The translations under genes and the position numbers were made by a program. A DNA stretch of 64,000 nucleotides from Pseudomonas lijiangensis (lineage in GTDB: Bacteria; Pseudomonadota; Gammaproteobacteria; Pseudomonadales; Pseudomonadaceae). Where the stretch lies: NCBI RefSeq assembly GCF_018968705.1, contig NZ_CP076668.1:5467001-5531000 (forward strand), in the 5' to 3' direction. Under the pieces are notes generated by a model. The model saw nothing but the letters and a program-made list of their open reading frames with translations, made no database searches and was not told where the DNA came from. Shown here piece after piece: positions 1 to 64,000 of the stretch. How positions within the stretch are numbered: the stretch's first letter is position 1; the number at the start of each line of letters is the position of its first letter.

Positions 1-190
1 CATTCAAATCGATGCTCTACTGAGCTTGGTTCAAGCCCTGACCAGCGTTTTCAGGGTTACAACTCTGGGTGGGCACCGTGAATTTCCTATGCAGGCAGGC
101 GAGGGAAAAATCTGCCCTGGCAATATAGGAATGGAACTGGTAAACAACCTTAGAATTAAAACCAAACTATTACGACCACCATCCTCATGA
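1..190 (+). CDS. 3' end of an unidentified protein, partial at window edge
   Basis: The second frame from the window edge is open for 62 codons and ends in a TGA at 188-190 that overlaps the ATG of the next gene in an ATGA junction. Such overlap is typical of translational coupling, so this is probably the C-terminal end of a real upstream gene. The visible residues include GEGKICPG and run to KLLRPPSS; I do not recognise the family. The stretch is richer in A+T than the housekeeping genes to the right, as is common for variable toxin tips of polymorphic secreted proteins, but no toxin motif is visible. A chance open frame cannot be excluded, because a second frame is also open as far as base 81. 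Confidence 0.4.
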   Translation, partial: IQIDALLSLVQALTSVFRVTTLGGHREFPMQAGEGKICPGNIGMELVNNLRIKTKLLRPPSS

Positions 191-474
191 AATCACTTAT
201 CATTTTCTTATCGATCACCTTTATCGTTTCTCTATACATTGGCTTTTATGAAAAAATGGAGGACGCTTATCCGGAGAAAGTATTTTTCATAAAAAAATCC
301 CCAACCCTTAAAATGCAATTTGAAAATATTTTCGCGTATGAGTCAGATGACAAAAAACTGAGTGAACTGAGCGATACGGAACGACAGCAGGTCATTCAAT
401 ATTGTAAATACCGGTTAGGCGTGACAACCACATTGAAAAACCAAAACGAGCTTGAAGAGTGCAAGAAGAGATAG
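187..474 (+). CDS. Small AT-rich protein with N-terminal membrane anchor; possible immunity protein
   Basis: A 95-residue protein. Residues 4-22 are strongly hydrophobic (LIIFLSITFIVSLYIGFY), giving a signal anchor, and the remainder is charged and probably periplasmic. Two cysteines lie near the C-terminus. Its ATG overlaps the stop of the upstream frame by ATGA, so the pair is probably co-translated. A+T content is clearly higher than in the core genes from 1859 onward, which suggests horizontal transfer. A small, AT-rich, membrane-anchored protein coupled to the 3' end of a larger gene fits an immunity protein for an exported toxin, but this rests on context only and the family is not recognised. 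Confidence 0.55.
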   Translation: MKSLIIFLSITFIVSLYIGFYEKMEDAYPEKVFFIKKSPTLKMQFENIFAYESDDKKLSELSDTERQQVIQYCKYRLGVTTTLKNQNELEECKKR

Positions 475-530
475 GGCTAATGTACTCGAAGCTCTACCAC
501 TCTATCGCAATGCGCAAGCGAATCGGGCGG

Positions 531-606
531 CGCTCCGATTATTCGCGAGAGGGCCGTACATCCGGAGACAATCTATCGTTTCCAATGACCGCTCGCGGAT
601 AAATTC
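531..606. repeat. Degenerate REP pair with conserved core (copy D)
   Basis: Two degenerate REP half-sites (ATTATTCGCGAGA at the left, CTCGCGGATAAATTC at the right) flank a core that begins GTACATCC and ends TCCAATGACC. The same core, better preserved, occurs at 17404-17491 and 56732-56816 and, inverted, at 52571-52647. It lies in the 214-base gap between the small membrane protein and the lipoprotein gene. Confidence 0.5.
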
Positions 607-688
607 TGATCTACCTCAGAAAACACCTGCTCCTGTTTACTGTGCGACAGCCTGATAACTGTCGCACATGACCGAAGATTGAAGCCCA

Positions 689-1381
689 GTGAAAATAAAT
701 AATGCCATTCTGCTCGTTGCTTTCGTCCTGACCGGCTGCGGTGAAGAACCGCAACCTGCGAAGCTGCCTGCTTCAGAGGATGTATTGGCTCAGTATCAAA
801 CAATCCACATAGGCCAAGAGAGGCTGAGTCTGCCGACCATTGCATTGCTCTCCTCCACGACCAACAGCAATTTGACTCTGCGCGACAGTACAGAGGTGCC
901 TGTCAGAAATGTGCTGTCGCAGAGCACCCATGGCTCCCGGGTTTCACAGGTCCAATTAGCGCTTGATGCTTATCGCCAGCTATACGATTACAACCTCGAT
1001 ACACATGCCTATGTCTCTAAAGCTTTTTGCGAAAGGTTGTTGATGCATTGGGAAAGGAACCAATGCAAAACAGGGCTCTACGATGGGAAGACAGTATTCC
1101 TTCCTCGTCATATCAGCCTTGTTGAGCGCAGCTATCTTCTCGGCTCGACCGAACAACTATTTGCATTGGCTGGCAAGGGGCCAAGCGCCGGGGAGTCAGC
1201 TCGAAGAATGCTCGCACAGACACCCGAGCCACAGTTTACGTGCGTACCAACCCAACAACCCTTGTGCATAGCAATCATGCCCATTCGAGGCGATCTTGTT
1301 GCCGTCTGGGCCACAGGACGGAAATCCGTGGAAGAGGAACGGGAGAAAGTCAGATGGCTCTTGGAGAAGTTTCTGAAGTAA
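689..1381 (+). CDS. Predicted lipoprotein of unknown function
   Basis: A 230-residue protein beginning at GTG. The N-terminus is a lipoprotein signal, MKINNAILLVAFVLTGC, with lipobox LTGC and Cys17 as the lipidation site. Asn is not at +2, so outer-membrane sorting by Lol is expected. Four further cysteines (in AFCERL, NQCKTG, FTCVP and PLCIA) could form two disulfides in the periplasm. No family is recognised. It lies next to the AT-rich candidate toxin/immunity edge and precedes the conserved core block, so it may belong to the accessory insertion. The start has only a weak ribosome-binding site (GAAG), but the lipobox position supports it. Confidence 0.6.
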   Translation: MKINNAILLVAFVLTGCGEEPQPAKLPASEDVLAQYQTIHIGQERLSLPTIALLSSTTNSNLTLRDSTEVPVRNVLSQSTHGSRVSQVQLALDAYRQLYDYNLDTHAYVSKAFCERLLMHWERNQCKTGLYDGKTVFLPRHISLVERSYLLGSTEQLFALAGKGPSAGESARRMLAQTPEPQFTCVPTQQPLCIAIMPIRGDLVAVWATGRKSVEEEREKVRWLLEKFLK

Positions 1382-1428
1382 GCGAACTCATTCGCGAAGG
1401 GCGCTTTCGCGGATGAATCCCCTCTCAC
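1382..1428. repeat. Degenerate REP pair between convergent genes
   Basis: GCGAACTCATTCGCGAA is followed after a few bases by TTCGCGGATGAATCC, a decayed inverted pair of the Pseudomonas REP consensus. It begins right after the stop of the lipoprotein gene and ends just before the stop of the convergent gene at 1436, so it may stop transcription from both sides. Confidence 0.6.
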
Positions 1429-1435
1429 CCGGCAT

Positions 1436-1714
1436 TCAAGCCACCAGCGCCTTGTCCAGCACACGCTCCACTTCGGACTTGATCGAGCCGCTCATGGCCG
1501 AGAGGATGAAGTTCAGTTCGATGCTGATCCGGATCAGCGCATCTTCGACTTCAACCTTGCCCTTGGCGCCCTTGCCTTCCAGCTTCACGGTGTCGCCGAC
1601 CCATTCGTGGGCCAGGCCATATTTTTCGGCCAGTTTCTCGACCAGTTGCTCCGCTCTCTCCCGCGCCTTGTCGCGGCCCAGAGTGTGCGGGCGCTCAACT
1701 GTGATTTTCGCCAT
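1436..1714 (-). CDS. Polyhydroxyalkanoic acid system family protein
   Basis: A 92-residue protein, MAKITVERPHTLGRDKARERAEQL and onward, of the PHA-granule-associated family (PF09650). It has an N-terminal beta strand, a basic amphipathic helix with the conserved GRDKARERAE, and a C-terminal LDKAL. In other Pseudomonas this gene lies between the phasin genes phaI/phaF and ubiE, transcribed away from ubiE, as here; the phasins are not visible upstream in this window. The exact role is unknown; a granule or membrane-associated function is inferred from name and context. The length is normal for the family. Confidence 0.85.
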   Translation of the reverse strand: MAKITVERPHTLGRDKARERAEQLVEKLAEKYGLAHEWVGDTVKLEGKGAKGKVEVEDALIRISIELNFILSAMSGSIKSEVERVLDKALVA

Positions 1715-1858
1715 TGGAGAGTTCCTTTTCAGTCGTTTGAATTGCGGCGCAACTATAACAGCCGCTCATGCCGAAGAAAGCCTTGAGGATGAGCCTTGTC
1801 AAGACAAAGCCAGCCCTGGCGATTAGAATGACCGGCATTCTATTCCGGCGGCAGCGAT

Positions 1859-2628
1859 ATGAACGATCAGCGCAAAGGTAGCGATACCGAACCCACCACT
1901 CATTTCGGCTACAAAAACGTACCGGAAAGCCAGAAGGCCGAGAAAGTCGCTGAGGTTTTCCACTCCGTAGCGGCCAAATACGACCTGATGAACGACCTTC
2001 TGTCCGGCGGCATGCACCGGCTCTGGAAGCGTTTCGCCATCGAGCTTTCCGGTGTCCGTACGGGCAACCGGGTGCTGGATATCGCAGGCGGTACGGGCGA
2101 CCTGACCCGCAAGTTCTCGAACCTGGTCGGCCCGACCGGCCAGGTGGTTCTGGCAGACATCAACGCTTCGATGCTCAAGGTCGGTCGTGATCGCCTGCTG
2201 GATCTGGGCGTCGCGGGCAATGTCGAGTTCGTGCAGGCGGATGCCGAAAAGCTGCCGTTCCCCGATAACCATTTCGATTGCGTGACCATCGCTTTCGGCC
2301 TGCGCAACGTGACGCACAAGGAAGATGCCCTGCGCTCCATGCTGCGCGTACTCAAGCCCGGCGGTCGTCTGTTGGTGCTGGAGTTCTCCAAGCCGACCAA
2401 CAAGCTGATGTCCAAGGCCTATGACGCCTACTCGTTCGCGTTCATGCCGCTCATGGGCAAGCTGGTAACCAATGATTCGGAAAGCTATCGCTATCTGGCA
2501 GAGTCGATCCGCATGCACCCGGATCAGGAAACCCTGAAGTCGATGATGGTAGACGCCGGTTTTGACCGGGTGACCTACCACAACATGACTTCCGGCATCG
2601 TCGCCCTGCACCGCGGCATCAAGCCCTG

Positions 2629-2629
<1 letters not shown>
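1859..2629 (+). CDS. ubiE: Ubiquinone/menaquinone biosynthesis C-methyltransferase
   Basis: A 256-residue class I SAM-dependent methyltransferase that adds the ring C2 methyl group in ubiquinone synthesis (and methylates demethylmenaquinone where menaquinone is made). The SAM-binding glycine motif is [11 protein letters not shown] near residues 71-81, followed by [10 protein letters not shown]. The family signatures [17 protein letters not shown] near residue 40 and [17 protein letters not shown] near residue 165 are intact. Its TGA overlaps the ATG of ubiJ by one base, and ubiJ in turn overlaps ubiB, so the three aerobic ubiquinone genes form one tightly coupled operon. Confidence 0.98.
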
Positions 2630-4868
<2,239 letters not shown>

Positions 4869-4938
4869 CCAGCGACGCATGTGACTGGCACACTGTTCAA
4901 CCCGCCGGGATTATTGAAGCCCGGCTGCCGGAGTAGTT

Positions 4939-5331
4939 ATGAAAGACTGGCTGGACGAGATTAAATGGAACAGCGACGGTCTGGTGCCTGCAATCGCTCA
5001 GGATCACAAGACCGGTCGTGTATTGATGATGGCCTGGATGAACCGCGAATCCCTGAGCCTGACTGCAAAAGAGAACCGTGCAATATATTGGTCGCGTTCG
5101 CGTGGCAAACTCTGGCGCAAGGGAGAGGAATCCGGCCACGTTCAGCAACTGCATGAGCTGCGCCTGGATTGCGACGCCGACGTCATCATCCTGATGGTCG
5201 AGCAGATCGGCGGCATTGCCTGCCATACCGGACGCGAAAGCTGCTTCTACCGGGTTTATGAAAACTCGGGCTGGAAGACGGTCGATGCGGTGCTCAAAGA
5301 CCCGGATGCCATTTATCACGCAGGACACTGA
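4939..5331 (+). CDS. hisI: Phosphoribosyl-AMP cyclohydrolase
   Basis: A 130-residue enzyme that opens the purine ring of PR-AMP in the third step of histidine biosynthesis. The metal-binding motifs DCDADVI (near 76) and [11 protein letters not shown] (near 93-103) are present. In Pseudomonas HisI and HisE are separate proteins; the next gene, two bases downstream, is hisE, so the pair is co-transcribed. An AGTAGTT ribosome-binding region precedes the ATG. Confidence 0.97.
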
Positions 5332-5333
5332 AC

Positions 5334-5666
5334 ATGACTGATACCTTGTCCCGTCTGGCCCAGGTGCTGGAATCGCGCAAGGATGCCGCTGCCGACAGCT
5401 CGTATGTCGCCAGTCTGTACCACAAGGGTTTGAACAAGATTCTGGAAAAGATCGGTGAAGAATCGGTCGAAACCATCATTGCTGCCAAGGATGCCGCCAT
5501 CAGCGGCGATTGCAGCGATGTCATCTACGAAACCGCTGACCTCTGGTTTCACAGCATGGTGATGCTGGCGGCACTCGGTCAGCATCCACAGGCTGTGCTC
5601 GATGAGCTGGACCGCCGTTTCGGGCTGTCTGGACACGCAGAAAAAGCTGCACGCACAGCGGATTAA
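5334..5666 (+). CDS. hisE: Phosphoribosyl-ATP pyrophosphatase
   Basis: A 110-residue all-alpha nucleotide pyrophosphohydrolase that converts PR-ATP to PR-AMP, the second histidine-biosynthesis step and the one just before HisI. The metal-binding acidic helix is [16 protein letters not shown] (about 42-57), with a second acidic helix at [12 protein letters not shown]. It starts two bases after hisI and is followed after 42 bases by tatA, the common Pseudomonas arrangement. Confidence 0.97.
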
Positions 5667-5708
5667 TTACCTGTCTTTCAGGTTCGAATTTTCTACGAGG
5701 AATGCTTC

Positions 5709-5984
5709 ATGGGTATTTTTGACTGGAAACACTGGGTCGTCATCCTGATCGTGGTCGTGCTGGTTTTCGGCACCAAGAAACTCAAGGGTCTGGGTAGCGA
5801 TATCGGCGAATCGATCAAGGGCTTTCGCAAGGCCATGAACGATGACGAGAAACCTGCCGAACAGCCAGGCGCGCAGCCACAGCAGGCTCAGGCCGCACCT
5901 CAGTCCTCGCCGCTGAATCAGCCGCACACCATCGACGGGCAGGCGCACAAAGTCGAAGAGCCGACCCGCAAAGACCAGGTGTAA
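5709..5984 (+). CDS. tatA: Sec-independent translocase subunit TatA
   Basis: A 91-residue protein with one N-terminal membrane helix ([20 protein letters not shown]), the FGTKKL hinge, an amphipathic helix ([17 protein letters not shown]) and a Gln/Ala/Pro-rich polar tail. TatA oligomers form the pore-like pathway for folded proteins carrying twin-arginine signals. GAGGAA lies seven bases before the ATG. tatB begins three bases after its stop. Confidence 0.97.
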
Positions 5985-5987
5985 GCC

Positions 5988-6422
5988 ATGTTCGGTATCA
6001 GCTTCTCTGAACTGCTGCTCGTGGGTCTGGTGGCCTTGCTGGTGCTGGGCCCCGAGCGTCTGCCGGGCGCAGCGCGCACCGCCGGCCTGTGGATAGGCCG
6101 GTTGAAGCGCAGCTTCAATGCGATCAAACAGGAAGTTGAACGTGAAATCGGTGCCGACGAAATCCGTCGGCAACTGCACAATGAGCACATTCTGTCTCTG
6201 GAAGAAGAGGCGAGAAAAATCTTCTCGCCCCACGCCGAGCCAGAACCTGCCGCAGAGCCGCAGAACGAACCGCAAGCAGCGCCCACCCAGGAAATCGGTC
6301 CGGCAGAACCGGCACCCAAGAGCCAGCTGTCCTTGGAAAAACGTCCCAGACAGACGGCATCCCCGGTACCGGCCACGCCACCTTCCGCCCACGATTCGTC
6401 ACTGCCCCCACGAGCCCCATGA
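5988..6422 (+). CDS. tatB: Sec-independent translocase subunit TatB
   Basis: A 144-residue protein, [26 protein letters not shown], with the TatB-specific GPERLP hinge after one membrane helix, then an amphipathic helix and a long Pro/Ala/Glu-rich tail (about 80-144). TatB forms the substrate-receptor complex with TatC. Its 3' end overlaps the tatC start by four bases (ATGA). Confidence 0.97.
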
Positions 6423-7216
6423 GCGATATCCCGGAAAACGATCAGCAAATGCCGCTGGTCTCGCACCTCACAGAATTGCGTACACGCCTGCTGCGTTGTG
6501 TTGCGGCGGTGTTCCTGATTTTTGCCGGTCTGTTCTACTTCACTCAGAAGATCTACACGCTGGTTTCGGCTCCGCTACGGGTCTACCTGCCTGAAGGCGC
6601 GACAATGATCGCCACGGACGTGGCCTCACCGTTCATCACGCCGTTCAAGCTGACCATGATGGTGGCGCTGTTCCTGTCCATGCCGGTCATCCTGCACCAG
6701 ATATGGGGCTTTATCGCGCCGGGCCTGTACAAGCACGAGAAGCGTGTTGCCGTTCCGTTGCTGGTATCGAGCATCATCCTGTTCTATGCAGGCATGGCGT
6801 TCGCCTACTTTCTGGTCTTCCCGCTGATATTCCACTTCTTCGCCAGCGTGACGCCTGAAGGCGTCTCGATGATGACGGACATCGCCAGTTACCTGGACTT
6901 CGTCATGACGCTGTTCTTCGCCTTCGGTGTCGCCTTCGAGATTCCGGTGGCCGTGGTGCTGCTGGTCTGGATCGGCATCGTCGACGTGAAGTACCTGAAA
7001 AAGATTCGTCCCTACGTGATCATCGGCTGCTTCGTGGTCGGCATGATTCTCACGCCGCCGGACATCTTCTCCCAGACTCTGCTCGCCGTGCCCATGTGGC
7101 TGCTGTTCGAACTGGGCATCCTGTGCAGTTCGATGATCAAGAAGCGTGGCGAACATCCGGACGACCAGCCCGACGACGCTGACAAGCAAGACCAGCCGCC
7201 CGCGACACTGTCGTGA
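6419..7216 (+). CDS. tatC: Sec-independent translocase subunit TatC
   Basis: A 265-residue inner-membrane protein with six predicted helices. The cytoplasmic N-terminal signature [15 protein letters not shown] (the signal-recognition site) and the motif FGVAFEIPV in the fourth helix are intact. TatC binds the twin-arginine motif. The C-terminus is a polar, Asp-rich tail. The final gene of tatABC; its stop overlaps the GTG start of rsmE by four bases. Confidence 0.98.
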
Positions 7217-7920
7217 ACCTGCTGCTTCTTGAAGAGGCCGACTTCATTGCGGCCGACCGGGTCATTCTGCGCGACAGGCGCCTCAGGCACATGCAAGAGG
7301 TGCATCGCGCAGAAGTCGGTGACAGCCTGCGCGTAGGCCGCATCAACGGCTTGCTGGGCACTGCCGAACTGCTTCGTCTCGAAAGCCATGAAGCCGAATT
7401 GCGCATCAGCCTGGACACTGCACCTCCCGCCAAACTGCCTTTGACCCTGCTGCTGGCACTGCCTCGGCCCAAGATGCTGCGCCGGGTGTTCCAGACGGTT
7501 GCGACCATGGGTGTGCCAAAAGTCATTCTGCTCAACAGCTACAGGGTGGAGAAAAGCTTCTGGCAGACGCCGTTTCTGGAGCCCGACGCCATTCGCGAGC
7601 AGTTGATTCTGGGGCTGGAACAGGCCCGCGACAGCGTGCTGCCCGAGATCATCATCGAGAAGCGCTTCAAACCGTTCGTCGAAGATCGCCTGCCACAACT
7701 GGCTGAAAATACGCTGGGGCTGGTGGGTCATCCAGGCGACTTTCCCGCCTGCCCACGCGCCGTTGAGCAACAGGTCACACTGGCAATCGGCCCCGAAGGT
7801 GGCTGGATTCCCTATGAAATCGACCTGCTGCGCAAATCCGGACTGCAACCGGTACAACTTGGCGACCGGATACTGAGAGTCGAAACCGCCGTGACAGCCC
7901 TTCTGGCCCGTCTATTCTGA
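7213..7920 (+). CDS. rsmE: 16S rRNA (uracil1498-N3)-methyltransferase
   Basis: A 235-residue SPOUT-fold methyltransferase that methylates N3 of U1498 in 16S rRNA. The C-terminal SAM-binding knot is seen as [17 protein letters not shown] (about 195-211) and [16 protein letters not shown] (about 216-231). The N-terminal PUA-like domain is about 1-70. It starts at GTG inside the tatC stop, so it is translationally coupled to tatABC. Confidence 0.96.
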
Positions 7921-7945
7921 GCCTTTCTTTTATCGGTTCCCTGAC

Positions 7946-7972
7946 TACAGTTTTGTCATCGGGAGCCGATGT
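7946..7972 (+). promoter_or_regulatory. Candidate sigma28 (FliA) promoter of the first chemoreceptor gene
   Basis: TACAGTTT at 7946-7953 and GCCGATGT at 7965-7972, separated by 11 bases, closely resemble the flagellar sigma28 consensus (TAAAGTTT, 11-12 bases, GCCGATAA). It lies 38 bases before the ATG at 8011, and chemoreceptor genes are usual FliA targets. The same bases also form part of an imperfect hairpin (ATCGGTTCCC with GGGAGCCGAT). Confidence 0.6.
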
Positions 7973-8010
7973 AGAAGCGAATCTATAAGAATAGATATTG
8001 AGGAGTTGTC

Positions 8011-9927
8011 ATGCATCGCTGGTTCGCTCGAAGTCTCGCAAACGCGGGTGTAAGTTTGAAATTGGCGATCGGCTTCGGTCTCGTCCTGATATTGACCCTT
8101 ATGATCACGGCTACAGCCTGGTTCAGCACGCAGGGCCTGATCTCTCGTGGGGACAGGGTTGCTGCAATCACCGAGGTCAACGTGCTGACCCTTGAGTTGC
8201 GCATCAATCGCATGCGCTACGAAGCACTGTACAACGCCGAAACGGCCAGCGCCGTCGTGGCAAATCTGGACAAGCTCGACGCTGCTCTCAAGGAAGCCAG
8301 AGCGTTGCTGCGCTCGCCTGAGAACATCAAGCGCCTCGATGCCCAGATCCAGAGCGCCAAGGAATACCGCCAGGCATTCGGCGAAATGACAAAAGCCATT
8401 GAAACCCGGGAAGGCACTCGCAGCCTGATGGGCGACAACGCCGACAAAGCCGTTGCCGAAGTCGCCAAAATCGAAGCCGAATTGCTGAAGGCCGACAACA
8501 TTCTGGCCTTCAACAATATTGTCGGTGCCAGCAAACAGATCCAGCAGGCACGCTTCCAGGTCCGCGGCTACACCTACAGCGGCCGTGCCGAATTCGAGAA
8601 AAACGCCAATGCGGCCATCGATGAAGCAGAGGCTGGCATCAATACCCTGGCTGGCGATATCTCTTCCTCTTACCTGCCCATGCTGCAACAGGCCATTGCA
8701 GGCCTCAAAGGTTACCGCGCAGCCGTTGGGCAATATCGCGATGCCCAGGCAGCCAGCAAGGTAGCGCTGGAAAAAATGACCACGCTGGGCGTCAGCATGC
8801 TGACCGTCAGCGATCAGATGATCGAGGCACAAACCGCCAGCCGCGATGCGGAAAGTGAACAGGCCGTCATGATGATTGCCATCGCCACGGCTCTGGCGCT
8901 GGTCTTCGGCATCCTCGCCGCCTGGGTCATCACTCGCCAGATCACCACCCCACTGCAGCAGACACTGAACGCAGTGGAGCGCGTAGCTTCGGGCGACCTG
9001 AGCCATAACCTGACCATCGACCGCAGTGACGAACTGGGCAGGCTGCAAGGCAGCATCCAGCGCATGACGGTTTCCCTGCGCGAGCTGATTGGCGGCATTC
9101 GCGATGGCGTGACTCAGATCGCCAGCGCGGCCGAAGAACTGTCCGCTGTGACCGAACAGACCAGCGCCGGGGTCAACAGCCAGAAGGTAGAGACCGATCA
9201 GGTCGCCACCGCCATGCACGAAATGACCGCAACCGTGCAGGAAGTCGCCCGTAACGCCGAAGAAGCCTCGGAAGCCGCAGTCGCTGCCGACCAGCAGGCC
9301 CGCGAGGGTGAGCGCGTGGTGAAAGAAGCGATTTCCCAGATCGAACGCCTGGCCTCGGCGGTCGGCAACTCCACCGAAGCCATGGGCGCGCTCAAGCTGG
9401 AAAGCGACAAGATTGGCAGCGTCCTGGACGTGATCAAGTCGGTTGCCGAACAGACCAACCTGCTGGCGCTCAACGCAGCCATCGAAGCAGCACGCGCCGG
9501 TGAAGCCGGTCGCGGGTTTGCGGTAGTGGCAGATGAAGTACGCAGCCTCGCGCAGCGTACCCAGAAGTCCACCGAGGAAATCGAAGCCCTGATCGCCAGC
9601 CTGCAGAACGGCACTCAGCAAGCCTCGAGCATCATGGACAGCAGCCGCGACCTGACCGCCAGCAGCGTGGACCTGACGCGCCGTGCCGGCACCTCGCTGG
9701 AAAACATCACTCAGACCGTGTCCGCGATCCAGTCGATGAACCAGCAGATCGCCGCAGCGGCCGAGCAGCAAAGCGCCACTGCCGAAGAGATCAACCGCAG
9801 CGTGCTCAACGTTCGCGACGTCTCCGAGCAGACCTCCGCAGCCAGCGAAGAAACCGCCGCTTCCAGCGTCGAGCTGGCGCGCCTGGGTAACCACCTTCAG
9901 GTGCTGGTGGGCCGCTTCAAGATCTGA
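8011..9927 (+). CDS. Methyl-accepting chemotaxis protein with HBM-type sensor domain (McpS-like)
   Basis: A 638-residue inner-membrane chemoreceptor. TM1 is about residues 19-41, the periplasmic all-helical sensor about 42-288, TM2 about 289-310, HAMP about 311-363, and the cytoplasmic signalling domain follows. Its tip is the highly conserved [20 protein letters not shown] (about 480-499). Sensor length and total length match the helical bimodular (HBM) receptors such as P. putida McpS, which bind TCA-cycle organic acids; the ligand here is an inference at best. GAGGAG precedes the ATG. A second receptor of the same design follows in tandem. Confidence 0.92.
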
Positions 9928-9935
9928 CGCGAGCA

Positions 9936-9965
9936 GGAAGCGGTGCAGGCCACCGCTTCCTTGTT
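9936..9965 (+). terminator. Intrinsic terminator after the first chemoreceptor gene
   Basis: GGAAGCGGTG and CACCGCTTCC form a perfect 10-bp stem with a 5-base loop, followed by TTGTT. It lies nine bases after the stop and separates the two receptor transcripts. Confidence 0.75.
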
Positions 9966-10059
9966 CGACAGGTTACGCCCACGACGTGACCGGTTTCACC
10001 CGAAAGTCCTCCCCGGAAATCTCCTACGACCTCTTCAGGTCGAGCGATACCTCTCTCCT

Positions 10060-10067
10060 GCCGATGC
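10060..10067 (+). promoter_or_regulatory. Possible sigma28 -10 element of the second chemoreceptor gene
   Basis: GCCGATGC matches the first six bases of the FliA -10 consensus and lies 65 bases before the ATG at 10133. The corresponding -35 region (TCGAGCGA) is a poor match, so this is weaker than the site before the first receptor. Confidence 0.3.
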
Positions 10068-10132
10068 GCTCATGACGCATGCCCTGCAACCTTCAGGGCC
10101 TGCTTTTGCTCGCTGATCGCAGGAGAAGCCCG

Positions 10133-12076
10133 ATGTTTAGATGGATCAATCACTCGCTCGACAACATGAGCGTCAAACTCAAACTGTCCCTGGGCTTCGG
10201 CCTGGTCCTATTGCTGACGCTTTCCATCACACTGACCGGCTGGCATGGCCTGGACACCATGATCGAGCGCTCCGAGTCGCTGTCCTCTATCGGCCAGCTC
10301 AGCAATCTGACGAAGGACCTGCGCGCCGAACGCATCATGTTTCGCGAAGAAAATACCCCGGAAAACGCCAACCGGGTGGTCGAGCGGCTCAATGAGCTTG
10401 AAGCCCAACTGGTCACGCTGCGCAGGGAAACCGACGATGCCCCAAGCCTGGCACTGCTCACCGAACAGAGCCAGATCGTCAGTCGCATGGAAAAAACCTT
10501 CACCGACCTTGGCCTGGATCGCAAGGCTCGTGACCAGTCGCGCCTTGAACTGGACCAGCAATCGGAGCAGGCCGCACAAGCCGTGGCCCAGGTCGAAAGT
10601 GAAGTACTTAAAGCCGTGAGCCAGGAGCAGGACAACAGCGAGCGGCTGGATGAATTCACCAATATTTCCCAGCTCCGGCAACAGATCCAGATTGCCCGCT
10701 ATCAGGTCCAGGCCTACACCTTTACCAACAAGGAAGCCGACGAATCGGCTGCCATCGCGGCTATCGACGAAGCGCTCAAGGAAGTGCAGCAGATTGCCCG
10801 GGAGCAGGCCGACGAAAATATCCAGGGGCTCATACCCGCCAGCGAGACGTTACAGCGTTATCGCGAGCAACTGACCCGCTTCAAGGATATCCAGATCAAA
10901 GTGGAAGCCCTTCAGGAAAGCATGGAAGAACTGGGCGACAGGATGCTGGAGCTGGTTGCCCGGCTGATCAGCCTGCAAAGCACCCAGCGGGATGTCGAGG
11001 CGGCAGGCTCGCGAACCCTGCTGACCGGTGTGGCCGGGCTGGCATTGCTCATCGGTTTGCTGGCCGCCTGGGTCATGACGCAACAGATCACGCTTCCGCT
11101 GCAGCAGACGCTGGTGGCTGCCGGGCGTATTGCCAAGGGCAATCTGAGCAAGGACCTGGATATCAAGCGCCAGGATGAAATGGGCCAGCTTCAGGACAGC
11201 ATGCAGGCCATGACGCTGAGCCTGCGCACTCTGGTGAGCGGCATTGGCGATGGCGTCACCCAGATTGCCAGCGCGGCCGAACAACTCTCGGCAGTAACGG
11301 AGCAGACCTGTGTCGGGGTCAACAGCCAGAAGGACGAAACCGATCAGGTGGCCACGGCCATGAATCAGATGACGGCCACGGTGCAGGAAATCGCCCGCAA
11401 CGCGCAGGAAGCTTCCCAGGCGGCGGTCAACGCCGATCAGCAGGCCCGCAACGGCGACCGGGTGGTCAGTCAGGCCATCAGCCAGATCGAGCAACTGGCC
11501 AGCGAAGTCGCCAACTCCACCCAGGCCATGAATCGGCTCAAGCTGGAAAGCGGCAAGATTGTCGGGGTGCTCGATGTGATCAAGTCCGTATCCCAGCAGA
11601 CCAACCTGCTGGCGCTCAATGCGGCCATCGAGGCGGCACGTGCCGGTGAAGCCGGGCGCGGGTTTGCGGTGGTTGCTGACGAGGTACGAGGCCTGGCGCA
11701 ACGCACTCAGGAATCCACCGAGGAAATCGAGGAACTGATCGCAGCCTTGCAGAGCGGCACCCAGCAAGTCGCCACGACCCTGGACAACAGTCGCAGCCTG
11801 ACCGACAGCAGTGTGGAACTGAGTCGTCGTGCGGGGTGCGCGCTGGAGCAGATAACCCGGACGGTGGCCACCATTCAGGACATGAACCAGCAGATCGCGA
11901 CCGCCAGCGAGGAACAGAGCAACGTGGCCGAGCAGATAAACAGCAATGTACTGAGGGTGCGGGATATTTCGGAACAGACCGCTGCAGCGAGCGATGAGAC
12001 GGCGGCATCAAGCATTGAGCTGGCCCGACTGGGCACTCACTTGAGGGAGCTGGTGGGGGAATTCAAGGTGAGCTAG
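10133..12076 (+). CDS. Methyl-accepting chemotaxis protein with HBM-type sensor domain (second tandem copy)
   Basis: A 647-residue receptor with the same layout as the gene before it: TM1 about 21-42, helical periplasmic sensor about 43-295, TM2 about 298-318, HAMP, and a signalling domain with the conserved tip near residues 487-507. The cytoplasmic halves of the two receptors are nearly the same, whereas the sensors differ strongly, which suggests duplication followed by change of ligand. The ATG at 10133 is preferred over an in-frame ATG 54 bases upstream, because AGGAGA sits seven bases before it and the protein then begins [18 protein letters not shown] like its relatives. Confidence 0.92.
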
Positions 12077-12080
12077 GAGC

Positions 12081-12142
12081 TTCGCGAATGAATTCGCTCC
12101 CACATGACTGTGTCATCTGTGGGAGCGAATTTATTCGCGAAA
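12081..12142. repeat. Inverted REP pair between convergent genes
   Basis: TTCGCGAATGAATTCGCTCC (extended by CACA) at 12081-12104 and its near-perfect inverse at 12118-12142 flank a 13-base loop that itself contains TGAC/GTCA. This is the Pseudomonas REP consensus as an inverted pair. It lies between the convergent ends of the second chemoreceptor gene and opgH, where it can act as a bidirectional transcription stop. Confidence 0.9.
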
Positions 12143-12155
12143 GGGACAGTGAGGC

Positions 12156-14738
12156 TTACGCCAACACCGGCTCCGCATCCTGCTTGACCGGCTGAAGCGG
12201 CAGCAGAGGTGCATGTGGATCGGCTTCGATGGAAGCACGCCATGCGGCCAGCCACTCGGGATGACCTGCGCTCCAGACCTGCTCGTGCAGACGGCCCAGG
12301 GCAACCGGGTCGCTCAGCAGCATCAGGCGCTCATGGTTACTGAGCTTTTCAGGTCCGACCTTGAGTGCATGCTCGACGCGCTCATGACGCACCGTCTCGA
12401 CAGGCTGAGCCAGACGGTGACGGGAAGTCGCCAGTGCGCACGCCAGGGCGTTCTGCTGAGGATCGACCACCGCACGGATGAAGCCTTCCTTCAGTGCATG
12501 CCAGCGGTTCTCGTGGGTGTACTGATCGGTGGAGATCAGTTCCTGAGGCGTGTCGTACTCTTCCGGGATCAGGAAGAAGCTTTCGTCACGCGCCTTGAGA
12601 CCCAGCTTGGTACGGCTGGAAATCACCGAGACCGGAATCGACAGCATCAGGGAAACCACGATCGGCGCAAGCCACCACAGGAAGCTCGGGTTCAGCCAGG
12701 CCACCAGCAGGGCCCAGCAGGCACCCAGCAAGGTTTGCGGACCATGGCGTTTGACCGCCTCGATCCATGGCGTGGAATCGTCGTCGCGCTGCGGAGAGTT
12801 CCAGGTCGCGGCCCAGCCCAGGAAAGCAGCCAGTACGAAACGGGTGTGGAACAGCATGCGAACCGGAGCCAGCAGCACCGAGAACAGCATTTCCAGCAGC
12901 ATCGAAACCGTGACCTTGAACTTGCCGCCAAATGCCTTGGCGCCCTTGGCCCAGATCAGAATGACGCTGAGCAGCTTGGGCAGGAACAACAGGACAATGG
13001 TGGTCGAGAACAGTGCGACGGCTTTTTCCGGGTGCCATTGTGGCCACAGCGGATACAGCTGACGCGGTTCAAGGAAGTAGGTCGGCTCCATCAGCGTGTT
13101 CACGGCCAGCAAGGCGGTGGACAACACCAGGAAGAAGAACCATAACGGCGCCGACAGATAGGACATCACGCCTGTCAGGAACACCGCACGGTGAACCGGG
13201 TGCATGCCCTTGACCAGGAACAGCCTGAAGTTCATCAGGTTGCCGTGGCACCAGCGGCGGTCACGCTTGAGTTCGTCCAGCAGGTTGGGCGGCAACTCTT
13301 CGTAACTGCCCGGCAGGTCGTAGGCAATCCACACGCCCCAGCCGGCACGGCGCATCAGCGCAGCTTCGACGAAGTCGTGGGAAAGAATCGCACCGGCAAA
13401 CGCACCCTTGCCCGGCAACGGCGCAAGGGCGCAGTGCTCGATGAAGGGTTTCATGCGGATGATCGCGTTGTGGCCCCAGTAGTGGGATTCACCCAGTTGC
13501 CAGAAGTGCAGGCCGGCCGTGAACAGCGGACCATAGACACGGGTCGCGAACTGCTGCATGCGGGCATACAGCGTGTCCATGCCCGAGGCACGTGGCGCAG
13601 TCTGGATGATACCTGCGTCCGGAGTAGCCTCCATCAGACGTACCAGACTGGTCAGGCATTCGCCGCTCATGACGCTGTCGGCGTCGAGCACGACCATGTA
13701 GCGGTAATCGCCACCCCAGCGACGGCAGAAGTCATCGAGGTTGCCGCTCTTGCGTTTGACGCGACGGCGACGACGACGATAGAAGATCTTGCCGAAACCA
13801 CCGGTTTCACGGCACACGTCCAGCCAGGCTTGCTGCTCGGCTACGGCGATGTCGGTGTCGTTGGTATCGCTGAGTACGAAGAAATCGAAGCGGTCCAGAT
13901 CGCCCGTTGCGGCAACCGACTCAAAGGTCGCACGCAGACCGGCAAATACCCGTGGCACGTCTTCGTTGCAGATCGGCATGACCAATGCGGTACGCGCACC
14001 GGCTTCGATCGGCTCGTTACCGGCGCTGGCACCGGAGATGCGGTATTTGTCACGACCGGTGAGCAGTTCGAGAAAGCCCATCAGTGCGGTCCAGAAACCG
14101 GCCGAAACCCAGCAGAACAGGATTCCGAACAGCAACAGGATGCTGGTCTGCAAGGCATAAGGCAGAACCTGCCATGCGGTCTGCACGAAGGTCTGGCGGG
14201 TGATTTCATCCAGCGAAACCAGCGACCAGCCCTGATACGGCAGAATGCCTTTCATGTACCAGCCAGCCACGATGGTCTGGCCAAGCATCAGCAACAGCAG
14301 AATGTAGCGACGAATCGAACCGACCGTACGCCAGCGCGCCTTGGGCAGATCACGGGGCAGATCGCTGTGATCGGGCTTTGGCGGGTTGGTCTTGCCGGTC
14401 AGGCGACGCCAGCCGCGCACCAGAATGTTGGTGCGCCATGGCTCCGGAACCACCTTGGTACGGCGGATCGGTGGCGTGGCCTTGAGGCGAATGCGACCAC
14501 TGGCATCGACTTCGAGCAGTTCGGCATCCTGCAGTTCGTCAGCCGTGGACAGCGTCAGGCGACGGCCGACGGACGCCTGGGCGACCTCGGCCTTGTCGCT
14601 TACCGGCTGTGCGGAAAGACGTTCGTGCAATTCAGCGAACGACTTGCAGCTGGCAAGTTCTGCCCGCTGCTCGTCACTCATCGGCAGGTGCGCCAGGTAC
14701 TCGTTCAGAGACTCTGGCACGGATAGAGAATTACTCAT
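12156..14738 (-). CDS. opgH: Glucans biosynthesis glucosyltransferase H
   Basis: An 860-residue inner-membrane family 2 glycosyltransferase that builds the beta-1,2-glucan backbone of osmoregulated periplasmic glucans from UDP-glucose. Membrane helices lie about 140-215 and 515-710, with the cytoplasmic catalytic domain between. Catalytic signs are [12 protein letters not shown] (about 346-357) and the QxxRW-type RDRRWCHGN (about 490-498). In P. syringae this gene is known as hrpM, needed for virulence and glucan synthesis. Its start overlaps the end of opgG by eight bases, so the two are translated together. Confidence 0.97.
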
Positions 14739-16677
14739 CGCTTGGCAACTGATAGCTCCAGGTCTCGGTCATGACTTGCAGGGTCTTGGCCGGCTCTGGA
14801 TGGGTGGGTGCGGCCTCGGCTTCAGGCTGCTTGATCTCTTTACCTTCAGCATCCTTGGCCACATCGGCTTTCGCTACTTCAGGCTTGTCAGCTTTGGCTG
14901 CATCGGCCTTCGGTGCTTCAGCTTTCTTGGCAGGATCGGCCTTGGCTACGTCGGCCTTGGCGGCTTCAGGCTTGGCATCGCCAGCCTTGGCTGCATCGGC
15001 TTTCGACGCATCGGCCTTGGCTAAAGCGGCGTCAGCCTTGGCAACTTCCTTGGCGGCTGCAGGTTTTGCAGCTTCCTTGGATGCTGACTTCTTGTCATCT
15101 TTGTCAGCGACAAGCAGCGCAGGTTCCTTGCCGGGCTCGGCAGGAATTTCACGCAGCAGGTAGGCGCGCATCTCGGTCGGCTTGTTGCGATCCTTGACCT
15201 TGACTCGCAGGGTCAGGCGATAGCCCTTGGTAACCGGGTTGTAGCGCAGGTTGTTCTCGACCAGCTCGACGTTGTCATCGGTGGTGACCTGACTGCGGAT
15301 GGTCTTGTCTTCAGGCAATGCGGCCAGGACCGGGCCGACGAAGTCGACCAGGAATGCCAGGCTGCCGTCCGGCTGACGAACCAGGTTGGACTGCCTTACG
15401 TCACCGATGGAGCGCTGGGTCTGCTTGACCCAACCCAGATCAGGCGAGTGAATGGCGTTTTCCTGCATGGTCCAGTGCAGGCGGTAGTTGAACTCCATCG
15501 GCTCACCTGGAGCAGCCAGGGTTTCAGGCTTCCAGAATGCAACGATGTTGTCGTTGGTTTCGTCGGCAGTCGGGATCTCTACCAGATCGACAGTACCTTT
15601 GCCCCAGTCGCCTTTAGGCTCGATCCATGCGCTTGGGCGCTTGTCGTAGCGGTCGTCGAGGTCTTCGTACTGGCTGAAGTCACGACCACGCTGCAACAGA
15701 CCGAAGCCACGCGGGTTCTCCACCGAGAAGCTGCTGACGGCCAGGTGTTTCGGGTTGTTCAGAGGACGCCATACCCACTCGCCATTGGCTGCCTGGATCG
15801 ACAGACCGCTGGAGTCGTGGAGTTCACGACGATAGTTGGGTACACGCGAAGGCTGGTTGGCACCGAACAGGAACATACTGGTCAGCGGAGCCACGCCCAG
15901 CTTGGTGACGTTTTCACGCAGGTACATGCGCGACTTGACGTCCACCAGGGTGTTGGTACCAGGACGCAGGGTCAACTGGTAGGCACCGGTGGCACGCGGC
16001 GAATCGAGCAGTGCGAAGATCACCAGATGGTTGTCATCCGGGCCCGGTTTCTCGATCCAGAACTCTTTGAAACGAGGAAACTCTTCGCCAGACGGCAAGG
16101 CGGTATCGATCGCCATGCCACGAGCGGACAGGCCATAGACCTGACCCTTGCCGATCACGCGGAAGTAGCTCGCGCCCAGCATGGTCATGATCTCGTCCTG
16201 CTTGTCATCCTTGTTGATCGGATACAGGACGCGGAAGCCCGCATAGCCAAGCTTTTCAGTGGCTTTAGGGTCGATCTTGATGTCGCCGAAGTCGAAACGG
16301 TTCGCGTCGTACTTGATCTCTTCGACAGTAGTAGCCGTGACTTCGTTGATCTTGACTGGCGTGTCGAAGTGCATGCCCTGGTGATAGAACGACAGCTTGA
16401 ACGGCGTCTTGTCGGTCGCCCACTCAGCCTTGTCTTCACGGAAGCGGATCTTCTGGTAGTCCGCGAACTTCATTTCGCGCAACTCGGTAGGCAGATTGCT
16501 TTTTGGAGCCTCGAACTTCTGCCCGGCCATTTCTTTGGCCTTTGCCGCTACATCATCAAGGTTGAATGCCCACAGCTGGCCTGAACCCAGCAGGCAGACA
16601 AGAGCCGAGCTTGCCAAAAGCGCACTACGCAACCGTTTGACAGGTGTCTTTGGAGCATCACAGGGACTAACAATCAC
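14731..16677 (-). CDS. opgG: Glucans biosynthesis protein G with long Ala/Lys-rich insertion
   Basis: A 648-residue periplasmic protein needed for osmoregulated periplasmic glucan synthesis, probably for branching or release of the backbone made by OpgH. A long signal peptide ends near [10 protein letters not shown]. The beta-sandwich catalytic-like domain and the Ig-like domain follow to about residue 525. A low-complexity stretch of about 90 residues then repeats [12 protein letters not shown] units before a conserved closing strand, [13 protein letters not shown]. coli OpgG is about 511 residues and lacks such a stretch. GTG at 16677 is chosen over TTG at 16683 because GAGGG lies seven bases upstream. 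Confidence 0.94.
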
Positions 16678-16940
16678 GAGCAACCCTCGCCGAAAACAGA
16701 TGAAGAAACCAACGGCCAGCTATCAGATGCCGGGTTGGCGAGCATTGTTCCGACTCCGAATGGGCTTAATGATTCCCCAATCAATGTCAGAACCCGCTTC
16801 TGAATACGCAATGGACCAACTATCGTCGGTCCCCGTAGCGCGCGATTATCCAGTAGCGCGCGTAACAACGCATCATGTATGACAAAGATTTTCTTGCACG
16901 CAGGGCTAATAAATCCGCGGCGGGCAGAGATTTCATCTTG

Positions 16941-17378
16941 TCAGGTATCAAACAAAAATGTCACAGGGCCATCATTCACCAGATGAACCTGCATGTCCGC
17001 ACCAAATTGGCCCGCTGCAACCACCGGATGCGCGATCCTGGCCTGAGACAATAAATAGTCGAACAACTGCGCACCCAGGGCCGGAGGCGCTGCTTTTGAA
17101 AAGCCCGCGCGCATGCCGCTCCTGGTATCCGCCGCCAGCGTGAACTGCGAAACCAGCAGCAGACCACCCCCGACATCACGCAATGACAGATTCATCTTGC
17201 CGTCGTCATCACTGAACACCCGATAGTTGAGCAGCTTATGCAGCAACTTATCGGCACTGGCCTGAGTGTCTTGAGGCTCTACACCCACAAGAACCAGAAG
17301 CCCCTGGTCCACAGAACCGACAACTTCTCCAGCCACTTCCACACGTGCACTTCGCACGCGCTGTAACAAGCCTTTCAT
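16941..17378 (-). CDS. dtd: D-aminoacyl-tRNA deacylase
   Basis: A 145-residue enzyme that removes D-amino acids (and glycine wrongly attached to tRNA-Ala) from tRNA, a proofreading step after charging. The family motifs [12 protein letters not shown] (about 78-89) and NDGPVTF near the C-terminus (containing the cross-subunit Gly-Pro) are present. The ATG at 17378 is chosen over one five codons upstream because the family begins MKGLLQRV. Its neighbour downstream is opgG, on the same strand after 263 bases. Confidence 0.96.
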
Positions 17379-17403
17379 AAACAAGAATCCCATCGTGCAG
17401 GCT

Positions 17404-17491
17404 GTGTGGGAGCGAATTTATTCGCGAGAAGCCCGTACATTCAAAGAAAATGTATCGCCTTCAATGACGCCTCGCGAATGAATTCCCACAC
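17404..17491. repeat. REP pair enclosing a conserved core (copy A)
   Basis: A REP half (TGTGGGAGCGAATTTATTCG) and an inverted half (CTCGCGAATGAATTCCCACA) enclose a core of about 40 bases beginning GTACATTCAAAGAAAATGTA, followed by TCGCCTTCAATGACG. Inside the core TACAT and ATGTA can pair. Related copies occur at 531-606, 52571-52647 (inverted) and 56732-56816. It lies between pip and dtd. Confidence 0.85.
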
Positions 17492-17504
17492 ACAGGGTTG
17501 GGGG

Positions 17505-18476
17505 TTACGCTTCTTCAGGTGGCAGATCAAGCAGGCGACGGGCGACCTGCGACGCCGCACGCACCAGCGCATCGGTGATACCGGGTTCGGAAGCGGCATG
17601 CCCGGCTTCGCGAATAACCTGCAACTCACTGTTGGGCCACGCCTGATGCAGCTCCCAGGCATTATCCAGCGGGCAGATTACATCGTAGCGGCCGTGCACG
17701 ATGATGCCAGGCAGGTGCGCGATCTTGGGCATGTCGCGAATCAGCTGGTTCTCTTCCAGGAAGGCATTATTGATGAAGTAATGCGATTCGATGCGCGCAA
17801 TGGACAAGGCGCGCTGAGGCTCGGCAAAACGGTCGACGACCTGCGGGTTCGGACGCAGGGTCGCGGTACGGCCTTCCCAGGTAGACCATGCCTTGGCGGC
17901 ATGCATCTGGGCGATCTGGTCGGCACCGGTCAGGCGCTTGTGGAAGGCACTCAGCAGGTTGTCGCGCTCATCCAGCGGGATCGGCGCCACGTAGTCCTGC
18001 CAGTAATCGGGGAACAGGCGGCTCGCGCCGGACTGGTAGAACCATTCGATTTCCTGGGCACGGCACAGAAAAATACCGCGCAGGATCAGGGCGTGTACGC
18101 GATCGGGATGGGTCTGGGCGTAGGCCAGCGCCAGGGTCGAGCCCCAGGAACCGCCAAACAGCACCCATTTTTCGATCCCCAGATGCTCGCGAATGCGCTC
18201 CAGGTCTTCTACCAGATGCCAGGTGGTGTTGTTTTCAAGACTCGCGTGAGGGGTCGAACGCCCGCAGCCACGCTGATCGAACGTGACGATGCGGTAAAGA
18301 TTGGGATCGAAATAACGGCGACTTTGCGCATCGCATCCCGCACCCGGCCCGCCATGGATGAACACCACAGGCAACCCTTCGGGCGACCCGCTTTCATCGA
18401 CATAGAGCACATGCGGCTGTTCCACAGCCAGATCGTGCCGGGCGTAGGGTTTGATCTGCGGGTACAAAGTCTGCAT
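17505..18476 (-). CDS. pip: Proline iminopeptidase
   Basis: A 323-residue alpha/beta-hydrolase that cuts N-terminal proline from peptides in the cytoplasm. The oxyanion motif HGGPGAG is near residues 41-47, FDQRGCGRS near 70, the nucleophile elbow GGSWGSTLAL near residues 108-117, and the acid and histidine are in HGRYDVICP (near 265) and EAGHAASEPG (near 292). The length is normal for the family. It faces away from glgP and shares a 277-base gap with it. Confidence 0.95.
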   Translation of the reverse strand: MQTLYPQIKPYARHDLAVEQPHVLYVDESGSPEGLPVVFIHGGPGAGCDAQSRRYFDPNLYRIVTFDQRGCGRSTPHASLENNTTWHLVEDLERIREHLGIEKWVLFGGSWGSTLALAYAQTHPDRVHALILRGIFLCRAQEIEWFYQSGASRLFPDYWQDYVAPIPLDERDNLLSAFHKRLTGADQIAQMHAAKAWSTWEGRTATLRPNPQVVDRFAEPQRALSIARIESHYFINNAFLEENQLIRDMPKIAHLPGIIVHGRYDVICPLDNAWELHQAWPNSELQVIREAGHAASEPGITDALVRAASQVARRLLDLPPEEA

Positions 18477-18753
18477 ACATGCTCCATAAGTCCAGTTCAG
18501 AGGCGTCTATTATTCTGCCGTTGGGCATCATAAACCCGAAACGATGAATCAGCATGCTGCACATTGCTCATCCGGGTGGAACGATCAATGCAAGCGATTT
18601 GCCAATTGCTCGGATTCGCGAACCAGAGCATTGCAACCGAGTCGAAACGCTGGCACTTGCTCGGTTATTTAAATTTTTTCAGGAAATAACTGACGACACG
18701 CCTACAGTCAAAGAACCCACTTTCCACTCGTCTGACTACTTGAGGTCGTAACG

Positions 18754-21204
18754 ATGTCTCAGGAACCACTTGTTCGTGACGCTGATGTGGCTGCTTTTCG
18801 CGCCGCCGTTCTTGCCAAACTCACTTATGCAGTGGGCAAGGACCCTGACCATGCGTTTGAGCATGACTGGTTTGAAGCTGTAGCCCTGGCTGCCCGTGAC
18901 CATATGGTCGAGCACTGGATGGACCACACGCGACAGATTTATCGCAAGGTCCAGAAACGCGTCTATTACCTGTCCCTCGAATTTCTGATCGGGCGGCTTC
19001 TGTACGACAGCCTGAGCAACCTCGGTCTTCTGGAAATCGCCCGCGAAGCGATGACCGAGCTGGGCGTGGACATCGAGCGTATCCGCCTGCTGGAACCGGA
19101 CGCGGCACTGGGCAATGGTGGTCTGGGCCGTCTGGCAGCCTGCTTCATGGAAAGCATGTCGACGCTGGGCATTGCCGGTCACGGCTATGGCATTCGTTAC
19201 GAGCACGGCCTGTTCCGTCAGGCGATAGTCGACGGCTGGCAACAGGAGCAGACGGAGCACTGGCTGGACTTCGGCAACCCGTGGGAGTTCGAGCGTCCCG
19301 AGGTGGTCTATTCAATCGGTTTCAGCGGCAGCGTCGATACGGTGCTCAATGAAGCGGGCGAGCCGCGCCAGGTCTGGCGTCCGGCAGAAACCGTGCGCGC
19401 CATTGCCTACGATACGCCTGTGGTCGGCTGGCGCGGCAAAAGCGTCAACACCCTGCGCCTGTGGCGTGCTCGCGCGCTGGATGATCTGCATCTGGAACGC
19501 TTCAACGCCGGCGACCACTTCGGTGCGGTTGCCGAAGTCGTGCGGGCCGAAAGTATTTCCCGCGTCCTTTACCCCAACGATGCAACGGAGGCTGGCCAGG
19601 AGCTGCGCCTGCGCCAGGAATACTTCTTTGTCTCGGCGTCCTTGCAGGACCTGCTGCGTCGCCACCTGAACATGCACGCGACCCTGATGGATCTGCCCGA
19701 ACACGCGGCCATCCAGATGAACGACACCCACCCCTCGATTGCCGTGGCCGAGCTGATGCGACAGCTGATCGACACCCACGGAATCGCCTGGGATGCGGCC
19801 TGGAAAATCACCGTAGGCACCTTGAGCTACACCAACCACACCCTGCTGCCCGAAGCGCTGGAAACCTGGTCGGTAGGCCTGATGGAACGCATGCTGCCGC
19901 GGCACATGCAGATCATCTACCTGATCAACGCCCAGCACATCGACACCCTGCGCGCCAAAGGCGTGCACGACTTCGACGTCCTGCGGGCCGTCTCGCTGAT
20001 CGAGGAAGACAACGGCCGCCGGGTACGCATGGGCAACCTGGCGTTCCTGGGCTCCCACAGCATCAACGGCGTTTCCGCGCTGCACACCCAGTTGATGCGC
20101 AAGACCGTATTCGCCGAGCTGCACAAGATTTATCCAGAGCGGATCAACAACAAGACCAACGGCATCACCTTCCGCCGCTGGCTGTACCAAGCCAACCCGA
20201 AGCTGACCGAAATGCTGGTGGAAGCCCTGGGCGAAGACGTCCTGGACAGTGCCGAAAAACGCCTGATCGAACTGGAACCGTTCGCGGAAAAAAGCTCCTT
20301 CCGCAAACAGATGGCCGACCAGCGTCTGCACAGCAAACGAGCCCTGGCCGCCATCATCCATGAAAGACTGGGAATCGTGGTCAATCCTGCCGCGATGTTC
20401 GACGTGCAGGTCAAGCGTATCCACGAGTACAAGCGCCAGTTGCTGAACCTGTTCCACACTGTCGCGCTGTATCAGGCAATCCGCGCCGAACCCGGTACCG
20501 ACTGGGTGCCAAGGGTGAAGATCTTCGCGGGCAAGGCAGCGGCCAGCTATCACTCGGCCAAGCTGATCATCAAGCTCGCCAACGACATCGCCCGCACCGT
20601 CAACAACGACCCGACCGTGCGTGGCCTGCTCAAAGTGGTGTTCATGCCCAACTACAACGTCAGCCTGGCCGAAAGCATCATTCCGGCAGCCGACCTTTCC
20701 GAGCAGATTTCCACTGCCGGCCTGGAAGCTTCCGGGACCAGCAACATGAAATTCGGCCTCAACGGCGCGCTGACCATCGGCACGCTGGACGGCGCCAACG
20801 TGGAAATGAGCGAGCAGGTCGGCCTTGAACATATGTTCATCTTCGGCATGACTTCGCAGGAGGTAGAAGCACGCAAGCAGGCTGGCGACTTCAGCGCTTA
20901 CGCCGATGTGGCTGCATCCGGCCGCCTCAACGATGTGCTGCAGGCGATTCGCGGCGGCGTGTTCTCGCCGGACGATCCGAACCGCTATGCGGGCTTGATC
21001 GATCAGTTGCTGGCCTACGACCGTTTCCTGGTCTGTGCCGACTTCGACTCGTACTGGGCCGCCCAGGCCAAGGTCGAGGAACACTGGCACGACTCCAAGC
21101 AATGGTGGCGCTCGGCAGTTCTCAACACGGCGCGCATGGGCTGGTTCTCGTCAGACCGAACCATCCGCGAGTACGCCGGAGAAATCTGGAAAGCACTGGA
21201 GTAA
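18754..21204 (+). CDS. glgP: Glycogen/alpha-glucan phosphorylase
   Basis: An 816-residue pyridoxal-phosphate enzyme that releases glucose-1-phosphate from alpha-1,4-glucans. The family signature EASGTSNMKFGLNG, with the PLP lysine near residue 666, is intact, as are the early QKRVYYLSLEFLIGR (about 69-83) and LGNGGLGRLAACFMES (about 112-127). The length is normal. It stands alone; other glycogen genes are not in the window. A hairpin repeat follows 30 bases after the stop. Confidence 0.97.
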   Translation: MSQEPLVRDADVAAFRAAVLAKLTYAVGKDPDHAFEHDWFEAVALAARDHMVEHWMDHTRQIYRKVQKRVYYLSLEFLIGRLLYDSLSNLGLLEIAREAMTELGVDIERIRLLEPDAALGNGGLGRLAACFMESMSTLGIAGHGYGIRYEHGLFRQAIVDGWQQEQTEHWLDFGNPWEFERPEVVYSIGFSGSVDTVLNEAGEPRQVWRPAETVRAIAYDTPVVGWRGKSVNTLRLWRARALDDLHLERFNAGDHFGAVAEVVRAESISRVLYPNDATEAGQELRLRQEYFFVSASLQDLLRRHLNMHATLMDLPEHAAIQMNDTHPSIAVAELMRQLIDTHGIAWDAAWKITVGTLSYTNHTLLPEALETWSVGLMERMLPRHMQIIYLINAQHIDTLRAKGVHDFDVLRAVSLIEEDNGRRVRMGNLAFLGSHSINGVSALHTQLMRKTVFAELHKIYPERINNKTNGITFRRWLYQANPKLTEMLVEALGEDVLDSAEKRLIELEPFAEKSSFRKQMADQRLHSKRALAAIIHERLGIVVNPAAMFDVQVKRIHEYKRQLLNLFHTVALYQAIRAEPGTDWVPRVKIFAGKAAASYHSAKLIIKLANDIARTVNNDPTVRGLLKVVFMPNYNVSLAESIIPAADLSEQISTAGLEASGTSNMKFGLNGALTIGTLDGANVEMSEQVGLEHMFIFGMTSQEVEARKQAGDFSAYADVAASGRLNDVLQAIRGGVFSPDDPNRYAGLIDQLLAYDRFLVCADFDSYWAAQAKVEEHWHDSKQWWRSAVLNTARMGWFSSDRTIREYAGEIWKALE

Positions 21205-21234
21205 CTCCGATGAGTTGAGGCCAATAAATCACTT

Positions 21235-21292
21235 TGTGGGAGGCAGCTTGCTGGCGACTTCAGCCTTTTTCGCCAGCAAGCTGCCTCCCACA
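21235..21292. repeat. REP-like perfect inverted repeat of a second sequence class
   Basis: TGTGGGAGGCAGCTTGCTGG(CGA) at 21235-21257 and its exact inverse at 21270-21292 leave a 12-base loop. This differs from the GCGAATTTATTCGCG class elsewhere in the window; a single diverged half occurs at 61220-61240. It lies just downstream of glgP, where it may end transcription, and just upstream of the suspected DUF2339 remnant. Confidence 0.85.
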
Positions 21293-21344
21293 GGTTTTGT
21301 TTTTGCCCCCCCTCTCCTGCCCCTGACTCACATCCTTTTACTCC

Positions 21345-21454
21345 ATAGGTGTTGGCATATTGCTACTGGTGGTGGGATATTTCACACATCACTGCCAAAT
21401 TCTTTCGCCATACATCGGTGCGCAAGCAGACATCGGCTGCCTGCCCAACCCTGA
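21345..21454 (+). pseudogene. Probable 3' remnant of a DUF2339 membrane-protein gene
   Basis: One frame reads a hydrophobic IGVGILLLVVGYFT at about 21343-21384. A one-base shift in the run TTCACACATC then leads to PSLPNSF and an end at TGA 21452-21454, which abuts the ribosome-binding site of the DUF3999 gene. In other Pseudomonas a large DUF2339 multi-pass protein directly precedes DUF3999 and fbp, and its end has a hydrophobic helix followed by Pro-rich residues. Only about 110 bases remain here. The identification rests on position and a short similarity recalled rather than searched. Confidence 0.4.
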
Positions 21455-21465
21455 GGAAAACGTTC

Positions 21466-22833
21466 GTGAGTCGTCCGCTCGTCATCAAAATCGCTGTGCT
21501 CGGCGCAGCCCTGTGCGCAGCGATGACTGTCAACGCCCTGGAAAAACCGGCGGACTTCACCAGCCAGACGCCTTTGACCCTCATCGGCCAAGGCCCGCTG
21601 TATCGCATCGAACTGCCTCTGGCACTGCAACTGAACGCCCGCCAACCCAATCTGAATGATCTTCGTGTATTCGATGCCGACGGCCAGGCTCAAGCCTTTG
21701 CACTCGTGCGCAAACAGGAATCCCACGAAGAAAACCCTGCACCAACAGCCGTGAAGTGGTTCCCGCTATACACCACTGCCGAAGCGGGTGATGCCGTGCC
21801 GGTTATCCGCAGCAAACGTTCGAGCGACGGAGCCCTCATCGATGTACAGCCGCAAAGCGACATCGAAGCAGGTGAAGAGATACTGCGCGGCTGGCTGCTG
21901 GACGCCAGTGCGATCAAGGCTCCACTTGAACAACTGCTGATCGACTGGAGCTCCGAACGCGAAGGCTTCCAGCACTTCAGCATCGAGGCCAGCGATGACC
22001 TCCAGCACTGGCAGGCCTGGGGCGAAGGACAAGTGGCGCGCCTGACGTTCTCCGATGAAATGGTCGAGCAGCGAGAGGTCGGTCTGCCCGGTCAGAACGC
22101 CCGCTACCTGCGCCTGCTGTGGCGCTCACCGCAAAACGCGCCAACCCTGATTTCAGCTTACGTACTGAGCGCCAGCCCCGACAGCCCGCCGACCACTCTG
22201 AGCTGGTCGCCATCAATCACGGGGGTCGTCGGGCAACCCAATGAATATGTCTGGCAGTTGCCGGTCGACCTGCCGGTGGAGCGGGTGAAAATCGATATCA
22301 GCCAGGACAATAGCCTGGCACCCGGCACGCTTTATGGTCGACTTGATGGCAGTCAGGAATGGCAGATCATCAGCAGCGGCCTGCTGTATCGCCTGACCCA
22401 GAACAATGGCGAGATCGTGCAGGATCAGTTGCAGCTCTCGGGGCAGACCGTGGGGCAATTGAAACTGGTGGTCGATGATCGTGGCGGCGGTCTGGGCGCA
22501 CAGGCTCCAGGGCTGAGCGTTGCCGTGCCTGCAACTCAGGTGGTGTTCCGGGCCAGCGGCAACGGGCCGTTTACCCTCACCATCGGTCATGCAACAGCAC
22601 CGGCAGTCGAGCTGCCGCTGACGACACTGATACCCGACTTCGACCCGCAGAAACTGACGACGCTGGGCAAGGCCAGACCGGCCACGGCACCTGCTGCCAG
22701 CGCAGCGGTTGCTGCACCGCCAGTCGCTGAAAGCATGGACTACAAGCGCATGGGCCTGTGGGCCGTGCTGATACTGGGCACGTTATGCCTGAGCGGGATC
22801 GGTCTGAGTGCCCTGCGCACCTCAAAACATTGA
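21466..22833 (+). CDS. DUF3999 family protein
   Basis: A 455-residue envelope protein. The signal peptide ends near MTVNALE; the body is beta-rich with an F5/8-type-like stretch (DWSSEREGFQHFSIEASDDLQHW, about 160-182), then an Ala/Pro-rich linker and one C-terminal membrane helix (WAVLILGTLCLSGIGLSAL). The function is unknown. The family normally accompanies DUF2339, of which only a suspected stub remains upstream, so the gene may have lost its partner. GTG at 21466 is chosen because GAGGAA lies eight bases before it and the signal peptide then begins correctly. Confidence 0.85.
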   Translation: MSRPLVIKIAVLGAALCAAMTVNALEKPADFTSQTPLTLIGQGPLYRIELPLALQLNARQPNLNDLRVFDADGQAQAFALVRKQESHEENPAPTAVKWFPLYTTAEAGDAVPVIRSKRSSDGALIDVQPQSDIEAGEEILRGWLLDASAIKAPLEQLLIDWSSEREGFQHFSIEASDDLQHWQAWGEGQVARLTFSDEMVEQREVGLPGQNARYLRLLWRSPQNAPTLISAYVLSASPDSPPTTLSWSPSITGVVGQPNEYVWQLPVDLPVERVKIDISQDNSLAPGTLYGRLDGSQEWQIISSGLLYRLTQNNGEIVQDQLQLSGQTVGQLKLVVDDRGGGLGAQAPGLSVAVPATQVVFRASGNGPFTLTIGHATAPAVELPLTTLIPDFDPQKLTTLGKARPATAPAASAAVAAPPVAESMDYKRMGLWAVLILGTLCLSGIGLSALRTSKH

Positions 22834-22930
22834 CCCGTCACGGCTTCGACGTGTGGTTTTGCAGCTACGCTGAGCAAGCGGATGAACTCAATTCGCCATA
22901 AGCCAGTCTGATAGCAGTATTACGCAGCCA

Positions 22931-22957
22931 CTCGCGCTAAACTGCGCGGGTTTTTTA
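22931..22957 (+). terminator. Intrinsic terminator after the DUF3999 gene
   Basis: CGCGC (22933-22937) and GCGCG (22944-22948) form a short stem with loop TAAACT, followed by GG and six T residues. It lies about 100 bases after the stop and about 25 bases before fbp. Confidence 0.65.
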
Positions 22958-22979
22958 TCCCCCATTTTCGGAGCTATCC

Positions 22980-23990
22980 ATGTCCCGCGTTACACTGAGT
23001 CGCTTTTTGATTGAGCAGACCCGCAGCAACAATACTCCTGCCGATCTGCGTTTCCTGATCGAAGTAGTGGCGCGAGCATGCAAGGAAATCAGCCATGCCG
23101 TTTCCAAGGGCGCACTGGGCGGCGTCCTCGGCAGCATGGGTACCGAGAACGTACAGGGCGAAGTGCAGAAAAAGCTCGACGTGATCTCCAACGAAATCCT
23201 GCTCGAAGCCAACGAATGGGGCGGTCACCTGGCTGGCATGGCGTCCGAAGAAATGGACAACGCCTACCAGATCCCGGGCAAATACCCGAAAGGCGCCTAC
23301 CTGTTGGTATTCGACCCGCTGGACGGCTCCTCGAACATCGACATCAACGCTCCGGTCGGCACGATCTTCTCGGTTCTGCGCTGCCCTAGCGAATACCTGA
23401 GCCAGAACGAAGCCTTGAACGAAAAGGCCTTCCTGCAACCGGGCACCGAGCAGGTCGCAGCCGGTTATGCCATCTACGGCCCACAGACCATGCTGGTCCT
23501 GACCCTGGGCGACGGCGTGAAAGGCTTCACCCTGGACCGTGAAATGGGCAGCTTCGTGCTGACCCACGAAGACCTCAAGATCCCGACGTCCACTCAGGAA
23601 TTCGCGGTCAACATGTCCAACCAGCGTCACTGGGAAGCTCCGGTACAGCGCTACGTCGAAGAAATGCTGGCTGGCGAAGAAGGCCCGCTGAAAAAGAACT
23701 ACAACATGCGCTGGGTTGCCGCGATGGTTGCCGACGTGCACCGCATCCTGACCCGTGGCGGTCTGTTCATGTACCCACGCGACAGCCGCGAGCCTTCCAA
23801 GCCGGGCAAACTGCGTCTGATGTACGAAGCCAACCCGATGTCTTTCCTGGTTGAACAGGCAGGCGGCGCATCCACCGATGGTCATCAGCGCATCCTCGAC
23901 ATCCAGCCTGAAGGCCTGCACCAGCGTGTAGCCGTTTTCCTGGGCTCCAAAGAGGAAGTCGAGCGCGCCACGGCGTATCACAAGGAATAA
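22980..23990 (+). CDS. fbp: Fructose-1,6-bisphosphatase class 1
   Basis: A 336-residue gluconeogenic enzyme that hydrolyses fructose-1,6-bisphosphate to fructose-6-phosphate. Metal-binding and catalytic motifs are ASEEMDNAY (near 84) and [17 protein letters not shown] (about 111-127); the signature [21 protein letters not shown] is at about 276-296. Essential for growth on organic acids, the preferred substrates of Pseudomonas. A DUF924 gene follows five bases after the stop. Confidence 0.98.
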
Positions 23991-23994
23991 GACC

Positions 23995-24597
23995 ATGTCT
24001 GCTCCCTGGCTACCTCTGCTGCAATGGTGGTTCGGCTCTGCCGAATCCGCCAGCGAAGTAGTGAAGGCCAGGGAGAAACTGTGGTTCGGCAAGAGCCGGA
24101 CCACTGACACCGAAGCTCGCGAACGCTTCGGTGTGCTGGTCGAACAGGCGCTGACTGGCGGCCTCAAGGAATGGGCAGAAAACCCCAAGGGCTGGCTGGC
24201 ACTGGTCCTGCTGCTCGATCAGTTACCCCGCATGATCCATCGCGACACACCCAAGGCATTCGCTGGCGATGAACGCGCTCAGGCTCTGGTGCAACATGGC
24301 CTGAAACTGGGTCGGGATCAGCATCTGGAACCCCTTGAACGCACCTTCATCTATCTGGTGCTGGAGCACAGCGAAAACCTCGACGTGCAGAACCAGGCCA
24401 TCACCTGCTTTGGCAAACTGCTTCCCCTGCTGCCTGCCACCGACCGCGACTATTTCAATCAGAGCCTTGATTACGCTGAGCGTCATCAGAAAATCATTGC
24501 CCGCTTCGGTCGCTTCCCCCATCGCAACGACATTCTCGGTCGTGCCTCGACCGATGAAGAGATCGAGTTTCTGAAGACGCCCGGCTCAAGCTTTTAG
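23995..24597 (+). CDS. DUF924 family protein
   Basis: A 200-residue all-helical protein of the DUF924 family, with the typical VLLLDQLPRMIHRDTPKAFAGDERA (about 71-95) and GRFPHRNDILGRASTDEE near the C-terminus. The fold is tetratricopeptide-like; no biochemical role is established. It starts five bases after fbp and is probably co-transcribed with it. Confidence 0.9.
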   Translation: MSAPWLPLLQWWFGSAESASEVVKAREKLWFGKSRTTDTEARERFGVLVEQALTGGLKEWAENPKGWLALVLLLDQLPRMIHRDTPKAFAGDERAQALVQHGLKLGRDQHLEPLERTFIYLVLEHSENLDVQNQAITCFGKLLPLLPATDRDYFNQSLDYAERHQKIIARFGRFPHRNDILGRASTDEEIEFLKTPGSSF

Positions 24598-24785
24598 GGG
24601 CTTGGCCAATCAATGCGTTCTGGCTTGCCGGAAATCACCCGTCGTCCGTGCATCACCTGCCATCAGGGATTTACGGGTCAAGGGAACCAGATCCCGGTTT
24701 TATCTTCTAAGCTTTCGGCATTGCGCCAGCCAGGTTCATAGGCCCGTGCTGCGACGCAGCCTCCTTCCGTTCAGGAGCTTCATCC

Positions 24786-25040
24786 ATGTCTTTGCGCTCT
24801 CTCGCGTTACTGTCGTTTTGCGTGCTGCTGACTGCCTGCAGCAAGATCACCCAAGAGAATTACTCCAAGCTTTCCGCTGGCATGCCCAAGGCGCAGGTCG
24901 AAAGCCTGCTGGGCAGCCCGACTGAATGTTCCGGCGCACTGGGGATGTCCAGTTGCACCTGGGGCGACCAGAAAACCTTTATCAGCGTGCAATATGCTGG
25001 CGACAAAGTGCTCATTTTCTCGGGCCAAGGTCTGAAATAA
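24786..25040 (+). CDS. Small lipoprotein of the BamE/DUF3862 type
   Basis: An 84-residue lipoprotein with the lipobox LTAC (Cys18), then SKITQENYSKLSAGMPKAQVESLLGSP, which follows the start of the SmpA/BamE fold (helix, then GM..QV..LLG.P). Two Cys residues in CSGALGMSSC probably form a disulfide. This is a short single-domain relative, not BamE itself, and its role is unknown. AGGAG lies nine bases before the ATG. A lipocalin gene follows after three bases. Confidence 0.8.
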   Translation: MSLRSLALLSFCVLLTACSKITQENYSKLSAGMPKAQVESLLGSPTECSGALGMSSCTWGDQKTFISVQYAGDKVLIFSGQGLK

Positions 25041-25043
25041 CTC

Positions 25044-25613
25044 ATGATCAAGCTACTTCTACGCTTCGGCATTCTCGTCATGGCCAGCTTCCTGGCCATC
25101 GGCTTTGCGCATTCTGCAGAAAACCTCGAACCCAAGACCGTCGACAGCGTCGACCTGAACCGCTATCAGGGCACCTGGTATGAACTGGCGCGGCTGCCCA
25201 TGTTTTTCCAGCGCAACTGCGCGCAGTCCGAAGCCCATTACACGCTCAAGCCTGACGGCAATATCGGCGTAACCAACCGCTGCCGGACAATCGAAGGCAA
25301 GTGGCAGGAAGCAACTGGCACCGCCTCGCCACAAGTACCGGGCAAGACCGACAAGCTGTGGGTGGTCTTCGACAACTGGTTCTCACGACTGCTGCCGGGC
25401 TTGGCCAAAGGCGACTACTGGGTTCTGGCCATCGGTGACGACTACAAGACCGCCGTGGTGGGCAACCCTGACCGCAAATACCTGTGGCTGCTGTCCCGCA
25501 CGCCAACCGTGTCGGAGCAGGTCAAGCAGGACATGATGAGCAAGGCACGCCAACAGGGTTACGACACCAGCAGGCTGATCTGGCGTGAGGATGATTCAAA
25601 GATCGGGAAGTGA
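25044..25613 (+). CDS. blc: Bacterial lipocalin
   Basis: A 189-residue lipocalin with an N-terminal signal peptide ending near GFAHSAE and no lipobox, so it is probably soluble in the periplasm. The lipocalin signature YQGTWYELARLPMFFQ is at about 40-55, and DYWVLAIGDDYKTAVVGNPDRKYLWLLSR is at about 127-155. Family members bind fatty acids or lysophospholipids and help maintain the envelope. It is coupled to the small lipoprotein gene upstream. Confidence 0.92.
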   Translation: MIKLLLRFGILVMASFLAIGFAHSAENLEPKTVDSVDLNRYQGTWYELARLPMFFQRNCAQSEAHYTLKPDGNIGVTNRCRTIEGKWQEATGTASPQVPGKTDKLWVVFDNWFSRLLPGLAKGDYWVLAIGDDYKTAVVGNPDRKYLWLLSRTPTVSEQVKQDMMSKARQQGYDTSRLIWREDDSKIGK

Positions 25614-25633
25614 TTTGAGTCTAGGGATTGTGG

Positions 25634-25661
25634 AAGGGGGCTTGCCCGCGACAAGCCCCTT
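25634..25661 (+). terminator. Hairpin terminator after the lipocalin gene
   Basis: AAGGGGGCTTG and CAAGCCCCTTT pair around a 7-base loop, ending in TTT. It lies about 20 bases after the lipocalin stop and before the convergent end of hutF at 25680; a decayed REP half (TTCGTGAATAAATTCACG) follows. Confidence 0.65.
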
Positions 25662-25679
25662 TCGTGAATAAATTCACGC

Positions 25680-27053
25680 CTACCCCAGCAACTCCCGAAG
25701 CACCTGCGCAAACGCCCGGCTGCTTTCTTCTTCTGCGGCATGGCGCCCTTCGCGCACGACCCAGCGGCCATTGACCAGCACATCGCGAACCTGACGATCA
25801 CCGCCCGCAAACAGCCAGCGGTTGAGAATTGCATCGCCAGAGGCGGTTTCCAGATACGGGTCCGAGCCATCCAGCACCACCCAGTCGGCGCGCTGCCCGA
25901 CCTCAAGCTTGCCGATGCCCTGCCCCAACGCCTGAGCGCCGCCGCTCAATGCTGCATCGAACAGGGTTCGACCGACCATGGGTTGATCGCTGCGATACAG
26001 TCGGTTGCGGCGCTGATCCCGCAGACGCTGGCCGTATTCCAGCCAGCGGAGTTCTTCGACCACACTCACCGACACATGGCTGTCCGAGCCAATCCCCCAA
26101 CGACCGCCCTGAGCGATGTAATCCACGGCCGGGAAAATACCGTCGCCGAGGTTGGCTTCCGTGGTCAGGCATAAACCCGCCACGCTGCCGCTTTGCGCCA
26201 TGAGGGCGACTTCATCCGGCTCGGCATGGGTCGCATGGACCAGACACCAGCGCTGATCGACAGCCACGTTTTCATACAGCCACTGCAACGGACGTCTCCC
26301 GCTCCAGTTCAGGCAATCGTCGACTTCCTTCTGTTGCTCGGCGATATGGATATGCACCGGGCACTGCCGGTCGCTGGCGGCCAGCACTTCACTGATCTGC
26401 TGCGGGGTGACGGCGCGCAGCGAGTGAAAGCACAGCCCCAGGTTCTGAGCTGCCTGACCGGTGATGACCGGCCTCAGACGAGCCTGCAAATCCAGGTAGC
26501 TATCGGTGCTGTGGATAAACCGGCGCTGCCCTTCGTTTGGCGCTTGCCCGCCAAAGCCCGAATGGCTGTAGAGCACCGGCAGCAAGGTCAGGCCAATGCC
26601 TGCCGACGTTGCGGCCTGGCTGATCTGCAAGGCCAGCTCGGCAGGATCGGCATAGGGTTTGCCGTTGGTGTCCTGATGGACGTAGTGAAACTCCGCGACC
26701 GAGGTGAAGCCGCCCTTGAGCATCTCGATGTAGAGCTGCCGAGCGATGACGCCTACCTGCGGCGCGCTGATCTGCCCGACCAGTCGATACATGAGGTCGC
26801 GCCAGGTCCAGAAGCTGTCGCTGGGATTGCCTGCCACTTCCGCCAGCCCCGCCATCGCACGCTGGAAAGCATGGGAGTGCAGATTCGGCATGCCGGGCAG
26901 TAACGGGCCGCTTACCCGTTCCGCGCCCTGGCTATCCCCATTGGCTTGCACCGAACTCAATAAACCGTCGGCACTGACCTCAAGACGGACATTCTCGGCC
27001 CAACCGCCAGGGAGTAATGCGCGCTCGGCAAAGAAGGCTGGCATTGACTTCAC
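25680..27053 (-). CDS. hutF: N-formimidoyl-L-glutamate deiminase
   Basis: A 457-residue amidohydrolase-fold zinc enzyme that converts formimidoylglutamate to formylglutamate and ammonia, the fourth step of the five-step histidine pathway used by Pseudomonas. The metal-binding HSHAFQRAMAG is near residue 60, HIHIAEQ near 235, HATHAEPDE near 270 and GSDSHVSV near residues 320-330. It feeds HutG. It is transcribed away from hutC with a candidate HutC operator between them. Confidence 0.96.
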   Translation of the reverse strand: MKSMPAFFAERALLPGGWAENVRLEVSADGLLSSVQANGDSQGAERVSGPLLPGMPNLHSHAFQRAMAGLAEVAGNPSDSFWTWRDLMYRLVGQISAPQVGVIARQLYIEMLKGGFTSVAEFHYVHQDTNGKPYADPAELALQISQAATSAGIGLTLLPVLYSHSGFGGQAPNEGQRRFIHSTDSYLDLQARLRPVITGQAAQNLGLCFHSLRAVTPQQISEVLAASDRQCPVHIHIAEQQKEVDDCLNWSGRRPLQWLYENVAVDQRWCLVHATHAEPDEVALMAQSGSVAGLCLTTEANLGDGIFPAVDYIAQGGRWGIGSDSHVSVSVVEELRWLEYGQRLRDQRRNRLYRSDQPMVGRTLFDAALSGGAQALGQGIGKLEVGQRADWVVLDGSDPYLETASGDAILNRWLFAGGDRQVRDVLVNGRWVVREGRHAAEEESSRAFAQVLRELLG

Positions 27054-27070
27054 ACCTCAACGTTGTAATT

Positions 27071-27080
27071 TGTATATACA
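27071..27080. promoter_or_regulatory. Candidate HutC operator between hutF and hutC
   Basis: The perfect palindrome TGTATATACA lies 18 bases before the hutF start, within a wider run TTTGTATATACATATACAGA. It shares the TGTAT/ATACA core with the stronger HutC-like site before hutU. GntR/HutC-family repressors bind such dyads and are released by urocanate, so this is likely control of hutF and perhaps autoregulation of hutC. Confidence 0.55.
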
Positions 27081-27190
27081 TATACAGACGTTCGGATGCC
27101 CGGTAAACCTTTGCGTGCTTGCCGCAGCGCAGGTTAATGGTTAGCTTGGGCGCTATTTCGTAGCTGAACCATCCAGACAAGGACCCGCAC

Positions 27191-27940
27191 GTGCCGATTC
27201 CGCCCGCCTCTTCTCCCTTGGCAGCCCAGATGGGCGAAAGTCCGGCACCGCTCTATGCCCGCGTCAAACAGATGATTGCCCAGCAGATCCAGAATGGCAC
27301 CTGGCCGCCGCATCATCGCGTGCCATCGGAAAGCGAGCTGGTGACACAACTGGGTTTCAGCCGCATGACCATCAACCGGGCCTTGCGCGAGCTGACCGCC
27401 GAAGGCCTGCTGATCCGCATGCAGGGCGTCGGTACTTTCGTCGCCGAGCCCAAAAGCCAGTCAGCGCTGTTCGAGGTCCATAACATCGCTGACGAGATCG
27501 CGACCCGTGGCCACAGGCACACCTGCAAGGTCATCATCCTGCAGGAAGAACCTGCCGGATCGGAGCGAGCCCTGGCGCTGGACATGCGTGAAGGCCAGAA
27601 GGTGTTTCACTCGCTGATCGTTCACTTCGAGAACAATATCCCGGTGCAGATCGAGGATCGCTTCGTCAATGCACTGGTTGCGCCTGACTATCTCAAGCAG
27701 GATTTCACCCAGCAGACGCCTTACGCCTATCTGTCGCAAGTCGCGCCGCTGACTGAAGGCGAGCATGTGGTCGAAGCGATTCTGGCCGATGCCGATGAGT
27801 GCCGACTGCTGCAGATCGATGCAGGCGAGCCGTGCCTGCTGATTCGCCGTCGCACATGGTCAGGACGCCAGCCGGTTACCGCCGCTCGCCTGATTCACCC
27901 CGGCTCCCGCCATCGCCTTGAAGGACGTTTCACCAAATGA
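27191..27940 (+). CDS. hutC: Histidine utilisation repressor (GntR/HutC family)
   Basis: A 249-residue regulator with an N-terminal winged helix-turn-helix (about 17-85; VPSESELVTQLGFSRMTINRALREL) and a C-terminal UTRA effector domain (about 105-245). HutC represses the hut genes and is released by urocanate. It begins at GTG and overlaps hutD by four bases (ATGA). It diverges from hutF. Confidence 0.96.
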   Translation: MPIPPASSPLAAQMGESPAPLYARVKQMIAQQIQNGTWPPHHRVPSESELVTQLGFSRMTINRALRELTAEGLLIRMQGVGTFVAEPKSQSALFEVHNIADEIATRGHRHTCKVIILQEEPAGSERALALDMREGQKVFHSLIVHFENNIPVQIEDRFVNALVAPDYLKQDFTQQTPYAYLSQVAPLTEGEHVVEAILADADECRLLQIDAGEPCLLIRRRTWSGRQPVTAARLIHPGSRHRLEGRFTK

Positions 27941-28533
27941 CCCTGACCAGAACCCTGCGCGCCATCGATTACCCCCGCATGCCGTGGAAAAACGGCGGCG
28001 GCAGTACCGAAGAAATCACCCGCGATGCCGGGCAGGACCTGGACGGCTTCGGCTGGCGCCTGTCGATTGCCGATATCGAGACTTCCGGCGATTTTTCGGT
28101 GTTTGCCGGTTATCAGCGAATCATCTCCGTGATCCAGGGTGCCGGCATGACCCTGAACATCGACGGCGTCACCAGCCGCCCGTTGCTGCCTTCCGACCCG
28201 CTGGCCTTCAGTGGCGACAGCCAAGTCAGTTGCGCCCTGCTCGACGGGCCCATTCGTGACTTCAACCTGATCTATGCTCCACAGCGCTACAGCGCACGCC
28301 TGCACTGGATCGATGTACGCCAGCCACAACGGGTATTCAGTTCCGCCAGCACCTTTCTGCTGTTCAGCGTTGCCGAGCAGATCGGCGTCAGCGTGAACGA
28401 AGGTCCCTGGGAAATCCTTGGCAAACACGACTGCCTGCAAGTGGATAACCCCGGCAGCCTGCTGGAAATCGAGCTGCAAGCCCCTAGCGCCAGCCGCTGC
28501 TGCCTCATCGAACTGAGCGCCCTGGGCGCTTGA
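27937..28533 (+). CDS. hutD: HutD family protein
   Basis: A 198-residue cupin-like protein with the family signature [15 protein letters not shown] (about 15-29) and the paired beta-barrel repeats of HutD. HutD is conserved in Pseudomonas hut loci; it is thought to limit excess hut expression, possibly by sensing a pathway metabolite, but its mechanism is not settled. It is translationally coupled to hutC. Confidence 0.93.
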
Positions 28534-28559
28534 ATCAAGATCCTGTTTCAAGGACGAGC

Positions 28560-29735
28560 ATGACCCGATTTTCTTCCAGGGAAACCCCAAGAGCCGTTGC
28601 CATCCTCGCCCGCTTCCTGGCATCGGAATCGGCAGGCGGCATTGTCCTGATGGGCGCGGCGCTGGCCGCACTGATCGTTGCCAACTCACCGCTGGCTCCC
28701 GGCTATTTCGCCACCCTGCACAGCGTCTGGCTGGGGCTTTCCGTCGAGCTGTGGATCAACGACGGGCTCATGGCGATCTTCTTCCTGATGGTGGGCCTGG
28801 AAATCAAACGCGAAGTACTGGCGGGCGGGCTCGCCACCTGGGAGCAACGCGCCCTGCCCGGCTTTGCCGCCGCAGGCGGCATGCTGGTCCCGGCGCTGCT
28901 CTATCTGGCCGTCAACTGGGGCAATGCGCAAACCATCAGCGGCTGGGCCATTCCGGCGGCCACCGACATTGCCTTCGCGCTCGGGGTCCTGTCGTTGCTG
29001 GGCAAGCGGGTGCCGACGTCACTGAAAGTGTTCCTCGCGGCGCTGGCGATTCTCGACGATCTGGGGGCCGTGACCATCATTGCCTTCTTCTACAGCTCGG
29101 GCCTGAACCTGCCGATGCTGCTGGCGTCTTTCGCGACCCTGGCGGTGCTGATCGTGATGAACCGCCTGAAGGTGCGACGCCTGTTGCCTTACCTGATAAC
29201 CGGCGCGCTGCTGTGGTTCTTCGTGCTGCAATCGGGTGTGCATGCCACGCTGGCGGGTGTGGCGCTGGCGCTGTGCATTCCCTTGGGCAAGCCTGAGGAA
29301 GAAGCGCGGTCGCCACTGCTGTTTCTCGAAGAAAAACTGCATTACTGGGTCGCCTTCGCCATCGTGCCAGTGTTCGGATTCGCCAATGCCGGGGTTTCGC
29401 TTGCCGGCATTTCCGCTGACAACCTGCTGGACCCGGTACCCCTCGGCGTGGCCCTGGGCCTGTTCGTCGGTAAACAGATTGGCGTGTTCCTGGCCGCCTG
29501 GCTGGCGATTCGGGCCGGGTTTGCGGTCCTTCCGCAAGGCAGCAACTGGGTACAGCTCTATGGTGTGGCGCTGCTTTGTGGCATCGGTTTCACCATGAGC
29601 CTGTTCATCGGCAACCTCGCCTTCCCGGGCGCAGCGTATCTGGTGGATGAGGTGAAGATCGGCGTTCTGATGGGCTCTGGCCTGGCTGCCATTGCCGGTG
29701 TGCTGCTGTTGCGAAGCCGTTTCAGTCGGCCCTGA
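28560..29735 (+). CDS. nhaA: Na+/H+ antiporter NhaA
   Basis: A 391-residue inner-membrane antiporter that exports sodium in exchange for protons at alkaline pH. The ion-binding pair of aspartates is in [20 protein letters not shown] (about 162-181), and the discontinuous helix [13 protein letters not shown] is at about 130-142. The ATG at 28560 is chosen over a TTG 30 bases upstream because AAGGACGA lies just before it. It follows hutD by 26 bases, although it has no known part in histidine use. Confidence 0.96.
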
Positions 29736-29841
29736 AAAAATATTTTCAAATCACTGCATCCAGATCGTTTTCTCGCGGGTAGTACATACAGCAGCCACTT
29801 CGAGTTGCTGAGCGCGGTTAAACAATCTGGAGATTTTCTGC

Positions 29842-30375
29842 ATGAACGCAAAACGTTTGCTCTGCCTTGCAGGTAGTACCCTGGCTCTCACTTGCCTGAC
29901 TTCTGTTGCCATGGCTCAGACCAACCTGCCGGAGAGCGTCCGGGTTCCAGACGGCCACAAGATCACCCTGGAAACCACCGGTGTGGGCGAAATCACTTAC
30001 GAGTGCCGCGCCAAGGCCAACTCCGCCAGCGAAACCGAATGGGTGTTTGTCGGCCCCAAAGCGGTCCTCAATGATCGCAGCGGCAAACAGGTCGGTACCT
30101 ATTACGGCCCACCTGCTACCTGGGAATCCAAGGACGGCTCCAAGCTGACCGGTACTCAAGTGGCCGTTGCGCCTTCCAGCGCAGGCAACCTGCCTTATCA
30201 ACTGGTCAAGGCCAACCCGGCTGAAGGCAAAGGTGCACTGACCGGCACGGCCTACATTCAGCGCGTAGCCTTGAAAGGCGGCGTTGCGCCTGCCACTGCC
30301 TGCACGGCCAGCAACAAGGGCGCGAAGGAAGTGGTCAAGTATCAGGCTGACTACATCTTCTGGGCCAGCAAGTGA
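29842..30375 (+). CDS. DUF3455 domain protein, secreted
   Basis: A 177-residue protein with a signal peptide ending near SVAMA/QTNLP and a beta-rich DUF3455 body (LPESVRVPDGHKITLETTGVGEITYECRAK, with YGPPATWESKDGSKLTG in the middle). The function is unknown. GGAG lies ten bases before the ATG. The gene precedes an ECF sigma/anti-sigma pair, and such a trio recurs in pseudomonads, so this may be an exported target of that sigma factor; that link is inferred. Confidence 0.85.
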   Translation: MNAKRLLCLAGSTLALTCLTSVAMAQTNLPESVRVPDGHKITLETTGVGEITYECRAKANSASETEWVFVGPKAVLNDRSGKQVGTYYGPPATWESKDGSKLTGTQVAVAPSSAGNLPYQLVKANPAEGKGALTGTAYIQRVALKGGVAPATACTASNKGAKEVVKYQADYIFWASK

Positions 30376-30479
30376 TTGAAGCCACTCAATCGGGTGTCGC
30401 GCAGCCAGTAGTCTATGCTGCTGCGCGGGGGCCTCGTGATGTCAACGAGGCAGCAATCATCCATTGATGGCGGATCGAC

Positions 30480-31046
30480 GTGTCTTCACACGAATCTCTT
30501 TTTGACTACGAAGCCACGCTGCATGCCTGCGCTCGCGGTGAGCGCCAGGCATTGCAGCGTCTCTATCAACAGGAAAGCGCCCGGCTGCTCGGCGTCGTCG
30601 TGCGGCTCGTGCGTGACAACGCGCTGGCGGAAGACATCGTGCATGATGCGTTCCTCAAAATATGGAGCAATGCGGCAAGCTTCGATCAGACACGAGGTTC
30701 GGCACGCGGCTGGATTTTCAGTGTGACCCGGCATCTGGCGCTCAATCGCCTGCGCAACAATGCCCGGGAAGTCCACCTGGAAGACGACGGCAGCGAAGAC
30801 CACCACGAACTGGCCACCCTTGAAGGCTGGCAGGAAACCGGTGATGCCTTTGACTGGCGTGTGAATCCCGGACGAATCCAGTTCTGCCTCGAACAACTTG
30901 AACCGGTGCGGCGCAACTGTGTTTTCCACGCTTACGTGGACGGCTATTCGCATCAGGAAATCGCGCAGAAAATCGGCGCCCCATTGGGTACGGTCAAAGC
31001 CTGGATCAAGCGCAGCCTGACGGCTTTGCGGGAGTGTATGGGATGA
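30480..31046 (+). CDS. ECF-type RNA polymerase sigma factor
   Basis: A 188-residue sigma70-family group 4 factor. Region 2 is about 25-95 (NALAEDIVHDAFLKIWSNAASFD, then GWIFSVTRHLALNRLR) and region 4 about 128-185 (YVDGYSHQEIAQKIGAPLGTVKAWIKRSLTALRECM). It starts at GTG. The stop overlaps the start of the anti-sigma gene (ATGA), so the two are made in fixed ratio. The family resembles SigK-type factors paired with membrane RskA-type anti-sigmas. Confidence 0.92.
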   Translation: MSSHESLFDYEATLHACARGERQALQRLYQQESARLLGVVVRLVRDNALAEDIVHDAFLKIWSNAASFDQTRGSARGWIFSVTRHLALNRLRNNAREVHLEDDGSEDHHELATLEGWQETGDAFDWRVNPGRIQFCLEQLEPVRRNCVFHAYVDGYSHQEIAQKIGAPLGTVKAWIKRSLTALRECMG

Positions 31047-31744
31047 CTCGGCCCACAGACGAAAACATCCATGAACTGGCTGGGGAATACGTGCTCGGCA
31101 CCTTGTCTGCCCGGCAAAGAATCGATATCCAGCGCCGCCTGCCAAACGAGCCTGCCTTGCAGGCCGCAGTCGACGCCTGGGAAGAACGCCTGCTGCCATT
31201 GGCCGATATGGCCGAGCCCGTGACGCCAACGCCCGGACTCTGGAACCGGATCGAACGTAATCTCACAGGCTTCACGGCAAGCAAGGCCGAACCACAGCGT
31301 GTCCGCTGGTGGGACAACCTTTCGATCTGGCGCGGCCTGGCGGGTGCAGGTCTGGCCGCATCTCTGGTGCTGGGCACAATGCTTGTCATCCAGCCGGCGC
31401 AAGCTCCGTCCTACCTGGTCGTACTCGTTGCCCCACAGGACAAGGCACCTGGCTGGGTCGTTCAGGCCAGCAACTCACAGGAAATCCAGCTCATTCCTCT
31501 GGGCGAAATCCAGGTCCCGACGGACAAGGCACTGGAATTCTGGACCAAGGCCGACGACTGGCAAGGTCCGATATCCCTCGGCCTGGTGAAACCGGGCCAG
31601 ACCCTGCATATACCACTGGACAAGTTGCCACCGCTGCAACATAACCAGTTGTTCGAGCTGACACTGGAGAAGTCTACGGGTTCGCCTGTTGGTAAACCGA
31701 CCGGGCCTATTCAGTTTATCGGGCGGGCGGTGAAGGTGATTTAG
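31043..31744 (+). CDS. Anti-sigma factor, RskA-like membrane protein
   Basis: A 233-residue protein with a cytoplasmic anti-sigma domain (HELAGEYVLGTLSARQRIDIQRRL, about 9-32), one membrane helix (GLAGAGLAASLVLGTMLVI, about 98-116) and an extracytoplasmic RskA-type beta domain (about 120-233). It should hold the upstream sigma factor inactive until a signal releases it. The ATG at 31043 is chosen over GTG at 31034, because GGGAG lies at the right distance and it forms the ATGA overlap with the sigma gene. Confidence 0.88.
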   Translation: MTRPTDENIHELAGEYVLGTLSARQRIDIQRRLPNEPALQAAVDAWEERLLPLADMAEPVTPTPGLWNRIERNLTGFTASKAEPQRVRWWDNLSIWRGLAGAGLAASLVLGTMLVIQPAQAPSYLVVLVAPQDKAPGWVVQASNSQEIQLIPLGEIQVPTDKALEFWTKADDWQGPISLGLVKPGQTLHIPLDKLPPLQHNQLFELTLEKSTGSPVGKPTGPIQFIGRAVKVI

Positions 31745-31764
31745 CCTGCAACACGGCCTCACCT

Positions 31765-32952
31765 TCAGTGAATACGTTCGCTGTACTGGCGAGGATTGAA
31801 CCGCAACACAATCCCGATCATCACTACCATCACCGCCGTCAACGTCCACCACGCCCCCTCGAAACTCCCCGACTGGTCACGGATGACACCAGCCAGCAGA
31901 GGCGACAGTCCCGCGATCAGGTAGCCGATGCCCTGCACGAAGGCTGTCAGGCTGCCGGCACGGGCCGGGTTATCGATGTGGTCCATCGAGATGATCAGGC
32001 TCATGGGGAACAGACCGCCGATACCAAGGCCCAGCAGGCAAGGCCACAGCAACGGCATGTGATCGAACGACAGGATAAGGCCGCAGAAACCGGCAACGAT
32101 CGACAGCAGCAAGGCAGCCAGTGCCCAACGCTTGTCCCGGGTATTGTTGACCATCGCAGGTACCGCCAGACCGGCCAGAACCTCCATCGCCGTCAAGAAA
32201 CCCAGCACCAGCCCGGCGTCCTGCTCACTCCAGCCTCTTTCGACGTAATAAGGGGCCAGCCAGGCGAGCACACAGGTGTACGAAGCCGTACCCAGGCCGA
32301 AGAACACGGCCAACAACCAGGCGCGAGGTTTTGCGGAAAACGAGTCGGTCTTGCCCTTGGGCGCTGCTTCGACGACCGGAATCGCCGAGCGTTGAAACGT
32401 CCACAGGACCAGTGCCAGCAACGCGAGCACACCCCATATCGCCAACGAAACCTTCCAGCTACCGCTCTGCTTGAGCACGAAGGGCGAGAACGACGCCGCC
32501 AGTGCAGCACCGCCCATGATCGAGGTGACATACAAGCCCATGAACAGGGAAACGTTGTCCTTGAAACGGGTCTTGATCAAGGCCGGCATCAACGCCTGAA
32601 TCATCGCGATCCCCAGCCCGGAGAGGACCGCGCTCACGATCAGCTCCACCGCGCCATCAATGAACAGCCGGGACGCACTGGCGATACCGATCACCAGCAG
32701 CGACAACCCGATGGCCCGATGCTCGCCCAGGGATCGGGCCAGTCGCATCCCGAAAAACATCCCGAGCCCCATCGCCATCACCGGCAACATGGTCAACAGC
32801 GAAGCAAGACTGAAACTGAGGGGAATATCCCCCCGAATGGCCGAAAGAAGCGGCCCGACAGCCGCCATGCTGGGCCGAAGATTCAACGCCACCAGCACGA
32901 CACTGGCCATCAACCAGAAGGCGTGACTGGTTGAAGTACGTATGTTTTCCAT
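31765..32952 (-). CDS. CynX/NimT-type MFS transporter
   Basis: A 395-residue, 12-helix major facilitator protein of the CynX/NimT group (cyanate or nitroimidazole transport-like). Signs are LNLRPSMAAVGPLLSAI in the first helix region and FGMRLARSLGEHRAIG in the loop between helices 2 and 3. The substrate is not predictable. The ATG at 32952 begins MENIRTSTSH. It is convergent with the anti-sigma gene, 20 bases away. Confidence 0.88.
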   Translation of the reverse strand: MENIRTSTSHAFWLMASVVLVALNLRPSMAAVGPLLSAIRGDIPLSFSLASLLTMLPVMAMGLGMFFGMRLARSLGEHRAIGLSLLVIGIASASRLFIDGAVELIVSAVLSGLGIAMIQALMPALIKTRFKDNVSLFMGLYVTSIMGGAALAASFSPFVLKQSGSWKVSLAIWGVLALLALVLWTFQRSAIPVVEAAPKGKTDSFSAKPRAWLLAVFFGLGTASYTCVLAWLAPYYVERGWSEQDAGLVLGFLTAMEVLAGLAVPAMVNNTRDKRWALAALLLSIVAGFCGLILSFDHMPLLWPCLLGLGIGGLFPMSLIISMDHIDNPARAGSLTAFVQGIGYLIAGLSPLLAGVIRDQSGSFEGAWWTLTAVMVVMIGIVLRFNPRQYSERIH

Positions 32953-33066
32953 CACAAGACCTTGCAATCCCTAAAGCCACGATTAGGCCCCTCAACCGCG
33001 CAGGCTACAAATGAAAATCTGGGGGGTGGTATTGAGAAATTAGGTTTGTGGGGGAAACCATTGTCT

Positions 33067-34329
33067 TTATCGAAGCCTGCGGATGTTGTCGTTGATCTGA
33101 TTCTGGATGGTGCGCATTGTTTGCGGTGTGATTTGCTCAGGGAACATGCTTTTGGACATGGCCGTGAACCCACTGGCAACGTCGCAGACCTTCTCAATGA
33201 TGGCGTCTGTATCACGAGCTGAAAGCCCGGCTTCTTGCATTCCAAGCAAGACAAGGCTCTTGCGGCTTATATCCAGAGCTTCGCCCATCACATCCATCTG
33301 GTGGTAACCACCCGGTCCGTCACAGAAGGTTACGTCATAGGCAGGAGCCAGCGTCCATTCGCCGGTTGCGGACATGATGTAAGCGAAGTTCTTGGGATGA
33401 TCGTCCCGGTTGTTGAATACAACATTGAAAACGACTCGCTCGTAAGCAATCGCCTGCTCTCGCACATCGTTGGTACACATCAAGGTAGCACGCAGGAAAT
33501 TGGCATAATCCAGCGTGCCTGGCGTCTGGAAGTCTGCTCCCGTAAAGGCAGCCAGACTCTGCATGGGGACCCGCATACCGGCTTGTCGATCAAAACGTCT
33601 GGTAGCAAAGGCCGCCTGCCCATTGGGAAGCTGGAAGTACTGCGTCTGCGGGGTCTTGATGGCGCACTTGTGCAAACATTCGGAGTAAACCGCTTCGATT
33701 GCACAGACTTCAGGATGCTCCTGCCTGGCAGGGAACTTGATCAACCAGGCCTCCAGTCCGGGAGCCGCAGTCGTGGTGAACATCTCACTTGCGGGTGCAC
33801 GATAGAGCAAGGCTTTTGGCCTGGCACCTTGCGGGGATCCGCCCATTTGCAACAGCTTCTGCAAGAACTCGCCACCTTCGCCATTGAGCACGTCCAGGAC
33901 CTCGGCAGCCAGGCGGGCAAGGGGGATATCTTCTTGCGATGCATATGCCTCTGGCGCCATAGGCTCGAATGACATCGCGCCCATTGCATTGGCGCCAATG
34001 TAAGTCAGTCGCTCCAGAGGACCAATACGTGCGGGATTGAGACCTCGGCGCTTGAACAGACGATCCATCAACAGCATGCCCCAGCCGTCCGGCAGGGAGT
34101 CATAGATCGGTCCGGGCAGACCCAACTGATGAACCGGAAAGTCTTTGCGCAGCGCTGGCCCGTTCAAGGGAAGCTTATAGGCCGACAGCTCCAGCCCCCT
34201 GCTCTTTGCCTCATCACTGAACTCAAACGCTATCAGAGGGCGTCCGGTAATGGAGCTTGATGAAACAAGCGTGCCCCAGCGCCAGTGTTCGCCCCAGCCA
34301 TCGTAGTAAACGTCGACTTGCCTAAGCAT
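33067..34329 (-). CDS. hipA: HipA-type serine/threonine kinase toxin
   Basis: A 420-residue HipA-family kinase. The N-terminal couple domain runs to about 110 (MLRQVDVYYDGWGEHWRWGTLV), and the catalytic loop FNNRDDHPKNFAYIM with the metal-binding LAPAYDVTFCDG lies at about 305-337. E. coli HipA inactivates GltX by phosphorylation and induces persistence. The start lies eight bases inside the 3' end of the antitoxin gene hipB, the usual coupling. The codon use and position within the hut region suggest an acquired cassette. Confidence 0.92.
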   Translation of the reverse strand: MLRQVDVYYDGWGEHWRWGTLVSSSSITGRPLIAFEFSDEAKSRGLELSAYKLPLNGPALRKDFPVHQLGLPGPIYDSLPDGWGMLLMDRLFKRRGLNPARIGPLERLTYIGANAMGAMSFEPMAPEAYASQEDIPLARLAAEVLDVLNGEGGEFLQKLLQMGGSPQGARPKALLYRAPASEMFTTTAAPGLEAWLIKFPARQEHPEVCAIEAVYSECLHKCAIKTPQTQYFQLPNGQAAFATRRFDRQAGMRVPMQSLAAFTGADFQTPGTLDYANFLRATLMCTNDVREQAIAYERVVFNVVFNNRDDHPKNFAYIMSATGEWTLAPAYDVTFCDGPGGYHQMDVMGEALDISRKSLVLLGMQEAGLSARDTDAIIEKVCDVASGFTAMSKSMFPEQITPQTMRTIQNQINDNIRRLR

Positions 34330-34636
34330 TGTTGGGTTTCCTCTTGGCACGTTGGCGGCTGGCGCTGTTTTCGTAGCGAAGAATGTCGTCCAGGCTGTCC
34401 AGTTTGGGCTGAAACAAGCCCTCCAGCTCGCTGATACGTCCAAGCACCATCGCAACACGGACAAGACTCTCGAATGCCACGTTTCGACCCGCCTCCAGAT
34501 TGGACACAGTATTGACGCCGATGCCAGCACGCGCAGCTACATCAGCCTGGGTCATCTGCTGCGCCAGTCGCTCCTTGCGCAGCCGCTCGCAGAGCAGTTT
34601 GACCAGCTCATCAGGCCTTCTAAATCCTAAATCCAT
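34322..34636 (-). CDS. hipB: HipB-type antitoxin with XRE helix-turn-helix
   Basis: A 104-residue DNA-binding antitoxin. The helix-turn-helix is at about 28-55 (MTQADVAARAGIGVNTVSNLEAG). The C-terminal tail is basic (SRQRAKRKPNNA). It should repress its own operon and neutralise HipA. It overlaps hipA by eight bases. The upstream DNA is strongly AT-rich with dyads. Confidence 0.9.
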   Translation of the reverse strand: MDLGFRRPDELVKLLCERLRKERLAQQMTQADVAARAGIGVNTVSNLEAGRNVAFESLVRVAMVLGRISELEGLFQPKLDSLDDILRYENSASRQRAKRKPNNA

Positions 34637-34638
34637 AA

Positions 34639-34679
34639 TATTGTGTCTTAAATCATATTTAATGACTTAATCCACAATA
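34639..34679 (-). promoter_or_regulatory. AT-rich dyads upstream of hipB, candidate autoregulatory operator
   Basis: TTAAAT-CAT-ATTTAA (34648-34662) is a perfect dyad, and an outer pair TATTGTG (34639-34645) and CACAATA (34673-34679) brackets it. They start two bases upstream of the hipB ATG. HipB-family antitoxins bind palindromes at their own promoter; the assignment is by position only. Confidence 0.5.
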
Positions 34680-34907
34680 CTACAGATTTAAAAACCAATC
34701 CCCTCCCTTTTACTAACAAGCCCCACCACAAAGCAAAACCATTACCCGCTGTTACCCATCGCCCCAAAACCGTGCAAAACACCCCGCCAGTAACAAACTT
34801 TTCCTTCGTGCCCGGCAGCTCCACATACCCGCATAAACTCTCGAACCCCACGTTTTACTTAGCCTTCAGGCTTTCCATGGCTTTCTTCATCTGCCTGTGA
34901 AGAAAGT

Positions 34908-34923
34908 TGGTCTCTCGATTGCA
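34908..34923 (+). promoter_or_regulatory. Candidate sigma54 promoter of the hutU operon
   Basis: TTGGTCTCTCGATTGCAT has GG at 34909-34910 and GC at 34921-34922 with exactly ten bases between, the -24/-12 spacing of sigma54 promoters. The hutU operon of P. fluorescens is known to be sigma54-dependent and activated by CbrB/NtrC, which agrees. The HutC-type palindrome lies directly downstream. Confidence 0.7.
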
Positions 34924-34927
34924 TATG

Positions 34928-34941
34928 CTTGTATGTACAAG
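34928..34941. promoter_or_regulatory. HutC-type operator at the hutU promoter
   Basis: CTTGTATGTACAAG is a dyad with perfect 6-bp arms (CTTGTA/TACAAG). It begins five bases after the -12 GC and covers the expected transcription start, so bound HutC would block the sigma54 holoenzyme or initiation. It resembles known HutC sites. Confidence 0.75.
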
Positions 34942-35050
34942 TAGAGACAGGTTATAAAAGACCTCGCTCCACTCAACAGAATTCGCCTGAGTGCCAGGCA
35001 CCGCTCGCCCGTCATCGGGCTGGTTTGGATTGATCGCTGAGGATTTTTTT

Positions 35051-36748
35051 GTGACCGACACTCATCAAGACCGCAAACAAGACTGGACCCGCCACCGCGA
35101 TGTAGAAGTGCGGGCTGCCCGTGGCACTCAACTGACGGCAAAGAGCTGGCTGACCGAAGCGCCGCTGCGCATGCTGATGAACAACCTTGACCCGGAAGTG
35201 GCCGAAAACCCGAAAGAGCTGGTGGTCTACGGCGGGATCGGGCGTGCGGCACGCAACTGGGAGTGCTACGACAAGATCGTCGAGAGCCTGACCCAGCTCA
35301 ACGATGATGAAACCCTGCTGGTGCAGTCCGGCAAGCCGGTCGGCGTGTTCAAGACGCACAGCAATGCGCCGCGTGTGCTGATCGCCAACTCGAACCTGGT
35401 GCCGCACTGGTCCAGCTGGGAGCATTTCAACGAGCTGGATGCCAAGGGTCTGGCAATGTATGGCCAGATGACGGCAGGCAGCTGGATCTACATCGGCAGC
35501 CAGGGCATCGTCCAAGGCACTTACGAAACCTTCGTCGAAGCCGGTCGTCAGCATTACGACGGCAGCCTCAAGGGCCGTTGGGTACTGACCGCAGGTCTGG
35601 GTGGCATGGGTGGCGCACAGCCGCTGGCCGCGACCCTGGCCGGAGCCTGCTCGCTGAACATCGAATGCCAGCAGAGCCGTATCGATTTCCGTCTCAAGAC
35701 CCGCTACGTCGACGAACAGGCCACCGATCTGGACGACGCCCTGGCACGCATCGCCCGTTACACCGCCGAAGGCAAGGCCATCTCCATCGCCCTGTGCGGC
35801 AACGCGGCTGAAATCCTGCCGGAAATGGTCCGCCGCGGCGTGCGCCCGGACATGGTCACCGACCAGACCAGCGCCCACGACCCGCTCAATGGCTACCTGC
35901 CCAAAGGCTGGAGCTGGGAAGACTACCGCGCCCGTGCGCTGAGCGAGCCGGCCGCCGTCGTCAAGGCCGCCAAGCAGTCCATGGCCGAACACGTCGAAGC
36001 CATGCTGGCTTTCCAGAAAGCCGGGATTCCGACCTTCGACTACGGCAACAACATCCGTCAGATGGCCAAGGAAGAAGGCGTCGCCAATGCCTTCGACTTC
36101 CCGGGATTCGTGCCCGCCTACATTCGTCCGCTGTTCTGCCGTGGCATCGGTCCTTTCCGCTGGGCTGCCCTGTCGGGCGACCCGCAGGACATCTACAAGA
36201 CCGACGCCAAGGTCAAGGAGCTGATCCCGGATGACGCGCACCTGCACAACTGGCTGGACATGGCCCGCGAGCGCATCAGCTTCCAGGGTTTGCCGGCACG
36301 CATCTGCTGGGTCGGCCTGGGCCAGCGCGCCAGACTGGGTCTGGCCTTCAACGAAATGGTCCGCAGTGGCGAGTTGTCTGCGCCCGTGGTGATCGGTCGT
36401 GATCATCTGGACTCCGGCTCGGTCTCCAGCCCCAACCGCGAAACCGAGTCCATGCGTGACGGTTCCGATGCCGTATCCGACTGGCCGCTGCTCAACGCCC
36501 TGCTCAATACCGCCAGCGGCGCGACCTGGGTTTCTCTGCACCATGGCGGCGGCGTCGGCATGGGTTTCTCGCAGCATTCCGGGATGGTGATTGTCTGCGA
36601 CGGCACCGATGAAGCCGCCGAGCGTATTGCACGCGTGCTGCACAATGACCCGGCCACAGGCGTGATGCGTCACGCCGATGCCGGTTACGACATCGCTATC
36701 GATTGTGCCAAAGAGCAGGGCTTGAACCTGCCAATGATCGGGCGTTAA
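35051..36748 (+). CDS. hutU: Urocanate hydratase
   Basis: A 565-residue NAD-dependent enzyme that converts urocanate to imidazolonepropionate, the second step of histidine breakdown. Family signatures include [16 protein letters not shown] near residue 58, the NAD-binding [18 protein letters not shown] near 180, and [12 protein letters not shown] near the active site (about 418-429). GTG at 35051 is chosen because the protein then begins [15 protein letters not shown] as in relatives, with TGAGGA upstream. It is the first gene of the main hut operon. Confidence 0.97.
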
Positions 36749-36763
36749 TGGCATTTGCCGTGG

Positions 36764-36788
36764 GTGTGGCGGTTCACAGCCGCCACAC
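36764..36788 (+). other. Strong hairpin between hutU and hutX
   Basis: GTGTGGCGG and CCGCCACAC form a perfect 9-bp stem with a 7-base loop, without a following T run. In the leader between an enzyme gene and a transporter gene of one operon it probably sets mRNA processing or partial termination rather than full stop. Confidence 0.6.
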
Positions 36789-36879
36789 CAGGATAATCAG
36801 GATGGACACTGATAACGCCCACAGGCCGGATGCCTACTTGAAGCTGCCGTCATCCTTTTCAGGCTTTGGAGCATCGACA

Positions 36880-37845
36880 ATGAAAATGAAAAAAGCGCTG
36901 TTAACCACTCTGGTATCCGCTGGCCTGCTGGTCAGCGCCGGTGCAAGTCAAGCAGCCGGGTGGTGCGAGTCAGGCAAGCCGGTCAAGTTTGCCGGTCTGA
37001 ACTGGGAAAGCGCGATGTTGCTGACCGACATTCTTCAAGTCGTCCTGAGCAAGGGCTACGGTTGCAGCGTGGACGCGCTGCCGGGCAACTCCATTGCCAT
37101 GGAAAACGCCCTGAGCACCAATGACATTCAGGTTTTCGCTGAAGAATGGGTAGGCCGCAGCGAAGTCTGGAACAAGGCCGCGGCGGCTGGAAAAGTCGTA
37201 GGCATCGGCGCTCCCGTGGTCGGTGCTGTCGAAGGCTGGTACGTGCCGCGCTATGTGATTGAAGGCGATGCCAAGCGCAAGCTGGAAGCCAAGGCCCCGA
37301 ACCTGAAATCCATTGCCGATCTGGCCCAGTACTCCGCCGTATTCAAGGATCAGGAAGAGCCCGGTAAAGGCCGTTTCTACAACTGCCCGGCAGGCTGGAC
37401 CTGCGAGCTTGAAAACAGCGAAATGCTCAAGACCTACGGCCTGGAAAGCAAGTACACCAACTTCCGCCCAGGCACCGGTCCGGCGCTGGACGCCGCTATT
37501 CTCTCCAGCTACAAGCGCGGTGAGCCGATCCTGACGTATTACTGGTCGCCTACTCCGCTGATGGGCCAGGTCGATCTGGTTCGTCTGGAAGAGCCCGGCG
37601 TCAACAAAACCATCGATATCAAGGTCGGCGTGTCCAAAACCTTCCACGAACAGGCACCAGAACTGGTCGCGGTCCTGGAGAAGGTCAACCTGCCTATCGA
37701 CCTGCTGAACCAGAACCTGGGACGCATGGCCAAGGACCGGATCGAATCGCCGAAACTGGCGAAGATTTTCCTCAAGGAGCACCCGGAAGTCTGGCACAAG
37801 TGGGTCAGCGAAGACGCTGCGAAAAAGGTTGAGGCCTCTCTGTAA
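36880..37845 (+). CDS. hutX: Histidine ABC transporter, periplasmic binding protein
   Basis: A 321-residue binding protein of the glycine-betaine/choline (OpuAC) type. The signal peptide ends near GASQA/AGWCES; the conserved LNWESAMLLTDILQVVLSKGYGC follows, then two lobes. The HutXWV systems of Pseudomonas transport histidine (and urocanate) rather than betaine; position between hutU and hutH supports this. The ATG at 36880 is chosen because the signal peptide then begins MKMKKALL. Confidence 0.9.
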   Translation: MKMKKALLTTLVSAGLLVSAGASQAAGWCESGKPVKFAGLNWESAMLLTDILQVVLSKGYGCSVDALPGNSIAMENALSTNDIQVFAEEWVGRSEVWNKAAAAGKVVGIGAPVVGAVEGWYVPRYVIEGDAKRKLEAKAPNLKSIADLAQYSAVFKDQEEPGKGRFYNCPAGWTCELENSEMLKTYGLESKYTNFRPGTGPALDAAILSSYKRGEPILTYYWSPTPLMGQVDLVRLEEPGVNKTIDIKVGVSKTFHEQAPELVAVLEKVNLPIDLLNQNLGRMAKDRIESPKLAKIFLKEHPEVWHKWVSEDAAKKVEASL

Positions 37846-37916
37846 ACCCCGAGCAGATTTATCTGCGCAGGCACAGGCGACATGGCTGTGCCTGACAACT
37901 TGATCGAGAGCACCTT

Positions 37917-38768
37917 ATGTTTCCCGAAAGTTTTACCTTCTCCATCGCCAACTGGGTCAACGACGGGGTTGATTCGCTGGTCACCGAGTACGGCGATGTG
38001 TTCCGGCACATCTCCGATACCTTGCTGTGGGCCATCGTCAATCTGGAAAGCCTGTTGCGCATGGCGCCCTGGTGGCTGGTACTGATGATCGTCGGCGGCA
38101 TTGCCTGGCATGCGACGCGAAAAGTCGTCACCACCGCATTGATCGTCGGCCTGCTGTTCCTGGTCGGCGCTGTCGGGTTATGGGACAAGCTGATGCAGAC
38201 CCTGGCGCTGATGCTGGTGGCCACCTTCATCGCTGTGCTGATCGGCATTCCTCTGGGCATTCTGTCGGCGCGCAGCAATCGCCTGCGCTCGGTGCTGATG
38301 CCGCTGCTGGATATCATGCAGACCATGCCCAGCTTCGTTTACCTGATCCCGGTGCTGATGCTGTTCGGCCTGGGCAAGGTCCCGGCCATCTTCGCCACCG
38401 TGATTTACGCCGCACCGCCGCTGATTCGCCTGACCGACCTGGGTATCCGTCAGGTCGATGGCGAAGTGATGGAAGCGATCAACGCCTTTGGTGCCAACCG
38501 CTGGCAGCAACTGTTCGGCGTGCAACTGCCGCTGGCGATGCCGAGCATCATGGCCGGTATCAACCAGACCACCATGATGGCGCTATCGATGGTCGTGATT
38601 GCGTCGATGATCGGTGCACGCGGCCTGGGCGAAGACGTTCTGGTGGGCATCCAGACCCTCAATGTCGGACGCGGCCTGGAAGCCGGTCTGGCCATTGTCA
38701 TTCTGGCGGTTGTCATCGACCGCATCACCCAGGCCTATGGCCGCCCACGGCATGAGGCGAGCAAATAA
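37917..38768 (+). CDS. hutW: Histidine ABC transporter, permease
   Basis: A 283-residue inner-membrane permease of the BPD-transport-1 type with about six helices. The EAA loop is [27 protein letters not shown] (about 182-208), which contacts the ATPase. It is homologous to OpuAB/ProW. The stop overlaps the hutV ATG by one base. Confidence 0.92.
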
Positions 38769-39595
38769 TGAGCCTGGAAGCAGACAAAATCGTCGTCAAG
38801 AACGTCTTCAAGATCTTCGGCAGCCGCTCGAAAGAAGCGCTGGCGATGGTAAAACAGAGCAAGAGCAAGGATCAGGTGCTGGACCAGACCGGCTGCGTAG
38901 TGGGCGTCAACGACCTCTCGCTGTCGATCGGCAGCGGCGAGATCTTCGTCATCATGGGCTTGTCGGGTTCGGGCAAATCGACGCTGGTGCGCCACTTCAA
39001 TCGCCTGATCGACCCCACCAGCGGCGAGATTCTGGTGGATGGCGAAGATATCCTGCAGTACGACACGGAGGCCCTGCGCCAATTCCGTCGTCACAAGATC
39101 AGCATGGTGTTCCAGAGCTTCGGCCTGCTGCCTCACAAGAGTGTGCTGGACAACGTGGCGTATGGCCTGAAAGTACGCGGCGAGAGCAAAGCCCTCTGTC
39201 AGGAGCGCGCGCAGCACTGGATTACCACCGTGGGCCTCAAGGGCTACGAAAAGAAATACCCGCATCAGCTCTCTGGCGGCATGCGCCAGCGCGTTGGTCT
39301 GGCACGGGCATTGGCGGCCGACACCGACATCATCCTGATGGATGAAGCGTTCAGCGCGCTCGACCCGCTAATCCGCGCCGAGATGCAGGACCAGTTGCTG
39401 GAGCTGCAATCGACGCTGAAGAAAACCATCGTATTCATTACCCACGACCTGGACGAAGCCGTACGTATCGGCAACCGGATCGCGATTCTCAAGGATGGCC
39501 GCCTGATTCAGGTGGGAACCCCCAGGGAAATCCTTCACTCGCCCGCCGACGATTACGTTGATCGTTTCGTGCAGCGGCGCGCAGTTACTGTTTAA
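38768..39595 (+). CDS. hutV: Histidine ABC transporter, ATP-binding protein
   Basis: A 275-residue ATPase. Walker A is GLSGSGKST (about 64-72), the Q-loop [10 protein letters not shown], the ABC signature LSGGMRQR (about 165-172), Walker [13 protein letters not shown] (about 185-196), and the H-loop FITHDLDEA. It resembles OpuAA/ProV but ends soon after the nucleotide-binding domain, without the paired CBS domains of full-length ProV. It energises HutXW uptake. Confidence 0.93.
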
Positions 39596-39606
39596 GGATT
39601 GTGTCG

Positions 39607-41148
39607 ATGCAACGAGCAGAACAGATCGTTTTCGGTGATGCCCCGACAGGCTGGCAGGACGTGGTGGCCGTCGCCCGTGATGGCGCGCAACTGACGCTGT
39701 CGGAAAGTGCCTGGGCTCGCATCGACAATGCCCAGGCCATCGTCCAGCGCATCGTCGCCAGCGGCGAACGGGCCTACGGCGTGAACACCGGCCTTGGTGC
39801 GTTGTGCAATGTCTCACTGGCAGACGAACAACTCAGTCGCCTGTCGCGCAACACCTTGCTCAGCCATGCCTGTGGCGTAGGCGCACCGCTGCCCGACGAG
39901 CAAACGCGGGCAATCATCTGTGCCGCGATTCTCAACTACAGCCAGGGCAAGTCCGGCATCCATCGGCAGGTTGTGCAGGCGCTGCTGGCCTTGCTCAACC
40001 ACGGCATCACGCCGCAAGTGCCGTCGCAGGGCTCGGTGGGTTATCTGACCCACATGGCGCATGTCGGCATCGCGCTGCTGGGCGTGGGTCAGGTCAGCTA
40101 TGGCGGACACATCGTTCCAGCGCAGCAGGCCTTGAGCGAAGCAGGTCTGCACCCCGTTGAACTGGGCGCCAAGGATGGATTGTGTCTGGTCAACGGCACA
40201 CCCTGCATGACCGGCCTGAGCTGTCTGGCCATTGCCGACGCCACACGCCTGACGCAATGGGCCGATGTGATCGGGGCCATGACCTTTGAAGCGCTGCGCG
40301 GCCAGCTCGATGCCTTCGACGAAACCATCATCGCCCTCAAGCCCCATCCGGGTATGCAGCAGGTCGGCAGAAACCTGCGCAATCTGCTGGCGGGCAGTGA
40401 AGTGCTCGCCAGCAGCCAGGGTATCCGCACCCAGGACGCACTGAGCATACGCTCGATCCCGCAGGTGCACGGCGCCACGCGGGACCAGTTGGCCCATGCG
40501 ATCAAGCAGGTCGAAACCGAGCTGAATGCGGTCACCGATAACCCGTTGCTGCTGGGCACACCCGAGAATTACCGCGTGGTGTCGCAAGCCAACCCTCACG
40601 GCCAGTCCGTCGCCATGGCGGCGGATCTGCTGTGCGTGGCGGTGGCGGAGCTGGGTTCGATTGCCGAGCGGCGTCTGGATCGACTGATCAACCCGGCCGT
40701 CAGCGGCTTGCCGGCGTTTCTGGTCAGCCAGCCGGGCGTCAACTCGGGAATGATGATCGTCCAGTACGTGGCCGCATCGTTGTGTGCAGAAAACCGCCAG
40801 TTGGCCCAACCGGCCGTGGTCGACAACTACGTCACCTCTGGCCTGCAGGAAGATCACTTGAGCCTGGGCACCAGCGCCGCCTTGAAGCTGCACAAGGTAG
40901 TGAGTAACGCGACACAGATCCTGGCCATCGAATACCTGCTGGCGGCCCAGGCGTTTGAATTTCTCAAGCAACAGCGCTTCGGGGCAGGCACCGACATGGC
41001 CTGGCGTGCATTGCGTGAACAGATTCCTGCTTACGACGAAGACCGCTGGCTGGCTCCGGATATTGCCAGCAGCGTCACCGTCCTCAAGAACGAAGAAGTG
41101 CTGGAGAGGATTTTCCGGCACTGTCGTAACCAGACGACAACCCCATAA
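39607..41148 (+). CDS. hutH1: Histidine ammonia-lyase paralogue lacking the MIO triad
   Basis: A 513-residue aromatic amino acid lyase-family protein. The Ala-Ser-Gly triad that cyclises to the electrophilic MIO group is absent: where HutH2 reads [15 protein letters not shown] this protein reads GSVGYLTHMAH from residue 142. The catalytic Tyr of QDPYSLR (Tyr280 in P. putida HutH) is Leu279 here (QDALSIR). Other active-site residues remain: Tyr in YGVNTG, His in LLSHACGVG, Asn in LVNGT, Arg in LSIR, Glu in QEDH. It is probably not a normal histidase. The ATG at 39607 has AAGGA eight bases upstream and is preferred to GTG at 39601. Confidence 0.9.
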   Translation: MQRAEQIVFGDAPTGWQDVVAVARDGAQLTLSESAWARIDNAQAIVQRIVASGERAYGVNTGLGALCNVSLADEQLSRLSRNTLLSHACGVGAPLPDEQTRAIICAAILNYSQGKSGIHRQVVQALLALLNHGITPQVPSQGSVGYLTHMAHVGIALLGVGQVSYGGHIVPAQQALSEAGLHPVELGAKDGLCLVNGTPCMTGLSCLAIADATRLTQWADVIGAMTFEALRGQLDAFDETIIALKPHPGMQQVGRNLRNLLAGSEVLASSQGIRTQDALSIRSIPQVHGATRDQLAHAIKQVETELNAVTDNPLLLGTPENYRVVSQANPHGQSVAMAADLLCVAVAELGSIAERRLDRLINPAVSGLPAFLVSQPGVNSGMMIVQYVAASLCAENRQLAQPAVVDNYVTSGLQEDHLSLGTSAALKLHKVVSNATQILAIEYLLAAQAFEFLKQQRFGAGTDMAWRALREQIPAYDEDRWLAPDIASSVTVLKNEEVLERIFRHCRNQTTTP

Positions 41149-41217
41149 CAACAGGGCTGCAAGGCGGCCTGCTTCAAAAGAGCAACCGCCTGACATCAAT
41201 CAAGGAGTAGCTGCATC

Positions 41218-42765
41218 GTGACCAAACCCTCTGCCAAGTCATTGAATCTGATCCCCGGCCAACTGACGCTGGCGCAACTGCGAGCGATCTATCAGCAACC
41301 GGTAACGCTGAAGCTCGATAGCAGTGCCGATCAGCAGATCGACGACAGCGTGGCCTGCGTTGAACGCATCCTGGCCGAAAACCGCACGGCCTATGGCATC
41401 AACACCGGTTTCGGCCTGCTGGCCTCGACCCGCATCGCCAGCGAGGATCTGGAAAACCTGCAGCGTTCCCTGGTGCTGTCTCATGCCGCCGGTGTCGGGC
41501 AGCCGATCAGCGACGAACTGGTACGTCTGGTCATGGTGCTCAAGGTCAACAGCCTGAGCCGTGGTTTCTCCGGCATCCGGCGCGTGGTGATCGATGCCCT
41601 GATCGCCCTGATCAATGCCGAGGTCTATCCGCATATCCCGCTCAAGGGCTCGGTAGGCGCATCCGGCGATCTGGCACCGCTGGCTCATATGTCGCTGGTG
41701 CTGCTGGGTGAAGGCAAGGCTCGCTACAAGGGCGAATGGCTCGATGCCGTCGATGCGCTTGAAGTGGCTGGCCTGAAACCTCTGACCCTGGCTGCCAAGG
41801 AAGGTCTGGCCCTGCTCAACGGGACCCAGGTTTCCACGGCCTTCGCATTGCGTGGCCTGTTCGAGGGCGAGGACCTGTTCGCGGGCGCCATGGCCTGCGG
41901 CGCCCTGACCGTTGAAGCCGTGCTCGGCTCGCGCTCGCCTTTCGACGCCCGTATTCATGCCGCTCGCGGCCAGCGTGGCCAGATCGATGCCGCCGCCTGC
42001 TATCGCGACCTGCTGGGGGAAAGCAGCGAAGTGTCCGAATCCCATCGCAACTGCGACAAGGTCCAGGACCCCTACTCCCTGCGCTGCCAGCCACAAGTCA
42101 TGGGTGCCTGCCTGACCCAGTTGCGTCAGGCCGCCGAGGTATTGGAGATCGAGGCTAACGCCGTTTCCGACAACCCGTTGGTGTTCGCAGCCGAAAACGA
42201 TGTGATTTCCGGCGGCAACTTCCACGCCGAGCCCGTTGCCATGGCCGCTGACAACCTGGCGCTGGCCATCGCGGAGATCGGTTCCCTGAGCGAACGCCGC
42301 ATCTCGCTGATGATGGACAAGCACATGTCGCAGTTGCCGCCGTTCCTGGTGGCCAACGGCGGGGTCAACTCCGGCTTCATGATCGCCCAGGTCACAGCGG
42401 CCGCCCTGGCCAGTGAAAACAAGGCTCTGGCCCATCCCCACAGCGTCGATAGCCTGCCGACTTCGGCCAACCAGGAGGACCATGTTTCCATGGCTCCGGC
42501 TGCCGGCAAGCGGTTGTGGGAAATGGCAGAAAACGTTCGCGGGATTCTTGCCGTAGAATGGCTGGCTGCATGCCAGGGTCTGGACTTGCGCAACGGCCTC
42601 AAAACCTCTCCGAAACTGGAGCAGGCCCGCGCCTTGCTGCGCAGCAAAGTACCGCCCTATGAGAAGGACCGTTTTTTTGCACCGGACATAGAAGCTGCCA
42701 GCCAGCTATTGTCCTCAACTTGCCTGAACCCGTTGGTTCCTGCACGTCTGCTACCCAGTCTGTGA
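41218..42765 (+). CDS. hutH2: Histidine ammonia-lyase
   Basis: A 515-residue enzyme that removes ammonia from histidine to give urocanate, the first step of histidine breakdown and the source of the HutC inducer. The MIO-forming [15 protein letters not shown] (about 143-157) and [14 protein letters not shown] (about 281-294, with the catalytic Tyr) are intact, as are [11 protein letters not shown] and NQEDHVSM. It starts at GTG after AAGGAG. This is the functional histidase of the pair. Confidence 0.97.
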
Positions 42766-42869
42766 TTTACCGCGAGCCTGGCAGGGCTCGCAATGGTAGT
42801 TCGCTGCGGGAAGCCGGAAGCAGGTGTTCTCGCAGCTATTTGCCATACCCAGTAATGAGATGGACGGAA

Positions 42870-44246
42870 ATGACGTCAACAGTTGGTTTGAAACGCGGGT
42901 TATCCGCCCGCCACATTCGCTTCATGGCTCTGGGCTCTGCCATCGGCACAGGGTTGTTCTATGGCTCGGCCGCCGCAATCCAGCAAGCGGGGCCTGCGGT
43001 CCTGCTGGCTTATCTGATCGGTGGTGCAGCAGTCTTCATGGTGATGCGCGCCCTGGGTGAAATGGCCGTGCATAACCCGACCTCCGGCTCGTTCAGCCAT
43101 TACGCCAGCCGTTACCTCGGCCCTCTGGCGGGCTTCGTGCTGGGCTGGACCTACGCGTTCGAGATGATCATCGTCTGTCTGGCCGATGTCACCGCGTTCG
43201 GGATCTACATGGGCTTCTGGTTCCCGGAAGTGCCGCGCTGGATCTGGGTGCTGGGCATCGTGTTCCTGATAGGCGCGCTCAATCTGTGCAACGTCAAGGT
43301 GTTTGGTGAAACCGAGTTCTGGCTGTCGCTGCTCAAGGTCGGCGCCATCGTGGCGATGATCGTGGCCGGTTTCGGCATCATGCTGTTCGGCATCGGCTCA
43401 TCCACTGGCGACAATGCCATCGGAATCAGCAACCTCTGGGCCCACGGCGGTTTCATGCCCAATGGCATCGGTGGTCTGATCGCCTCGCTGGCCGTGGTGA
43501 TGTTCGCGTTCGGCGGTATCGAAATCATCGGTATCACGGCGGGCGAAGCCAAGAACCCGCAACGCACGCTGCCACAGGCCATCAATGCCGTGCCGCTGCG
43601 CATTCTGCTGTTCTACGTCCTGACCCTGTTTGTGCTGATGTCCATTTACCCATGGCCACAGATCGGCACTCAAGGCAGCCCGTTCGTGCAGATTTTCGAC
43701 AATCTGGGCATCGCGTCGGCGGCAACCATCCTCAATATCGTTGTGATCTCGGCTGCAGTCTCCGCCATCAACAGCGACATCTTCGGCGCGGGCCGCATGA
43801 TGTATGGCATGGCCCTCGAAGGTCAGGCACCGGCCGGCTTTGCCAGACTGTCGCGCCAGGGCGTGCCATGGATGACAGTCGTGGTCATGGGCGTGACGCT
43901 GCTGGCTGGCGTGCTGCTCAACTACCTGATCCCGAAGAACGTCTTCCTGCTGATCGCCTCCCTGGCCACCTTCGCCACGGTCTGGGTGTGGCTGATGATT
44001 CTGCTGACCCAGGTCGCGATGCGCCGCTCCATGAGCCGCGAAGAAGCCGCACAACTGAAGTTCCCGGTACCGTTCTGGCCTTATGGCCCGGCTGCCGCCA
44101 TCGTCTTCATGCTGTTCATCTTCGGCGTGCTGGGCTATTTCCCGGACAACCGGGCTGCGCTGATCGTCGGCGCGATCTGGATTGTGCTGCTGGTCATCGC
44201 CTACTACCTGTGGATAAGACCGCGAAACGCCCAAACTACCCAATGA
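42870..44246 (+). CDS. hutT: Histidine permease of the amino acid-polyamine-organocation family
   Basis: A 458-residue, 12-helix transporter. The family signature [33 protein letters not shown] is at about 9-41, and [19 protein letters not shown] at about 227-245. In the hut operon it serves as the main proton-coupled histidine permease (HutT), besides the ABC system. ATG at 42870 is chosen over ATG at 42855 and a far-upstream frame start, because GGACGGAA precedes it and the family begins close to this residue. Confidence 0.93.
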
Positions 44247-44262
44247 CTCAAGGAGGTCCGGG

Positions 44263-45468
44263 ATGACAACACTCTGGAAGAACTGTCACATCGCAACCAT
44301 GGCGCAAGGCAACTACTCGATCATCGAGGATGCCGCCATCGTGACTTCTGGAACTGTCATCCAGTGGATCGGGCCTCAAAGCGAACTGCCGGAATCCGGC
44401 TTTGGCAGCACCGTAGACCTGGGCGGAGCCTGGGTCACGCCGGGCCTCATCGATTGCCACACCCACACGGTGTTCGGCGGTAATCGCAGCGGCGAATTCG
44501 AGCAGCGCCTGCAAGGTGTGAGCTATGCCGAGATCGCCGCTGCAGGCGGCGGCATTGCCAGCACCGTGCGATCGACACGAGCCGCCAGCGAGGACGAACT
44601 GTTCGCCAGTGCCGAGCGACGCTTGAAGCATCTGCTCCGGGACGGCGTGACCACCGTTGAGATGAAGTCCGGCTATGGCCTGGACCTGCCAAGCGAACGC
44701 AAGATCCTCAAGGTGATCCGTCGTCTGGGCGACAGCCTGCCGGTCACCGTGCGCAGCACCTGTCTGGCCGCCCACGCCCTGCCCCCGGAATACACCAACC
44801 GCGCCGACGATTACATCCGGCATATCTGCGCCGAAATGCTTCCGGCACTGGCTGCGGAAGGTCTGGTGGATGCCGTGGATGCGTTCTGCGAGTACCTGGC
44901 GTTTTCGCCTGCGCAGGTCGAGCAGGTGTTCATCACCGCCCGGCAACTGGGCTTGCCGGTGAAACTCCACGCCGAGCAACTGTCGGCATTGGGCGGTTCC
45001 AGCCTTGCGGCGCGTTATCAGGCCTTGTCGGCGGACCATCTGGAGTTCATGACCGAAGACGACGCCATTGCCATGGCGGCTGCCGGAACCGTCGCGGTGC
45101 TGCTGCCGGGCGCCTATTACTTCCTGCGCGAAACCCAGCTGCCGCCAATGGATGCCCTGCGCAAGCATGGTGTGCCCATCGCCATCTCCACCGACCTGAA
45201 CCCCGGCACCTCGCCCGGCCTGTCGCTGCGGTTGATGCTGAACATGGCCTGCACGCTGTTTCGCATGACACCCGAAGAAGCACTGGCGGGCGTCACCCTC
45301 AATGCGGCCAAGGCACTGGGTCTGGACAAGACCCATGGCTCGCTGGAAACCGGCAAGGTGGCGGACTTCGTCGCCTGGAACATCGAACGCCCTGCCGATC
45401 TGGCCTACTGGCTGGGCGGCGACCTGGATAAACGCATCGTGCGCCATGGCGTCGAATCATCGATCTGA
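44263..45468 (+). CDS. hutI: Imidazolonepropionase
   Basis: A 401-residue metal-dependent amidohydrolase that opens imidazolonepropionate to formimidoylglutamate, the third hut step. The metal-binding [12 protein letters not shown] is near residues 64-75, VKLHAEQLS near 235, and [11 protein letters not shown] near 310. AAGGAGG lies seven bases before the ATG. hutG follows after 11 bases. Confidence 0.97.
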
Positions 45469-45479
45469 AGGAGAGCCCT

Positions 45480-46280
45480 GTGGATAACGTTCTGACATTC
45501 AAGCGTGGTCGCGTCCCGCTGCTGATCAGCATGCCTCATGCGGGCCTGAAGCTGACACCGGCAGTCGAAGCCGGGCTGGTGGACGAAGCCTTGAGCCTGC
45601 CCGATACCGACTGGCATATCCCGCGTCTTTATGACTTTGCGGCGGAGCTTGGGGCCAGCACCCTGGCTGCGGAGTATTCGCGCTTCGTCATCGACCTCAA
45701 TCGCCCGTCCGACGACAAACCGCTGTATGCCGGTGCGACGACCGGACTGTTTCCGTCGATCCTGTTCGACGGCGTGCCGCTGTTCAAGGAAGGTCAGGAA
45801 CCCGACGCGGCCGAGCGGGCCAGCTACCTGCAACAGATCTGGGTGCCTTACCACCAGACCCTGGAGCAAGAGCTGCAACGTCTGCGGGATGAGTTCGGTT
45901 ATGCATTGCTGTTCGATGCCCACTCCATCCGTGGCCACGTCCCGCACCTGTTCGACGGTCGCCTGCCGGACTTCAACCTCGGCACCTTCAACGGCGCCAG
46001 TTGTGATCCGCAACTGGCAGGCAGGCTGGAAAGCGTGTGTGCAGCGGCCAAGGACTACAGCCATGTGCTAAACGGTCGCTTCAAGGGCGGCCATATCACC
46101 CGCCATTACGGCGACCCGGCCAACAACATCCACGCCGTCCAGCTGGAACTGGCGCAGAGCACCTACATGGAAGAGTTCGCTCCCTTCCACTATCGCCCTG
46201 ACCTTGCGGCACCGACCCAAGAGGTGCTGAAGGCGTTGCTGGAGACGTTTGTTACGTGGGGGCAGGAGAGGTTTGGTTGA
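45480..46280 (+). CDS. hutG: N-formylglutamate deformylase
   Basis: A 266-residue enzyme that cuts N-formylglutamate to glutamate and formate, the last step of the five-step route that begins with HutF. Signatures are LLISMPHAGLKLTPAVEAGL (about 14-33), EYSRFVIDLNRP (about 61-72), FDAHSIRGHVPHLFDGRLPD (about 142-161) and GGHITRHYGDP (about 201-211). It starts at GTG after AAGGAGA and ends the hut operon. Confidence 0.97.
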   Translation: MDNVLTFKRGRVPLLISMPHAGLKLTPAVEAGLVDEALSLPDTDWHIPRLYDFAAELGASTLAAEYSRFVIDLNRPSDDKPLYAGATTGLFPSILFDGVPLFKEGQEPDAAERASYLQQIWVPYHQTLEQELQRLRDEFGYALLFDAHSIRGHVPHLFDGRLPDFNLGTFNGASCDPQLAGRLESVCAAAKDYSHVLNGRFKGGHITRHYGDPANNIHAVQLELAQSTYMEEFAPFHYRPDLAAPTQEVLKALLETFVTWGQERFG

Positions 46281-46285
46281 TGGCT

Positions 46286-46328
46286 TTCGCGGATAAATCC
46301 GCTCCCACTTGATATGTGTGTGTGGGAG
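46286..46328. repeat. REP element and left half of an IS-split REP
   Basis: TTCGCGGATAAATCCGCTCC(CAC) is a complete REP unit right after hutG. A short spacer leads to TGTGTGTGGGAG, the first part of a second, inverted REP unit. The rest of that unit (CGAATTTATTCGCGAA) is found at 47498-47513 on the far side of the IS110 element, so the pair was split by the insertion. Confidence 0.85.
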
Positions 46329-46343
46329 ATTCTATGGTTGTGA

Positions 46344-47294
46344 TCAAGCCATAACCCACCCTTTGGTTTGATATTCGCTCTGATTCTTCATCAGGGCGAA
46401 TGCCACCCGAGCGAGTTTACGAGCGAGCATGACGAGCACTTGTGTGGTCGCTTTTCCACGGCTGCGATGATGGTCGTAAAACTCTTTCCAGGCACTTGAT
46501 CGGCTCGCGGACATGGCGGCGTTGTGCAGCAATCGGCGGATCTCCGAGCAACCTCGCTTGGTCAGGGATCGGCGGCCATTTTTTTGGCCTGAGTCAGTCA
46601 CCCTCAGGTCCATGCCCAAAAAGGCGATGTATGAATCGCTACTCGTGAAGTCGCCTCGGCTGTAAGCCATGACCAGAGCGGTCGCGGTCAGAAAACCGAT
46701 GCCTTCGACAGCTTGGCATCGGGCGACTTGCTCCAGCAGGCCGGCTTCGCGCAAGACCTCCTTGAGCTTCTTCTGGATCAACAGGTCCAGCCGCTCGATG
46801 GACTTGAGGAAAGCTGCGAAGGCGGCTTTCAAACTGGCGTCATTTGCCCAGCTCTGGGTCAGGCTGGTTTTGGCCTGAACCAGCGAAGCCCTGCGGCGCA
46901 GAAGGCTTTGCAGCTTGCCATAGACGGCTGGAGGCGGGGTCCAGGGGCGTAGATCTTCGCCTTCGTTTTTCAGAAAACGGGCCAGAAGCCGAGCATCGGA
47001 AGCGTCCGTTTTGCTACGACCACCAATGCCTTTACGGTAATTGCTCAGTTGAAAACCGTCGATGATGTAGACGTCAAAACCAGACTCGTAAGCCAGCTCG
47101 ACCAGATCGACGTGATAAATATTGGTCGCCTCAACAGCAATGGCGGTGGGCCTCGGCAACGTTTTGAGCCAGCGCTTTATGGCGGGCTTTTCATTGGCTA
47201 TCGAGGTGAGCAGATCCAGGTCTGCCTGATAGGTAACGAGTTCAATCTTGGCAACATCCACGCCCACGATTGACTGCGAAACGCGCATTGCCAT
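46344..47294 (-). CDS. IS110-family transposase (recombinase)
   Basis: A 316-residue DEDD recombinase. The RuvC-like N-terminal domain has Asp13 (GVDVAK), Glu55 (VEATNIYH), and Asp97 and Asp100 (KTDASDAR). A coiled-coil region spans about 125-190. The C-terminal Tnp domain has VEGIGFLTATALV (about 197-209) and TDSGQKNGRRSLTKRG, with the conserved SG serine near 235. All catalytic residues are present, so it is probably active. The ATG at 47294 is chosen over GTG at 47300 because GGAGA lies seven bases before it. Confidence 0.93.
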   Translation of the reverse strand: MAMRVSQSIVGVDVAKIELVTYQADLDLLTSIANEKPAIKRWLKTLPRPTAIAVEATNIYHVDLVELAYESGFDVYIIDGFQLSNYRKGIGGRSKTDASDARLLARFLKNEGEDLRPWTPPPAVYGKLQSLLRRRASLVQAKTSLTQSWANDASLKAAFAAFLKSIERLDLLIQKKLKEVLREAGLLEQVARCQAVEGIGFLTATALVMAYSRGDFTSSDSYIAFLGMDLRVTDSGQKNGRRSLTKRGCSEIRRLLHNAAMSASRSSAWKEFYDHHRSRGKATTQVLVMLARKLARVAFALMKNQSEYQTKGWVMA

Positions 47295-47324
47295 GGGCAC
47301 TTCTCCACGCTAAGGTTTTACGGC

Positions 47325-47485
47325 TTGAGGGGGTTCACCCAGAGGCGCAGGCTTGTTTCTATCGTCGCTTGAACGAAGCATTCTTTATCGGCGCTTTTGG
47401 TGGAAGGGGTGAGGCGAGGTCTCCCACGGTCTGTACTGTGGCTGCAGTCAGATGCGAATTGTTCGTCCCACCACCCCTTCAAGCT
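47325..47485 (-). ncRNA. Predicted bridge RNA of the IS110 element
   Basis: Read on the transposase strand, GAAGGGGTG (47480-47472) pairs with CACCCCTTC (47411-47403) in a 9-bp stem. Within it an inner hairpin (TCTGACTG with CAGTACAGA, one bulge) leaves two single-stranded arms. The 5' arm has AATTCGC (47460-47454), identical to the left target TTCG-C. The 3' arm has GTGGGAG (47427-47421), complementary to the right target CTCCCAC. A second loop has AAAGAAT (47386-47380), like the right-end ATAGAAT, and AACAAG (47357-47352), complementary to the left-end CTTGT. This is the target- and donor-guide layout of IS110 bridge RNAs. Exact ends are unknown. Confidence 0.72.
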
Positions 47486-47497
47486 CTACCATACAAG

Positions 47498-47513
47498 CGA
47501 ATTTATTCGCGAA
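47498..47513. repeat. Right half of the IS-split REP
   Basis: CGAATTTATTCGCGAA resumes the REP unit interrupted at 46328. It lies just downstream of the cadA stop, so the intact pair was once the boundary between convergent hutG and cadA. Confidence 0.85.
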
Positions 47514-47528
47514 AAGCTCCAACCCTGC

Positions 47529-49757
47529 TCACTTCCTGAGCAATCGCAACCCATTGAACACCACCAGCAAACTCACGCCCATGTCGGCAAACACTGCCAT
47601 CCACATGGTCGCCATCCCCGCAAAGGTAATCCCCAGGAAAAACACCTTGGTGACCAGCGCCAACGCGATGTTCTGCTTGAGAATCGCCGAGGTGTTGCGT
47701 GATAACCGGATAAACGCCGGGATCTTGCGAAGATCGTCGTCCATCAGGGCGACATCGGCGGTTTCGATGGCGGTATCGGTGCCCGCCGCAGCCATGGCAA
47801 AACCGATCTCGGAACGTGCCAGCGCAGGCGCGTCGTTGATGCCATCGCCCACCATGCCTACACGATGATTGCGGGCATACAGGCCTTCAATGGACTGCAA
47901 CTTATCCACAGGCAGCAGGTTGCCCTCTGCCTGATCGATTCCCACCTGTGCAGCGATGGCCTTGGCGGTATGCGGGTTGTCACCGGTCAGCATCAGGGTC
48001 TTGATGCCAAGCTCGTGCAACTGGGCGATAGCCTCGCGGCTGCTGTCCTTGACCGTATCGGCCACCGCGAAGAGCGCCAGCGGACCTGAGGTATCCAGCA
48101 ACAGCACCACGGTCTTGCCCTGTATTTCCAGCGCATCGAGCCTGGCTTCCAGCTCGGGCGAGCACAACCCCAGTTCTTCGACCAGACGATGGTTGCCCAG
48201 ATGGTAGAGCTGGCCATTGATCTCGCCTTTCACACCACGCCCCGGCAATGCCTCGAACGCACTGACCTCATGCAAACTCTGCCCTGCCCCGGACGCCTTG
48301 GCGATGGCTTGGGAAACCGGGTGATCGGAGCGACCGGCCAGGCTGGCAGCGATAAGTTGCGCGCTGTCGGCCAAGGTCGTATCCAGCGGCAGATAGTCGG
48401 TCTGCACCGGTTTGCCGTGGGTGATGGTGCCAGTCTTGTCCAGAGCTAGATAATCAATCTTGCGGCCCATTTCCAGATAGACGCCGCCCTTGATCAGAAT
48501 CCCCTTGCGCGCCGCAGCAGCCAGACCGCTGACGATGGTCACAGGCGTGGAAATCACCAGGGCACACGGGCAGGCCACGACCAGCAGCACCAGCGCCCGA
48601 TAGATCCAGTCGAACCAGGCACCGCCGAAGAACAGCGGCGCGATCAGGGCCACGGCCAGTGCGATCAGGAAAACCACCGGGGTGTAGATCCGCGAAAAGC
48701 TGTCGACGAAGCTCTGAGTCGGCGCGCGCGCACCCTGAGCCGCTTCCACTGCATGAATGATCCGCGCCAGCGTGGAATGGCTCGCCGCGGCTGTCACCCG
48801 ATATTCCAGAGAACCGGACTGGTTGATGGTGCCGGCAAAGACCTTGTCGCCCACGTTTTTTTCCACAGGCAGGCTTTCACCGGTAATCGGTGCCTGATCG
48901 ATGGTCGAGTTACCCGAAACCACCTCGCCATCCAGGCCGATCCGCTCACCCGGCCGAACCCGCACGATGGCATCCAGCTCGACGCTCTTGACCTCGGTTT
49001 CAACCCAGCTTCCATCACTCTGCCTGACGGTTGCCACATCCGGCGTCAGCTGCAACAGGCTGCTGATGGCATTACGGGCACGGTCCAGGGATTTGGCTTC
49101 GATCAGTTCGGCCACGGTGAACAGGAACATCACCATCGCCGCTTCAGGCCACTGGCCGATCAGGACCGCGCCGGTCACCGCGATGCTCATCAGGGCATTG
49201 ATATTGAGGTTGAAGTTCTTGAGCGCGATCCAGCCCTTTTTATAGGTGGTCAGGCCGCAACTGAGGATCGAAACAATGGCCAGCAACGCCACGACCCAGG
49301 TCGGTCCAAGCGCAGCGAAATGGACGATTTCCGCACCCAGCGCCATCACACCGGACAGCGCCAGAGGCCACCAGTGTTTTTTCGGCGCAGATGTCGCCGG
49401 GGCATCCTGGCTCGCGCCTTCCTCGATGGGCTCGGCCTGCATGCCCAGCGAACCGATGGCCTCACGAATCGGCTCGGTTGTCGGCAGGTCATGCCAGACG
49501 CCAAGAATGCGATTGATCAGGTTGAACTCCAGCTTTTGCACACCCGGCAGCTTGCCCAGCTTGTTCTGGATCAGCGTCTGCTCGGTCGGGCAATCCATCT
49601 GCTCGATGCGAAAGCTGCTCAGACGCCCACCGGCTGCCGGTGCCTCGTCAAACGTGACAGTGGCAGGCGCGGCTGCGCCGGAACAGCAGGAATGGGCGTG
49701 CTTGTGCTCATGCTTGTGGTCGTCGTGCGGCGGAGAAATCTTTGTAATCTGGCCCAT
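47529..49757 (-). CDS. cadA: Heavy-metal (Cd/Zn/Pb) exporting P-type ATPase
   Basis: A 742-residue P1B-2-type ATPase. A His-rich start (HDDHKHEHKHAHSCC) is followed by one heavy-metal domain in which MDCPTE replaces the usual CxxC. The transport site CPC is in VACPCALVISTP (near 400), the phosphorylated Asp in DKTGTITHG (near 440), the HP motif in GRSDHPVSQAIA and the hinge in GDGINDAPALA (near 645). It exports divalent soft metals from the cytoplasm. The ATG at 49757 is preferred to a frame start ten codons upstream because the metal-domain family begins there; the operator lies just upstream. Confidence 0.94.
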   Translation of the reverse strand: MGQITKISPPHDDHKHEHKHAHSCCSGAAAPATVTFDEAPAAGGRLSSFRIEQMDCPTEQTLIQNKLGKLPGVQKLEFNLINRILGVWHDLPTTEPIREAIGSLGMQAEPIEEGASQDAPATSAPKKHWWPLALSGVMALGAEIVHFAALGPTWVVALLAIVSILSCGLTTYKKGWIALKNFNLNINALMSIAVTGAVLIGQWPEAAMVMFLFTVAELIEAKSLDRARNAISSLLQLTPDVATVRQSDGSWVETEVKSVELDAIVRVRPGERIGLDGEVVSGNSTIDQAPITGESLPVEKNVGDKVFAGTINQSGSLEYRVTAAASHSTLARIIHAVEAAQGARAPTQSFVDSFSRIYTPVVFLIALAVALIAPLFFGGAWFDWIYRALVLLVVACPCALVISTPVTIVSGLAAAARKGILIKGGVYLEMGRKIDYLALDKTGTITHGKPVQTDYLPLDTTLADSAQLIAASLAGRSDHPVSQAIAKASGAGQSLHEVSAFEALPGRGVKGEINGQLYHLGNHRLVEELGLCSPELEARLDALEIQGKTVVLLLDTSGPLALFAVADTVKDSSREAIAQLHELGIKTLMLTGDNPHTAKAIAAQVGIDQAEGNLLPVDKLQSIEGLYARNHRVGMVGDGINDAPALARSEIGFAMAAAGTDTAIETADVALMDDDLRKIPAFIRLSRNTSAILKQNIALALVTKVFFLGITFAGMATMWMAVFADMGVSLLVVFNGLRLLRK

Positions 49758-49793
49758 GGTCGGCTCCCTGGATCTACTTGTTGCCAAGTGAAC

Positions 49794-49814
49794 ACCCTGT
49801 AGCCACTATAGGGT
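49794..49814. promoter_or_regulatory. CadR operator in the cadA-cadR divergent promoter
   Basis: ACCCTGTAGCCACTATAGGG(T) is a dyad (ACCCT.TAG....CTA.AGGGT) typical of MerR-family metal sensors and very close to the known P. putida CadR site. Toward cadA it lies in a long 19-base spacer between TTGACC (-35) and TTCACT (possible -10), the arrangement that MerR activators untwist on metal binding. The same site overlaps cadR's promoter, giving autoregulation. Confidence 0.88.
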
Positions 49815-49839
49815 CAAGCGCTCAAACGAGATGAAACAC

Positions 49840-50286
49840 ATGAAAATCGGTGAACTGGCAAAGCTGACGGATTCTCAGGTCGAAACCATTCGTTATTACG
49901 AGCGCGAAGGCCTGCTGCCTGCGCCGGCCCGCAGCGACGGCAATTACCGTCTGTACACCCAGGCACATGTGGAACGCCTGTCGTTCATCCGCAACTGCCG
50001 AAGCCTGGACATGACGCTGGAAGAAATCCGCAGCCTGCTCAGCCTGCGCGACAGCCCGCAGGACCAGTGCGAAAGCGTCAATGCGTTGATCGACGAACAC
50101 ATCGAACACGTCAACGCCCGCATCGCCAGCCTGCAAGTCCTGCAGGAACAGCTACTGGACCTGCGTCGTCGCTGCGGCGACGGCCAGTCGGAACATTGCG
50201 GGATTCTGGAACGGCTGGAAGTGACCGGCGCCGTGGCGACAGCCGAAGGCGAACCGTCACATGTGGGCAAGAGTCATGGGCATTGA
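49840..50286 (+). CDS. cadR: Cd(II)/Pb(II)-responsive MerR-family regulator
   Basis: A 148-residue regulator. The winged helix begins MKIGELAKLTDSQVETIRYYE, and a long dimer helix follows. The metal-binding cysteines of the CadR group are present: one in QDQCESVN and two in RRRCGDGQSEHCGIL. The His-rich C-terminus SHVGKSHGH is like that of P. putida CadR. ATG at 49840 is chosen over one nine bases upstream because the family begins MKIGELAK. It activates the divergent cadA. Confidence 0.94.
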   Translation: MKIGELAKLTDSQVETIRYYEREGLLPAPARSDGNYRLYTQAHVERLSFIRNCRSLDMTLEEIRSLLSLRDSPQDQCESVNALIDEHIEHVNARIASLQVLQEQLLDLRRRCGDGQSEHCGILERLEVTGAVATAEGEPSHVGKSHGH

Positions 50287-50290
50287 AGCG

Positions 50291-50337
50291 TTCGCGAATA
50301 AATTCGCTCCTACCGTAGGAGCGAATTTATTCGCGAA
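50291..50337. repeat. Perfect palindromic REP pair between cadR and thyA
   Basis: TTCGCGAATAAATTCGCTCC(TAC) and its exact 23-base inverse surround a single C. It lies four bases after the cadR stop and six before the end of convergent thyA, so it probably ends both transcripts. Confidence 0.92.
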
Positions 50338-50343
50338 GAGGAC

Positions 50344-51315
50344 TCAAACCGCCATCGGCGCCGTCATGGCCGGGTGGTGTTCGTAGCCTTCCAGCGAGAA
50401 GTCGGAAGGTTCGATCAGCTCCAGCCACTCAGGCTGGTAGACACCGGTCTTGGCGAACTCGGGCACGCGGTCCGAGATCACGAGCTTCGGCATCGGGAAC
50501 GGCTCACGGGTGAGCTGTTCGTTGAGCATGTCCAGATGGTTTTCGTAGACGTGGGCATCACCGATGAAATAGGTGAACCAGCGCGGTGTGTAGCCGGTCA
50601 GGCGACCGATCAGGCTCAGCAGCGCAGCGCCTTCGGTGAGGTTGAACGGCGTCCCGAGGCCCAGATCGTTTGAACGAATGTACAGCGTCAGGGAGATTTC
50701 CCGGGTCTGCGGGTTCGGGTGCAACTGGTAAAGCAGGTGGCAAGGCGGCAGAGCCATCTCATCAAGCTGCGCGCAGTTCCAGCCGTGGAACAGGATACGG
50801 CGGCTGCCCGGGTCCTTGATGATGGTGTCGACGCACTGGCGAATCTGGTCGATGGCCTTGTACAGCACCACAAAGCTTTCGCCGTCCTCTTCGGACTCGG
50901 CAATCTGCTTGTAGCCCTGGCTGACCGCCAGCTCGATCGCCGCCGCATTACAGGTCGCGATGCGCTTGTAGGCCGGCCATTTGCGCCACTGCACGCCGTA
51001 GATCTCGCCCAGGTCATCCTCGCCCTTGCGGAACGGGTTGTTCAGCCACTGGGTATTCTCGTTGGCATTCTGATCCCAGACCTTGCAGCCCAGCTCACGA
51101 AACTCGGCCGCACTGTTGGCACCGCGCAGAAAACCGACCATTTCACCGATAGCCGACTTGAAAGCCATGCGCCGGGTCGTGATCGCCGGGAAACCTTCCT
51201 GAAGGTCATAACGCAGCATCGCGCCGGGGAAACTGATGGTATTCACCCCGGTGCGGTTGGACTGCAAGGTCCCGTGCTTGATCACATGGGCGACGAGTTC
51301 AAGATATTGCTTCAT
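50344..51315 (-). CDS. thyA: Thymidylate synthase
   Basis: A 323-residue enzyme that makes dTMP from dUMP with methylene-tetrahydrofolate. The active-site cysteine is in [11 protein letters not shown] (near 192), with [21 protein letters not shown] before it and [13 protein letters not shown] after. It is about 60 residues longer than E. coli ThyA (264), mainly from an insertion between [11 protein letters not shown] and [11 protein letters not shown] (about 112-160). The extra segment is probably an ordinary lineage feature. lgt lies upstream on the same strand. Confidence 0.96.
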
Positions 51316-51382
51316 AAATTACCTGCATCCTTGAATCCGCCGGGCAGCATCGCCCGGCGTTTCAGTATTAAACCACTGCTTT

Positions 51383-51524
51383 GCAGCCCGTGTGAAAACG
51401 TAGCGAGCGAAGGCCAGGCAAGGCGAAAACAGGCGAGGAAGCGGAGTTTACTGGGTGTAAATGAGCATTCCGAGCCTGTTTTCAACGCAGCATGACCGAG
51501 CGTAGTAGTTTTCACACGGGCTGC
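51383..51524. repeat. MITE-like long inverted repeat overlapping the end of lgt
   Basis: GCAGCCCGTGTGAAAAC at 51383-51399 and its exact inverse at 51508-51524 bound a 142-base element whose inner arms are also imperfectly complementary (both contain GAAAACAGGC). The right end supplies the final codons and TGA of lgt (read on the minus strand as CAGCCCGTGTGA). It fills most of the gap to thyA. No reading frame lies inside; it is probably a mobilised non-autonomous element or a conserved folded RNA. Confidence 0.75.
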
Positions 51525-52321
51525 TTGGCAGTCGGCTCGCGCTTGTAGGCCAACCAGATCATGGCCAGACCCGCGATGATCATCGGCAGACTAAGGATCT
51601 GGCCCATGGTGACCCAGCCCCACGCCAGATAGCCCAGTTGCGCATCCGGTACGCGGACGAACTCGACGATGAAACGGAAGATCCCGTAAAACAGGGCGAA
51701 CATGCCGGAAACGGCCATGGTCGGGCGCGGCTTGCGTGCATAAAGGTTGAGGATGATGAACAGCGCCACACCCTCAAGGGCGAACTGATACAGCTGCGAC
51801 GGATGACGCGCCAGTTGCGCAGGGTCGCTGAACGGCGGGAAGACCATGGCCCATGGCACATCGCTTGGCTTGCCCCACAACTCGGCATTGATGAAGTTGC
51901 CGATACGCCCGGCGCCCAGGCCGATCGGCACCAGCGGTGCAACGAAGTCCATCAACTGGAAGAAGGTCTTGCCATTGCGTCTGCCGAACCACCAGGCCGC
52001 CAGCATCACGCCGACAAATCCACCGTGGAAGGCCATACCGCCTTTCCATACTTCGAAGATCAGCAACGGATTGGCGAGGTAGGCCGACAGATCGTAGAAC
52101 AGCACATAACCCAGACGCCCGCCGACAATGACACCCATGGCCAGCCAGAAAATCAGGTCCGAGAGTTTTTCCTTGGTCCAGGTCGGGTCGAAAGCGTTCA
52201 GGCGACGCGACGCAAGCAGCCATGCGCCCCCTATGCCGACCAAATACATCAGTCCGTACCAGTGAATCTGCAGCGGGCCGAGCGATACGGCTACCGGGTC
52301 AATCTGCGGGTAAGGCAGCAT
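51512..52321 (-). CDS. lgt: Phosphatidylglycerol-prolipoprotein diacylglyceryl transferase
   Basis: A 269-residue, seven-helix inner-membrane enzyme that attaches diacylglycerol to the lipobox cysteine of prolipoproteins. The signatures [17 protein letters not shown] (about 99-115) and [17 protein letters not shown] (about 134-150) are intact. Its last codons and stop are supplied by the terminal inverted repeat at 51383-51524, so the extreme C-terminus may differ from relatives. Confidence 0.96.
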
Positions 52322-52676
52322 TGCAACTCCTCAATGGGCACGCTCTTGCGAGCGACCAGATACAAAAGCGGTTAAATCAGGGAACAGACGCCCATGCACG
52401 AAGCCAGACTATGCGGCGATAAGGGGACATCGTGCCAGCCCGCGATCATGAAAACTTATTGCACCTGTCGGCACCGGCGGTCCTGGGCTACCCCGTAGAA
52501 ATCAGTCGGGCATGTTACCGGAGCCCGGCAGGATGCTCTAGGCGTGGGCGATGGATGAATCATGAATTCCGTAGGAGCGGATTTATCCGCGAGACGTCGT
52601 TGAAGGCGATATGTTTCAGGCCTTTCGCGAATAAATTCGCTCCCACAGTCTCCCACACAGTCTGCACGGAGTGGCC
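52322..52676. other. 355-base gap between lgt and ptsP
   Basis: No convincing gene is seen. The right third is the REP composite at 52571-52647. The left part has no clear terminator or long open frame with a ribosome-binding site on either strand. Some Pseudomonas have a TauE/SafE-type permease gene between lgt and ptsP, but no trace of it is recognisable here. Confidence 0.6.
52571..52647. repeat. REP pair enclosing a conserved core, inverted (copy C)
   Basis: GTAGGAGCGGATTTATCCGC and TTTCGCGAATAAATTCGCTC bound a core which, read on the other strand, ends ATATCGCCTTCAACGACG, matching the core of the copy at 17404-17491. It lies just downstream of ptsP. Confidence 0.8.
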
Positions 52677-54956
52677 TCAATGCCCCTTGACCGACCCCGG
52701 ATTGATCATCCGGGACAGGCCCAGGTTGCGCAGTGCCAGTTGCAGGGAGCTGCTGATGACTTGCGGGTTGTCGTTGGTCATCAACTGGGCCAGCAGTTCC
52801 TTGGCCTTGCTCAGGTTGATCTGACGCAGCATCCATTTCACTTTCGGCAGGTTGGTGGCGTTCATCGACAGGCTGTCGAAACCCATCGCCATCAACAACA
52901 CCGCAGCAGCAGGGTCGCCCGCCATCTCACCGCAGATACTCACCGGCTTGCCTTCGGCATGGGCGTCACGCACCACGCTTTGCAGCGCCTGCAGCACCGC
53001 CGGGTGCAGGTAATCGTATAGATCGGCCACTCGCGGGTTGTTGCGGTCAACCGCCAGCAGGTATTGGGTCAGGTCGTTGGAGCCTACAGACAGGAAGTCC
53101 ACCTGACGGGCCAGGTCGCGGGTCTGATAGACCGCAGCCGGAATTTCGATCATGACGCCCACAGGCGGCATCGGCACATCGGTGCCTTCGTCGCGAACTT
53201 CGCCCCAGGCCCGGTGAATAAGGTGCAAAGCCTCTTCCACTTCATGGGTGCTGGAAATCATCGGCAACAGAATGCGCAGGTTGTTCAGGCCTTCACTGGC
53301 CTTGAGCATGGCGCGGGTCTGGACCAGGAAGATTTCCGGGTGGTCGAGGGTGACACGAATGCCACGCCAGCCCAGGAACGGGTTCTCTTCCTTGATCGGG
53401 AAGTAGGACAGCGCCTTGTCGCCACCGATATCCAGGCTGCGCATGGTCACCGGCAGCGGATGGAAGGCCGCCAGTTGTTCACGGTAGATGGCCAGCTGTT
53501 CCTTTTCGCTCGGGAAACGCTGGTTGATCATGAACGGCACTTCGGTGCGATACAGACCGACACCTTCGGCGCCACGCTGCTGGGCGCGGGCAACGTCGGC
53601 CAGCAGGCCGGTGTTGACCCACAGCGGCATGCGATGACCATCCAGCGTCACGCAAGGCAGCTCGCGCAGGGCATCAAGCCCCTGGGACAGCTGGCGCTCC
53701 TCCTCCACCACCTTGGTGAACTGCTGGCGCATGATGTCGCTGGGGTTGGTGAAGACTTCACCGTGGTAGCCATCGACGATCAGGTCGATGCCATCCACCT
53801 TGGAATAAGGGAAGTCCACAAGGCCCATGACCGTGGGAATGCCCATGGCCCGCGCCAGAATCGCCACGTGGGAGTTACCCGAACCCTGTACCGACACCAG
53901 ACCGACCAGCTTGCCTTCCGGCACTTCGCCGAGCATGGCCGGGGACAGTTCTTCACTGACCAGAATGGTGTTATCGGGGTAGACCAGCGCCTGTTGCCGG
54001 GCTTCCTGCAGGTAACCCAGCAAACGACGGCCCAGGTCCTTCACGTCCGATGCACGCTCGCGCAGATAGGCGTCGTCCATCAGCTCGAAACGGTTGACGT
54101 GCTCGTTCACCACCGAACGCAAGGCACCCTGCGCCCATTGGCCGGTCTTGATGATGTTGGTCACTTCGCTGCCCAGCGAAGCGTCATCGAGCATCATCAG
54201 GTAGACATCGAACAGCGCCAGCTCTTCGGGACGCAACTGGGTCGCCAGCTTGGCCGAAAGGGTGCGCATGTCATTGCGCACGCCTTCCAGCGCATTCTGG
54301 AACAGGGCCAGTTCGGCATCGATATCAGTGACGACTTTATCCGGGACCACTTCCAGGTCGGCGGGTGGCAGCATGACCACCGCCACACCCACGGCCGCAC
54401 CGGGCGAGCCGGCCACGCCGACAAACTTGGCCTCCTGAATCCCCTTGCCCTGGCGACCCAGACCGCGGATCGAGCCAGTGGCTTCGGCATGGGCGATGAC
54501 GCCTGCCAGTTGGGCACTCATGGTGACGAGGAAGGCTTCTTCCCCTTCGTCGAACTGACGCCGCTCCTTTTGCTGGATCACCAACACGCCCACCACACGA
54601 CGGTGGTGGATGATCGGCGTGCCAAGGAAAGAGGCATAACGCTCTTCACCGGTTTCGGCAAAGTAGCGGTAACGGGGGTGATCGGCGGCGTTTTCGAGGT
54701 TCAGCGGTTCTTCGCGAGTACCGACCAGACCTACGAGGCCCTCGTTCGGCGCCATGCTCACCTTGCCGATGGAGCGTTTGTTCAGACCCTCGGAAGCCAT
54801 CAGCACGAAACGGTTGGTTTCGGGGTCAAGCAGATAGACCGAGCAGACCTGGCTGCCCATGGCCTCCTTGACGCGTAACACAATAATGCCCAACGCCGCC
54901 TTGAGATCCTTGGCAGAGTTTACTTCCTGGACGATCTTGCGCAGCGTATTGAGCAT
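52677..54956 (-). CDS. ptsP: Phosphoenolpyruvate-protein phosphotransferase PtsP (nitrogen-related PTS)
   Basis: A 759-residue enzyme I-type protein. The N-terminal GAF domain (about 15-160) is the nitrogen-sensing module; the PTS EI body follows, with the phosphohistidine in GSGNSHVAILARAMGIPTVM (near 358) and the PEP-binding SVGSNDLTQYLLAVDRNN (near 640). It phosphorylates NPr, and then EIIA-Ntr, linking nitrogen state to regulation. It is followed upstream on the same strand by rppH (21-base gap), a conserved pair in gammaproteobacteria. Confidence 0.97.
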   Translation of the reverse strand: MLNTLRKIVQEVNSAKDLKAALGIIVLRVKEAMGSQVCSVYLLDPETNRFVLMASEGLNKRSIGKVSMAPNEGLVGLVGTREEPLNLENAADHPRYRYFAETGEERYASFLGTPIIHHRRVVGVLVIQQKERRQFDEGEEAFLVTMSAQLAGVIAHAEATGSIRGLGRQGKGIQEAKFVGVAGSPGAAVGVAVVMLPPADLEVVPDKVVTDIDAELALFQNALEGVRNDMRTLSAKLATQLRPEELALFDVYLMMLDDASLGSEVTNIIKTGQWAQGALRSVVNEHVNRFELMDDAYLRERASDVKDLGRRLLGYLQEARQQALVYPDNTILVSEELSPAMLGEVPEGKLVGLVSVQGSGNSHVAILARAMGIPTVMGLVDFPYSKVDGIDLIVDGYHGEVFTNPSDIMRQQFTKVVEEERQLSQGLDALRELPCVTLDGHRMPLWVNTGLLADVARAQQRGAEGVGLYRTEVPFMINQRFPSEKEQLAIYREQLAAFHPLPVTMRSLDIGGDKALSYFPIKEENPFLGWRGIRVTLDHPEIFLVQTRAMLKASEGLNNLRILLPMISSTHEVEEALHLIHRAWGEVRDEGTDVPMPPVGVMIEIPAAVYQTRDLARQVDFLSVGSNDLTQYLLAVDRNNPRVADLYDYLHPAVLQALQSVVRDAHAEGKPVSICGEMAGDPAAAVLLMAMGFDSLSMNATNLPKVKWMLRQINLSKAKELLAQLMTNDNPQVISSSLQLALRNLGLSRMINPGSVKGH

Positions 54957-54977
54957 GGCTCGGGGTCGAACTCCGTG

Positions 54978-55457
54978 TCAGTCGCGCGATAAAAGGCGCG
55001 GGGCAAGCTCTTTGAGTGCGCGTCGATACACCTCGCGCTTGAATGTCACCACTTGGCCTAACGGGTACCAATAGCTGACCCAACGCCAGCCATCGAACTC
55101 CGGTTTACCGGTCAAATCCATCCGCACCCGCTGCTCGTTGGAGATCAGGCGCAGGAGAAACCACTTCTGTTTCTGGCCGATGCATAGCGGTTGGCTATGG
55201 GTACGGACCAGTCGCTGCGGCAGACGATAACGCAACCAACCGCGGGTACAGGCCAGAATCTGCACATCCTGTCGTTCCAGCCCGACCTCTTCATTCAATT
55301 CGCGATACAGCGCCTCTTCCGGCGTCTCCTGAGGGTTTATTCCACCCTGTGGAAACTGCCAGGCATCTTGGTTAATACGCCGAGCCCATAGGACCTGACC
55401 AGCATCGTTTGTCAGAATAATCCCGACATTAGGACGGAAACCATCGGGGTCGATCAC
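54978..55457 (-). CDS. rppH: RNA pyrophosphohydrolase
   Basis: A 159-residue Nudix enzyme that removes pyrophosphate from the 5' end of mRNA, triggering RNase E decay. The Nudix box [23 protein letters not shown] is at about 38-60. GTG at 55457 is chosen because the family begins [13 protein letters not shown]; an upstream frame start would add 14 residues not found in relatives. It is co-directional with ptsP. Confidence 0.97.
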
Positions 55458-55599
55458 GGCAACAACCTCGCAAACGCATGTCGCCGCATTGTTCCACAAA
55501 GGCGCTCAAAGCAGCAACGAGCCTAAGCACCTTATGTGAAGTCTTGTGAAAACCTCGTATTCTTGTGCTCTTTTTTCAGTTATTTCAGCGAGTAACCAC

Positions 55600-56256
55600 A
55601 TGCGCCTGGCTTTATTCGACCTCGACAACACACTTCTGGGCGGTGACAGCGATCACGCCTGGGGCGATTACCTGTGCGAACGCGGCATCCTCGATGCCGT
55701 GGCCTACAAGACGCGCAACGACGCATTCTATGAAGACTACCTGGCCGGCACGCTCAACCTGACCGACTACCTGAATTTCAGCCTCGAAATCCTGGGCCGG
55801 ACCGAAATGGCTCAGCTCGATGAATGGCACCGGGACTTCATGCGCGACTGCATCGAACCCATCGTACTGCCCAAAGCGCTGGAACTGATCGCCAAACACC
55901 GTGACGCAGGCGACAAACTGGTGGTCATAACCGCCACCAACCGCTTCGTGACCGCCCCGATCGTCGCCCGCCTGGGGATCGACACCCTGCTGGCGACCGA
56001 ATGCGAGCTGGTCGACGGGCGCTATACCGGGCGCACTACAGGTATACCCTGCTTCCGTGAAGGCAAGGTGACCCGGCTCAATCATTGGCTTGAAGAGCAT
56101 GCATTCAGTCTGGAAGGCAGCTATTTCTACAGCGACTCCATGAACGACCTGCCACTTCTGGAGCAGGTTGCCCATCCAGTGGCCGTGGACCCGGACCCGA
56201 AACTGCGTGCAGAAGCAGAAAAACGCGGCTGGCAGGTGATTTCACTGCGCGGATGA
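55600..56256 (+). CDS. HAD-superfamily (subfamily IB) phosphatase
   Basis: A 218-residue phosphatase related to SerB. Motif I is [17 protein letters not shown] (about 4-20) with nucleophile Asp and general-acid Asp, motif II is VVITATNR (about 108-115) and motif III is [14 protein letters not shown] (about 181-194). Substrate unknown; some relatives act on phosphoserine or histidinol phosphate. The ATG at 55600 is chosen because motif I must lie near the start; an 18-codon extension has no ribosome-binding site. Confidence 0.9.
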
Positions 56257-56265
56257 ATGCGGCGA

Positions 56266-56661
56266 TCAAGCCGGTTTGAAGACCATCAAGCCGGCAATCG
56301 CTATAAGGCAGGCGCTGGTAATGACCGCCAGCGCCAGGGTGAACCTCAGTCTGCCCGCCTTGCCGGCCAGCCGACTCACCAGCCAGACCCAGCTGAAAAG
56401 CCCCAGGACATAAAGCACGCTACTGGCCAGCACCCAGGTCTGGCCCAGTGACAAGCCGAGCAGATGAACCAGCCACCAGCCGCTGAACGGCAGAACCGCC
56501 AGGCAGACAGCCATCAACAGCCAGACGAACAGGGTCGGGCGTTGCAGCAGGCGGTCATGAGCCCGCGTCTTGATGACCCGGAAAGCCAGACCCAAGGCAC
56601 CTAGCAGCCATAGCGTGATTGCGGCTATATGCAGGGTTTTCAGCGCTGTGATGTATTCCAC
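56266..56661 (-). CDS. Small four-helix membrane protein, DUF2269-like
   Basis: A 131-residue inner-membrane protein with four predicted helices (about 8-28, 43-65, 73-97, 105-128). The opening ITALKTLHIAAITLWLLGALGLAFRVI has the HIxAxxxW pattern of the DUF2269/CopD-like families, with a His and Trp that could bind haem or metal. The function is unknown. It is convergent with the HAD phosphatase, nine bases away. Confidence 0.75.
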   Translation of the reverse strand: MEYITALKTLHIAAITLWLLGALGLAFRVIKTRAHDRLLQRPTLFVWLLMAVCLAVLPFSGWWLVHLLGLSLGQTWVLASSVLYVLGLFSWVWLVSRLAGKAGRLRFTLALAVITSACLIAIAGLMVFKPA

Positions 56662-56731
56662 GTTATGCCATCCCTCGCAGGCGAAGCTTTATTGAGCGTA
56701 GCAGCATCAATGTCCCCATCCCGACTAACTC

Positions 56732-56816
56732 TGTGGGAGCGAATTCATTCGCGAAGGGGTACATCCTAAGAAAATGTAGTGCCTTCAATAATGTCATCGC
56801 GAATGAATTCGCTCCA
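56732..56816. repeat. REP pair enclosing a conserved core (copy B)
   Basis: TGTGGGAGCGAATTCATTCG and CATCGCGAATGAATTCGCTC enclose a core GTACATCCTAAGAAAATGTA followed by GTGCCTTCAATAATG, the same core as at 17404-17491. It lies between ilvA and the small membrane protein gene. Confidence 0.85.
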
Positions 56817-56825
56817 ACGGATCGC

Positions 56826-58340
56826 TTAACCCAGAAACAGCCTATACGCCGGATTCTGGCTCTCATCCCAATACGGATAGCCAATCTCGTCCAGCGCTGC
56901 GCCCACCAGATGCCGTTCTTCTTCCGGCACCACCAGCCCGGCCACCACGCGACCATCGGCGGCGCCGTGGTTGCGGTAGTGGAACATGGAGATGGTCCAG
57001 CGCCCGCCCAGTTTGCTCAGGAAGTTGAACAGCGCACCCGGCCGCTCCGGAAACTCGAAACGCAGCACCACTTCATCGCTGACCCGCTCGGCATGCCCGC
57101 CGACCATATGGCGGATATGCAGCTTGGCCAGTTCGTTGTCGGTGAGGTCCAGCACCGGGAACCCTTGCTCTGTCAGGCTTGAAATCAAGGCGCTGCGCGG
57201 GTCGTTGTCCGGGTGGGTCTGTACGCCGACGAAGATATGGGCCTCGCGGTCGGTGTGGTAGCGGTAGTTGAATTCAGTGATCTGGCGCTTGCCGATGGCC
57301 TGACAGAAGGCCTTGAAGCTGCCCGGCTGCTCGGGAATGGTCACGGCGATGATGGCTTCGCGACCTTCACCCAGCTCGGCGCGCTCGGCCACATGGCGCA
57401 GGCGGTCGAAGTTGACGTTGGCACCGGAATCGATGGCCACCAAGGTCTGGCCGCTGATGCCACGTTGCTCCACATACTTCTTGATGCCCGCCACGCCCAG
57501 CGCACCGGCGGGTTCGGTGATGGAGCGGGTGTCGTCGTAGATGTCCTTGATGGCCGCGCAGATTTCATCGGTGCTGACGGTGATGACTTCATCGACGTAG
57601 TGACGGCAGACCTCGAAAGTGTGATGGCCGATCTGCGCCACTGCCACGCCATCGGCAAACAGCCCGACCTGATTCAGCACCACCCGCTCATCCGCTGCCA
57701 TGGCGGCTTGCAGGCAGTTGGAGTCGTCCGGTTCGACACCGATGACCTTGATGTCCGGACGCAGGTATTTGACGTAGGCCGCGATGCCCGCAATCAGGCC
57801 GCCACCGCCCACCGGAACGAAAATGGCGTCCAGTTGGCCCGGTTGCTGGCGCAGGATTTCCATGGCCACCGTGCCTTGTCCGGCAATGGTGTCAGGGTCA
57901 TCGTAAGGATGGATATAAACAAAACCTTGCTCGTCCACCAGCTTGAGGGAGTAAGCCAAAGCTTCCGGGAAGGAGTCGCCATGCAGCACCACCTGGGCGC
58001 CTCGGGAGCGGACGCCTTCGACCTTGATTTCGGGCGTCGTCTTGGGCATGACGATGGTGGCCTTGATGCCCAACACCTTGGCTGCCAGCGCCAGCCCCTG
58101 GGCATGATTGCCTGCCGAAGCCGTCACCACGCCGCGAGCCAGTTCCTCAGGACTCAGTTGTGCCAGCTTGTTATAGGCGCCGCGAATCTTGAAAGAGAAC
58201 ACCGGTTGCAGGTCTTCGCGCTTGAGCAATATCTGGTTGGCCAGCCGCTCGGAAAGCTGGCGGGCGCCCTGCAGCGGGGTTTCGACAGCGACGTCATAGA
58301 CGCGGGAAGTGAGGATTTTCTTGACGTACTGTTCGAGCAT
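56826..58340 (-). CDS. ilvA: Threonine ammonia-lyase, biosynthetic
   Basis: A 504-residue PLP enzyme that deaminates threonine to 2-oxobutyrate, the first step to isoleucine. The PLP lysine is in FSFKIRGAYNKLA (near 53), the phosphate-binding loop is VGGGGLIAGIAAY (about 184-196), and two C-terminal ACT-like domains (about 325-500) give feedback control by isoleucine and valine. ATG at 58340 is chosen because the family begins MLEQYVKKIL. It diverges from rpiA. Confidence 0.97.
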   Translation of the reverse strand: MLEQYVKKILTSRVYDVAVETPLQGARQLSERLANQILLKREDLQPVFSFKIRGAYNKLAQLSPEELARGVVTASAGNHAQGLALAAKVLGIKATIVMPKTTPEIKVEGVRSRGAQVVLHGDSFPEALAYSLKLVDEQGFVYIHPYDDPDTIAGQGTVAMEILRQQPGQLDAIFVPVGGGGLIAGIAAYVKYLRPDIKVIGVEPDDSNCLQAAMAADERVVLNQVGLFADGVAVAQIGHHTFEVCRHYVDEVITVSTDEICAAIKDIYDDTRSITEPAGALGVAGIKKYVEQRGISGQTLVAIDSGANVNFDRLRHVAERAELGEGREAIIAVTIPEQPGSFKAFCQAIGKRQITEFNYRYHTDREAHIFVGVQTHPDNDPRSALISSLTEQGFPVLDLTDNELAKLHIRHMVGGHAERVSDEVVLRFEFPERPGALFNFLSKLGGRWTISMFHYRNHGAADGRVVAGLVVPEEERHLVGAALDEIGYPYWDESQNPAYRLFLG

Positions 58341-58440
58341 CGGGGCGATATCACTGGCGAAGGGAGCAAGACCGAGAAGTCTACTCTGCACTCCGATGAA
58401 CGACCATACGAATGACGGGGCTTTGCGGCGCAGTCATCGC

Positions 58441-58446
58441 TATAAT
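58441..58446 (+). promoter_or_regulatory. -10 element before rpiA
   Basis: A perfect TATAAT lies 39 bases before the rpiA ATG. No clear -35 element is visible at 17 bases. It is the most likely sigma70 -10 box in the ilvA-rpiA divergent region. Confidence 0.55.
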
Positions 58447-58484
58447 GCGGCCCCTTTTTGCACCTTTGGCACCGTGGAGCCAGC

Positions 58485-59156
58485 ATGACCCAGGATCAAC
58501 TCAAACAGGCCGTGGCTCAAGCCGCTGTCGATTTCATTCTTCCCAAGATCGACGACAAGAGCATCATCGGTGTCGGCACCGGCTCCACGGCCAACTGCTT
58601 CATCGATGCGCTGGCCAAACACAAGGCCTCCTTCGATGGCGCGGTAGCCAGCTCCGAAGCCACCGCTGCCCGCCTCAAGAGCCATGGCATTCCGGTCTAT
58701 GAACTCAATACGGTCAGCGATCTGGAGTTCTACATCGACGGCGCCGACGAAAGCGACGAGCACCTGAACCTGATCAAGGGCGGTGGCGCGGCGCTGACTC
58801 GCGAGAAGATCGTGGCCGCTGTGGCCAAGACCTTCATCTGCATCGCAGACGGCAGCAAGCTGGTGCCGGTACTGGGCGCATTCCCGCTGCCGGTCGAAGT
58901 GATCCCGATGGCGCGCAGCCATGTTGCCCGTCAACTGGTCAAGCTGGGCGGCGACCCGGTTTATCGTGAAGGCGTATTGACCGACAACGGCAATATCATT
59001 CTCGACGTACACAACATGAGCATCACCAACCCGGTGGAGCTGGAAACCGCGATCAACGCCATCGTGGGCGTGGTCACCAACGGCCTGTTCGCAGAGCGCG
59101 GCGCAGACCTGCTGTTGCTGGGTACTGCCGAAGGCGTGAAAACCCTGACTCGCTAA
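58485..59156 (+). CDS. rpiA: Ribose-5-phosphate isomerase A
   Basis: A 223-residue enzyme that interconverts ribose-5-phosphate and ribulose-5-phosphate. Signatures are [17 protein letters not shown] (about 26-42), [27 protein letters not shown] (about 82-108) with the catalytic Asp, Glu and Lys, and [12 protein letters not shown] (about 164-175). ATG at 58485 is chosen because GTGGAG precedes it and the family begins MTQDQLK. The divergent ilvA-rpiA arrangement is common in gammaproteobacteria. Confidence 0.97.
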
Positions 59157-59169
59157 GCCGCGGTCAGTG

Positions 59170-59201
59170 AGGCCAGAGCTCCCGTCGAGGGACTCTGGCC
59201 T
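59170..59201. terminator. Hairpin between rpiA and the convergent SdiA-regulated gene
   Basis: AGGCCAGAG and CTCTGGCCT form a 9-bp stem, extended by TCCC/GGGA around GTCGA. There is no T run on either side, so it may stop transcription only partly or protect 3' ends from both directions. Confidence 0.55.
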
Positions 59202-59210
59202 GAACCAGGC

Positions 59211-60107
59211 TTATGGCTTGCGAAACTTGTAGAACAGATTCGGCTCGCTCACCACGTAGAGCGTCCCCTCTTCATCCAGGGTAAAACCCTCGGCCTGTGG
59301 CACGTCCTTGCTCAAACCCAGCTGGCCCTTTTTCAAGGAAGCGCTGGCAATCGGGCGGCCTTCGTCATTGAGCTCCAGAATCTTTTTCGATTCATCGGAC
59401 ATCAGCAGCAAGTGGCCCGTCGGGGCATCGAAGTACAGGCTGGACATGTCGCGCACAAACAGGCCTGCATCGCGCTTTCTATCGAAGATGACGCCCAGGT
59501 TGTTACTGCTCTGGGGGAAACCGCGTATTTCGACGATCTGTACCGGCTCGCTTTCCTTGGCGATAAACAGTCGCTGGCCCTTGATATCGTAGGCCAGACC
59601 TTCAAAACCCTTGTTGCGACCCACGTCGATGCTCAATGTCAGTTGCACGGCATCGGCGGCATCGAGGGTGCGGGTAGTGTCGTCGACATGAACCTTGAGC
59701 AAACGCTGCTGGCGCTCGTCGCTGATCACGTAAACACCAGGGCTGATGTACTCGATGGCTTCGGAATCGCCGAAACCGTTCAAGGAAATACGTCGCAGGA
59801 TACGACCATCGAGGCTCAGCTCGACCATTTCGTTCTTCTGGTTGGTCACCGTGAACAGGCTTTTGCGATCCGGGTCGTAGCTCAGGGCCGAGACATCATC
59901 CTCAAGCCCTTCGATCACCTGCCCTTCTATCTCGACCTTGTAGCGATCAAGACCAACCGTCTGCTGCGCGTCCGATTGCCAGAGCATTTGCCAGGCAAAC
60001 GAAGCGCGCTTCACAAAGCGGTACTCCCTATCCGCAAAAAACAGCAAGGCAGCCAGCGCAATCATCAACGAAAACAACAAGGCAGAACGGATAGGGCGAC
60101 GCATCAA
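59211..60107 (-). CDS. SdiA-regulated domain protein, membrane-anchored
   Basis: A 298-residue protein with one N-terminal membrane helix (ALLFSLMIALAALLFFA, about 8-24) and a periplasmic six-bladed beta-propeller-like SdiA-regulated domain (about 55-298; GLEDDVSALSYDPDRKSLFTVTNQ, GFGDSEAIEYISPGVYVISDERQQRLL, NKGFEGLAYDIKGQRLF, QAEGFTLDEEGTLYVVSEPNLFY). Function unknown; such propellers bind or hydrolyse small ligands in some proteins. A paralogue lies directly upstream on the same strand. Confidence 0.88.
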   Translation of the reverse strand: MMRRPIRSALLFSLMIALAALLFFADREYRFVKRASFAWQMLWQSDAQQTVGLDRYKVEIEGQVIEGLEDDVSALSYDPDRKSLFTVTNQKNEMVELSLDGRILRRISLNGFGDSEAIEYISPGVYVISDERQQRLLKVHVDDTTRTLDAADAVQLTLSIDVGRNKGFEGLAYDIKGQRLFIAKESEPVQIVEIRGFPQSSNNLGVIFDRKRDAGLFVRDMSSLYFDAPTGHLLLMSDESKKILELNDEGRPIASASLKKGQLGLSKDVPQAEGFTLDEEGTLYVVSEPNLFYKFRKP

Positions 60108-60189
60108 GGCAGCTCAAATAGTGATCGGGGCAGCATAGATATCACGTGAATCTGAATCTTTGCTTAATAGCGCAATGACATTGCGGGGC

Positions 60190-61110
60190 TCAATGTTTAC
60201 GAAATACGTAGAACAGGTTCGGCTCACTGACCATGTACAGATTTCCCTCATCATCCAGCGCAACACCTTCAGCGCGAGGAATGGTGTCCTTCAGACCGTT
60301 CATGCCGCCCAGCAGGGTCATGAAACTGACTTGCTGACCGCTTTCGTCCACTTCCAGCAGCAAGTGCGAATCGGCAGACAGCACCAGCGTATGCCCGGTA
60401 CGCGGGTCGACACTCAGGGAAGATAGGTTGCGCGCGTCCAGCGAAACATTGGCGACTCTCTGTTTCTCGCCTTTCAGGACATCGCTGCCATCACTCTTCC
60501 AGGTGAACAGTGCTGGCGGACGTTCTTCGCCCAGCAAGATCTGCTGACGAGTCGGGTCCCAGGCAATGCCTTCGAACCCTTTGTTTTTGTTTTTCGAAGG
60601 GCCGAGATCGTATTGCGGGAAATCGGCCATGTTCAGGGTCGTGGTTTCTGCCGTCACCTTGACGATGCTCAGCATATGCTGGCGCTCGTCGGTAATCCCG
60701 ATCAGGCCGTCGTTCAGAACCGCCACACCTTCGGGGTTGCTCCAGCCCACCAGAGGAATCTTGCGCAGCACATCGCCCTTGAGGGTCAGCTCCACCAGGA
60801 ACGGATTCTTGCCCATGACCGAGAACAGCGTCTTGGTCACCGGGCTGTAGGTCAGGTCGGAAGCCTCATCCTTCTCCATGCCGGGCAGCAGCCTGGCGTC
60901 GATCTCCACTTTGTAGTCCGGGAGCCAGATGCTGGCGCGGCGGGATGCCTTGTCCTCGAAACCTTCCTTGACCCACAGCACCGCACGATCATCCCAATGC
61001 ATCACAAACGCCAGGACGTAGCCCATGACCAGAACCAGCAGCAACCAGGCATACCAACGCATGCCCAACAGACGGAAACGGGGATTTCGAGACGCGGGGA
61101 GCCTGGCCAT
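60190..61110 (-). CDS. SdiA-regulated domain protein, paralogue
   Basis: A 306-residue protein of the same design as its neighbour: one membrane helix (MRWYAWLLLVLVMGYVLAFVM, about 18-38) then the periplasmic SdiA-regulated propeller (about 65-306; GMEKDEASDLTYSPVTKTLFSVMG, NKGFEGIAWDPTRQQILLGEE, RAEGVALDDEGNLYMVSEPNLFY). The two share the closing SEPNLFY and overall plan but are well diverged, so the duplication is old. Function unknown. Confidence 0.88.
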   Translation of the reverse strand: MARLPASRNPRFRLLGMRWYAWLLLVLVMGYVLAFVMHWDDRAVLWVKEGFEDKASRRASIWLPDYKVEIDARLLPGMEKDEASDLTYSPVTKTLFSVMGKNPFLVELTLKGDVLRKIPLVGWSNPEGVAVLNDGLIGITDERQHMLSIVKVTAETTTLNMADFPQYDLGPSKNKNKGFEGIAWDPTRQQILLGEERPPALFTWKSDGSDVLKGEKQRVANVSLDARNLSSLSVDPRTGHTLVLSADSHLLLEVDESGQQVSFMTLLGGMNGLKDTIPRAEGVALDDEGNLYMVSEPNLFYVFRKH

Positions 61111-61219
61111 TCAAGAGTTCCTGAGCAGATATGACGTAGAGCATCGAGTGAGAGGCAGCCGGATTATCCAGATCAAGTGTGAAAAAAACGCTAATTGTGC
61201 TGCCGAGTCAGTTCGGTGA

Positions 61220-61241
61220 CTGTGGGAGGCAGCGTGCTGGC
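61220..61241. repeat. Single REP-like half-site of the GGCAGC class
   Basis: TGTGGGAGGCAGCGTGCTGG(CG) is one arm of the hairpin class seen intact at 21235-21292, without its inverse nearby. It lies between the second SdiA-regulated gene and the FAH-family gene. Confidence 0.7.
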
Positions 61242-61265
61242 GACAGGGACACCGCCGACAGAGCC

Positions 61266-61301
61266 AAAAAAAACGCCCGAGAGGTCATCTCAGGCGTTTT
61301 T
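61266..61301 (-). terminator. Intrinsic terminator after the FAH-family gene
   Basis: On the minus strand AACGCCTGAGA pairs with TCTCGGGCGTT (one mismatch) around a short loop and is followed by a run of T. It lies 20 bases after the stop at 61322. An A run before the stem makes it a possible terminator in the other direction as well. Confidence 0.85.
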
Positions 61302-61321
61302 CAACAGCAGCAACCGGGTGT

Positions 61322-61987
61322 TTAACGAACAACGCTTTCGAAGCGGTTCTGACCGGTCAGCTCCAGCACGATCTCGTCACCGGCCTCGAACGGGCCAACG
61401 CCTGCGGGGGTGCCAGTCATGATGATGTCACCGGCCTGCAGGGAGAAGTTGGCGGCCATGTGCTGGATCATTGGCACGATGGGGTTGAGCATCAGGCTGC
61501 TGTTGCCGTCCTGCACGACCTTGCCGTTGATGGTCAGACGAATGCCGATATCGGTCAGGTCCGGATAGGTTTCAGCCGGCACGAAAGGTGCGATGACCGC
61601 AGCGCCGTCGAAGCACTTGGCCAGTTCCCATGGCAGGCCTTTCTCGCGCAGACGCGACTGCACGTCACGCAAGGTCAGGTCCAGGCCCGGAGCGAAACCG
61701 CTGATGGCGTCGAGCACTTCTTCACGGGAAGGATTCTTGCTCAGCGGCTTGCCGATCAGTACGACGATTTCGGCTTCGTAATGCACAGAACCACGGTCTG
61801 CCGGAATGCTGAAGCCGCCTTCCAGAGCGACCACGGAACTGCCGGGCTTCATGAACAGCAAAGGCTCGGTCGGAACCGGGTTGCCCAGCTCCTTGGCGTG
61901 CTCTGCATAGTTACGACCGATACAGACCACCTTGCCCAGCGGGAAGTGGATGTTCGTTCCATCGACATATTTGTGCTGGTAGCTCAT
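61322..61987 (-). CDS. Fumarylacetoacetate hydrolase family protein (YcgM/FAHD1-like)
   Basis: A 221-residue single-domain FAH-fold enzyme. Signatures are VCIGRNYAEHAKELGNPVPTEPLLFMKP (about 21-48), the metal-binding VHYEAEIVVLIGK (about 68-80), and IMTGTPAGVGP (about 191-201). Relatives hydrolyse acylpyruvates or decarboxylate oxaloacetate. It lies 54 bases downstream of a flavoprotein gene on the same strand and is probably co-transcribed with it. Confidence 0.9.
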   Translation of the reverse strand: MSYQHKYVDGTNIHFPLGKVVCIGRNYAEHAKELGNPVPTEPLLFMKPGSSVVALEGGFSIPADRGSVHYEAEIVVLIGKPLSKNPSREEVLDAISGFAPGLDLTLRDVQSRLREKGLPWELAKCFDGAAVIAPFVPAETYPDLTDIGIRLTINGKVVQDGNSSLMLNPIVPMIQHMAANFSLQAGDIIMTGTPAGVGPFEAGDEIVLELTGQNRFESVVR

Positions 61988-62041
61988 GACGTCTCCTGGG
62001 TCTGATAATTCTGGCTTCGTTGAATAAGGTATGTCGGCTGA

Positions 62042-63436
62042 TCAAACAGCAAATATCTTGCCCGGGTTCATGATGCCGTTAGGGTCGAAGACCGCCTTCA
62101 GCGCTTTCATGTATTCGATTTCGGCAGGTGAGCGACTGTACGTCAGATAGTCGCGTTTGGTCATCCCCACACCGTGCTCGGCGGAAATCGAGCCGTTGTA
62201 TTTCTCCACCGTCTCGAACACCCACTTGTTGACCTTGGCGCAGGTCCGGAAGAACTCTTCCTTGTCCAGATTCTCGGGCTTGAGGATGTTCAGGTGCAGG
62301 TTGCCATCGCCGATATGGCCGTACCAGAGCACTTCGAAGTCAGGATAGTGCTCGGCAACGATGGCATCGATCTCGCCCAGAAAGGCCGGCACCTTTGAAA
62401 CGGTGACCGAAATATCGTTCTTGTAGGGCGTGAAGTGGGAGATGGTTTCGGAAATGTATTCGCGCAGCTTCCACAGGTTCTGCAACTGCTGCTCGCTCTG
62501 GCTCATCACGCCATCGAGCACCCAACCCTGCTCGACACAATGCTCGAAGAGCGCCAGGGCATCGTTGGCCACGTCTTCGGTGGTCGCCTCGAATTCCAGC
62601 AGCACATAAAACGGGCAAGGCGTGTCGAATGGCGAAGGCACGTCGCCACGGGCCATGACCCGGGCAAACGACTTGTCGGAGAAGAACTCGAATGCCGTCA
62701 GGTCCAGCTTGCCGTGAAAGGCGTGCAGCACAGGCATGATCGAATTGAAGTCAGCAGTGCCCAGCACCATGGCGGTGAGATTGCGGGGCGCACGATCCAG
62801 GCGCATGGTGGCCTCGACCACAAAGCCCAGCGTGCCTTCGGCGCCGATGAACAGCTGGCGCATGTCGTAGCCGGTGGCGTTCTTGATCAGGTCCTTGTTC
62901 AGCTCCAGCAGGTCGCCCTTGCCGGTGACGACCTTGAGGCCCGCGACCCAGTTTCGAGTCATTCCGTAGCGAATGACCTTGATTCCGCCGGCATTGGTGC
63001 CGATATTGCCGCCAATCTGGCTGGAACCCGAAGAAGCGAAGTCCACCGGGTAATACAGCCCGCTCTCTTGCGCCGCTGCCTGCAACTGCCGGGTAATCAC
63101 ACCGGGCTGACAGACGGCCGTGCGCTCGGTGAGGTTGAGTTCCAGAATCCGGTTCATGTAGTCGAACGAAACCACCACTTCGCCATTGGCCGCCACTGCG
63201 GCGGCGGAAAGCCCGGTCCGTCCGCCCGAAGGCACCAGCGCCACCAGACGCTCGTTGGCCCAGCGCACGATGGCCTGGACCTGCTCGATGGTCTTGGGAA
63301 ACACGATGGCCGTGGGGGCGGGGGTGAATTGCTTGGTCCAGTCCTTGCCGTAAGCCTCAAGCGAACCGGCGTCGGTCAGTACCTTGCCTGGTTCGACCAG
63401 GGTCTTGAGCTCATCAATCAAAGCGGGATTGGTCAT
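62042..63436 (-). CDS. FAD-binding oxidoreductase, probable D-2-hydroxyglutarate dehydrogenase
   Basis: A 464-residue flavoprotein. The FAD domain (PCMH) is about 35-215, with VPSGGRTGLSAAAV (about 70-83) and PVDFASSGSSQIGGNIGTNAGG (about 135-156). The C-terminal FAD-oxidase domain has WYGHIGDGNLHLNIL (about 370-384) and SAEHGVGMTKRDYL (about 422-435) with the metal-binding histidines. It diverges from serA. In P. stutzeri a D-2-hydroxyglutarate dehydrogenase next to serA clears the D-2-hydroxyglutarate that SerA makes, driving serine synthesis; the same pairing supports this call over glycolate or D-lactate dehydrogenase. ATG at 63436 begins MTNPALIDEL. Confidence 0.85.
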   Translation of the reverse strand: MTNPALIDELKTLVEPGKVLTDAGSLEAYGKDWTKQFTPAPTAIVFPKTIEQVQAIVRWANERLVALVPSGGRTGLSAAAVAANGEVVVSFDYMNRILELNLTERTAVCQPGVITRQLQAAAQESGLYYPVDFASSGSSQIGGNIGTNAGGIKVIRYGMTRNWVAGLKVVTGKGDLLELNKDLIKNATGYDMRQLFIGAEGTLGFVVEATMRLDRAPRNLTAMVLGTADFNSIMPVLHAFHGKLDLTAFEFFSDKSFARVMARGDVPSPFDTPCPFYVLLEFEATTEDVANDALALFEHCVEQGWVLDGVMSQSEQQLQNLWKLREYISETISHFTPYKNDISVTVSKVPAFLGEIDAIVAEHYPDFEVLWYGHIGDGNLHLNILKPENLDKEEFFRTCAKVNKWVFETVEKYNGSISAEHGVGMTKRDYLTYSRSPAEIEYMKALKAVFDPNGIMNPGKIFAV

Positions 63437-63499
63437 GGACGCAACTCTCGAACAATTCATGGGCATCCTGAGAACGGTTCACGTTCGGGAATGGGGTTT

Positions 63500-63533
63500 C
63501 GCGGGGTGCATATGCTAGCATACGCCCCCCGCG
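63500..63533. promoter_or_regulatory. Palindrome in the divergent serA promoter region
   Basis: TATGCTAGCATA (63511-63522) is a perfect palindrome nested between CGCGGGG (63500-63506) and CCCCGCG (63527-63533). TATGCT on each strand could serve as a -10 box for both divergent genes, so one short site may control serA and the flavoprotein gene together. The outer GC arms may instead fold in RNA. Confidence 0.45.
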
Positions 63534-63597
63534 AATCGTGCCCATGGCCGATCCGGCCCCCTCCTGCCATTTTTCTCCGGGACACAGGTTTACGCAG

Positions 63598-64000
63598 ATG
63601 AGCAAGACTTCCCTCGACAAGAGCAAGATCAAGTTCCTTCTTCTCGAAGGCGTCCACCAATCCGCCGTTGACGTCCTGAAGGCCGCCGGCTACACCAGCA
63701 TCGAGTACCACACCAAGTCTCTGCCGGAAGCCGAGCTCAAGGAAAAGATTGCCGACGCCCATTTCATCGGTATCCGCTCGCGTACCCAACTGACAGAAGA
63801 ACTGTTCGACAGCGCCAAGAAACTGGTTGCGGTCGGCTGCTTCTGCATCGGCACCAACCAGGTCGACCTGGACGCAGCCCGTGAGCGCGGCATTGCAGTG
63901 TTCAACGCCCCTTACTCCAACACCCGCTCCGTTGCCGAGCTGGTTCTGGCCGAGGCTATCCTGCTGTTGCGCGGCATCCCCGAGAAGAACGCTTCCTGCC
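63598..64000 (+). CDS. serA: D-3-phosphoglycerate dehydrogenase, partial at window edge
   Basis: The first 134 codons of SerA, which oxidises 3-phosphoglycerate in the first step of serine synthesis and also reduces 2-oxoglutarate to D-2-hydroxyglutarate. The start MSKTSLDKSKIKFLLLEGVHQSAVDVL and the substrate-domain IGIRSRTQLTEEL (about 58-70), VGCFCIGTNQVDLDAA (about 79-94) and NAPYSNTRSVAELVLAEA (about 103-120) are typical. The NAD-binding domain and ACT domain lie beyond the window. Confidence 0.96.
   Translation, partial: MSKTSLDKSKIKFLLLEGVHQSAVDVLKAAGYTSIEYHTKSLPEAELKEKIADAHFIGIRSRTQLTEELFDSAKKLVAVGCFCIGTNQVDLDAARERGIAVFNAPYSNTRSVAELVLAEAILLLRGIPEKNASC

Follow-up and report, generated by a model that had tools for sequence, protein, structure and literature searches.

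A predicted bridge RNA with REP-matching guides in an ISPpu10-like IS110 element of Pseudomonas

Bridge RNAs are reprogrammable guides for the insertion of DNA. IS110 elements inserted in the REP sequences of Pseudomonas, namely ISPpu9 and ISPpu10, have been known since 2006, and 2-bp direct repeats were described for ISPpu10 from P. putida KT2440 (PMC1525189). According to an Extended Data legend, ISPpu10 is one of six elements with a predicted bridge RNA and target and donor guides (PMC11208160). ISPpu9 (IS110/IS492, P. putida) likewise resides in REPs and has a folded 5′ leader upstream of tnp; it differs from the present element in its direct repeat AG and its two regulatory small RNAs (PMC8450116), the likeness being drawn from the published description.

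The element discussed here lies in a window of 64,000 nucleotides, the whole stretch of Pseudomonas lijiangensis DNA that was analysed, and is, as ISPpu10, an IS110 element inserted in a Pseudomonas REP. Database proteins named ISPpu10 share 89% (over 82% of the query) and 72% identity with its recombinase; the comparison goes through proteins carrying this name, and the guide found here, AATTCG, fits the REP of its own host. The bridge RNA of IS621 from E. coli and its REP targeting have been described (PMC11208160). Our element shares with IS621 the CT core, the position of the bridge RNA at the left end, the order of target loop and donor loop, the assignment of the left guide to the bottom strand and of the right guide to the top strand, the REP target and a recombinase with DEDD and serine residues (PMC11208160, PMC11208158). 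The two recombinases are nevertheless distant from each other (76 bits to the PDB chain), and the right target guide matches seven nucleotides here and four in the IS621 structure. In addition, the outer stem seems to enclose both loops in our case, and the predicted folds are without a separate 5′ stem–loop. In ISPa11 (IS1111 group, P. aeruginosa) a Pseudomonas REP is also read by an RNA, the seekRNA; in ISPa11, however, the noncoding RNA lies downstream of the gene, the order of the guides is reversed and the element belongs to another group (PMC11187229).

We suggest, with a probability of about 0.93, that the element is of the ISPpu10 kind, that its left end encodes a two-loop bridge RNA whose donor loop would pair with the joined ends of the element itself, and that the recombinase would exchange strands at CT. 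Very probably the element makes a guide RNA that steers it to REPs, as predicted from its sequence. The covariation of guides and targets in general is already in print, as PMC11208160 relates the natural guides of IS110 elements to their target motifs. The earlier note on this DNA had thought that this particular REP-aimed RNA may not have been described. The RNA as such is new, but IS110 elements aimed at REPs are known from ISPpu9 and ISPpu10, and for the latter a bridge RNA has been predicted. Papers on guide and REP variation in Pseudomonas bridge RNAs were not evident from titles and abstracts, in a search that mostly left subscription papers and preprints aside. Thus, what is new here is this RNA as a further example and a test with host REP counts as an added confirmation, whereas the principle is already known.

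The element and the anatomy of its left end

The element and its surroundings comprise the following features, all on the minus strand.

46329..47497 (−), IS110-group insertion sequence, 1169 bp including the left CT core; its borders are set where the six copies of the genome diverge
46344..47294 (−), DEDD recombinase of 316 amino acids, with ATG at 47294 and GGAG upstream; the open reading frame listing began at GTG 47300
47496–47497 (−), left core CT; the right core CT is at 46327–46328
47498..47515 (−), left part of the interrupted REP (TTTTCGCGAATAAATTCG)
46322..46328 (−), CT core and right part of the interrupted REP (CTCCCAC)
46288..46308 (−), another REP next to the target, oppositely oriented

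The left junction reads CT followed by TGTATGG, the right junction AGAAT followed by CT. As is the layout of the IS110 group, the left noncoding end is long (203 nt before the start codon) and the right one short (15 nt after the stop codon), and no long terminal inverted repeats were seen by eye in the element. It is flanked by genes for an N-formylglutamate amidohydrolase and a P-type ATPase. CT is found at the left junction of all 155 copies that we collected from 46 Pseudomonas genomes and at the right junction wherever this was recognised; since the search patterns themselves contain CT, these counts establish the occurrence of CT and leave room for other cores.

The recombinase carries the Pfam domains DEDD_Tnp_IS110 and Transposase_20, which place it in the IS110 family, and scores above the cut-off of the NCBIfam model for IS110 RNA-guided transposases. 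In the PDB, ISCro4 and IS621 are the only matches at E ≤0.001. The residues E55, D97, D100, and S235 align to the EAT, KTD..D, and ESG motifs of IS621 and ISCro4; D13 was assigned by eye, outside the aligned stretch. Another IS110 recombinase, with 27% identity, is encoded four times in the same genome (G000:C1:56056, 804695, 2749099, and 5033746).

Intact REPs within the window served as the uninterrupted reference for the target, whose form CGCGAATAAATTCGCTCCCAC occurs at three other places, 52626 (+), 17426 (−), and 12139 (−). Six near-identical copies of the element are present in this genome, all of them inside REP sequences, with TTCG at the left and CTCCCACA at the right, so that the site reads TTCG-CT-CCCACA in six of six. 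Genome-wide we counted 139 sites RATTCGCTCCCAC and 197 sites YCGCTCCCAC.

One might argue that the element of the window is a relic and that its bridge RNA has lost its function. The left guide matches only five of six bases at two of the six sites, and the alignment of one of the six copies covers residues 1–284 of the recombinase only. Furthermore, relatives (e.g., locus L041) have a near-perfect hairpin (GGTTGAGGGCTTCCCCTCAACC) directly before ATAGAAT at their right end; in the window's element this hairpin overlaps the stop codon and, by eye, looks degraded. However, the reading frame of the recombinase is open, and the six near-identical copies are found at different REPs with identical 200-nt leaders, which suggests recent movement. 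We regard a relic as improbable.

The predicted bridge RNA has the parts listed below, which can be read directly from the letters of the minus strand.

47323..47497 (−), left end with the predicted bridge RNA, supported by comparative structure and covariance model matches
47472..47480 (−), 5′ arm of the target-loop stem, GAAGGGGTG, confirmed by a sequence check
47403..47411 (−), 3′ arm of the target-loop stem, CACCCCTTC, confirmed by a sequence check
47454..47460 (−), left target guide AATTCGC; with the following base, AATTCGC(A), it spans 47453–47460
47430..47452 (−), hairpin between the two target guides; two of its pairs have changes in both partners, one pair in 3 and the other in 1 of the 21 leaders
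47421..47427 (−), right target guide GTGGGAG
47419..47420 (−), AC, a candidate handshake guide in the target loop
47380..47386 (−), candidate left donor guide AAAGAAT
47367..47379 (−), donor-loop hairpin, a helix added by hand, in which 86.6% of the cells are paired and two-sided changes are confined to single leaders
47352..47357 (−), candidate right donor guide AACAAG
47350..47351 (−), CC, a candidate handshake guide in the donor loop

All sequences quoted in the earlier note are present on the minus strand, and its reading of the target loop is supported. The proposed 9-bp stem is perfect (GAAGGGGTG/CACCCCTTC) and topped by the hairpin at 47430–47452; the arm AATTCGC, said to equal the left half of the target, consists of the left target AATTCG plus the core C; and GTGGGAG, said to be complementary to CT and the right half, is the exact reverse complement of CTCCCAC (46322–46328). 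In simulations of a 185-nt leader under a first-order Markov null, both target 7-mers appeared in order within 60 nt once in 40,000 (2.5e-5), a figure for 7-mers that were picked after being seen. For the donor loop the agreement is weaker: AAAGAAT agrees with the right end ATAGAAT in six of seven positions and AACAAG complements CTTGT of the left end, but these matches fall behind those of the target guides and AACAAG then runs into mismatches.

Conserved structure, candidate donor guides, and a possible circle-junction promoter

Folding of the single leader sequence gave a z of −0.91, with 32 of 200 shuffles folding at least as well, and because of this z single-sequence folding was dropped as evidence. 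The two free arms proposed in the earlier note are both present in the sequence, but the single-sequence fold and the RNAalifold consensus each show the guide arms partly paired rather than open. By analogy to IS621, where this is known, the arms would open on the DNA inside the protein complex. The ordinary single-sequence fold weakens the structure as drawn, and the comparative evidence less so.

The comparative structure is based on an alignment (A1) of 21 of 25 distinct leaders, some of them slightly shortened at the 3′ end; left out were the leader of genome G090, which is without donor loop, and the near duplicates L051, L078, and L073. The structure tested has 28 pairs and was edited by hand: RNAalifold pairs touching the right-guide region and one other were removed, and the donor hairpin was added. 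Over the 21 leaders, 96.9% of the cells are paired, versus 39–51% when the partners are slid. Changes on both sides are found in 5 of the 28 pairs, a number reached by none of 500 shuffles and compared to 0 to 2 in the slid versions; as the leaders are related sequences, these shuffle counts overstate the independence. Extra pair types were equalled by 236 of the 500 shuffles, and two of the five helices are invariant and hence uninformative. RNAalifold's own consensus, in which the right-guide region is paired, has changes on both sides in 3 of 31 pairs and a small covariation term. In the aligned target-loop stem, 11 of the 21 leaders have A-U and 9 have G-C at one pair, and the base of the donor loop alternates between TCTACC/GGTAGA and TTCACC/GGTGAA (read from the printed arms). 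Thus, the left end, for which the earlier note had regarded the lack of a conserved fold as refuting, has a conserved paired structure with some compensatory changes; it contains two internal loops, whose arms the energy model does not predict to be free.

Rfam gave no match to the left end. A search of Pseudomonas genomes with a covariance model, as proposed in the earlier note, found matches in at least 74 of 398 genomes; this number is a lower bound, as stricter filters were applied for the 398 genomes. No similar bridge RNA was found at E 0.01 in plasmids (two query sequences) or phages (one query), and the matches of a protein search of plasmids were all below 60% identity. A search of genome contigs gave 13 loci, which were kept out of the counts. 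The 124-nt leader of locus L039 (G090) keeps the target loop, whereas the entire donor loop is absent; this copy is possibly dead or reliant on another copy. Eight genomes (G102, G214, G262, G277, G280, G344, G367, and G390) have four to six weak matches to the bridge RNA model each, six being the most that were scored, and in G102 the recombinase matches are weak only (best E 4.3e-8). Such genomes maybe harbor divergent bridge RNA units or units without recombinase.

The candidate donor guides match the ends of the element, which is consistent with donor pairing, and these ends are nearly constant in this clade. In the IS621 structure the handshake base after the right donor guide complements base 7 of the target (PMC11208158). 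The donor loop was readable in 152 copies, with three copies from G090 and G253 without readable motif left outside, and in 147 of the 152 the first handshake base of this loop is complementary to base 7 of the target; in 141 of these it is an invariant C with G. In G079 the target has C and the RNA G, a matching swap in 6 of 6 copies, and in five copies of G004 and G138 the handshake base does not pair. In the target loop, the first handshake base is A in 46 of 46 groups and fits, being complementary to the constant donor T adjoining the core; the second fits in 18 of 46 groups and is a misfit in the window's element.

The further course of events can be sketched after IS621. Excision would join the ends of the element into a circle, and a promoter formed across the junction would produce the RNA. 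This RNA would bring REP and circle together, with the donor loop pairing with the joined ends, and the recombinase would exchange the strands at CT. A candidate for such a promoter is TTGATC-17-TATGGT:

46342..46347 (−), possible −35 box TTGATC of the circle-junction promoter, at the right end
47488..47493 (−), possible −10 box TATGGT of the circle-junction promoter, weak in relatives

The candidate is weak, with 8 of 12 consensus bases, and in relatives the best −35 box has 3 or 4 of 6. A promoter scan of the linear sequence, which is blind to the circle junction, gave one plus-strand site at 46309–46338.

Guides and targets among the relatives

The left guide was defined as the six nucleotides ending two bases before TC[TC]GA; this rule was set by eye on the discovery set and then fixed. 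A shift by one base was allowed from the discovery swap test onward and was applied throughout the scoring of the held-out set. In the 22 families of the discovery set the left guide matches its own target at 5.31 of 6 positions and swapped targets at 3.99, and none of 100,000 permutations was as good; G185, whose left target is unlike the others, was excluded from this test. Outside the first 23 hosts there were 51 matched genomes, and 23 of these, taken from the best-scoring places listed, served as held-out hosts. They gave 78 later copies, to which 9 more from G124, G051, and G038 were added; G203 and a second copy of G334 lie at contig ends and were not fetched. For the held-out hosts, with 24 guide groups and the one-base shift allowed, the values are 5.19 for own and 4.50 for swapped targets, again with none of 100,000 permutations as good.

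Over the 155 copies, with the shift allowed, six of six positions match in 87 copies, five in 51, four in 13, three in 2, two in 1, and one in 1. Without the shift, 86 copies match at all six positions and 12 copies at one or none. Examples of guides and their targets are AGGCTCG at CAGGCTCG, AAGCTCG at CAAGCTCG, AAGCCCG at CAAGCCCG, AAGCCGG at CAAGCCGG, and AAGCCGCC at AAGCCGCC, in addition to the AATTCG of the window's element. The right guide is exact in 61 of 68 discovery copies and in 78 of 79 readable later copies, the latter count excluding G045 and copies without a recognised right end. It hardly varies because CTCCCAC hardly varies. In G093 right guide and target have changed together (GTAGGAG at CTCCTAC in 6 of 6 copies), and in G079 the guide GTGAGAG is found at CTCCCAC with one mismatch in 6 of 6.

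Thus, the target guides correspond to the two strands of the target around the core; the left guide varies with its target, with exceptions, and the right guide does so in one family (G093) but not in G079. The guide AAGCTCGT (G127, G005, and G382) is found at CAGGCTCG in 9 of 10 counted copies, though another variant fits better; its extra base may shift the register. The guide AGGCTCG is at CAAGCTCG in all six copies counted in G289, G204, and G266, as would be possible through a G-T wobble, and AAGCTCG at CAAGCCCG in two copies of G099 and one of G213 corresponds to a U-G wobble. The guide AGTTCG of G212 is spread across all three common variants. The fit is poor in G300, G244, and G090, and G185 is at an unlike site. 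At this locus (L047) CTCCCACATTTGGTAG flanks both sides of the insertion, unlike in other copies, and the guide misfits the left target. G289 has two guide variants one base apart in one genome; its four fetched copies (L140–L143) are all at CAAGCTCG.

The earlier note had proposed a bispecific target/donor plan aimed at a Pseudomonas REP, and had named arms of related copies that do not vary with, or do not match, their insertion sites as evidence against it. In the related copies the left arms mostly do vary with the sites, and this covariation together with the conserved fold supports the target side of the plan.

Guide matching and the supply of REP sites

The likeness of guide and target could also stem from host ancestry: each host would have its own dominant REP, and the element would simply land in the common one. 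In fact the guides match the REP repertoire of their hosts better than when they are shuffled between hosts (1 of 100,000 permutations as good), and in 22 of 37 groups the guide fits best the variant that is commonest in its host. We counted the three common REP left halves in the hosts and took these counts as the null. Of 134 insertions in the hosts entered with counts, 111 are at the three commonest variants; these 111, from 36 hosts, make up the choice test. Outside the test are 21 copies of six hosts (the window's own genome, G069, G079, G090, G093, and G009), left out because none of their insertions is at one of the three counted variants.

Of these insertions, 87 of 111 are in the variant that fits the guide best, whereas 62.7 are expected from the host counts (P 2.3e-11). 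The discovery set alone gives 33 of 40 with 27.0 expected (P 0.0047), the held-out set alone 46 of 62 with 32.7 expected (P 1.6e-6), and an earlier form of the test 30 of 36 with 23.1 expected (P 0.0011). Where the variant best fitting the guide is not the commonest one in the host, the guide is followed by 22 of 43 insertions, against 7.0 expected (P 2e-8). These P values treat the insertions as independent, and within one host the independence may be incomplete. The signal stays when wobbles are scored at half (0 of 200,000 simulations overall). In the discordant groups the preference rests mainly on G038 (6 of 6), G124 (5 of 6), G045 (3 of 3), G253 (2 of 2, at the rarest variant), and G215 (2 of 2); in G124 CAGGCTCG is about seven times commoner, yet five of six insertions follow the guide. 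With guide groups as the unit, the discordant cases divide into 10 above and 5 below the host share; this split is not significant by itself, and the ancestry explanation may claim it in its favor. Nevertheless, the insertions prefer the guide-fitting variant beyond what the host counts offer, and we consider it quite improbable that ancestry accounts for the likeness.

Least probable of all, and only by a little, is that the left end serves the transposase gene as a regulatory 5′ leader and that the protein alone picks the REP, the guide matches being incidental: for ISPpu9 a folded leader of this kind is reported, together with two small RNAs that control tnp (PMC8450116), but here the guides covary with the targets across families and in held-out hosts, and among the listed pairs of leaders that differ at six or fewer places outside the guide, 9 of 11 differ by one guide base. 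In the comparison of G010 or G123 with G159 the target differs by the same base as the guide; in that of G204 or G266 with G159 it does not. A role as leader may coexist with the bridge RNA.

Taking the left end as a bridge RNA, we see an even chance that the clade is a natural series of reprogramming, in which changes of single guide bases re-aim the RNA to the local REP variant between Pseudomonas species, some guides accept two variants by G-T or U-G wobble, and the handshake base follows, as in G079, whose six targets all have C adjoining the core. As the guide has varied among dozens of hosts with countable target variants, the rules of guiding, that is, wobble tolerance, length, and handshake base, become testable from existing genomes. 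Guide matching would also offer a reason why these elements reside in REPs.
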